The position numbers were made by a program, and so were the translations under genes. DNA of 38,138 nucleotides, from contig JAJPIX010000027.1 of NCBI GenBank assembly GCA_021324545.1, positions 1-38,138 of the forward strand, given 5' to 3'. The notes beneath the pieces were generated by a model, which saw only the letters and a list, made by a program, of their open reading frames with translations, was not told the origin of the DNA and did not search any database. Below, in pieces: positions 1-38,138 of the stretch (position 1 is the stretch's first letter; every line of letters starts with the position of its first letter). The DNA comes from Alphaproteobacteria bacterium (GTDB taxonomy: Bacteria > Pseudomonadota > Alphaproteobacteria > Micropepsales > Micropepsaceae).

Positions 1-280
1 GGGGGCGACCCCAGGGAAAGCGCCACAGAAATGACACCGCCCAAGACCCTAAAGGTCCGGCAAGGTTGAAATGGTGCGGTAAGAGCGCACCGCGTCTCTG
101 GCAACAGAGGCGGCATGGCAAGCCCCACCGGGAGCAAGACCAAATAGGGACGGCATGTGATCTGTTTCCGGATCGCCGTCCGGGTGGGTCGCGCGAGGTG
201 ACGGGCAACCGTCATCCCAGAGGAATGGCCATCTATCCGCGCAAGCGGTGGACAGAACCCGGCTTACAGGCCATCTGACG
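1..280 (+). ncRNA. rnpB: RNase P RNA, type A, 3' part
   Basis: Catalytic RNA of ribonuclease P, which matures the 5' ends of tRNAs. Recognisable conserved blocks are GAAAGCGCCACAGAAA near position 16, GGTAAGAGCGCACCGC near 78, GAGCAAGACCAAATAGGGA near 131, AGAGGAATGGCC near 219, and ACAGAACCCGGCTTA at 252-266, which is the 3' strand of helix P4. The 5' block with the first P4 strand (GAGGAAAGTCC type) is missing, so the gene starts before the window. The 3' end is placed about 14 bases after the CTTA by analogy with other type A RNAs and is uncertain by roughly 10 bases. Open reading frames across this stretch are incidental. Confidence 0.94.
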
Positions 281-290
281 CATATCTTCT

Positions 291-319
291 CCCTCTACCC
301 CGCGAAGCGCGCGAGAGGG
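291..319 (+). terminator. Hairpin downstream of rnpB, possible terminator or repeat
   Basis: CCCTCT (291-296) and CGCG (301-304) can pair with CGCG (308-311) and AGAGGG (314-319), giving an imperfect GC-rich hairpin about 10 bases after the RNA's presumed 3' end. No T-run follows. It may contribute to rnpB termination or processing, or be a dispersed GC-rich repeat. Confidence 0.4.
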
Positions 320-354
320 CAGGGGTGAGGGGCAGCGAGCCGCCGCCGGTACGG

Positions 355-373
355 GAGTCAAAAAGACTCTTTT
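355..373 (+). terminator. Small hairpin with T-run
   Basis: GAGTC (355-359), an AAAAA loop, GACTC (365-369) and TTTT (370-373) have the layout of a weak intrinsic terminator on the forward strand, between rnpB and the toxin gene. The stem is only 5 bp, so efficiency is doubtful. Confidence 0.35.
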
Positions 374-407
374 GCAAAATGGTCCGGCATCGCATCTTTA
401 CGGGTGC

Positions 408-665
408 ATGAAGCACTTCGCCTCCAGCAAATTTTGGTCCAGCTACGACAAATTACCGCCGTCGATTCAGCAATCGGTCGCCAGGAATTTTGCCTTGTTG
501 AAGGCCAATCCCCGGCATCCATCGTTACAATTGAAGAACGTCGGGCGATACCGGAGCGTGCGCGCCGGCCGTGGCTACAGGGCGATAGGCATCGACATCG
601 ATGAAGGTATTCTTTGGATATGGATTGGGACACATGACGAATATGAGCGAATGATCAAGCTATAG
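408..665 (+). CDS. Type II toxin, RelE/ParE superfamily
   Basis: Small protein of 85 residues that matches the RelE/ParE-like toxin pattern of the MKHFAS..FW type. The internal segment NPRHPSLQLKNVGRYRSVR is followed by GYRAIGID and the C-terminal WIGTHDEYERMI. Family members are mRNA interferases or gyrase poisons; which applies here cannot be told. The ATG at 408 is chosen because MKHFAS is the usual family N-terminus; a TTG at 372 would add 12 unrelated residues. The oddity is orientation. The matching antitoxin gene lies on the opposite strand, tail to tail, and the two stop codons share CTATAG (660-665). Such pairs are normally one antitoxin-toxin operon, so this toxin lacks the usual shared promoter. 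No clear promoter or ribosome site was seen upstream, and it could be silent. Confidence 0.85.
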   Translation: MKHFASSKFWSSYDKLPPSIQQSVARNFALLKANPRHPSLQLKNVGRYRSVRAGRGYRAIGIDIDEGILWIWIGTHDEYERMIKL

Positions 666-857
666 TTCCCGGGTCAATCCCTTTTTATGCTCGGTCAGAG
701 CATCTTCGGCCAATTTGTCCAGCTTTCCCGCCTTCACGTCAGCTTCAAACTGCCGGTCCCATTCCTCCGCGTCCATGTCCGCCAAAAGTTTCAGGAGCCG
801 TGCGCGCTCCTTGGAGGACAGCTTGACGATGGCCTTTTCGAGTTCTTCAACGCTCAT
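660..857 (-). CDS. Type II antitoxin partner of the RelE/ParE-like toxin
   Basis: A 65-residue protein beginning MSVEELEKAIVKLSSKERARL, with EEWDRQFEADVKAGKLDKLAEDAL and ending in TREL. This is the pattern of small antitoxins that pair with RelE/ParE-type toxins carrying HPSL and WIGTHDEY motifs. The C-terminal half is charged and helical, as expected for a toxin-wrapping tail. The start at 857 is preferred because MSVEELEKA is the family N-terminus; upstream in-frame starts add residues unlike the family. A dyad, CATATT-GCG-AATATG (855-869), overlaps the start codon and could be an autoregulatory operator. The gene converges on the toxin and overlaps its last 6 bases, whereas relatives have the antitoxin directly upstream of the toxin on the same strand. 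Confidence 0.8.
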   Translation of the reverse strand: MSVEELEKAIVKLSSKERARLLKLLADMDAEEWDRQFEADVKAGKLDKLAEDALTEHKKGLTREL

Positions 858-876
858 ATTGCGAATATGGCATATG
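855..876 (-). promoter_or_regulatory. Candidate antitoxin operator dyad
   Basis: CATATT (855-860) and AATATG (864-869) are perfect inverted arms around GCG, followed by a palindromic CATATG (871-876). The AT-rich cluster sits on the antitoxin start codon in GC-rich surroundings. Antitoxins of this class commonly bind such dyads at their own promoter; function here is inferred. Confidence 0.4.
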
Positions 877-956
877 GCGGGCGCATTTTGAACCCTCAAA
901 CATTCCGCCGCCCGGCCCTTCCGGGGAAGTTATCTGCCGCCGCCGGCCTCAGCCGC

Positions 957-1508
957 TCATCGCGCCGGGAAAATCTCCGCGACGTAGCAATCCGTGGCCG
1001 CCGGAAAGCGCACCGGTTCGCCGGCCTCTGCGAGCAGCGCGTCCTGCACCTCCAGCATCCCGCCGCCGGCGGCAACGCGCGACAATGGAAAGACGAGCGT
1101 CGTTGCACGCGGCGCGCAAATGAGGTCATCCGCGATCCGCCGCCGTGAAAGCCTGCCGGTGAAGGCGCCGCGGCGCGTCATGACGTTCAGGTCGGTGGCC
1201 GGCCCCACGATCACCTGCGCATTCGCCGGCGCATCGCCGGGAAAGGAAAAGGGCGCGGCGTCCGGCGAGAGCCGCCCGATGCCATAGCTGCCCATGTCGA
1301 GCAGGATCACGCCTTCGAACAGCGCGATGTGCCGGTCGATGCCGGGGAAAGAGGAAAACGGCCCGCCGCGCGCGACGGTTGCCACGCTCACGCGCCAGCC
1401 GAAATCGGCCAGGCCCGCGCCTTCGGGATGCACCGCCACCTCGCGCGTGATGCCGCCGCCGTTCTTCCACGGCACGGCAATGCGATCGCTGGCGCGAAGA
1501 ATCTGCAA
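957..1508 (-). CDS. hutD: HutD family cupin-like protein
   Basis: HutD-family protein of about 183 residues. The family signature is near the N-terminus: LRASDRIAVPWKNGGGITREVAVHP, then FGWRVSVATVARGGPFSSFPGIDR. HutD is a double-cupin fold protein of unclear biochemistry, usually linked to histidine utilisation genes. Here no hut genes are near; it follows a cytochrome P450 on the same strand after an 8-base gap, so the two probably share a transcript. The TTG start at 1508 is chosen because GAGAGG lies 4 bases upstream and LQILRASD matches the family start; longer in-frame extensions run back into the P450 gene and look unlike HutD. The family call is secure, the start less so. Confidence 0.85.
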   Translation of the reverse strand: MQILRASDRIAVPWKNGGGITREVAVHPEGAGLADFGWRVSVATVARGGPFSSFPGIDRHIALFEGVILLDMGSYGIGRLSPDAAPFSFPGDAPANAQVIVGPATDLNVMTRRGAFTGRLSRRRIADDLICAPRATTLVFPLSRVAAGGGMLEVQDALLAEAGEPVRFPAATDCYVAEIFPAR

Positions 1509-1516
1509 AACGCCTC

Positions 1517-2752
1517 TCAGACGTCCACGGTCAGTTCTTTCAGCCCCCGGAAGAACGGCATCTGCCGCCAGTGCGGCGTCGGGTCGGGAAGCTTCGCATC
1601 CGGATAGCGCGCGAAGAAGGCGGGAATTGCGATCTGCGCTTCCAGCCTTGCCAGCGGCGCGCCGATGCAAAGATGGCTGCCGCCGCCAAAGGCCATGTGC
1701 GGCGCATCGTGCCGCGTGATGTCGAAGCGGTGCGGATCGGGAAAGGCGGCCGGATCGCGGTTGGCGCCGCGCAGCGAAACGAAAAAGCTTTGCGCCTTCT
1801 TTACCGGACAGCCGCCCACTTCCATGTCGCGGCTGGCGATGCGGCCCGTCACATCCACCGGCGATTCATAGCGCAGCACTTCTTCCACCATCGAAGCCGC
1901 AAGCGCCGGATCGGACTTCAGCTTCGCAAGCTCCTGTTGGTGCGTGATCAGGAGCCAGATGGCGTTGCCGATAAGGTCGGTCGTGGTGAGGTTGCCGCCG
2001 ATGAGCAGCCCCTGCAGGTTGACGGAAATTTCCCCGTCCGAAAGCGGGGCGCCTTCGGCCTGCAGCTGCACCATGTCGGTCACAAGATCGTCCTGCGGGC
2101 TTTTGCGCCGCTTGTCCATCAGCTCGCGCATATAGGCCGACAGCGCGTTGATGGATCGCGCCACCCATTCGGTTTCCGCGGGCGAACGGAAGGGATTGAG
2201 CGAAAGGATCGCCCCTTCGCTCCAGTCGCGGAACTCGGCGAGCCGGTTCTGGTCCACGCCCAAAATGCGCGCGATCACGTCGATGGGCACAGGCAGCGCG
2301 AATTTCGCCATGGCGTCGAAGCGTTTCGCATCGCCGATGGCATCCAGCTTCTCGGCCACCACCGCTTCCACCAGCGGCCGGCATCTGGCCACGCGCTTGT
2401 ACAGCGCTTTCGCCAACGGCGGGCGGATGCGCGCGTGATCGGGATTGTCCATCAGAAGGATGCTTTTGCCGCGTTCATCTTCCGGCGCGGTGATGCCGGG
2501 AATGTTCTGTTCCACCAGCGCGCGCTGGATCACGGCGGCCTCTTCGGCGAATTGCGGCCCGCGCCACATGCTGTTGTCTGAGACGACGCCGCGCACGTCG
2601 TCATAGCGCGTAAGGAAAAACGTGCCCGCCGCGGGGTCGCGATGCACGGGGCATTCCGCGCGCAGCCGGTCCAGCAGCGCATGCGGATTTTCGCTGAACT
2701 TCGGATTGAGCGGCGTCAGCTCGAACACGCCGGGCAGCGGCTCTTTCGCCAT
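1517..2752 (-). CDS. Cytochrome P450
   Basis: Soluble bacterial-type P450 of 411 residues, a haem monooxygenase that needs separate redox partners. The signatures are in order: HARIRPPLAKAL in the C-helix region (His and Arg contact the haem propionate); the I-helix GGNLTTTDL with the acid/Thr pair for oxygen activation; EEVLRYESP with the ExxR pair; and the haem-binding loop FGGGSHLCIG with the ligand at Cys362. The length is typical of the CYP100-200 soluble families, and the substrate is unknown. No ferredoxin or ferredoxin reductase gene lies in the window. HutD follows 8 bases downstream. The ATG at 2752 fits the usual N-terminal length. A TGACA-N3-TGTCA dyad just upstream suggests control by a repressor such as a TetR-type protein, which is inference. 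Confidence 0.95.
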   Translation of the reverse strand: MAKEPLPGVFELTPLNPKFSENPHALLDRLRAECPVHRDPAAGTFFLTRYDDVRGVVSDNSMWRGPQFAEEAAVIQRALVEQNIPGITAPEDERGKSILLMDNPDHARIRPPLAKALYKRVARCRPLVEAVVAEKLDAIGDAKRFDAMAKFALPVPIDVIARILGVDQNRLAEFRDWSEGAILSLNPFRSPAETEWVARSINALSAYMRELMDKRRKSPQDDLVTDMVQLQAEGAPLSDGEISVNLQGLLIGGNLTTTDLIGNAIWLLITHQQELAKLKSDPALAASMVEEVLRYESPVDVTGRIASRDMEVGGCPVKKAQSFFVSLRGANRDPAAFPDPHRFDITRHDAPHMAFGGGSHLCIGAPLARLEAQIAIPAFFARYPDAKLPDPTPHWRQMPFFRGLKELTVDV

Positions 2753-2760
2753 TCGTACGG

Positions 2761-2781
2761 CCTATGACATTTTGTCAGGCC
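2761..2781 (-). promoter_or_regulatory. Candidate operator upstream of the P450 gene
   Basis: TGACA (2765-2769) and TGTCA (2773-2777) form a perfect inverted repeat with a 3-base spacer, flanked by CC (2761-2762) and GGCC (2778-2781). It ends 8 bases before the P450 start codon, a position where a bound repressor would block initiation. No regulator gene is adjacent, so the partner is unknown. Confidence 0.45.
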
Positions 2782-2867
2782 AACTCTAGCCAACTTCCTT
2801 CGTCTCAACAACAAGCGTCATGGCCGGCGAATGTTCGTCGGTGCCACGGCCCGCGATCGCTCCTCGG

Positions 2868-2957
2868 TGTCATGGCCCGCGCATGCGGGCCACCCCGTTC
2901 AGGCTTGCAGGGTGGTGCAGAACCCAACTGGGTCCGCCGCATTCGCGGCGGATGACA
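2868..2957. repeat. Palindromic repeat, copy A (about 90 bp)
   Basis: Bounded by TGTCAT and ATGACA. The left arm (CCGCGCATGCGGGCCACC) pairs imperfectly with the right arm (GGGTCCGCCGCATTCGCGG), so the whole unit can fold into a cruciform or long hairpin. It shares most of its sequence with copies C and D on the far side of the GIY-YIG gene. Incidental reading frames run through it. Confidence 0.85.
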
Positions 2958-2979
2958 TGCGGTTTTGTTCTGTCCTCAG

Positions 2980-3010
2980 TGTCATGGCCCGCGCATGCGG
3001 GCCATCCGGT
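2980..3010. repeat. Palindromic repeat, copy B (left half only)
   Basis: TGTCATGGCCCGCGCATGCG repeats the left end of copy A exactly, then diverges after GGCCATCC, just before the stop codon of the GIY-YIG gene. The right arm is missing, so this is a truncated copy. Confidence 0.75.
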
Positions 3011-3019
3011 TGACGCCAT

Positions 3020-3313
3020 TCAGCCGATGAAATCCTCATACAAATCACGCCACTCCACGTTGTCCCGCTGAATCAGATTCAGCTTCCATTCGCGCTTGTA
3101 TTTTTTCATTTGCTTTTCACGATGAATGGCGAGACCGATGTCTCCGAACCGCTCGTAATAGACAAGGTGCTTCACGCCATATTTCTTGGTGAAACCGGGT
3201 ATCAATCCTTCGCGATGCTCCCACACGCGACGCGCAAGATCGTTCGTGACGCCGATGTAGAGCGTACCGTTCCGCTGGCTGGCCAGAATATAAACGTAAT
3301 AGGTTTTCCCCAT
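3020..3313 (-). CDS. GIY-YIG domain protein (UPF0213-like)
   Basis: A 97-residue single-domain GIY-YIG protein. The core is YYVYILAS followed by TLYIGVTNDLARRVWEHR, giving the paired tyrosines and catalytic arginine, with the basic segment REKQMKKYKREWKLNLI towards the C-terminus. The family includes nucleases such as SLX1 and UvrC, but for these stand-alone proteins the substrate is not known. The ATG at 3313 is preferred over a TTG 15 bases upstream; neither has a good ribosome site. The gene sits alone in a repeat cluster, with palindromic elements A and B after its 3' end and C and D before its 5' end, which suggests the gene and repeats may have moved or spread together. Confidence 0.88.
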   Translation of the reverse strand: MGKTYYVYILASQRNGTLYIGVTNDLARRVWEHREGLIPGFTKKYGVKHLVYYERFGDIGLAIHREKQMKKYKREWKLNLIQRDNVEWRDLYEDFIG

Positions 3314-3358
3314 CCGCAAACTATACAACGCATGTCATGGCCTGCGATCGCTCGTTGG

Positions 3359-3445
3359 TGTCATGGCTCGCGCATGCGGACCGCCCAGTTTGGGCTTGCA
3401 AGATCGCGCAGAACCCAACTGGGTTCACCGCGCTCGCGGGGGACA
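3359..3445. repeat. Palindromic repeat, copy C (about 87 bp)
   Basis: Starts TGTCATGGCTCGCGCATGCG and ends GGGGGACA. It carries the shared core GCAGAACCCAACTGGGT but is more diverged than A and D, with changes in both arms that partly preserve pairing (GACCGCCCAGTT against AACTGGGTTCACC). It lies 45 bases upstream of the GIY-YIG start. Confidence 0.8.
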
Positions 3446-3468
3446 TGCGGTTTTACTCTCCCCTCATA

Positions 3469-3558
3469 TGTCATGGCCCGCGAATGCGGGCCACCCAGTT
3501 CAGGCTTGCTGGGTGGTGCAGAACCCAACTGGGTCCGCCGCATTCGCGGGGGGTGACA
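3469..3558. repeat. Palindromic repeat, copy D (about 90 bp)
   Basis: Starts TGTCATGGCCCGCGAATGCG and ends GGGGTGACA. The outer 12-base arms CCGCGAATGCGG and CCGCATTCGCGG are perfect inverted repeats, and CACCCAGTT pairs with AACTGGGT further in. It is nearly identical to copy A through the central loop. It ends 8 bases before the stop codon of the DUF1810 gene. Confidence 0.85.
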
Positions 3559-3565
3559 TGGGGTT

Positions 3566-4021
3566 TCAACGGGAAAGCAATTCCAACGTCATCCGGTCGA
3601 ATTCCCCGCCGAAAAACGTCCCGATCGCTGCACGAAACACTGCATTGTTGCTTTCGTCCCTGGCGGCCTGCGCAAACAGCGTCATGCAGGAGCGGAATTT
3701 GAGATCGTCGGGCGAACCGAAAATCTCGTGCGCCGTGCGGCCTTCCGCATCCAGCACAAGCTGCGTACATTCCAGCAAGCGCCCGCCCAGCAGCGGATGG
3801 GCCAGATAGGCGCGCGCCTCGGCAAGCCCCGAAATCGCATAACGCTGGGCCATCGCGCTGCGGCCAAGCCCTGCAAGCTGCGGAAACACAAACCACATCC
3901 AGTGCGTCTGCTTGCGCCCGCTGCGCAGCTCCTGGACCACGCGGCCATAGACCGGGTCCTGCGCCGCCGCGAATCGGGCAAGGTCAAAAGGATCGTGCGG
4001 TTCATGTTCATGAACGGCCAT
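3566..4021 (-). CDS. DUF1810 family protein
   Basis: A 151-residue protein of the DUF1810 family, whose function is not established. The typical order is seen: DPFDLARFAAAQDPVYGRVVQELRSGRKQTHWMWFVFPQ, then GLGRSAMAQRYAISGLAEARAYLAHPLLGGRLLECTQ, then IFGSPDDLKFRSCMTLFA. The length matches the family, and no signal peptide or membrane segment is seen. The ATG at 4021 gives the normal N-terminus, with AGGG a few bases upstream. It is transcribed away from the two-gene operon starting at 4112, with the 90-base gap holding that operon's promoter, and its 3' end abuts palindromic repeat D. Related proteins are found scattered across bacteria, often in accessory DNA. Confidence 0.88.
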   Translation of the reverse strand: MAVHEHEPHDPFDLARFAAAQDPVYGRVVQELRSGRKQTHWMWFVFPQLAGLGRSAMAQRYAISGLAEARAYLAHPLLGGRLLECTQLVLDAEGRTAHEIFGSPDDLKFRSCMTLFAQAARDESNNAVFRAAIGTFFGGEFDRMTLELLSR

Positions 4022-4051
4022 GGCCCTGATTTTCGCGCCTTTTTTTGGTAC

Positions 4052-4096
4052 TTGACATCGGGCCGCATATTCCTACATACAGGACCGGGTATAGGA
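4052..4096 (+). promoter_or_regulatory. Sigma70-like promoter with overlapping dyad
   Basis: TTGACA (4052-4057), a 16-base spacer and TACATA (4074-4079) form a near-consensus promoter for the gene at 4112. An imperfect inverted repeat, TCCTA-C-ATAC (4071-4080) and GTATAGGA (4089-4096), overlaps the -10 and the expected start point, so the promoter may be repressed by a DNA-binding protein. Confidence 0.65.
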
Positions 4097-4111
4097 ACAA
4101 AGGGAAATAAT

Positions 4112-4582
4112 ATGACAAAGGCAAAAAGCGAAAGGATGGAAGATTCCGTCGAAGAAATCGAAGGCGGGGGCGCAGACGCGATGGGCGAGCTCCGGCGCAA
4201 GATGGGCCCGCTGGCCGCGATTGTTGCCCGCGAAGCCCGCAACGACCGCGCCATGCGCGAGAAGGCCAAATACATGGCGCTGGCGCCCAATCTGCGCGAT
4301 CCCCTGGCGCCCGTGCCGCCGGCTGCCGAGCTTCTCGAGGCGCAGATCGCCCAGTGCGTGGATCTTGTGCACCAGCTCGGCTTCATCGCCGGCCATCCGA
4401 AATGCCCGGAGGATGAGCGCTATCATCTGCTCGGCAGCATCGCCAATCTGCTCCAGTCCAGCGCCACGGTCGGCGAAGTGGTCGGGCGCCTGCGCGGCGG
4501 CGCAAAGGAAAGCTGTCATCGCGTGATCGTCCAGACGGACAAGGGGGAGAAGAAGAGGGGGGAGGGGGTCCGCAGATCGTGA
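4112..4582 (+). CDS. Hypothetical protein, first gene of a two-gene operon
   Basis: A 156-residue protein I do not recognise. It opens with an acidic, low-complexity segment (ERMEDSVEEIEGGGADAMGELRRKMG), then a basic helical part (ARNDRAMREKAKYM), then a predicted helical C-terminal half containing AQCVDLVHQLGFIAGHP, and ends in a charged tail (DKGEKKRGEGVRRS). No signal peptide or membrane helix is seen. The start at 4112 follows AGGGAAATAAT and lies just downstream of a strong promoter. It overlaps the next gene by GTGA, so the two are translationally coupled. The partner carries a GAPxGNxNALKHG motif often seen in phage-associated small proteins, which raises the possibility of a prophage remnant; nothing else phage-like is nearby. 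Confidence 0.7.
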   Translation: MTKAKSERMEDSVEEIEGGGADAMGELRRKMGPLAAIVAREARNDRAMREKAKYMALAPNLRDPLAPVPPAAELLEAQIAQCVDLVHQLGFIAGHPKCPEDERYHLLGSIANLLQSSATVGEVVGRLRGGAKESCHRVIVQTDKGEKKRGEGVRRS

Positions 4583-4776
4583 AAACAATTGTCCCGGAAT
4601 TCCGCCAAAAATCACGTTGGCGGCGTGGCGCGCCCTACGGCAACACCAATGCGCTGAAGCACGGCCGCACCACCGCGGAAAAGCGCGCGCTGCGAAAGCG
4701 TATCGCGGAATGGCGGCAGACCACGCGCGCCCTTTTGGCATATGCCGAGCGCGAGCTTGCCGGCCGGAATTCTTAA
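4579..4776 (+). CDS. Small basic protein with GAPYGNTNALKHG motif
   Basis: A 65-residue, very basic protein. The segment RRGAPYGNTNALKHGRTTAEKRALRKRI matches a motif common to small proteins of unknown function in alphaproteobacteria and phages, often close to terminase-like genes. It is too small for an enzyme; the Arg/Lys content suggests nucleic acid contact, which is inference. The GTG start at 4579 overlaps the previous stop (GTGA) and has a strong purine-rich ribosome site (GGGGGGAGGGGG) about 10 bases upstream. Its stop codon lies inside the left arm of the inverted repeat at 4769-4791. Confidence 0.65.
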   Translation: MKTIVPEFRQKSRWRRGAPYGNTNALKHGRTTAEKRALRKRIAEWRQTTRALLAYAERELAGRNS

Positions 4777-4791
4777 GCCCTGCTTAAGAAT
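4769..4791 (+). promoter_or_regulatory. CtrA-type box TTAA-N7-TTAA in a 9-bp inverted repeat
   Basis: TTAA (4773-4776), seven bases, TTAA (4784-4787) is a perfect match to the binding site of the alphaproteobacterial cell-cycle regulator CtrA. The site is embedded in a perfect 9-bp inverted repeat, ATTCTTAAG / CTTAAGAAT, with a 5-base loop. The same hairpin could act as a weak terminator of the upstream operon, although no T-run follows. The two readings cannot be separated from sequence. Confidence 0.5.
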
Positions 4792-4900
4792 GGTTGCGAT
4801 ACACTTTCCGCGTTTATGCTTCGTTCATGCAACCGCAAGCTATGGAGTCACAAAGTCCATACGTAGTAGTACCAACCCCCTCATTTTACTGGGTTTTCCG

Positions 4901-4928
4901 TTGACGGCCACAGGTTTCCCATGATATC
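4901..4928 (+). promoter_or_regulatory. Likely mraZ promoter
   Basis: TTGACG (4901-4906) resembles a -35 box. The -10 falls on TGATATC (4922-4928), with spacing of 15-16 bases depending on register. It is the best sigma70-like match in the 222 bases before mraZ, and the MraZ boxes overlie its -10, which supports the assignment. Confidence 0.55.
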
Positions 4929-4941
4929 CCATACCGTCCCA
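4917..4941 (-). promoter_or_regulatory. Three MraZ-binding repeats
   Basis: TCCCA occurs at 4917-4921, 4927-4931 and 4937-4941, which is TGGGA on the other strand. The 5-base spacers put the repeats exactly 10 bp apart. MraZ of Escherichia coli is known to bind TGGGN repeats separated by 5 bases in front of its own operon and to repress it. The identical geometry here, over the -10 region, predicts autorepression of the whole dcw cluster. Confidence 0.8.
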
Positions 4942-4998
4942 TGACGCTATGAGTCTTTCGGCTCGCCGGTCATGCGGACGGAGGGGGCCGTTAGCCGA

Positions 4999-5457
4999 AT
5001 GTCCGCAGACATCAGACCGTTCATCTCAACGGTTGCCGGCACGCTCGTTGGCAAGGGCCGGGTCTGCATTCCGGCGTCCTGGCGGGAAATTCTTTCGGCC
5101 CAGAACACGCCGGGCGTCTATGTCCTGCCGTCGTTTTCGGTGCGCGCACTGGAAGGCTTTGGCGAAGAGGTGCTGCAAACCTTCCACCGCAAGCAGGCCG
5201 AACTCGATCCCTTCTTTGCGCCGGAATATGACGACCGCGCGCTCGCGGTGCTGGCTGCGACGAAGCTTCTGTCGCTGGATGAAAACGGCCGCGTGGTCTT
5301 GCCGGAAGAATTCATCCACCACGCCGCGCTCGAAGAACGCGTCACCTTCGTGGGCATGGGGCGCAAGTTCCAGATCTGGGATGCCGAACGCTTTGCCGCG
5401 CAGCAGAGCGAGCTCATCAAGCGCGCCGCGGCGTTGCGCAACGGGGGGCAAAAATGA
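4999..5457 (+). CDS. mraZ: Transcriptional regulator MraZ
   Basis: First gene of the dcw cluster. MraZ is a DNA-binding protein with two AbrB-like swapped-hairpin repeats that forms ring oligomers on TGGGN boxes, and in E. coli it represses its own operon. The first repeat is visible as [20 protein letters not shown] and the second as [17 protein letters not shown] followed by [18 protein letters not shown]. The protein has 152 residues from the ATG at 4999, the usual family length. An in-frame ATG at 4972 lacks a ribosome site, whereas GGAGGGGG precedes 4999 by about 12 bases. Its stop overlaps the rsmH start (ATGA). Three matching boxes lie 58-82 bases upstream. Confidence 0.94.
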
Positions 5458-6374
5458 GCGGCCACATCCCCGTTCTGCTCGCCGAAGTCGTGCGCGCCAT
5501 AAACCCGCGCGACGGCGGCCATTACATCGATGGCACCTTCGGCGGCGGCGGTTATGCGCGCGCGCTGCTTGAAGCCGCCAGATGCCGCGTGTTCGGCATC
5601 GATCGGGATCCCGATGCGATTGCGCGCGGCGCAGCAATGGCGAAGGAATTTTCCGGCCGCCTTACGCTTGCGCTCGGCCGCTTCTCCGAAATGGATGTGC
5701 TGTTCGCGCAGACCGGCGAAACGCAAAGCGACGGGGTCATGCTCGATCTGGGCGTTTCGTCGTTCCAGCTGGACGATCCCGCGCGCGGTTTTTCCTTCCG
5801 TGAGGCCGGCCCGCTCGACATGCGGATGAGCCGGCAAGGCCCCTCGGCCGCCGATCTCGTGAACACGATGGACGAAAGGGAGCTGGCCGGGCTCATCTTC
5901 CGCCTCGGCGAAGAGCGCAACGCCCGCCGTATCGCGCGCGCCATCGTCGCCGCGCGCCCGATCGCAACAACGGCGCAGCTCGCCGACGTCATTTCGCGCG
6001 CGCAGGGTCCTGCCGCCGCGCGTTATGCCGTGCACCCGGCCACGCGCACATTCCAGGCGCTGCGCATCCATGTGAATGACGAGCTGGGCGAACTCGGCCG
6101 CGGGCTCGAAGCGGCGGCGCGCGTGCTGAAACCGCGCGGCCGGCTTGCCGTCGTCTCGTTCCATTCGCTGGAAGACCGCATCGTGAAGCGCTTTCTGGCC
6201 GAACGCAGCGGCAAATCGGGCTCCGCATCCCGTCACGCGCCGGAAAAGCGCGCCGCGCGACCGGCGTTCCGCCTGGTTGCGGCGCGCGCGATCAGACCCT
6301 CCGCCGCCGAAGTCGCACAAAACCCGCGCGCCCGTTCCGCGCGCCTGCGCGCCGCCGAACGGCTCGCCGCCTGA
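5454..6374 (+). CDS. rsmH: 16S rRNA (cytosine1402-N4)-methyltransferase
   Basis: RsmH (MraW), 306 residues, methylates N4 of C1402 in the decoding centre of 16S rRNA with S-adenosylmethionine. [10 protein letters not shown] at the N-terminus is followed by the SAM-binding [15 protein letters not shown], then [29 protein letters not shown], a family hallmark. The C-terminal part has [18 protein letters not shown] and [17 protein letters not shown]. Length and all motifs are normal. It is translationally coupled to mraZ by a 4-base overlap and followed by ftsL after 14 bases, with GGAG just ahead of the ftsL start. Confidence 0.96.
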
Positions 6375-6388
6375 AGGAGTACCAAGCC

Positions 6389-6772
6389 ATGATCCGCGTT
6401 CTCAATTTCCTGTTTGTCGCCGCCACGGGCCTTGCCTGCCTTGCGCTCTATCATGTGTCGGAACAGACGCGGGAAACGGCCCAGCAGCTCCAGGCCGTGC
6501 GGCATCAGATCGTGGCAGAGCGGGCGGCGGCCATTGTGCTCCAGGCCGAATGGGGCAAGCTTGCAAACCCTGAGCGCATCCAGCAGCTGGCCGAAAACAG
6601 GCTTGGCCTGGAAGACACGCCGGCGATGGAGCTGTCCTCGCTTGTGCTCCTGCCGCGCAAGGGCGATGGCGCCGCGCCGCTTTCCGATCAGCCGGTGCGC
6701 AGCGCAAGCGCGATCCTGCCGCAACCGCGCGATCCGCGCATCCGCAACATTTCCGTCCGCACCGGCATGTAA
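6389..6772 (+). CDS. ftsL: Cell division protein FtsL
   Basis: A small bitopic membrane protein of 127 residues. It has a membrane helix at residues 5-22 (LNFLFVAATGLACLALYH), a heptad-like coiled coil (about 25-60) and a periplasmic tail with EWGKLANPERIQQLAENRLGL, the region conserved among alphaproteobacterial FtsL proteins. FtsL forms a complex with FtsB and FtsQ that controls FtsW-FtsI septal synthase activity. Sequence identity in this family is low; position between rsmH and ftsI and topology support the call. GGAGTACC precedes the ATG. The proline-rich tail after residue 95 is longer than in E. coli. Confidence 0.9.
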   Translation: MIRVLNFLFVAATGLACLALYHVSEQTRETAQQLQAVRHQIVAERAAAIVLQAEWGKLANPERIQQLAENRLGLEDTPAMELSSLVLLPRKGDGAAPLSDQPVRSASAILPQPRDPRIRNISVRTGM

Positions 6773-6776
6773 GCCC

Positions 6777-8381
6777 ATGGCGCCATCGCTTGCTCCGACG
6801 ATCCTGCAAAGACGGATCGCGATTGCCGCGGCGCTCTGCGTCGCGGCTTTTGCGCTTGTGGGCGTGCGCCTTGTGGACGTTACGCTGATCAAGGAATTGC
6901 CGCAGCGCGTCGTGCCGGTGGCGGAAGCTCCGCGGTCCCGTCCCGATATTGTGGACCGCAATGGCCAGCTGCTCGCGCGCGACCTTCCCACGAAAGACGT
7001 CTATGCGCGCGTAAAGCTTCTCGGCGATCGCGCGCGTGCCGCGCGCCTGATCGCGCAGGCGACCGGCGACAACCCGGTGCGCATCGCCCGGCTTCTCGAT
7101 GGCCGTCATCCCTATATTCTCGTCGCGCGCCAGCTTTCGCCCGACGCGCTTCTGCGCGTGATGAGCCTGGGCCTGCGCGGACTCGAGTATCAGTCGTCCA
7201 ACAAGCGCATCTATCCCGACGGCCGCGCGGCCGCGCAGGTTCTGGGCGTCACCGATCCCGACGATCACGGCCTTTCCGGCATCGAGCTCGGCCTGGATGC
7301 GCGGATGCGCGCCATGCCTGCCGGCGCAAGGGTGCAGCTTTCGCTCGACATGCGTGTTCAATATGCGCTCGCCCATGAGCTGCGGCTGAGCAAGGAAAAG
7401 TTCAGCGCCCGCGCGGCGGGCGGCATCGTCATGGATGTCAACACCGGCGAAATCCTGGCGATGGCGTCGCTTCCCGATTTCGATCCGAACCTGCGCGATG
7501 TGGGCGCGCAGTCTGGCCGCAACCGCATGGTGCAGGACCGCTACGAACTGGGCTCCGTGTTCAAGATTTTTTCCTTCGCACTGGCCCTGCAGGACCGCAC
7601 CACCCGGCTCGACGAAGTGTTCCCGATCGGCGACAACCTGAGGGTCGGGCGCCACATCATTCATGATGCCGAGCGCATGCCGGCCGCTCTGGCGGCGCGT
7701 GACATCTTTGCGCAATCGTCCAATATCGGAACGGCGCAGATCGCGCTGCGCTCCGGCGCCGCCCGTCAGCGGGAGTTTCTTGCCAGCCTTGGCCTGCTTC
7801 AGGCGCCGGATACCGAGCTTGCCGAAACTGCCGCGCCGCTCATTCCGCGCAACTGGGGCGACCTTGAAACCGCCACCATCGGCTTCGGCCAGGGCATTTC
7901 GGTCACGCCGCTCGCCTTTGTTGCGGCTGCGGCCGCTATCGTTAACGGCGGCCGCCGCATTCAGCCCACCTTTCTCAGGCACCCCGCGGACGCCCGGGGC
8001 GAACAGGTAATATCGCCGCAAACAAGCGTGGCGATGCGCGCGCTGATGCGTTATGTGGTCACCGACGGCACGGGCAAGAAAGCCGACGTGCCGGGTTACG
8101 ACGTGGGCGGCAAGACCGGATCGGCGCAGGTGCCTGGTCCGCACGGATACGTCCCGCACAAGCTTTTGACCTCGTTTTGCGGCGTTTTCCCGATCGACAA
8201 CCCGCATTATCTGGTCTTCGTCATGCTCGACGAGCCGAACGGCACAAAAGATACCTTCGGCTTTGCTCTGGCGGGCTACACCGCCGCGCCCCTGGCCGGC
8301 GCGGTCATCGCCCGCGTCGCGCCGATCCTCGGGCTTGTGCCAAAGACGCCTGTTCTCGCCGATGCCCGGAAGACTCCATAA
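6777..8381 (+). CDS. ftsI: Penicillin-binding protein 3, septal transpeptidase FtsI
   Basis: Monofunctional class B penicillin-binding protein that cross-links septal peptidoglycan, 534 residues. A membrane anchor (about residues 12-31) leads into the pedestal domain with RPDIVDRNGQLLARD. The transpeptidase domain carries the three active-site motifs: SVFK with the nucleophile Ser260 and Lys263, SSN at 314-316, and KTG at 446-448. The ATG at 6777 lies 4 bases after the ftsL stop; longer reading of the frame upstream overlaps ftsL and lacks homology. Its TAA stop shares a base with the murE start. It works with the glycosyltransferase FtsW encoded downstream. The length is slightly below the E. 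coli enzyme. Confidence 0.96.
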   Translation: MAPSLAPTILQRRIAIAAALCVAAFALVGVRLVDVTLIKELPQRVVPVAEAPRSRPDIVDRNGQLLARDLPTKDVYARVKLLGDRARAARLIAQATGDNPVRIARLLDGRHPYILVARQLSPDALLRVMSLGLRGLEYQSSNKRIYPDGRAAAQVLGVTDPDDHGLSGIELGLDARMRAMPAGARVQLSLDMRVQYALAHELRLSKEKFSARAAGGIVMDVNTGEILAMASLPDFDPNLRDVGAQSGRNRMVQDRYELGSVFKIFSFALALQDRTTRLDEVFPIGDNLRVGRHIIHDAERMPAALAARDIFAQSSNIGTAQIALRSGAARQREFLASLGLLQAPDTELAETAAPLIPRNWGDLETATIGFGQGISVTPLAFVAAAAAIVNGGRRIQPTFLRHPADARGEQVISPQTSVAMRALMRYVVTDGTGKKADVPGYDVGGKTGSAQVPGPHGYVPHKLLTSFCGVFPIDNPHYLVFVMLDEPNGTKDTFGFALAGYTAAPLAGAVIARVAPILGLVPKTPVLADARKTP

Positions 8382-9859
8382 TGGAAACACATTCGGGAAC
8401 GAACATTCGCGTGGGTAACGTGGGCGCCAGCGCCATGAAGGCGGTAAAGGATTTCGCGGGTCTCGCGGCCGACAGCCGCGAGGTGAAACCCGGCTATCTT
8501 TTCGCCGCGCTCCCCGGCACGCAGTCGGATGGCTCGGCCTACATCGCCGATGCTGTGGCGCGCGGTGCGGCAGCCGTTCTCGGCCGGCCCGAAGCGGCGC
8601 AGGCCGCGCGCGCGGCGGGTGTGCCCTTCATTGCGGATGAAAATCCGCGGCTGTGTCTGGCCCGCTATGCGGCGGCGTTTTACGGCGCACAACCGCAAAC
8701 GATTGCCGCCGTGACCGGCACCAACGGCAAGACGTCGGTGTCGGTGTTCCTTCGCCAGATCTGGGAACGGCTTGGCCGCAAGGCTGCAAGCCTGGGCACC
8801 ATCGGCGCCATTTCGCCGTCCGGCCACATCGCGCTCAGGCAGACTACGCCGGATCCGATCGGTCTGCACAAGCTCCTTGCGCAGCTCAAGCACGATGGCA
8901 TTGACTTGCTCGCCGTGGAAGCATCCAGCCACGGCCTCGATCAATACCGCCTCGACGGGACCGACATCGCGGCCGCCGGCTTCACCAACATCACGCGCGA
9001 CCACCTCGATTACCACGAGGATTTTGCGGACTATCTTGCGACCAAGCTTCGCCTCTTCTCGGAAGTGGTTCGCAACGATGGCGCGGCAGTCGTCAATGCC
9101 GACGCGGCCCATGCGGAAGATTTCATTTCCGCCGCGCGGCAGCGCGGCCTGAAGCTCGTGACCGTCGGCGAGGCGGGCAAAACCCTCAGGCTTCTTTCCC
9201 GCGCGCTTCATGGCGAAGGCCAGACCATGCGCATCGCCTATGCCGGCAAGACCTGTGACATCGCATTGCCGCTGGCCGGCGCGTTCCAGGCGTCCAACGC
9301 CCTCGTTGCGGCCGGTCTTGCCATCGGTCTTGGCGATCCGGCCGAAAAGGTTTTCGAAGCGCTCGCGCATCTGAAAGGTGCGCCGGGGCGGCTGGAAAAG
9401 GTCGCCTATGCCAAATCCGGCGCGGCAATCTATGTGGATTACGCCCACACACCGGATGCGCTTCAGACCGTGCTCACCGCCATCCGCCCGCATGTGAAGA
9501 ACCGGCTGCATGTGATTTTCGGTTGCGGCGGGGATCGCGACAAGGGCAAGCGGCCGTTGATGGGAAAGGCGGCCTGCGAATTTGCCGATGACGTGATCGT
9601 AACCGATGACAATCCGCGCAGCGAAAGCCCCGCGCAAATCCGGAAGGATGCGCTGGCCGGTTGTCCGCGCGCGCAGGAAATCGGCGACCGCGGCGAGGCC
9701 ATTCGCGCCGGCGTTGCGGCCTTGCAGGCGGGCGATGTGCTGGTCATCGCCGGCAAAGGGCACGAGTCCGGCCAGATTGTCGGCGGCGAGACACGGCCGT
9801 TTCTCGACAGGGACGAAGCCGTGAAAGCAGCCATCGCGCTTGGCGGGAGAGCCGCATGA
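8381..9859 (+). CDS. murE: UDP-MurNAc-L-Ala-D-Glu:meso-diaminopimelate ligase
   Basis: MurE, 492 residues, adds the third stem-peptide residue in the cytoplasm using ATP. The P-loop TGTNGKT is at 112-118. The central domain has TTPDP and ASSHGLDQYRLDG, and the C-terminal domain has YAHTPDAL and FGCGGDRDKGKRP. DNPR at 410-413 is the signature for meso-diaminopimelate rather than lysine, so the wall is of the Gram-negative type. The start at 8381 overlaps the ftsI stop by one base (TAATG) and has GGAAGA upstream. It is coupled to murF by ATGA. Confidence 0.96.
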   Translation: METHSGTNIRVGNVGASAMKAVKDFAGLAADSREVKPGYLFAALPGTQSDGSAYIADAVARGAAAVLGRPEAAQAARAAGVPFIADENPRLCLARYAAAFYGAQPQTIAAVTGTNGKTSVSVFLRQIWERLGRKAASLGTIGAISPSGHIALRQTTPDPIGLHKLLAQLKHDGIDLLAVEASSHGLDQYRLDGTDIAAAGFTNITRDHLDYHEDFADYLATKLRLFSEVVRNDGAAVVNADAAHAEDFISAARQRGLKLVTVGEAGKTLRLLSRALHGEGQTMRIAYAGKTCDIALPLAGAFQASNALVAAGLAIGLGDPAEKVFEALAHLKGAPGRLEKVAYAKSGAAIYVDYAHTPDALQTVLTAIRPHVKNRLHVIFGCGGDRDKGKRPLMGKAACEFADDVIVTDDNPRSESPAQIRKDALAGCPRAQEIGDRGEAIRAGVAALQAGDVLVIAGKGHESGQIVGGETRPFLDRDEAVKAAIALGGRAA

Positions 9860-11229
9860 ACGCGTTATGGACATCCGCCGAAGCCGAAGCCGCCACGCTG
9901 GGCCATGCCTCGCGCCCGTTCGAAGCGACGGGCCTTTCCATCGACACGCGAACGCTCAAGCCCGGCGATCTGTTCGTGGCGCTCAAGGGCGATGCGCGCG
10001 ACGGCCATGAATTTGTCGCGGCGGCGATGCAGGCAAAAGCCGCGGCCGCGCTGGTTTCGCGGCCGGTCAAGGCGGATGGCGCCTTGCTGACCGTCGCCAA
10101 CACGCTGCGCGGCCTCGAAGATCTCGGCCGGGCGTCGCGCGCGCGGACTCATGCGAAAATCGTCGCCATCACCGGCAGCGCCGGCAAGACCACGACCAAG
10201 GAGGTGTTGCGGCTCGCCTTCGGCGCGCTTGGCAAGACGCACGCCTCGTCGGCGTCCCACAACAATCACTGGGGTGTGCCGCTCAGCCTCGCCGCAATGC
10301 CGCGGGATGCCCAATTCGGCGTCTTTGAAATCGGCATGAATCATTTTGGCGAAATCCGGTCTCTCGTCGGATTTGTCCGCCCGCATGTGGCGCTCGTCAC
10401 AACCATTGCGCCGGCGCATCTGGAATTCTTCGGCACCTGCGAGGCCATCGCCGACGCCAAGTCGGAAATCTTCGAGGGAATCGTACCCGGTGGCACGGGC
10501 ATCGTGCCGGCAGACAGTCCCTACGCCGAACGCCTCATCGCCCGCGCGAAACAGGCCGGCGTCACCCGCGTCCTGACGTTCGGCACGAAATCCGGCTGCG
10601 ATGCCCGGCTGGTTTCAACAGCACCGCACGATGGCGGCATGAAGATCGAAGCCGACGTCATGGGCCGGCCTGTGCTGTTCCGCATCGGCGCGCCGGGTGC
10701 GCATATCGCGCAGAACGCAATCGCTGCGCTTCTGGCCGTCGCGGCCGCCGAAGGCGATGTGCTGAATGCCGCCGCCGCGCTGGAACAGTTTTCGGCGCTC
10801 AAGGGCCGCGGCGCACGCTTCAAGGTGAAACTGGCCGGCGGCGAAGCCGAAATCATTGATGAAAGCTACAACGCAAATCCCGCGTCCATGGCGGCGGCCT
10901 TCGCGTTGCTGGCCGGCACGCCCGCGCGCCGGCGCATCGCCGTGATCGGCAACATGCTCGAAATGGGGGCTGACGCGGCCGCCCATCACGCCGCCCTCGC
11001 GAAAGACGTCGAGGCGGCGCATGTCGATCTGGTGTTTGCCAATGGCGAAGACATGAAGGCCTTGTGGGATGCGCTGCCGGCCGCGCGCCGCGGCGCATAC
11101 GGCAAGGTCTCCGCCGAAATCGCGCCGAAAGTCGTGCGAGCGCTGCGAGCCGGCGACGTGGTGCTCGTCAAGGGCTCGTTCGGCAGCAAGATGTCTGTCG
11201 TGATCGACGCGCTGAAAAAGGCGGGCTAG
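9856..11229 (+). CDS. murF: UDP-MurNAc-tripeptide:D-Ala-D-Ala ligase
   Basis: MurF, 457 residues, completes the cytoplasmic pentapeptide precursor by joining D-Ala-D-Ala made by Ddl. N-terminal domain: SIDTRTLKPGDLFVALKG. ATP-binding domain: TGSAGKTTTKE with the P-loop lysine at 111, then SASHNNHWGVPLSL and EIGMNHFGEI. C-terminal domain: IIDESYNANPASM and VIGNMLEMG. All are standard for the family. It begins on the murE stop (ATGA). The stop is followed 9 bases later by mraY, with GGGGCGGGCG as a loose ribosome site. Confidence 0.96.
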   Translation: MNALWTSAEAEAATLGHASRPFEATGLSIDTRTLKPGDLFVALKGDARDGHEFVAAAMQAKAAAALVSRPVKADGALLTVANTLRGLEDLGRASRARTHAKIVAITGSAGKTTTKEVLRLAFGALGKTHASSASHNNHWGVPLSLAAMPRDAQFGVFEIGMNHFGEIRSLVGFVRPHVALVTTIAPAHLEFFGTCEAIADAKSEIFEGIVPGGTGIVPADSPYAERLIARAKQAGVTRVLTFGTKSGCDARLVSTAPHDGGMKIEADVMGRPVLFRIGAPGAHIAQNAIAALLAVAAAEGDVLNAAAALEQFSALKGRGARFKVKLAGGEAEIIDESYNANPASMAAAFALLAGTPARRRIAVIGNMLEMGADAAAHHAALAKDVEAAHVDLVFANGEDMKALWDALPAARRGAYGKVSAEIAPKVVRALRAGDVVLVKGSFGSKMSVVIDALKKAG

Positions 11230-11238
11230 GGGCGGGCG

Positions 11239-12327
11239 ATGTTCTACTATTTCCTCTATCCGCTGGCGGCGCAGGTCTCGGCCTTCAACGTGTTCCGCTA
11301 CATCACCTTCCGTGCCGGCGGCGCGGTGATGACGGCGCTGCTTATCGCCTTTTGGCTTGGCCCGCGCATGATCAACTGGCTGCGCGCACGCCAAGGCAAG
11401 GGCCAGCCCATCCGCACCGACGGGCCCCAGCGTCACATCGTCGAAAAGCAGGGCACGCCCACGATGGGCGGCCTGCTGATTCTCCTGTCTGCGCTGATCG
11501 CCACATTGTTCTGGGCCGATCTCACCGATCCCTATGTGTGGCTGGTTCTGTTCGTCACGGTCAGCTTCGGGCTTTTGGGTTTTGCCGACGATTACCTGAA
11601 AGTGACGAAGCGGTCGTCCGAAGGCGTCAGCGGCCGCATCAAGCTCCTGTTCCAGTTTGCGGTCGCGCTGGCGGCGGCCTGGTGGGTGATGTCGCTGGAG
11701 TCCCCGCTCATGGCCGGCGGCATGGCGGTGCCGTTCGTCAAGGGCACGCTTGTTCCGCTCGGCTGGGGATTTCTGGTCTTCGCGCCCCTGGTGATTGTAG
11801 GCGCCTCCAACGCCGTCAACCTGACGGACGGGCTTGACGGTCTTGCGATCGTTCCGGTGATGATTGCAGCGCTCGCCTTCGCGCTGATTGCCTATCTTGT
11901 CGGCAACGCGAAATTCGCGACCTATCTCGAGCTGCATTACATCGCCGGCACGGGCGAGCTGGCCGTTTTTCTCGCGGCGCTGCTCGGCGCGGGCCTGGGC
12001 TTTCTCTGGTACAACGCGCCGCCCGCCATGGTTTTCATGGGCGACACCGGTTCGCTTTCGCTCGGCGGCGCGCTGGGCGCCGTTGCGGTGGCGACCAAAC
12101 ACGAGATTGTTCTGGCCATTGTCGGCGGCCTCTTCGTGATGGAGGCCGTGTCGGTGATCGTGCAGGTGATTTCCTTCAAGACCACGGGCAAGCGCGTCTT
12201 CAGGATGGCGCCGATCCACCACCATTTCGAACAGCTCGGCTGGAAGGAATCGACAATCGTGATCCGCTTCTGGATCATCGCCGTGGTCCTTGCCCTGATC
12301 GGGCTTTCGACCCTGAAGCTGCGGTGA
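11239..12327 (+). CDS. mraY: Phospho-MurNAc-pentapeptide translocase MraY
   Basis: Integral membrane enzyme of 362 residues that transfers phospho-MurNAc-pentapeptide to undecaprenyl phosphate, giving lipid I on the inner leaflet. About ten membrane segments are apparent. The signatures are [15 protein letters not shown] and GTPTMGG in the first cytoplasmic loop, the catalytic aspartates in GFADDYLKV and [12 protein letters not shown], and [11 protein letters not shown]. The histidine motif is [16 protein letters not shown]-terminal MFYYFLYPL is typical. It lies 9 bases after murF and 4 bases before murD. Confidence 0.97.
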
Positions 12328-12331
12328 CCTC

Positions 12332-13744
12332 ATGATCGTCGCGCGCAACTTCTCCGGAAAAACCGTCGGCGTGTTCGGGCTGGCCCGTTCCGGCATTTCC
12401 GCCACGCAAGCGCTTGCGCAGGCCGGCGCGCGCGTATTCGCATGGGATGACAACGCCTCCGCCCGCGTGAATCTTTCCGGCGTCATGGAAGCGGCCTGGC
12501 AGGAATGGCCGTGGAATGAGGTCAATGCCGTTGTTCTGAGCCCCGGCGTGCCGTTCACCCATCCGATGCCGCACGCGATTGCAAGTCATGCCCGTGCGCT
12601 CGGCATTGAGGTGATCGGCGATGTGGAGCTGTTTGCGCGCGAAATTCGCCGGGACCAGGCGCGGCCTGGTAAGGCGCCCGTCATCGCGGTGACCGGCACG
12701 AACGGCAAATCCACGACCACCGCTCTCATCGGCCACATACTGTCGGCCTGCGGTTTCGATGCGCAGGTGGGCGGAAACATCGGAAAGCCTGTGCTCGATC
12801 TGAGCCCGCCTGCCGGCCGGACGGTCTATGCGCTGGAAATTTCCTCATATCAGATCGATCTGTCGCCGGGCCTGCGGCCGGACGTGGGTGTTCTGACAAA
12901 TATCACCCCCGATCATCTGGACCGTCACGGCACCCTTGAGAATTACGCCGCGGTCAAGGCGCGGCTGCTGCAACAGACCGCAAAAGACGGCTGCGTCTGC
13001 ATCGGGGTTGACGATCCCAATGCGTCCGCCATTTGCACGCGGCTTTCATCGAACGGCGGTCCGCAAGCCATTCCCGTCGCCATTGGCAAGGTTCTTGGCA
13101 GCGGCATATTTGCGATCGACGGTGCGCTTTACGATGCGCTCGGCGGCCGCGCGATAAAGGTCATGGATCTGGCCTGCGCCGAGCATTTGCCCGGCGCCCA
13201 CAACTGGCAGAATGCGGCGCTGGCCTATGCCGCCGTCAGGCCCTTCGTGAAAGATGCCAAAGCCGTTGCAGACGCGATTGCGCGTTTTCCCGGCCTGCCG
13301 CATCGCATCGAAGATGTGGGGCGCGCCGGCAAGGTTCGTTTCATCAACGATTCCAAAGCCACGAACGCCGATGCTGCAGAGCGCGCGCTTGTCTGCTTTT
13401 CCGACATCTACTGGATTGTTGGTGGCCGTCCGAAGGAAGGCGGCATCGCAAGCCTCAGGCCCCATTTCTCCCGGATCCGGAAGGCCTACCTCATCGGCGA
13501 AGCGGCCGACGACTTTGCGCGCACCTTGTCGGGTCAGGTGCCGTTCCAGACGGCGGGCACATTGGCGCATGCGGTTGAGCTTGCATTTGCCGATGCGCGG
13601 GCCTCGAACGCCGCCGCGCCGGTTGTTCTGCTCTCGCCGGCCTGCGCCTCGTTTGACCAGTTTCGTGACTACGAAGAACGCGGGGATGCTTTCCGCGCGC
13701 TCGTTCGCGAAATTGCATCGCATCCGGTGAAGGAGGCATCATGA
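12332..13744 (+). CDS. murD: UDP-MurNAc-L-Ala:D-glutamate ligase
   Basis: MurD, 470 residues, adds the second stem-peptide residue. The N-terminal Rossmann-like domain has VGVFGLARSGISA and LSPGVPFTHP. The ATP-binding core is TGTNGKSTTTALI (lysine 126), with GGNIGKPVLDL and LEISSYQID next. FVNDSKATNADA-type residues appear as FINDSKATNADA, and the C-terminal domain carries IVGGRPKEGG and LLSPACASFDQF. It starts 4 bases after mraY and its stop overlaps the ftsW start by ATGA. Nothing unusual is seen. Confidence 0.96.
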   Translation: MIVARNFSGKTVGVFGLARSGISATQALAQAGARVFAWDDNASARVNLSGVMEAAWQEWPWNEVNAVVLSPGVPFTHPMPHAIASHARALGIEVIGDVELFAREIRRDQARPGKAPVIAVTGTNGKSTTTALIGHILSACGFDAQVGGNIGKPVLDLSPPAGRTVYALEISSYQIDLSPGLRPDVGVLTNITPDHLDRHGTLENYAAVKARLLQQTAKDGCVCIGVDDPNASAICTRLSSNGGPQAIPVAIGKVLGSGIFAIDGALYDALGGRAIKVMDLACAEHLPGAHNWQNAALAYAAVRPFVKDAKAVADAIARFPGLPHRIEDVGRAGKVRFINDSKATNADAAERALVCFSDIYWIVGGRPKEGGIASLRPHFSRIRKAYLIGEAADDFARTLSGQVPFQTAGTLAHAVELAFADARASNAAAPVVLLSPACASFDQFRDYEERGDAFRALVREIASHPVKEAS

Positions 13745-14874
13745 TCTCCCGCACCGACAGAAGCGGGTTTGCAGTCTGGTGGTGGACGGTGGACCGCTGG
13801 ACGCTGGCCACGGTGGTCGCGCTCATCGCCATCGGTCTCGTCTTGGCCTGCGCGGCAAGCCCCGCGGTCGGCGGCGGATTTTATTACGCAGGCAAGCAGA
13901 TCGCTTTTGCGGCCATCGCGGCGGCCATTCTGATCGGTGCGTCATCGCTTTCGCTCGAGGGTCTCAGGATCGTGGCCGGCGTCGTGTTCTTTGCCGCGCT
14001 TGCGGGATCGGCCCTCACGCTGATTGCCGGCGACGAAGTCCTGGGCGCCAGGCGCTGGCTCGACTTCGGTTGGCTCACGCTTCAGCCGTCGGAATTCCTG
14101 AAGCCGGGTTTTGCCGTGCTCGCCGCGGCGGTTCTTGCCGGTCATCAGCCGACGCGCCTACGAAAGGAATGGATCACGCTGATGCTGGTGTTGCCGGCGA
14201 TCGTGATCCTGATGCTTCAGCCTGACGTCGGCCAGACGGGTTTGATGCTTACACTCTGGGGCGCTCTTCTGTTCCTGAACGGCATTTCCGCCGTCTGGAT
14301 CGGCGCGCTTGCTGCCGGAGGCGCCGCGACCGGCGGCCTGGCCTACATGCTTTTTCCTTATATCCAGCATCGTGTGGCGCAATTCCTGTCCACCGGGGAG
14401 CCGGGCTACCAGGAAGGGTTGGCGCTCAGGGCTTTCGCGCATGGCGGATTGTTCGGCGTCGGCCCCGGCGCCGGCACGATCAAATACAAATTGCCGTTTG
14501 CACATTCCGATTACATCTACGCCGTGGCGGGCGAGGAGTTCGGCCTCGTCCTGTGTGGCCTGATCGTGTTGCTCTTTGCGGTCCTGACGGTGCGGCTTCT
14601 CTTGTGTGCCGCGCGCACGCGCGACAGATTCTCCCAGCTGGCCGGTGCGGGGCTTGCCATCATTCTGGCGGCGCAGGCTTTCATCAACATGGGCGTCGCG
14701 GTGGACATGCTGCCCGCCAAAGGCATGACGCTGCCCTTCATATCCTACGGTGGTTCGTCGCTGTTCGCCGTCGCGCTCACCGTCGGCTTCGCGCTGTCGG
14801 TCACACGCATGCGCCCGCAGGTCGCCGCGCGCGATCGCTCTCTCCCGGCCACGTTCAGCGGAGCGCACGCATGA
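13741..14874 (+). CDS. ftsW: Septal peptidoglycan glycosyltransferase FtsW
   Basis: SEDS-family polytopic protein of 377 residues that polymerises lipid II glycan strands at the septum as the partner of FtsI. Family motifs include LGARRWLDFGWLTLQPSEFLKPGF, LMLQPDVGQT and GEEFGLVLCGLIVL, plus the C-terminal PAKGMTLPFISYGGSS. About ten membrane helices are apparent. The ATG at 13741 overlaps murD by ATGA, with GGAGG 5 bases before it. It is coupled in turn to murG by ATGA. Confidence 0.96.
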   Translation: MISRTDRSGFAVWWWTVDRWTLATVVALIAIGLVLACAASPAVGGGFYYAGKQIAFAAIAAAILIGASSLSLEGLRIVAGVVFFAALAGSALTLIAGDEVLGARRWLDFGWLTLQPSEFLKPGFAVLAAAVLAGHQPTRLRKEWITLMLVLPAIVILMLQPDVGQTGLMLTLWGALLFLNGISAVWIGALAAGGAATGGLAYMLFPYIQHRVAQFLSTGEPGYQEGLALRAFAHGGLFGVGPGAGTIKYKLPFAHSDYIYAVAGEEFGLVLCGLIVLLFAVLTVRLLLCAARTRDRFSQLAGAGLAIILAAQAFINMGVAVDMLPAKGMTLPFISYGGSSLFAVALTVGFALSVTRMRPQVAARDRSLPATFSGAHA

Positions 14875-15968
14875 CGACGATTGTGCTATCCGCCGGCGGA
14901 ACCGGCGGCCATCTCTTTCCGGCGCAGGCGCTGGCCGCAGAATTGCGCGCGCGCGGCCGCAAGATCGTGATCATGACAGATGCGCGCGGCAGGAACTACA
15001 ACACCGCCTTTCCGGGCGCCGTCATCGAAACCGTGCCCTCCGGTTCGCCGTCGGAAGGATCGCGCGTGAAGCGCATTCTGTTCCCCCTGGAGGTGCTGCG
15101 CGGCATTGCGGTGGCGCTCGGCAAGCTGCTGAGGCTCAAGCCATCCGCGGTTGTCGGCTTCGGAGGCTATCCCAGCCTGCCGGTGATCGCGGCAGCAATC
15201 ATCGGCGGAATCCCGACGGCCATTCATGAGCAGAATGCCGTTCCTGGCCGGGTGAACCGGTTGATCGGCGGCCGCGTGAAGGCGATCGCGGCATCGTTTC
15301 CCTTTGCGCGGCTTGCGCCGAAAAATTCGAATCTCGTCCTGTTGACGGGAAATCCCGTGCGGCCCGAGGCTGCGGCATTATCATCGGCGGCCTATCAGAA
15401 ACCCGGCCTGTCCGGCGCCATCCGCCTTTTGGTGTTCGGCGGCAGCCAGGGCGCGCGCGCGCTGAGCGAAATCGTGCCGGCCGCGGTCTCCGCCCTTCCG
15501 ATCGCCCTCAAGTCGCGTCTTGAGATTGTTCAGCAGTGCCGGCCGGAGGATCTGGAAACCGTGCGGCTGGATTATGAGGCCGCCGGCGTGCATGCGGAGC
15601 TTGCCGCCTTCTTCGACGATCTGCCCCGGCGAATGGCCAACGCGCATCTCGTGATCGCGCGCAGCGGCGCCTCAACGGTCAGCGAGCTGGCCGCGATTGG
15701 CCGGCCTGCCATCCTCATTCCCTATCCTTTCGCGACCGACGATCATCAGACGGCGAACGCGGACGTGCTGGAAAAGGCAGGTGCCGCCTGGCGGATTCAG
15801 CAGAGCGAGCTTTCGCCGCAAAAACTTGCGGCGCTGCTGACGCAGGTTCTTTCCGATCCGGAAGAACTCGCGCGCCGCGCCGAAGCCGCGCACGGCCTCG
15901 GCAAGCCCGACGCGGCCAAGCGTTTGGCCGATCTGGTCGATCGCATCGGCCGGAAGGAGGCCGCATGA
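14871..15968 (+). CDS. murG: Lipid II synthase MurG
   Basis: UDP-GlcNAc transferase of the GT28 family, 365 residues, bound at the inner face of the membrane, converting lipid I to lipid II. N-terminal [16 protein letters not shown] holds the GGTGGH loop at 9-14. [11 protein letters not shown] and [15 protein letters not shown] follow, then the C-terminal donor-binding region with [50 protein letters not shown]. The start at 14871 sits on the ftsW stop (ATGA); a long upstream extension of the frame overlaps ftsW and is not real. The stop overlaps murC by ATGA. Confidence 0.96.
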
Positions 15969-17395
15969 TTGCGCCTCGCCAGACGCGTGTGCCGCTCGAT
16001 ATTGGAACGATCCACTTCATCGGTATCGGCGGCATCGGCATGAGCGGCATCGCCGAGATCATGCACAATCTCGGATACAAGGTTCGCGGCTCCGACATCG
16101 CAGATAACGCCAATGTAAAGCGGCTGAAAAAGCTCGGCATACCTGTAACCGTCGGGCACAGCGCGGAAAATGTGAAGGGCGCCGATGTGGTCGTCTATTC
16201 CTCGGCGGTAAAGTCGGGCAACGCGGAATTCGACGCCGCACGCGCACAGAACCTCCCGCTCGTGCGCCGTGCAGAGATGCTGGCCGAAATCATGCGGCTG
16301 AAGGCCTGTATCGCCGTCGCAGGCACCAACGGCAAGACCACGACTACCACGATGGTTGCGGCGCTGCTTGAAGCCGGCGGGCTTGATCCGACCGTTGTCA
16401 ACGGCGGCATCATCAACCGTTACGGCACAAATGCCCGGTTGGGCGCCGGTGAATGGGTGGTCGTGGAAGCCGACGAAAGCGACGGCACCTTCCTGCGGTT
16501 GCCCGCCACCGTCGCGGTCGTGACCAACGCCGACCCCGATCACCTCGACTTCTACGGCACGTTCGAGAAGATGCGCGACGCATTCCAGCGCTTCATCGAA
16601 AACATTCCATTTTACGGCTTTGCGGTGTGCTGCCTCGACCATCCGGAAGTCCAGGCAATGGTCGGCCGGATTGTGGACCGCCGCCTCATCACTTATGGCA
16701 CAAGCCCGCAGGCCGATGTGCGCGCCGTCAACGTGCGCTTTTCGGAAGGCGCTTCCCATTTCGATTGCGTTGTCGCCGACCGGCGCAAGCACACCGAGCA
16801 TCATCTCGAAGGGATGCGCCTGCCCATGCCGGGCGAACATAACGTCCTCAACGCGCTTGCCGCGATTACTGTGTCGCGCGAACTGGGCATCGGGGACGAG
16901 ATCATCCGCAAGGCGCTCAACAACTTCGCGGGCGTCACGCGCCGGTTCACGCGCGTGGGCGAATGGAAAGGCTCTGCCATCATCGACGACTATGCGCACA
17001 ATCCGTTCAAGATTGCCGCGGCGCTCAAGGCGGCACGTCAGGCTTATGCCGGTCCGATCGTGGCCGTCGTCCAGCCACATCGCTACACCCGCCTGCGCGA
17101 TACCTTCGAGCAGTTCTGCACCTGCCTCAACGATGCCGATGCGGCGATCATCGCGCCGATCTATCCGGCCGGCGAGCAACCCATCGAAGGCGTCACCCAT
17201 ATCGCCTATGCCGATGGCGTGCGCGCGCATGGCCACCGCAACGTACGCACGATCGAAGGACCCGACGATCTGCCGGCCATCATCGCGGAGGTCGCCAGGC
17301 CCGGCGGCGCCATCGTGATGCTGGGCGCGGGTTCGATCACAGCCTGGGCCGCGGGCCTCGAGGCCGCTCTGAACCGGCGGGAGGGCAAGGCGTGA
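15965..17395 (+). CDS. murC: UDP-MurNAc:L-alanine ligase
   Basis: MurC, 476 residues, adds the first amino acid of the stem peptide. N-terminal [22 protein letters not shown] is the UDP-binding loop. The P-loop is [10 protein letters not shown] with lysine 124. [28 protein letters not shown] and [12 protein letters not shown] follow. The C-terminal domain has [20 protein letters not shown] and [17 protein letters not shown]. The length is normal. The ATG overlaps the murG stop and the TGA stop shares one base with the murB ATG (TGATG). Confidence 0.96.
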
Positions 17396-18294
17396 TGTCG
17401 TCCCGCGTCTGTTATGCGCTGCCGCCGGTTCGCGGCACCTATGCGGAGAATGCGCCGCTCAGGGATCTTGTGTGGTTCCGGGCGGGCGGTCCGGCCGAGG
17501 TGCTGTTCCGCCCGGCCGACGCCGACGATCTGGCCACTTTCATGTACGCAAGGCCCGCCGATCTGCGCGTCACGGTCATTGGCGTTGGCTCCAATCTTCT
17601 GGTGCGCGATGGCGGCATTCCCGGCGTCGTCGTGCGTCTGCCCGGCGCCATGGGCAGGATTGCCCTGGAAGGCACGCGCATCCGTGCCGGCGCTGCGGCG
17701 CTTGACGCTGCGGTTGCGCGGGCAGCGGCGGACGCGGGCATTGCCGGGATGGAATTCCTGCGTGGCGTGCCCGGAACCATCGGCGGTGCGTTGCGCATGA
17801 ACGCCGGCTGCTATGGGCGCGAGATCAGGGACATTTTTGTGGAAGCCACCGCCATCGACAGCAAGGGCAACAAGGTGACGCTCACCAAAGACGATATGGG
17901 ATTCACCTATCGCCACACGGCGGCGCCTGAAGACATGATCTTCGTGGATGCGGTGCTCGAGGGCACGGCCGACGACCCCGCCGCCATCAAGGCGCGCATG
18001 GAAGCGCTTGTGGCCCAGCGCGAGGCCACCCAGCCGATCAAGACGAAAACCGGCGGCTCAACCTTCAAAAATCCGCCGGGGCACAAGGCCTGGCAGCTGA
18101 TCGACGATGCCGGCTGCCGCGGCCTGATGAAGGGCGCCGCGCAGGTTTCGGAGAAACACTGCAACTTCCTCATCAACACGGGCAACGCAACGGCCGCCGA
18201 CATCGAGGCGCTGGGCGAAGAAGTGCGCGCGCGGGTGAAGGCAAAATCCGGCGTAACGCTGGAATGGGAGATCAGGAAGGTGGGCGTGCCGTGA
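17395..18294 (+). CDS. murB: UDP-N-acetylenolpyruvoylglucosamine reductase
   Basis: FAD-dependent reductase of 299 residues that makes UDP-MurNAc. FAD-binding motifs are [19 protein letters not shown] and [21 protein letters not shown]. The substrate and catalytic part has [22 protein letters not shown], where the serine of GGSTFKNP is the proton donor, and [10 protein letters not shown] near the end. The compact length and lack of the extra E. coli loop fit type II MurB. The start at 17395 overlaps murC by one base; GTG at 17392 is an alternative. The stop overlaps ddl by GTGA. Confidence 0.95.
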
Positions 18295-19217
18295 CCGGTT
18301 ACAAGAAGATCGCCGTGCTGTTGGGCGGCTTTTCCGCCGAACGCGATGTGAGCCTTTCCTCCGGCGCCGGATGCGCCAAAGCCCTGCGTGAGGAAGGTTT
18401 CGACGTCGTCGAGATTGATCCGAAGGACGGTGATCTCGCCGCCCAGCTTGCCGCCGCCAGGCCTGATGCGGTGTTCAATGCGTTGCACGGGCGCTGGGGC
18501 GAAGACGGCTGCGTACAGGGTCTGCTCGAACTGATGCGCCTTCCCTATACGCATTCCGGCGTGCTCGCCTCGGCGCTCGCCATGCACAAGCAGCGCACCA
18601 AGGATGTCTATCGCGCCGCCGGGTTGCCGGTGGTCAATTCCATTGTCGTGGACCGGCGCGAAGCCGCCAATCGTCACATCATGAAGCCGCCCTATGTGGT
18701 GAAGCCGGTGAACGAAGGCTCGTCTGTCGGCGTGTTCATCATCAGGAAGGGCGATAACCGTCCGCCCGAAGCGCTCGGCCGCGAAGACTGGAATCTGTCC
18801 AGCCAGATGATGGTGGAGGAATATGTCCCGGGCCGCGAACTTACGATTGCGGTGATGGGCGGCAAAGCGCTGGCCGTGACCGAAATCACGACCAATCTCG
18901 AATTCTACGATTATGAGGCGAAATACGCGGCGGGCGGTTCGGTGCATACCCTGCCCGCAAAGATTCCGTCCGGCGTCATGGACGAAGCGATGCGTCTGGC
19001 TGAACGCGCGCACGACGCGTTGGGCTGCCGTGGCGTCAGCCGCACCGATATCCGCTACGACGACACCGGGGCAAAGCCGCGCCTGATCCTTCTGGAAACC
19101 AACACCCAGCCGGGCATGACGCCGACATCGCTGGTACCGGAGCAGGCGGCATACCGCGGCATGAGCTATCGCGCGCTGTGCCGCTGGATCGTGGAGGATG
19201 CGTCATGCGATCGCTGA
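18291..19217 (+). CDS. ddl: D-alanine--D-alanine ligase
   Basis: ATP-grasp ligase of 308 residues that makes the D-Ala-D-Ala used by Mur[22 protein letters not shown] at the N-terminus is the family signature, with [18 protein letters not shown] next. The ATP-grasp core shows [15 protein letters not shown] and [16 protein letters not shown]. The C-terminal [20 protein letters not shown] carries the metal-binding residues and the oxyanion region. The GTG at 18291 is chosen because it overlaps the murB stop (GTGA) and has AGGAAGG about 9 bases upstream. The alternative upstream ATG at 18264 would add nine residues unlike the family. The 3' end overlaps ftsQ by 13 bases. Confidence 0.94.
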
Positions 19218-20143
19218 AAGCCGAACGCAAGCCATCGCGGCGCAGCAGCGCCAAGCGGGCACGGCGCACGACCACAGGTTCGCGCATCCAGCTCGACCGG
19301 CTCCACTTCGGCCGCCGCAGGGGAAGAAAGAATCCCGCCGCGAAGATGATCGAAGATCTTCGCGCCTATTTCACGCTTCGCCGGCCGATGCTGCTGATAA
19401 CGCTGGGTTTCGTGGCATTTACCTGTGTGTTTGCCCTGTTCGCGGGCGGCTATGTGAGCCGCGCGATCCGCGCGGTGAACAACGGCATCGATTCCGCCAT
19501 CGCCGACACGGGGTTTGCAGTCTCCGCCATTCGCGTAACGGGCGAAAAGCGCACGCCCCCGCAGGCCATTTTTGCAGCCCTCGGCTTTGCCCCCGGGCAG
19601 ACGATTTTCTCCACGGATCTCTGGCGGGCGCGCCAGAAGCTTCTGAAACTCGACTGGGTTTCAGGCGCAACCGTCACCCGCCGCTACCCGGATCAGATTT
19701 CCGTCAACATCGTTGAGAAGATTCCGTTCGCGCTCTGGAAATCGCCAGGCGGGTTCTTCGTGATCCAGCGTTCGGGTGCTGTCATCACCAATCAGAATCT
19801 TTCGGCATTTGCGCATCTGCCGGTGCTCGTTGGGCGCGGTGCTGCGAGGAACGGGGCCTTGCTCATTGACGCCGTCAAGGCGCGCCGGGCCGTTGCGGCG
19901 CGCGTGCGTGGGATGCAGCGAATTTCCGACAGGCGCTGGAATCTGGTTCTCGATGACGGCGTCGTTGTGAAATTGCCCGAGCTGGGCTGGCAGAAGCAGC
20001 TAGACGTGCTGGAACATCTGATCGTGGACGAGGCGATCCTCGAGCGGGACGTCGCCGAAATCGATCTCAGATCGCCGGACAACTACATCTTCATCCTCAA
20101 GAACGGGCGGGAACAGCGCGCAGCCCGGGAGAAAGCGGCATGA
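19205..20143 (+). CDS. ftsQ: Cell division protein FtsQ
   Basis: Bitopic division protein, 312 residues. It has a long basic cytoplasmic N-terminus (residues 1-60, rich in Arg and Lys), one membrane helix at about 62-85 ([20 protein letters not shown]), then the periplasmic POTRA domain with [24 protein letters not shown] and a beta domain with [28 protein letters not shown]. FtsQ recruits FtsB and FtsL and holds FtsWI activity in check. The ATG at 19205 has GGAGG 8 bases upstream; the in-frame GTG/ATG further upstream lacks one. It overlaps ddl by 13 bases and ftsA by ATGA. The family diverges quickly, so gene order strengthens the call. Confidence 0.93.
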
Positions 20144-21420
20144 ACGAGACCATCCGCATGCGTATAAGCAATGCAGAAAACGCCTATCGCACGGGCCTTG
20201 TGGCCGTGATCGATATCGGTTCGTCAAAAATCGTCTGTCTCATCGGCCGGGCTGAAGCGGGTTCGCTGAAGGTCATGGGCACGGCTCTTCGCGAGTCGCA
20301 GGGGCTCAGATCGGCGACGGTGACGAGCATCGAGTCGGCGGAAGAATCCATCCGCGATGCGGTAGCCGCCGCGGAAAACCACGCCGATGTGCGCATTCAA
20401 AACGTGCTGATCTCGGTCAATTGCGGGCAACCCACCAGCGTGACTGCGCGGGCCGGCATGGCGCTCGAAGGCGCGCTGGTTTCCGACGCCCATTTGCGCA
20501 CGCTGCTGAACGAAGGGCGCGCGCGCTGCCGCCTGGAAGGCCGCGAAGTCATTCAGGCCGCCCCGACATCCTACGTCGTGGATGAAGCGCGTGGCGTGCG
20601 CAATCCGTCTGGCATGTTCTGCGAGCGCCTGGGCGTATCCATGCATGCGGTCGCGGTAAAACCGTCGCCCCTGCAAAACCTGAAGCTGGCCGTTGAGCGT
20701 TGCCATCTCACGGTCGTGGGTTCGCTGTTCGGCGCCTATGCGAGCGGGCTTTCGACCCTGACGCCCGACGAAAAGCAGCTTGGTGCCACCGTGATCGATA
20801 TGGGTGGCGGCGTCACCTCTGTTGCCGTCTTCATGGAAGGCGAGCTTGTGCACGTGGACGTGGTGCCGATCGGCGGTCAGCATGTCACCGCCGATCTTGC
20901 GCGGATGCTGGCGGCGCCGGTCTCGGCCGCCGAACGGATCAAGGTTCTTTACGGCGCGGCCTTGGGCGAAATCGAATCCGGCGCCGATGTGATCTCGGTT
21001 CCGCAGATGGGCGAGACCGGCCACGAATTCTCCGCGCGCGTACCCCGCTCCATGCTGACGCGCATCATCCAGCCGCGCCTGGAAGAGGTTTTCGGCGAGG
21101 TCCTGGCGCGCCTGCGGAACAGCGGTTTCGATGTCGCCGCCGGTCGGCGCGCGGTGCTGACTGGCGGCGCCTGCCAGCTCGCCGGCGCGCGGGAGCTTGC
21201 GGGCCGCGTGCTCAACAAGCAGGTGCGGCTTGGCCGCCCGCAGACATTCCCGGGGCTGCCGGCTGCATCGGCCGGACCAGACTATGCGACGGCGCTCGGC
21301 CTTCTGATGGCCGGGGCGACCATGCCGCCGGAGGTTCTTAATCCCGATCTGGCTGCCGAACCCGAAGGCGGAAAACCGAAAAGCTTCATCGGGAGTCTGG
21401 CAGAGCGACTCTTCGGGTGA
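20140..21420 (+). CDS. ftsA: Cell division protein FtsA
   Basis: Actin-like protein of 426 residues that anchors FtsZ filaments to the inner membrane. The phosphate 1 loop is VAVIDIGSSKIVCLIGR near residue 22; the 1C-domain region follows with ITSIESAEESI-like helices. IDMGGGVTSVAVF is the phosphate 2 loop. The C-terminal part has VLTGGACQLAGARELA (adenosine site) and ends in KPKSFIGSLAERLFG, an amphipathic membrane-targeting helix. Start and length are normal. It is coupled to ftsQ by ATGA and separated from ftsZ by 90 bases, the largest gap so far in the cluster. Confidence 0.95.
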   Translation: MNETIRMRISNAENAYRTGLVAVIDIGSSKIVCLIGRAEAGSLKVMGTALRESQGLRSATVTSIESAEESIRDAVAAAENHADVRIQNVLISVNCGQPTSVTARAGMALEGALVSDAHLRTLLNEGRARCRLEGREVIQAAPTSYVVDEARGVRNPSGMFCERLGVSMHAVAVKPSPLQNLKLAVERCHLTVVGSLFGAYASGLSTLTPDEKQLGATVIDMGGGVTSVAVFMEGELVHVDVVPIGGQHVTADLARMLAAPVSAAERIKVLYGAALGEIESGADVISVPQMGETGHEFSARVPRSMLTRIIQPRLEEVFGEVLARLRNSGFDVAAGRRAVLTGGACQLAGARELAGRVLNKQVRLGRPQTFPGLPAASAGPDYATALGLLMAGATMPPEVLNPDLAAEPEGGKPKSFIGSLAERLFG

Positions 21421-21510
21421 TTCAATCCACAGGTGATTCGTTTGGCCGAAAACAAGAACAAGTTGGGTCGTGGGCGGAGCTGAACCGCGAATAAGTGAGG
21501 AGAGCGTAAA
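21421..21510 (+). other. ftsA-ftsZ intergenic gap with strong ftsZ ribosome site
   Basis: This 90-base gap is unusual in a cluster where neighbours mostly overlap. GAGGAG lies about 8 bases before the ftsZ ATG and is the best ribosome site in the cluster, in keeping with FtsZ being made in far greater amounts than FtsA. I see no convincing -35/-10 pair and no TTAA-N7-TTAA box here, although an ftsZ promoter in this gap or in ftsA is common in relatives. Confidence 0.5.
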
Positions 21511-23025
21511 ATGGGTCTGAACCTGAAAGCCCCCGAAATGACCGAGTTGCGGCCGCGGATCACGGTCCTCGGCGTGGGCGGCGCCGGCGGCAACGCCGTC
21601 AACAACATGATCGCGGCCAAGCTCGAAGGCGTCGAGTTTGTGGTCGCCAACACTGATGCGCAGGCGCTCTCGCAAAGCCGCGCGCAACGCCGCATCCAGA
21701 TGGGTGCGCGCATTACCGAAGGGCTGGGCGCGGGCGCCCGTCCCGATGTCGGTCGCGCGGCGGCGGAAGAGTCGCTCGACGAAATCATGCAGCAGCTCGC
21801 CGGCTCGCATATGGTGTTCATCACCGCGGGCATGGGCGGCGGCACCGGCACGGGCGCGGCACCCGTCATTGCGCGCGCCGTGCGCGAGCAGGGCATCCTC
21901 ACCGTCGGCGTCGTGACCAAGCCGTTCGCGTTCGAAGGCGAGAAGCGCATGCGCTTTGCCGAGCGTGGCCTTGAGGAGTTGCAGGCCTATGTGGATACCC
22001 TGCTGATCATTCCGAACCAGAACCTGTTCCGCGTGGCCAACGACCGCACCACTTTCGCCCAGGCATTCGCCATGGCCGACGAAGTGCTCCATTCCGGCGT
22101 GCGCGGCATCACCGATCTCATTGTCATGCCCGGGCTCATCAATCTGGACTTTGCCGACATCAAGACCGTGATGAGCGAGATGGGCAAGGCCATGATGGGC
22201 ACCGGCGAGGCGGAAGGCGAGGAACGCGCGCTGCGCGCCGCGGAATCGGCCATCTCCAATCCGCTGCTGGACGATGTGTCCATGAAGGGCGCCCGCGGCG
22301 TGCTGATCAACATCACCGGCGGCACCGACATGATGCTGTTTGAAGTTGATCAGGCGGCCAACCGCATCCGCGCGGAAGTGGACCCGGACGCCAACATCAT
22401 CTTCGGCGGCACGATTCTGGAAAACATGGAAGGCCGCATCCGCGTGTCGGTGGTGGCCACCGGCATCGAGGCGGAGCAGATCGCGCTGCCGCCCGAAAAA
22501 CCTGAGGTGCGCCGTCCGCAGCTGCGTCCCGTTCCATTGCATACCGGGTTGAAGCCGGTTGCCGCCAACCCTGTGCACCGGCAGGTCGAAACGATCGCGA
22601 CCCAGATGGCGGCCGAACCTGTCGTCGCCGCGCCGGCGCCGGCGGCGAGGCCGATGTCGCCGGTGGAACAGGAGATTCTGGCTACGGACGAGGGCCGCGT
22701 CGTCGAAGAAGACGATGACATTCCACCCATGCCTCCCTACCTGCAGCAGGCGCCACAACGTCCGGCGCCGCCGCGCGCGCCAGCGCCAGCCCAGGAAGAA
22801 ACGCGTTCGGTCTTTGGTTTCCTTGGCCGGAAGAAAAAAGCCGAGCCGCGCGTTGAGCCGGGTGCGCGAACCCAGCAGCTGCGCGCGACGGCCCAGGTGA
22901 TGAACCGGGGCGCAACGGCCGACCGCCAGGCGCAGACGGCGGAAGTTGCGGAAGACCTTTTCCCGGACCATAACAGGGCGGCGGATGTTGAAATCCCCGC
23001 CTTCCTGCGCCGTCAGGCCAATTAG
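21511..23025 (+). CDS. ftsZ: Cell division protein FtsZ
   Basis: Tubulin-like GTPase that forms the Z ring, 504 residues. The tubulin signature GGGTGTG is at 109-115 in [19 protein letters not shown]. The N-terminal [17 protein letters not shown] binds nucleotide, and the T7 loop is seen as [13 protein letters not shown]. The globular part ends near residue 320. A long proline/alanine-rich linker of roughly 170 residues follows, then the conserved C-terminal peptide [13 protein letters not shown], which binds FtsA and other partners. The extended linker and this peptide are characteristic of alphaproteobacteria. The GAGGAG ribosome site supports the start at 21511. Confidence 0.98.
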
Positions 23026-23049
23026 GCGGGAAAGGGTCATGACGTCGCG

Positions 23050-23901
23050 GTGCCGCGGAATACGATTGCACGCACGGTCGATATCGAAGGCGTAGCGCTT
23101 CATGCGGGCGGCAGCGTCCGCATGGCGCTGCTGCCGGCGGCGGCGGGCTCAGGCGTGGTTTTTCGCCGTGACGACCTCGAATGCCGGGAAATAGCGGCCC
23201 GCTACGACAACGTGTCCGAAACGCGTCTGGGCACCGTCATTTCTAGCGGCGCGGGCGCCACCGTTGCAGTTATCGAGCATATCATGGCCGCTGTTGCGGG
23301 CGCGGGCATCGACGATCTTGTCGTGGAGCTGACGGGGCCGGAGCCGCCAATCCTCGATGGCGACGCCTTGTGCTATCTCAGGCTTCTTGATCAGGCCGGG
23401 ATCCGCGAGCAGGAGGGCACGCGCACCGGTTTTCGCGTGCTCAAGCGCGTGGACGCGGTTGGCGGAAGCGCCCGTGCCGCGCTCCTGCCGGCGGCTGCGC
23501 GCCAGTTCGATTTCGAAATTGAGTTCGCGTCCAGATCGATCGGCAAGGAACGGCTGGAATGGACATTTTCGCCCGATTCTTTCCGCCGCGACATCGCGCC
23601 CGCCCGAACCTTCGGGTTCCTGAACGAACTGGAGGGCCTTCGCCGTGCGGGCCTTGCCCGCGGCGCTTCGCTCGAGAACACGATCGCGCTCGACGGCGAC
23701 ACGATCGTTAACGCCAATAGAATGCGCTTTCGCGACGAATTCGTGCGGCACAAGATTCTGGATGCGGTGGGCGACCTGGCGCTGGCGGGCGGCCCGGTGA
23801 TCGGCCGGTTCGAAGGAATCCGCTCCGGCCACGCCCTCAACAATGCACTCCTCAGGGCCCTCTTCGCCGATCCGGCGAACTATGAACGCATCGAAATCTG
23901 A
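23050..23901 (+). CDS. lpxC: UDP-3-O-acyl-GlcNAc deacetylase LpxC
   Basis: Zinc-dependent deacetylase of 283 residues, the committed step of lipid A synthesis. RNTIARTVDIEGVALHAGG opens the protein. The zinc ligands are seen as His77 in VIEHIMAAVAGAGIDDL and His234 and Asp238 in RHKILDAVGD, and the catalytic base region as SGHALNNALLRALF with His261. The start is a GTG at 23050; the ATG at 23039 is out of frame, so this is the first usable codon at the family N-terminus. AAAGGG lies about 10 bases upstream. It sits 24 bases after ftsZ, the usual order in proteobacteria. The protein is a little shorter than most. Confidence 0.95.
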   Translation: MPRNTIARTVDIEGVALHAGGSVRMALLPAAAGSGVVFRRDDLECREIAARYDNVSETRLGTVISSGAGATVAVIEHIMAAVAGAGIDDLVVELTGPEPPILDGDALCYLRLLDQAGIREQEGTRTGFRVLKRVDAVGGSARAALLPAAARQFDFEIEFASRSIGKERLEWTFSPDSFRRDIAPARTFGFLNELEGLRRAGLARGASLENTIALDGDTIVNANRMRFRDEFVRHKILDAVGDLALAGGPVIGRFEGIRSGHALNNALLRALFADPANYERIEI

Positions 23902-24004
23902 GGCGGCCCTTTCCGCACTGGACCCCGGTTCGGTTGGAATGGCATAAGGGTGCAGGCTCGGGTAATGATTGGCAGGCGCGCCTGCCAGCCGGACGGAAGA
24001 TCGC

Positions 24005-24877
24005 ATGCTTTTGGAAAAGTGGAAGAATTCGGCCAGATTGCCGCGGCCGCGCCGGATGCGCGCGATGAAAATCGCCGTCGCAGCCTGCGCTCTCGCCGGG
24101 CTGTTGGGCGGCTGTTCGGCCTTCGGGGATGACAGCGACAAGGACAATGCCGATTACGTCGAGCGGCCTGTCGAACAGATCTACAACGATGCCTGGAAGC
24201 GGATAGATGATCACGACTGGGAGGCTGCGGCCAAACAGTTCGACGAAGTCGAGCGCCAGCATCCTTATTCCGTCTGGGCGCGCCGCGCCATGCTGATGTC
24301 GGCATTCTGCTACTACCAGGCCAACAAATACACCGATGCCATCAACACCGCGGATCAGTATATCCAGCTTCATCCGGGCACGAAGGAAGTGGCATACGCC
24401 TTCTATCTGAAGGCGATCTCCTATTACGAGCAGATCACCAACGTCGAACGGGACCAGAGCAACACCGAACAGGCGCTGACGGCGTTGCAGGACGTCGTTC
24501 AACGCTTCCCGGATACGGCCTACGCGCGCGATGCGACGCTGAAGATTGACCTCACGCTCGACCATCTCGCCGGCAAGGAGATGGAGATCGGCCGTTACTA
24601 TCTGTTCCGCGGCGATTATATCGCGGCAATCAACCGTTTCCGCGTGGTTGTGGAACAGTACCAGCGCACGACTCAGATCGCCGAAGCGCTGGAACGCCTG
24701 ACCGAGGCCTATTACGCCATGGGCGTCTACAACGAGGCCAAGACGGCCGCCGCGGTCCTGGGCGCGAATTACCCGGGCAGCCAGTGGTATCAGGACGCCT
24801 ACAACCTTCTTCAGGAGCACAACATGCGGCCCGAGCGCGACAAAGGCTCCTGGATCAGCCGGGCCTTCAACCTTTAG
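24005..24877 (+). CDS. bamD: Outer membrane assembly lipoprotein BamD
   Basis: BamD (ComL, YfiO), 290 residues, is a lipoprotein partner of BamA in inserting outer membrane beta-barrels. Residues 21-36 form the signal peptide hydrophobic core, ending in a lipobox LGGC with the acylated cysteine at 37. Five TPR-like repeats follow: VEQIYNDAWKRIDDHDWEAAAKQFDEVERQHPYSVWARRAMLMSAFC-type repeats with YYQANKYTDAI, HPGTKEVAYAFYLKAISYYEQI and FPDTAYARDATLKIDLTLDHLAGKEMEIGRYY. The ATG at 24005 has GGAAG 7 bases upstream and gives a 20-residue basic lead; ATG at 24065 is a shorter alternative. The 103-base gap after lpxC holds nothing clear. Confidence 0.94.
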   Translation: MLLEKWKNSARLPRPRRMRAMKIAVAACALAGLLGGCSAFGDDSDKDNADYVERPVEQIYNDAWKRIDDHDWEAAAKQFDEVERQHPYSVWARRAMLMSAFCYYQANKYTDAINTADQYIQLHPGTKEVAYAFYLKAISYYEQITNVERDQSNTEQALTALQDVVQRFPDTAYARDATLKIDLTLDHLAGKEMEIGRYYLFRGDYIAAINRFRVVVEQYQRTTQIAEALERLTEAYYAMGVYNEAKTAAAVLGANYPGSQWYQDAYNLLQEHNMRPERDKGSWISRAFNL

Positions 24878-24889
24878 GGCGAAAAGCCG

Positions 24890-28758
<3,869 letters not shown>

Positions 28759-29205
28759 TCATTTCACGATGCGGCGGCTGCCTTCGCTCCAGTATTTCTG
28801 CATGGCGAGGTAGGTGAACGAGGCCGACCAGCCGAGCAGCAGCAGGCCGTTCAGCGATTCAATGCTCGCAATCAGACGCAAGGCGCCGTCGGGATAGATG
28901 TCGCCGAGCCCGAGCGTCGTGAAGGTTTCGGCGGAAAAATAGACGTAATCCGCAAAACCCACGGCACGGCCCACAAAATCGCCGATATCCGCCACGACAT
29001 CGCCGAACCAGTAGGCAATGCCGTAAAACGCGATTTCAGCCAGATGCAGCAGGATCACGCCGAACATGATGAAAAGCATGCGAACGCGGCGGCCACCGCG
29101 CATATCGTCCGCAAAGCGCGACAGGCCGAACAACCCCTCGTAATGGAACAGAACCGTGACGATCAGAAGCGCGATGACCAAAGCGATGCTGATGGCCATG
29201 TTCAT
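28759..29205 (-). CDS. Small potassium-channel-like membrane protein
   Basis: A 148-residue membrane protein with the two-helix potassium channel pore module (Ion_trans_2 type). It has a membrane helix at 4-22, another at about 43-70, a pore helix and filter FSAETFTTLGLGDIYP, and a last helix at about 108-135. The filter TTLGLGD is close to the TVGYGD of selective potassium channels but has Leu replacing Tyr, so selectivity is uncertain. No regulatory RCK domain is present. Its start overlaps the stop of the upstream esterase by ATGA, implying co-expression. The stop codon abuts that of ligA, forming TGATCA with no room for a terminator. Confidence 0.85.
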   Translation of the reverse strand: MNMAISIALVIALLIVTVLFHYEGLFGLSRFADDMRGGRRVRMLFIMFGVILLHLAEIAFYGIAYWFGDVVADIGDFVGRAVGFADYVYFSAETFTTLGLGDIYPDGALRLIASIESLNGLLLLGWSASFTYLAMQKYWSEGSRRIVK

Positions 29206-30212
29206 GCGGCAAGCGCCTTCGCCAGAAGAGGCAGGCTGACATCCATCCGGTAGTCCACGGCCGTGTGGTTATCGGGAAATTCCTGATAGCTGTGCGCGAC
29301 GCCCAGTCTTTCGAGCGAACGATGCAGCCGCCGCGCGCCATAGACCAGATTGTACTGGTCCACGTCGCCGCAATCGATGTAGAGCGCCTTCAGCTTCTTC
29401 AGGCCTTCGCCGCGCGTTTCCACCATCACGCACGGATCCCATTTCATGAAATTGGCCCAGCGGTCCGGGATGATTTCGCAGGTGTCCATCGTGACCGGCA
29501 GGCGTACGCCATAGGGCTGGGTGGGATCGGGGTCGTAGGTTGCGCACATCGCGAGCGTCATCAGGTCGTGAATATCGTCGTCCTTCGCTTTCGGCGCCGC
29601 ATGGAAAGCGTCTATCCATTTCCCGATCGAGTTGTCGGTCTTGGCGAGCTTGCGAAGCAGCCTGGGAAATTCCGGCAGGTAGCAAAGCTCGAACGCCATG
29701 TCGCCGGAATGGCAGGCCGCCGCGCTCCAGAAGTCAGGATGCAGCAGCGCGTGCGCGATGGAGCCGTAGCCGCCGGAGCTTTTGCCGAAAATGCCGCGCC
29801 GGCCGGCGCCGCCGCAACCGAATTTCCGTTCCACAAAGGGCACACATTCGGCGAGCAGAAAATCGTCCCACCGGCCCATGGCGGCGGAATTGATGTACTG
29901 GTTGCCGCCCAGTTTCGTGAAGCAGTCGGGCAGCGCGACAACAACCGGCGGCATCTCGCCGGCCGCAATCAGGCGGTCCAGCCGCTCCGGCAGATTCTCG
30001 CCGAAATTCTTCCAGTTGGTGTGCGCCGGGCCGCCGGCTGTGAAGCCCACCACGTCAACCAGCAGCGGCAGCCCGCGTCCATCCGATCCGTGCGGCACAT
30101 AGACATCAATGATGCGTTCGGCGGGATCGCCCAGAAGATTGCCCTTGAGAACCTGGCTGTCGAGCAGGAACCTGTGAACGGTTCCGCGCGGGCCATCATG
30201 CTGCTTGCGCAT
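29202..30212 (-). CDS. Esterase/alpha-beta hydrolase (PF00756-like)
   Basis: A 336-residue enzyme of the esterase D-like alpha/beta hydrolase family. The nucleophile elbow is GKSSGGYGSIAHALLHP with the central serine. DVYVPHGSDGRGLPLLVDVVGFTAGG is the leading strand and loop region, and FPDNHTAVDYRMD near the C-terminus supplies the likely histidine. An acidic residue in LYIDCGDVDQYN is the probable triad partner. No signal peptide, so it is cytoplasmic. The natural ester is unknown; S-formylglutathione hydrolase and antigen 85-type mycolyltransferases share the fold. Its ATG shares one base with the upstream aminopeptidase stop (TGATG), and its own stop overlaps the channel gene. Confidence 0.85.
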   Translation of the reverse strand: MRKQHDGPRGTVHRFLLDSQVLKGNLLGDPAERIIDVYVPHGSDGRGLPLLVDVVGFTAGGPAHTNWKNFGENLPERLDRLIAAGEMPPVVVALPDCFTKLGGNQYINSAAMGRWDDFLLAECVPFVERKFGCGGAGRRGIFGKSSGGYGSIAHALLHPDFWSAAACHSGDMAFELCYLPEFPRLLRKLAKTDNSIGKWIDAFHAAPKAKDDDIHDLMTLAMCATYDPDPTQPYGVRLPVTMDTCEIIPDRWANFMKWDPCVMVETRGEGLKKLKALYIDCGDVDQYNLVYGARRLHRSLERLGVAHSYQEFPDNHTAVDYRMDVSLPLLAKALAA

Positions 30213-32038
30213 CAGATCGCCCGTGTGGCGCGCTCAAGCCACGCTTTTGTTTCGCCATCCACCTCGCGGCCAAGCACGTCCCGCACGCGGGCATGATAGC
30301 CGTTGAGCCAGTCGCGTTCTTCCGCGGTGAGCAGCTTCGGCTCGACCAGATTCACGTCAATCGGCGCCAGCGTGATGGTCTCGAACTCCATCATCGGCCG
30401 GTCGCCGCCGGGCACAGGCTTGGGCTCCGTCACCACCACAAGGTTTTCGATGCGGATGCCGTATTCGCCTTCCTTGTAATAACCGGGCTCGTTGGAAACG
30501 ATCATGCCGGGCTTCAGCGGCTGCGCGATCGGCCGCTTGGAAATGTTCTGCGGGCCCTCATGCACGGAGAGATAGCTGCCCACGCCGTGGCCGGTGCCAT
30601 GATCGTAATCGAGGCCCGCATCCCACAGCGCCTTGCGCGCGAAGGCATCGATGGCCGCGCCTGTTGTTCCTTCGGGAAAGCGCAGCATCGCAATCTGGAT
30701 GTGGCCCTTCAGCACGCGGGTGAAGCGATCCTTCATTTCCGCGGTCGGGTTGCCGACAATCACCGTGCGCGTCACGTCCGTGGTGCCGTCGGGATACTGC
30801 CCGCCGCTGTCGATCAGATAGATCTCGTTGTTCCGGATCGCGCGGTTGCTCGATTTCGTGACGCGATAATGCGGCAGGGCCGCATGCGGCGCCGCACCCG
30901 AAATGGAATCGAAGGAAAGATCGGTCAGCGAACCGGTCTGCCGGCGATAACCTTCAAGCGCTTCGGCGGCGGCGATCTCGTCAAGCTGTCCGTTGGGCGC
31001 CTCGCGCGCGAACCAGGCCAGAAACCGCGTGAGCGCCGCGCCATCGCGGACGTGCGCCTTGCGCGCGCCTTCGATCTCCACCGCATTCTTGCAGGCTTTG
31101 GGAAGCTGGCACGGATCGGCGCTGCGCTTGATTTTGGCGCCCGCCTTTTCCAGCCGCGCGAAGGCGGCATCGGCCGTCCAGTTGGGATCGGCGATGACCG
31201 TTTTTCCCTTGAGGGCATCCAGCGCGGCGACAAAATCCTTGGGCTCACGCACGCGCACGGCATTGCCCAGATGCTTCCGCAATTCGGGCGAAGCCTTGCG
31301 GCCGTCCACGAACCAGTCCACCGAGCCGTCGCCATTGAGGATGGCGCAGGACAGGACGAACGGCGTGTGCGGCGTATCGGAGCCGCGCACGTTGAGCAGC
31401 CAGCAGATGGAATCGGCAAGGCTCACGACCGCGGCATCCGCCCCCTGCTTCCTGATCTCTTCGGCGATGCGAGTGCGTTTGGACTCCGCGCTTTCGCCGG
31501 CAAGGTTCATCGCGTGCGGCACGGCCCTGTCGCCCGGCGCGGCCGGGCGATCCTTCCACAGCGCGTCGATCGGATTGCCGTCAACCGCCACCAGCACGGC
31601 CCCGGCCTTCTCCACGCTGGCGCGCAACGCTTCGGCATTGGCGGCGGAATGGACCCAGGCGTCATAGCCGATGCGCATGCCCTTCTTCGCGTTGGCTTCG
31701 ATCCAGGCATTCGGCCCTTCGCTCACCAGATCGCGCGGCTCGAACTGCTTTATGTCAGTCTGCTGGCGGGCCTGAAGCGTGTAGCGGCCATCCACGAACA
31801 GGGCAGCCTTGTCTTTCAGCACGACGGCGGCACCCGCCGATCCGGTGAAGGACGTGAGCCATGCCAGCCGCTCGTTGCATGCGGGCAGATATTCGCTCTG
31901 GTATTCGTCGGAATGAGGCACGACGAAACCATCGAGCCCGCGGCGCGCAAGTTCGGCTCTGAGGGCGGCCAGCCGCGGCGCCACGGTTGCCGCGTCGGAG
32001 CGGTCTTCAAACGTCTGAAACGGTGCGTTCTTGTCCAT
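30212..32038 (-). CDS. Xaa-Pro aminopeptidase P, M24B family
   Basis: Metallopeptidase of 608 residues in the three-domain aminopeptidase P form found in alphaproteobacteria and eukaryotes; it removes N-terminal residues next to proline. Two creatinase-like N-terminal domains (RLAALRAELARRGLDGFVVPHSDEYQSEYLP, later TRIAEEIRKQGADAAVVSLADSICWLLNVRGSD) precede the pita-bread catalytic domain. Its dinuclear metal ligands are two Asp in IDSGGQYPDGTTDVTRTV, His in GTGHGVGSYLSVHEGP, Glu in SNEPGYY and Glu in GIRIENLVV. The ATG at 32038 is chosen over an ATG/ACG frame at 32089, which would start inside a palindromic repeat. No strong ribosome site is seen. It is followed by the esterase with a one-base overlap. 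Confidence 0.93.
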   Translation of the reverse strand: MDKNAPFQTFEDRSDAATVAPRLAALRAELARRGLDGFVVPHSDEYQSEYLPACNERLAWLTSFTGSAGAAVVLKDKAALFVDGRYTLQARQQTDIKQFEPRDLVSEGPNAWIEANAKKGMRIGYDAWVHSAANAEALRASVEKAGAVLVAVDGNPIDALWKDRPAAPGDRAVPHAMNLAGESAESKRTRIAEEIRKQGADAAVVSLADSICWLLNVRGSDTPHTPFVLSCAILNGDGSVDWFVDGRKASPELRKHLGNAVRVREPKDFVAALDALKGKTVIADPNWTADAAFARLEKAGAKIKRSADPCQLPKACKNAVEIEGARKAHVRDGAALTRFLAWFAREAPNGQLDEIAAAEALEGYRRQTGSLTDLSFDSISGAAPHAALPHYRVTKSSNRAIRNNEIYLIDSGGQYPDGTTDVTRTVIVGNPTAEMKDRFTRVLKGHIQIAMLRFPEGTTGAAIDAFARKALWDAGLDYDHGTGHGVGSYLSVHEGPQNISKRPIAQPLKPGMIVSNEPGYYKEGEYGIRIENLVVVTEPKPVPGGDRPMMEFETITLAPIDVNLVEPKLLTAEERDWLNGYHARVRDVLGREVDGETKAWLERATRAI

Positions 32039-32082
32039 GGGCGGGACGTTAGTGGTTTTTCGGCGCAGTTTGAACCCCTGCA

Positions 32083-32173
32083 TCGTCATCGCCCGGCTTG
32101 TCCGGGCGAGCCGTTTTTTGCGACAGGAAATTGGGTCCCCCGGATCGCGCTACGCGCGACCGGAGGATGACGA
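32083..32173. repeat. Palindromic repeat (about 91 bp) at the prmA 3' end
   Basis: Bounded by TCGTCATC and GATGACGA. Two internal hairpins are seen: CGCCCGG-CTTG-TCCGGGCG and CCGG..CGCGC..GCGCG..CCGG. The size, the GTCAT/ATGAC ends and the shared TGGGTCC inside suggest the same broad class as the repeats at 2868-3558, though the sequence differs elsewhere. The prmA reading frame runs 24 bases into this unit. Confidence 0.8.
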
Positions 32174-33022
32174 AGGTTTTTGCAGCAGAAGCGCGGACCA
32201 CGCGTTTTCGCGCAAGGTTCGGCGCAATATCAGCCCTTGCGCGCGATAGAAGCCGAGCACGGCGTTTTCCTGCCAGCGAAGAATGCCGGAAAGGATCAGC
32301 CATGCGCCCGGGGCAAGGGCCGATGCAACCGATGGCGCAAGGCGGGTGAGCGGCTGGGCAAGGATGTTCGCCACGATCAGGTCGTAAGGCGCGCGATGCC
32401 CCAGCGCCGGATGGGCAAGCCCATCGGCCACCACGGCGGATACGCGCGGGGCTTCGCCATTGGCGCGGGCATTTTCGCGCGTCACATCCACGGCGACCGG
32501 ATCGATATCGCAGGCCGAAACCCGTTTCCGCCAGAGCTTCGCCGCGCCGATGGCAAGAAGCCCCGTGCCGCAGCCCAGATCGAGCACATTTTCGAAACGC
32601 CGCCGCCTTGCGAGATCGGACAGCGCGGCAAGGCAGAGCGCGGTGGTTTCGTGATGGCCAGTGCCGAACGCCATGCCGGCCTCGATGCGGATGGGGATGA
32701 CGCCCGGCGGCACCGCGCCCGCATCATGCGCGCCGAACACGAAGAAGCGCCCGGCGCGCACGGGCGGCAAGCCCTCCTGGCTCAGCCGGATCCAGTCGGT
32801 GTCGGGCAGAAGCGCGACAAACACCTCGCGGCCCGCGAGCTTCGACAGCAGATCGCCATCGGGCATCTGCGCATAAAGCGCTTCGACCGTCGCGTTGTCG
32901 CTGAACGGTTCCTCGCTGATGAGGACAGCCTGTGGCCCCGTCAGCTCGAACGCCGCGGCGATATCGGGCGCTTCGGCCTTGGCGAGATGGGCGGTTGCCT
33001 TCCAGAGGGGCGGCGCGGGCAT
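32150..33022 (-). CDS. prmA: Ribosomal protein L11 methyltransferase
   Basis: PrmA, about 290 residues, trimethylates ribosomal protein L11 with S-adenosylmethionine. The linker and SAM domain show IRIEAGMAFGTGHHETTALCLAAL, VLDLGCGTGLLAIGAAKL (motif I), ACDIDPVAVDVTRENARANG and DLIVANILAQPLTRLAPSVA. This is the standard family order. The ATG at 33022 is taken; TTG at 33028 adds two residues. The family normally ends just after the last strand, here WSALLLQKP. The final residues SSSSGRA come from the palindromic repeat at 32083-32173, so the C-terminus looks extended by repeat sequence. Downstream genes on the strand start 111 bases later. Confidence 0.94.
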   Translation of the reverse strand: MPAPPLWKATAHLAKAEAPDIAAAFELTGPQAVLISEEPFSDNATVEALYAQMPDGDLLSKLAGREVFVALLPDTDWIRLSQEGLPPVRAGRFFVFGAHDAGAVPPGVIPIRIEAGMAFGTGHHETTALCLAALSDLARRRRFENVLDLGCGTGLLAIGAAKLWRKRVSACDIDPVAVDVTRENARANGEAPRVSAVVADGLAHPALGHRAPYDLIVANILAQPLTRLAPSVASALAPGAWLILSGILRWQENAVLGFYRAQGLILRRTLRENAWSALLLQKPSSSSGRA

Positions 33023-33055
33023 GGCCAAAGCGCTTAAACCTGCGCCGCCCGATCC

Positions 33056-33454
33056 TCAAGCCGCGGCCGTTGCGGTTTTCTCCCGCGTGAGCATCAGTCC
33101 GCCCAGCACGATCGCAACCAGAATCAGCGCCGCCACATCGCCGGAAAGATGCCCCATGTTGTTCATGCCGTTGGCCATGCCGAACGACTGGCTTGCCATG
33201 ATCAGCCCGTGCACGAGGCTCGACCACACCGTGAACCAGATCAGGCTCCTGTTCGCGTCCGGATTGCGCGATGCGAGAATCAGGAACACGCCCAGCGTGG
33301 CGTAAACGCCCACGATCATCATGTAATAGTAATTGGAAGACGGCGCGCCGGTATGCCAGGCCCAGCCCGACGGCCAGACGATCGCCAGCGGATAGATCAG
33401 AAGAAAGGCGATGCCGATAATGACGAGTGCAGCCCTCAGCAATGTCGTGTGCAT
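33056..33454 (-). CDS. Small four-helix membrane protein, DUF6632-like
   Basis: A 132-residue protein with four apparent membrane helices, roughly at residues 5-28, 43-61, 70-90 and 105-125. Recognisable stretches are YPLAIVWPSGWAWH near the N-terminus, SSNYYYMMIVGVYATLGVFLI and SLVHGLIMASQSFG. I think this matches the small family of DUF6632-like integral membrane proteins, with no known role. The ATG at 33454 is chosen because GGGAGGG lies 8-9 bases upstream, while the frame continues further up without a signal. The gene lies 33 bases before prmA on the same strand. An apparent terminator (33521-33550) separates it from the candidate RNA upstream. Confidence 0.78.
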   Translation of the reverse strand: MHTTLLRAALVIIGIAFLLIYPLAIVWPSGWAWHTGAPSSNYYYMMIVGVYATLGVFLILASRNPDANRSLIWFTVWSSLVHGLIMASQSFGMANGMNNMGHLSGDVAALILVAIVLGGLMLTREKTATAAA

Positions 33455-33520
33455 GGATTGTCCCTCCCTGCGGCGCTTCACCTGACGGCGAGGATAGGCC
33501 GAGTCCGCGTTCGCGGCCCA

Positions 33521-33550
33521 CACAAATAAGGCGGGCCATCCGCTCCCGCC
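33521..33550 (-). terminator. Intrinsic terminator of the candidate RNA
   Basis: On the reverse strand, GGCGGG (33550-33545) and CCCGCC (33535-33530) form a 6-bp GC stem with a 9-base loop, followed by TTATTTGTG (33529-33521). It is the only stem-plus-T-tract in this stretch and lies 66 bases before the gene at 33454. Confidence 0.55.
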
Positions 33551-33852
33551 CGCCCTGGTCACGATGCGCCTGACTGGCGCGCCGAAGCGTGGTTTCAACA
33601 CGCAATGACGCGCACCTTCGCATTCTACCGCCCCGGCCGTTGCGGGGTCCGCCGTCTCCGTGGGAAGAGGCCGATTGCTTCTTGCCCGGGGAGCCGTGCA
33701 GGGCTCCGCGTTGAGCCAATCGCCTTGTCTTCAAGCCGCAGCTCCAGAGGGATGGGGCGGTCCGCAGGGATGCACGCGAGTGTGCACCCATGGGCCTGTC
33801 TGTCCTCGCGCTGAAGTCACCTCAAAATGCCTGCCCTCCAGAAAAATCCACG
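33522..33852 (-). ncRNA. Candidate structured RNA, unidentified
   Basis: No convincing coding sequence covers this stretch. On the reverse strand it has a near-consensus promoter upstream (33859-33887) and an intrinsic terminator at its end, predicting a transcript of about 330 nt. Four further hairpins are seen by eye. The first is GGATGCAC/GTGCACCC (33768-33789, one mismatch). The second is GGAGCC/GGCTCC (33690-33707) nested inside CGATTG/CAATCG (33672-33722). The third is CCCCG/CGGGG (33631-33647) and the fourth GCGCC/GGCGC (33566-33580). I could not match it to tmRNA, SRP RNA or a known riboswitch. A 6S-like RNA is possible but unproved, and the exact ends are estimates. Confidence 0.42.
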
Positions 33853-33858
33853 CACGAA

Positions 33859-33887
33859 CATATAGCGAACGATTCGGCGAAATGCAA
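33859..33887 (-). promoter_or_regulatory. Sigma70-like promoter on the reverse strand
   Basis: TTGCAT (33887-33882), a 17-base spacer and TATATG (33864-33859) match the -35 and -10 boxes well at ideal spacing. It is AT-rich relative to its surroundings and points at the candidate RNA, with a start expected near 33852. Confidence 0.6.
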
Positions 33888-34295
33888 GAGAAAAAATAGC
33901 ATTATTTTCTTCTTTGCCGGCAAGGACATAGCGTTTGTTCATATGTATGAGCCGATTTTCGCCAACCTTCGGAGTGCGCGAGCGGCGGCCTAATATGAAT
34001 GATGTCCTTCGCGGCCGCGGACGATGGCGGAAATCGGGCCACATGTGCATGCGCCCCCTCCGCTTCGCGCGCAGATGCGCGCTCAGCACCTCCCCCGTAA
34101 ACGGGGGAGGAAAGAGCCACGGCCGGCGCCTCCCCCTGCAAGCGGGCAAGAAAGAGTGGCAGCAGATTGTCGGCGGGTGATGCCGAATGTGTCAGAAGCT
34201 GTCGCAGCGGCTGTTCAAGCGATCCGCGCTTCTCCTCCCCGTTTGCGGCGGAGGCGGACCGCAGCGAAAGCCGCGGGACGGACGTGCGCGGCGCT
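33888..34295. other. Gene-poor stretch
   Basis: I see no gene I can support. Short frames exist on both strands, but their composition shifts abruptly and they cross the hairpin at 34089. 33888-33930 is AT-rich (A-run, then ATTATTTTC), and 34015-34295 is GC-rich with CTCCCC-type repeat fragments at about 34130 and 34230. Confidence 0.5.
34089..34110. repeat. Perfect 10-bp inverted repeat
   Basis: CCTCCCCCGT and ACGGGGGAGG are separated by AA. It resembles the dispersed GC-rich hairpin repeats of many proteobacterial genomes and is similar in style to the hairpins at 35016-35146. There is no T-run, so it does not look like a terminator. Confidence 0.7.
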
Positions 34296-34709
34296 TTATT
34301 TCCGCGCCTGAAACGGATTCAGCAAAGGCACGCCGGCACGCTGGAAATGCCTTGTATTGCCGGTGACAACCGTCAATCCATGTTCCAGCGCCGTTGCGGC
34401 GATGGCGAGATCGAGTTCGGTATTGCCGACCTGGGCGGAGAGGCGGCCCCAGCGGCGGGCGACATTGACTGTGAGCGGCAGAATGCGCTCGCCGAAGACG
34501 CGAAGCGTGAATTCGAGCCATGCCGCGAGATCGTTGGCGAAGGCCGGGTCGGGCTTCTTCTGGCGTTCGATGCCGCGCTCGATTTCGGCCACGGTAATGG
34601 CGCTGAGATGCAAATCGCTCTCGGAGACAGCGCCGATCCATTTCACAACATTGGGATTGCGTTTCCGCTTGCGCAGTTCGGACAGGACGTCCGTATCGAG
34701 CAGATACAT
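34296..34709 (-). CDS. vapC: VapC toxin, PIN-domain ribonuclease
   Basis: A 137-residue PIN-domain protein, the toxin of a VapBC-type pair; family members cleave tRNA or rRNA with magnesium. Acidic active-site residues are in order: MYLLDTDVLSELRKRK (Asp5), SAITVAEIERGIERQ (Glu), then GNTELDLAIAATALEHGLTVVTGNTRHF (Asp in ELDLAIA; the last position reads GNTRHF). Length and spacing are typical. The ATG at 34709 shares one base with the antitoxin stop (TGATG), the usual coupled arrangement. Expression is probably repressed by the antitoxin complex through the dyad upstream of vapB. Confidence 0.93.
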   Translation of the reverse strand: MYLLDTDVLSELRKRKRNPNVVKWIGAVSESDLHLSAITVAEIERGIERQKKPDPAFANDLAAWLEFTLRVFGERILPLTVNVARRWGRLSAQVGNTELDLAIAATALEHGLTVVTGNTRHFQRAGVPLLNPFQARK

Positions 34710-34966
34710 CAGAAGCTGGTTTCGCGAAGGCGAGTTTTCATGCGCTCGAACGTGCCGCCGCCCTTTGGCATGTTCAGCAGATGCTCATTGAACGTGATCG
34801 CCTTTTGCTTCTCCAGCTTCTTGAGGCGGTCATATTCTTCCGCCGCCACAACGACCACGGCGCGCTTGCCGTGTTTGGTCACCGTCTGCGGCTTTTCGCG
34901 CGCGGCTTCCACCACTTCGCTGAAGCGGTTCTTCGCGTCCTGCACGGACCAGCGGGGGTCTTCCAT
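34709..34966 (-). CDS. Phd/YefM-family antitoxin
   Basis: An 85-residue antitoxin paired with VapC. The N-terminal Phd/YefM fold shows WSVQDAKNRFSEVVEAAREKPQTVTKHGKRAVVVVAAEEYDRLKKLE, which binds DNA as a dimer. The C-terminal tail (MPKGGGTFERMKTRLRETSF) should wrap the toxin. The start at 34966 follows directly on the operator, leaving a short leader with no clear ribosome site. It comes first in the operon and overlaps vapC by one base. Toxins of the PIN class are often paired with Phd-type antitoxins, so I leave the symbol blank. Confidence 0.92.
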   Translation of the reverse strand: MEDPRWSVQDAKNRFSEVVEAAREKPQTVTKHGKRAVVVVAAEEYDRLKKLEKQKAITFNEHLLNMPKGGGTFERMKTRLRETSF

Positions 34967-34974
34967 GGGGGCCG

Positions 34975-35005
34975 ATATTCTAGCTAGAAAGTCTGGCTAG
35001 AATAT
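34975..35005 (-). promoter_or_regulatory. Operator of the vapBC-type operon
   Basis: ATATTCTAGC (34975-34984) and GCTAGAATAT (34996-35005) are perfect inverted arms 21 bp apart centre to centre, or two helical turns. Each half also contains a near-palindrome (TCTAGCTAGA at 34979-34988, TCTGGCTAGA at 34992-35001). The site ends 8 bases before the antitoxin start, matching autoregulation by the antitoxin-toxin complex. Confidence 0.75.
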
Positions 35006-35015
35006 ACACTCCGTT

Positions 35016-35146
35016 CCTCCCCTTGAAAAGGGGAGGGCGGCGACCCGCAGCCGATGCGGGGAGCCGGGTGGGGATCGTTGCGGGGCGTGGCCTGATCCCT
35101 CCCCGAATTGCCTTCGGCAATTCGACCCTCCCTTTTCAAGGGAGGG
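35016..35146. repeat. Mosaic of three perfect hairpins
   Basis: Three perfect 9-bp hairpins with 3-base loops: CCTCCCCTT/AAGGGGAGG (35016-35036), CGAATTGCC/GGCAATTCG (35104-35124) and CCCTCCCTT/AAGGGAGGG (35126-35146). They lie between the vapB operator and the uvrD 3' end. The first and third are variants of one motif, and the unit looks like a mosaic dispersed repeat of the GC-rich type. It is not a plain terminator, as no T-run follows. Confidence 0.75.
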
Positions 35147-35200
35147 ACAGGCGCTCGCATTCGCGGGCCGTCACGAGTTCATTTGTTAAAAGAGTGTTCG

Positions 35201-37534
35201 TCACGCCCGCTGCACAAAATTGTCGATCACGCGCTTCTCGCCCGCCTTGTCGAAATCGACGGTGAGCTTGTTTCCTTCGACAAACGTCACGCGGCCGTAG
35301 CCGAATTTCTGGTGGAACACGCGGTCGCCGCGCGCGTAATTCGACGATGACGGATCGGATGTCTGCACGGTGTAGGCCTGCGCCTCGATCATGGGCGGGC
35401 GGGTGCGTTGCGCGCTCGCCGCGCGGTTGGCCTGCGCGCGCTTCCAGCCCGGCGATTCATAACCGCTGCCGAAGCTTGCAGCCTGCGCATTGTCGCGGAA
35501 ACCCACATAGCCGCCGTAAAATCCTTCATCCACCACGCTGTCCACATGTTCCGGCGGAAGCTCGGAAATGAAGCGCGAGGGCAGGGCGCTCTGCCAGTTG
35601 CCGTGCACGCGGCGGTTGGCCGCGAAATAGGCCAGCGCGCGTTTCTTCGCGCGCGTGAGGCCCACATAGGCGAGGCGGCGCTCTTCCTCCAGCCCGGCAA
35701 GGCCGTTCTCATCCATCGTGCGCTGGCTGGGAAACAGTCCTTCTTCCCAGCCGGGCAGGAACACGGTGTCGAATTCCAGCCCCTTGGCGGCATGCAGCGT
35801 CATCAGGTTGATGCGGTCGCCCGTGTCGTTCTGCTCCAGCTCCATGACAAGCGCCACATGCTCCAGAAAGGCGGCGAGCGATTCATACTGCTCCATGGAG
35901 CGGACAAGCTCTTTCAGGTTGTCGAGCCGGCCGGGCGCTTCGGCCGACTTGTCGTTTTTCAGCATGTCGGTGTAGCCGCTTTCGTCCAGCACCATTTCGG
36001 CAAGCTCGGTGTGGCGGATATGCCGGGCCACGTCCGACCAGCGCGCGAAATCGACGGCAAGCTGCGCCAGCGCCTTGCGGGCCTTGGGCGGCAGTTCGTC
36101 GGTTGCGGCAATTTCGCCCGCTGCGGCCAGCAGCGGCAGATGATGCGCGCGCGCATAGGCATGCAGCGATTGCACGCTGGCATCGCCCACGCCGCGCTTG
36201 GGCCTGTTGACGATGCGTTCAAACGCCAGATCGTCGTCGCCCTGCGCGATCAGGCGCAGGTATGCCATCGCATCGCGGATTTCCGCGCGCTCGTAAAAGC
36301 GCGGGCCGCCGATCACCCGATAGGGCAGGCCGAGGGCAAGAAAACGGTCTTCGAATTCGCGCATCTGGAACGAGGCGCGCACAAGCACCGCCATCCCGGA
36401 ATAGCGTTCGCCTTTGCTGTGCAAATTCTCGGCTTCGCTTGCCACGGCGCGGGCTTCTTCTTCGGCATCCCACACGCCCTGCACCTTGATCTTTTCGCCC
36501 GGATCGCCTTCGGTCCACAGCGTCTTGCCGAGGCGGCCCTTGTTGGCCGCGATCAGGCCGGACGCCGCGCCCAGGATGGCGGGCGTGGAACGATAGTTGC
36601 GTTCGAGCCGGATCACTTTCGCGCCGGGAAAATCCTTTTCGAAGCGCAGGATGTTTTCGATCTCCGCCCCGCGCCAGGCATAGATGGACTGATCGTCGTC
36701 GCCCACCACGCAGACATTGCCGTTTTGCCCCGCCAGCAGTTTGAGCCACAGATATTGCACCGTGTTGGTGTCCTGGTATTCGTCCACCAGCATGTATTTG
36801 AAGCGCTCGCGGTATTCGGAAAGGATTTCGGGATTGCCGCGCAGGATGGTGAGCACGTCCAGCAGCAGGTCGCCGAAATCGGCCGCGTTCAGCGCCTTCA
36901 GCCGTTCCTGATACTGGCGGTAAAGCGCGCGGCCCTTGCCGAAGGCAAAGCTGTGCGCTTCGCCTTCGGGCACATCGTCCGGCCTGAGGCCCCGGTTCTT
37001 CCAGCCGTCGATGCAAGCGGCGAGCGCGCGCGCGGGCCAGCGCTTCTCATCGATGTTTTCGGCGTCGATGATCTGCTTCATCAGGCGCAGCTGATCGTCG
37101 GCGTCGAGAATCGTGAAATTGGATTTGAGGCCGGCAAGCTCGGCGTGCCTTCGAAGCATGCGCGCGCCGATGGAATGGAAGGTGCCAAGCCACTGCATTC
37201 CTTCCACCACGCCGCCGATGAGAAGGCCGATCCGCTCCTTCATTTCGCGCGCGGCCTTGTTGGTGAAGGTGACGGCCAGGATCTGCCCCGGCCATGCCCG
37301 CCGGGTGGCGAGAATATGCGCAAGCCGCGTGGTCAGAACGCGCGTCTTGCCGGTGCCGGCGCCCGCCAGAACCAGCACGGGGCCTTCGGTGGCAAGCACC
37401 GCCTCGCGCTGCTCGGCATTCAGGCCGGCAAGATAGGGCGGATCGCGCGGCACCGCGGGCGCTTGCGGCGCGGGATTGTCCTCGCCGAACGCCTGATCCA
37501 GCGGATCGGAATAGCGGCCGCCATAACCGCTCAT
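35201..37534 (-). CDS. uvrD: DNA helicase UvrD/PcrA
   Basis: Superfamily 1A 3'-5' helicase, about 777 residues, acting in excision and mismatch repair. Motifs in order: Q-motif LNAEQREAVLA, motif I LAGAGTGKTRVL, Ia AVTFTNKAAREMKERI, Ic LGTFHSIGARMLRRH, II VDEYQDTNTVQY, III VCVVGDDDQSIYAWRGAEI, IV VIRLERNYRSTPAIL, V INLMTLHAAKGLEFDTVFLPGWEEGLFP and VI EEERRLAYVGLTRAKKR. The C-terminal PcrA-type tail GDRVFHQKFGYGRVTFVEGNKLTVDFDKAGEKRVIDNFV is present. The ATG at 37534 is preferred over a GTG at 37546; neither has a clear ribosome site. A CoA-transferase gene lies upstream on the same strand. Confidence 0.95.
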   Translation of the reverse strand: MSGYGGRYSDPLDQAFGEDNPAPQAPAVPRDPPYLAGLNAEQREAVLATEGPVLVLAGAGTGKTRVLTTRLAHILATRRAWPGQILAVTFTNKAAREMKERIGLLIGGVVEGMQWLGTFHSIGARMLRRHAELAGLKSNFTILDADDQLRLMKQIIDAENIDEKRWPARALAACIDGWKNRGLRPDDVPEGEAHSFAFGKGRALYRQYQERLKALNAADFGDLLLDVLTILRGNPEILSEYRERFKYMLVDEYQDTNTVQYLWLKLLAGQNGNVCVVGDDDQSIYAWRGAEIENILRFEKDFPGAKVIRLERNYRSTPAILGAASGLIAANKGRLGKTLWTEGDPGEKIKVQGVWDAEEEARAVASEAENLHSKGERYSGMAVLVRASFQMREFEDRFLALGLPYRVIGGPRFYERAEIRDAMAYLRLIAQGDDDLAFERIVNRPKRGVGDASVQSLHAYARAHHLPLLAAAGEIAATDELPPKARKALAQLAVDFARWSDVARHIRHTELAEMVLDESGYTDMLKNDKSAEAPGRLDNLKELVRSMEQYESLAAFLEHVALVMELEQNDTGDRINLMTLHAAKGLEFDTVFLPGWEEGLFPSQRTMDENGLAGLEEERRLAYVGLTRAKKRALAYFAANRRVHGNWQSALPSRFISELPPEHVDSVVDEGFYGGYVGFRDNAQAASFGSGYESPGWKRAQANRAASAQRTRPPMIEAQAYTVQTSDPSSSNYARGDRVFHQKFGYGRVTFVEGNKLTVDFDKAGEKRVIDNFVQRA

Positions 37535-37661
37535 GGGCAACGACACGATTCAAAGGGCATGGAACGAATGTAGGCCGCCGGCGCCTAATTCCCAAGGGCT
37601 TTCAGTCGCGCATCGCGTGCAGTGCTTTGCGGCGCGGCCAGGCCCGGCGACAAGGACACAA

Positions 37662-38138
37662 TCAGCGCTGTTCCGCTCGCTTCAACGCAAGCTCTTCAAG
37701 AATGGTGGCACGATCCCCATCCAGGTCCGGCGCGGGCGGGCGCGTGGAAGGATCAGGGTGGCCCGAAAGCTTGATCGGGTTGCCCTGCATCTTCAGGGCG
37801 CCGAGATCGGGATCGAGCGCCGTCACGATCATGTTGCGAGCGATAATCTGCGGATCGCTCATCATCTCGGCCACATTGTTGATCGGCGCGCAGGGCAGGC
37901 CTTCGGCTTGCAGCCGCTTCAACCATTCGGCGGAGGTTTTAGCGGAAAGTGCAGATTCCATTTCGTTTTGCAGCGCCGGCCAGTTCACCACACGGTCGTG
38001 ATTGGTGCGGAAGCGTGCGTCGCCCGGCCATTCGTCATGGCCCAGCACCTTTGCCACCCGGGCAAACAGGGCGTCGGTTCCCGCCGCGATCACGATGTGG
38101 CTGTCGCGCGTTTTCAGCGCCGCAAACGGCGCGATGGA
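37662..38138 (-). CDS. Class III CoA-transferase (CaiB/BaiF), C-terminal part
   Basis: The reading frame is open to the window edge, so only the last 158 residues are present and the N-terminus lies beyond 38138. Features fit the CaiB/BaiF family: IAPFAALKTRDSHIVIAAGTDALFARVAKVLG, then DARFRTNHDRVVNWPAL, then EWLKRLQAEGLPCAPINNVAEMMSDPQIIARNMIVT. The family moves CoA between acids such as formate and oxalate, carnitine or bile acids. The specific substrate cannot be told, and the catalytic Asp lies outside the window. The gene ends 128 bases before the start of uvrD on the same strand, and no terminator stands out between them. Confidence 0.9.
   Translation of the reverse strand, partial: SIAPFAALKTRDSHIVIAAGTDALFARVAKVLGHDEWPGDARFRTNHDRVVNWPALQNEMESALSAKTSAEWLKRLQAEGLPCAPINNVAEMMSDPQIIARNMIVTALDPDLGALKMQGNPIKLSGHPDPSTRPPAPDLDGDRATILEELALKRAEQR

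Follow-up and report, generated by a model that had tools for sequence, protein, structure and literature searches.

A stretch of about 330 nucleotides on the minus strand of contig JAJPIX010000027.1 (assembly GCA_021324545.1, an Alphaproteobacteria bacterium of the Micropepsaceae) can be identified with high confidence as one copy of a multicopy, genus-restricted family of stand-alone structured RNAs linked to the SOS response. The window, that is, the whole stretch of DNA analysed, comprises 38,138 nucleotides. The preliminary description, drawn from these letters alone, had proposed that the minus strand carries an independent gene for a structured RNA. In the absence of transcript data, this proposal finds support in the existence of homologues, in covariation, in a body that is not coding and in the mixed orientation of the neighbouring genes. 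Conservation and covariation in relatives, the lack of which had been set beforehand as a ground for refutation, were both found, and a conserved coding frame across the stretch, which would also have refuted it, was not. That description had missed the LexA-type box and the mini-ORF, as well as the pseudoknot and the existence of several copies of the RNA.

The RNA locus

The elements predicted for the RNA are collected in Table 1. The minus-strand TTGCAT-N17-TATATG, the hairpins and the GC stem with its T-rich tail, on which the original proposal was built, are all present. Judged alone, the promoter, hairpins and terminator of the window copy are not above chance; strict promoter and terminator scans of 33400-34000 returned 0 and 0 sites, the 331-nt minus strand folds no better than shuffles (z 0.10, with z -1.02 for the opposite strand), and sub-stretches of the locus gave z values of -0.68 to 0.79 against shuffles. 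The observation is significant because of comparison: the RNA occurs at six places in its own genome, its crossing helices covary, G-U cells are in excess, the body is non-coding and terminator-like sites recur.

Table 1. Predicted elements of the window copy (positions in the window)
Feature	Position	Strand	Basis and remarks
Whole RNA, inferred	33523-33852	-	expected to start near 33852 and to finish within the T-rich tail; promoter and terminator positions, homologues; ends unmapped
-35 hexamer TTGCAT	33882-33887	-	sequence
-10 hexamer TATATG	33859-33864	-	17-nt spacer from TTGCAT
LexA-type box GTTCGCTATATGTTC	33856-33870	-	overlaps the -10 hexamer; recurrence across copies
Shine-Dalgarno-like GGAGGG	33834-33839	-	sequence
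Mini-ORF TTG AGG TGA	33817-33825	-	six bases 5' of the pseudoknot; translation inferred
Pseudoknot stem S1, 5' strand CGCGAG	33805-33810	-	covariation
Conserved loop CAGACAGG	33795-33802	-	homologue comparison
Pseudoknot stem S2, 5' strand GGGTGCA	33783-33789	-	covariation
Pseudoknot stem S1, 3' strand CTCGCG	33775-33780	-	covariation
Pseudoknot stem S2, 3' strand TGCATCCC	33767-33774	-	covariation
Conserved 3' core CCGGGGCGG...GCGAAGGTGC	33612-33636	-	homologue comparison
Helix P4, 5' strand ATGCG	33619-33623	-	pairs with 33564-33568; covariation, inner three pairs well supported, outer two weak
Helix P4, 3' strand CGCAT	33564-33568	-	pairs with 33619-33623
Terminator-like GC hairpin (33548-33555 with 33530-33536) and TTATTTG tail (33523-33529)	33523-33555	-	hairpin missed by the strict scan

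No known family was found at the RNA locus by the search of Rfam models that the preliminary description had recommended: in release 15 no model reached the gathering score in the RNA stretch, 33400-34050 gave no hit even at E<=10, and 20 further family copies yielded only two tRNAs, with no 6S RNA and no other family. The 6S-like identity put forward at that stage is unsupported, and 6S RNA and other Rfam families were rejected for lack of a match in the window copy and the 20 others.

Several other features were noted in the window. An RNase P RNA (class A) lies at 1-282 (plus strand), its 5' side cut by the window start. The intergenic space of the RNA also holds a palindrome, CTCCCCCGTAAACGGGGGAG, perfect-looking by eye, at about 34085-34115, and a second, short one at 33911-33926. 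A toxin-antitoxin-like pair (PIN domain and Phd/YefM antitoxin; 34296-34966, minus strand) stands just upstream of the RNA and, further upstream, a UvrD/REP helicase gene (35201-37546, minus strand) runs on the same strand as the RNA.

Copies and distribution of the family

A first comparison within the own genome gave one further copy, 77% identical, and part of a third, and short matches were found in four of 60 relatives, one of the two in G029 being dropped as not a family member. A model of the 5' domain built from 8 copies (R1) recovered 75 copies in 22 of the 69 genomes of the genus and matched two of 385 genomes in a sample of the class, both within the genus. Rebuilt from these 75 copies, the model (R2) found 85 copies in 25 of the 69 genomes (order sample of 96 genomes) and, in the class sample, three of 385, exclusively of this genus and with nothing outside it. 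A third model (R3) describes the 3' core and was made from the 54 of the 85 copies with a clear 3' core score; at E<=0.001 it matched 29 of the 96 order genomes, all in the genus (29/69; not every match was inspected), so that R2 and R3 together cover 31 of 69. In the own genome R2 and R3 mark the same six loci, and neither gave a match in the 27 genomes that represent six sister genera of the order. Whenever more than 40 genomes were searched, the filters were stricter and only a capped number of candidates was scored in each genome (15 for the class sample); absence outside the genus therefore means that none was found at that sensitivity.

At the looser threshold of E<=0.01, R3 gave 147 matches in 33 of the 69 genomes, exposing further subfamilies and up to 13 matches per genome. 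Most of thirteen such loci that were read have a promoter-like start, leader and body in the family order, some with altered pseudoknots; L229 is doubtful, and L231, which sits in an apparent ribosomal-protein gene by eye, is false, so that at least one of the 147 matches is spurious. An automatic search of ten of the thirteen for abutting pseudoknots gave family-like ones, by eye, in three (L206, L215, L217). Many R3 matches in G026, G031, G073, G021 and G076 lie near contig ends, and near-identical RNA copies probably break these assemblies.

A pattern search of genome_contigs returned 22 stretches, of which 11 are members by eye (L126, L127, L128, L130, L132, L136, L137, L139, L140, L144 and L146), located in five MAGs titled Alphaproteobacteria, Hyphomicrobiales or Proteobacteria bacterium; the other 11 look like chance. 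The single hit in viral_contigs, L148, was rejected, the other family features being absent by eye. A search of phage and plasmid DNA gave no family match.

Conserved structure and strand

The body of the family RNAs contains an H-type pseudoknot with strong covariation, formed by two crossing helices, S1 and S2, as established by comparison in an alignment (A4) of 75 copies, 70 of them distinct rows. Pairing reaches 98.8% of cells in S1, 82.2% in S2 and 89.4% overall, with changes on both sides in 11 of 14 pairs (91 cells in all); none of 500 shuffles matched the covariation on any of five measures, and the signal is lost when the partners are slid. Since A4 was fitted to S1, and not to S2, the S1 counts are biased in favour of that helix. 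The pair of columns 28 and 60, unpaired in 58 of the 70 rows, should be dropped. An earlier alignment made from sequence only (A3; 8 copies, 7 distinct) had already given 7 pairs with double changes and 0/500 shuffles on four of the five measures, the fifth (further pair types) being reached in 310/500. The minus strand is fixed by the wobble pairs, since G-U cells exceed A-C cells on that strand (50 vs 7).

In the 3' core, helix P4 also covaries: 74.0% of its cells are paired, where shuffles average 70.0% and never exceed 73.7%, and it has 19 double changes against at most 12 in shuffles, its inner three pairs being well kept and the outer two poorly. A pairing between CAGG in the loop and CCTG in the 3' core was considered by eye only and fails in some subfamilies. 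Moreover, terminator-like sites were found 3' of 72 of 83 copies (83 of the 85 copies; a loose test) versus 30/78 and 37/79 control stretches. Compensatory change over a long retention of structure suggests selection on the RNA itself.

Coding potential and the leader frame

The body of the RNA does not behave as a coding sequence. Substitutions in 15 close pairs of copies show no preference for a codon position (133/119/126, p 0.68), and the length of 34 of the 35 internal gaps is not divisible by three, which rules out a coding body; nor was a conserved toxin reading frame found in the body by this substitution and gap analysis.

In the leader, a Shine-Dalgarno sequence with a minimal ORF stopping just 5' of S1 is found, under a strict rule, in 38 of the 85 copies. 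Twelve control windows, each covering 84-85 copies, gave between 0 and 7, and shuffles averaged 1.36 with a maximum of 5. A motif supplied the anchor of this count in 83 copies, a fixed offset in the other two. Including the start, the 38 frames span three codons in 17 cases, two in 10, one in 1 and more in 10, so that 28 of them are of one to three codons. The remaining 47 copies fail the rule; in the own genome it is passed only by the window copy, whose start codon is TTG, and by the copy on C52, and in some copies the leader frame runs into the pseudoknot. Four G084 copies, not used in building R1 or R2, have an AGGA or AGG stretch followed by ATG-codon-TAA, which misses the strict window by a few bases.

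One group of copies has a longer leader frame that commonly terminates in GR[PL][KR]VPIRR, encoded by varied codons, and amino-acid entropy is lowest in this frame (2.86 vs 3.03 and 3.00; 40 of the 85 copies, chosen by a nucleotide motif). The codon variation in these long leaders hints at translation, but the frames differ little in entropy. Leader peptides with RGRPK or RGRPR, which we take to resemble the AT-hook core, were seen in G000 C50, G021 C3, G026 C41 and G029 C33.

LexA-type boxes

An exact GTTC-N7-GTTC lies at most 130 nt upstream of the pseudoknot in 40 of the 85 copies; control motifs with N6 or N8 spacing, or reversed, gave 0 each upstream of the same 85. The box of the window copy, taken alone, is within chance, whereas its recurrence in 40 copies is not. 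In 24 of 41 boxed copies a TTG stands 17 nt 5' of the box. Five of the six RNA copies in the own genome carry a LexA-type box, and the stricter form GTTCNNNATNTGTTC has 10 sites in that genome, 5 of them at RNA copies, with 0 for the reversed control. The own lexA gene (a PF00717 match, recognised by eye) bears GAACTAAACTAGAAC about 70 nt before its ATG, and the LexA motif reported for Caulobacter matches GTTC-N7-GTTC (PMC12700426).

The exact box is absent from 45 of the 85 copies, including all sampled copies of G029, G002, G028, G034 and G084. Control by LexA, as predicted from the boxes, is common and not universal in the family, since the copies of several genomes have no box; there are no expression or induction data. 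Five further LexA-type sites of the own genome occur without the RNA (C4:52430, C5:36719, C30:4288, C47:1162 and C51:19158), and in at least three cases (C4, C30 and C51) the promoter has the TTG-N-box appearance seen at the RNA copies, and no obvious gene was identified.

Genomic placement, turnover and mobility

The nearest genes of 75 copies, assigned by an ORF heuristic, fall into all four orientations (20, 18, 16 and 13, with 8 undecided), which shows that the RNA is not a leader and rules out a cis-acting leader or riboswitch. The DUF6632 gene downstream of the window copy was found in 16 of the 69 genomes, and just two of these 16 loci have the RNA according to R1, that of the own genome and that of G063, where it belongs to another subfamily; in G072 and G033 a VapC-like gene directly precedes the DUF6632 gene and the RNA is missing, by eye. 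Other family sites likewise show presence, absence or shift in relatives. Contigs C17 and C40 of G063 each break off within an RNA copy and between them contain both flanks of the window site, which may be shared by G063 and the own genome.

Most of the paralogous pairs compared share a unit that, counted from the loop, starts at about -100 to -145 and ends at +197 to +275, the exceptions at its start being two G065 pairs (near -300) and the G074 pair (-28). In G072, the copies on C3 (L095) and C36 (L096) reach 97.9% identity in the part that begins with the first base of the pseudoknot and runs to the terminator, and only there, their promoters and leaders being dissimilar in sequence and alike in layout, which, from the sequences, looks like conversion or movement of the RNA body alone. 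No terminal inverted repeats spanning the unit were found in the three copies tested, and flanking direct repeats in ten copies amounted to chance-like matches of 5-7 bases, with nothing consistent (the true ends are uncertain). Reverse transcriptase (PF00078) occurs in 22 of the 69 genomes and has no match in the own genome despite its six RNA copies, which speaks against mobility based on this enzyme (retron, group II intron).

A possible mechanism and its rivals

The family itself, its pseudoknot, strand and non-coding body, the LexA-type boxes and the enrichment in mini-ORFs are established at the level of sequence; transcription, induction, ribosome docking and any effect in trans are inferred. 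In the mechanism that we propose, DNA damage would release the transcript of about 330 nt in the own genome through the LexA-type boxes of five of the six copies, and a ribosome would load on the Shine-Dalgarno sequence, read the minimal frame and stop with its leading edge at the H-type pseudoknot. Given the footprint of a ribosome, one that initiates at the mini-ORF would extend as far as the base of the pseudoknot. The RNA would thereby be held on ribosomes, or protected by them, with the pseudoknot and the 3' core acting in trans, and translation or growth would be restrained in DNA damage by occupation of ribosomes or of a ribosome-bound factor. A ribosome-engaged, trans-acting and SOS-linked RNA is inferred because precedents exist for the pseudoknot, in tisB, and for minigenes (PMC7708055, PMC8708949). 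For docking on the mini-ORF beside the pseudoknot, for which there are no ribosome data, the case appears evenly balanced; the whole chain, from SOS link to action in trans, is put forward tentatively, somewhat short of an even chance, and a restraining effect on translation in DNA damage is at present a doubtful step. Against the mechanism stands the fact that the LexA box and the mini-ORF are each missing in about half of the copies. The TTG start of the window copy, the success of only two own copies under the strict mini-ORF rule, the unremarkable folds of single sequences and a studied minigene that was not toxic and acted in cis (PMC8708949) also weigh against it.

The same LexA-type boxes would be expected of an ordinary family of trans-acting SOS small RNAs, pairing with target mRNAs (e.g. 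those of cell division) or binding a protein, in which the mini-ORF would merely stabilise the 5' end. There is a precedent in DinR, described as LexA-controlled and repressing ftsZ in Klebsiella (PMC10907235); DinR, however, is single and cut from an mRNA, whereas the present family is multicopy and stand-alone, and this explanation, possible if rather unlikely, leaves unexplained why a stop codon is kept just 5' of a covarying pseudoknot. A message for a short peptide, of the type I toxin kind, with the RNA body only regulating, would account for the longer frames ending in GR[PL][KR]VPIRR with their varied codons and lowest entropy, and SOS toxin messages such as tisB do have pseudoknots (PMC7708055). 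Yet the entropy gap is small and comes from copies picked by a nucleotide motif, most strict mini-ORFs have no more than three codons and the body has no conserved frame, which leaves this reading very improbable.

Finally, the patchy presence, the up to 13 core matches per genome, the empty sites in relatives and the recent duplicates with unit-like ends could reflect an RNA element, selfish or mobile, that spreads in connection with the SOS response, any host function being incidental. The absence of unit-spanning inverted repeats in three copies and, with the true ends uncertain, of consistent direct repeats in ten, the lack of a reverse transcriptase match in the own genome and of family matches in phage and plasmid DNA, and the long maintenance of structure by compensatory change, suggestive of selection on the RNA, make such an origin improbable. 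Returning to the ribosome-engaged RNA, a more speculative extension, which we consider unlikely, is a new class of SOS effector, a non-coding RNA in which a minigene of a start, few codons and a stop would park a ribosome against a pseudoknot and, upon DNA damage, up to 13 copies per genome would titrate ribosomes, or a ribosome-bound factor, by RNA dosage, thus providing an RNA brake on translation without a toxin protein.

Relation to known systems

The family shares traits with several known systems and coincides with none of those compared here. The tisB mRNA of the E. coli type I toxin-antitoxin locus tisB/istR-1 is LexA-controlled, as is predicted for the family, and, again like the family, structured, with an H-type pseudoknot that in tisB binds and recruits ribosomal protein S1 and the 30S (PMC7708055); tisB, however, codes for a toxin, whereas the family body is non-coding, the tisB pseudoknot precedes a standby site instead of following a minimal ORF, and tisB lacks the many copies of the family. 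DinR is likewise an SOS-linked regulatory RNA, described as a 157-nt, Hfq-dependent product cut from the dinI mRNA of Klebsiella (PMC10907235); the RNAs of the family, by contrast, are multicopy, have a predicted promoter and terminator of their own and possess a pseudoknot and a mini-ORF. Small RNAs linked to the SOS response are thus already known. SymE/SymR and dinQ/agr are also SOS-induced loci with an RNA having a regulatory part, and their reported products are proteins or peptides with antisense RNAs, of which none was seen for the family. 6S RNA is stand-alone and structured too, whereas the family has no Rfam match, is centred on a pseudoknot and is multicopy.

Two-codon minigenes resemble the leader of the family in layout. 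Another example, besides the one compared here, is lambda bar. In the axe-txe leader such a minigene likewise consists of a Shine-Dalgarno sequence, a start, one or two codons and a stop; minigenes can hold ribosomes, stabilise RNA and be toxic, and the axe-txe minigene studied was not toxic and acted in cis on the following gene (PMC8708949). By contrast, no gene follows the family RNAs in a fixed orientation, and a covarying pseudoknot stands directly 3' of the frame. Literature searches on LexA or SOS together with structured, multicopy or pseudoknot RNAs gave no description of the family among the matches listed, and none of the SOS-linked regulatory RNAs among them combines LexA-type control with a minimal frame and a pseudoknot in a family of scattered, independent genes.

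Significance

The present results add an RNA family supported by covariation and without a match in Rfam release 15, and raise the question of whether start-stop frames on a non-coding RNA can hold ribosomes during DNA damage. Moreover, the restriction of the family to one genus, together with its gain and loss between species, provides a natural series for the duplication and loss of an RNA gene family.
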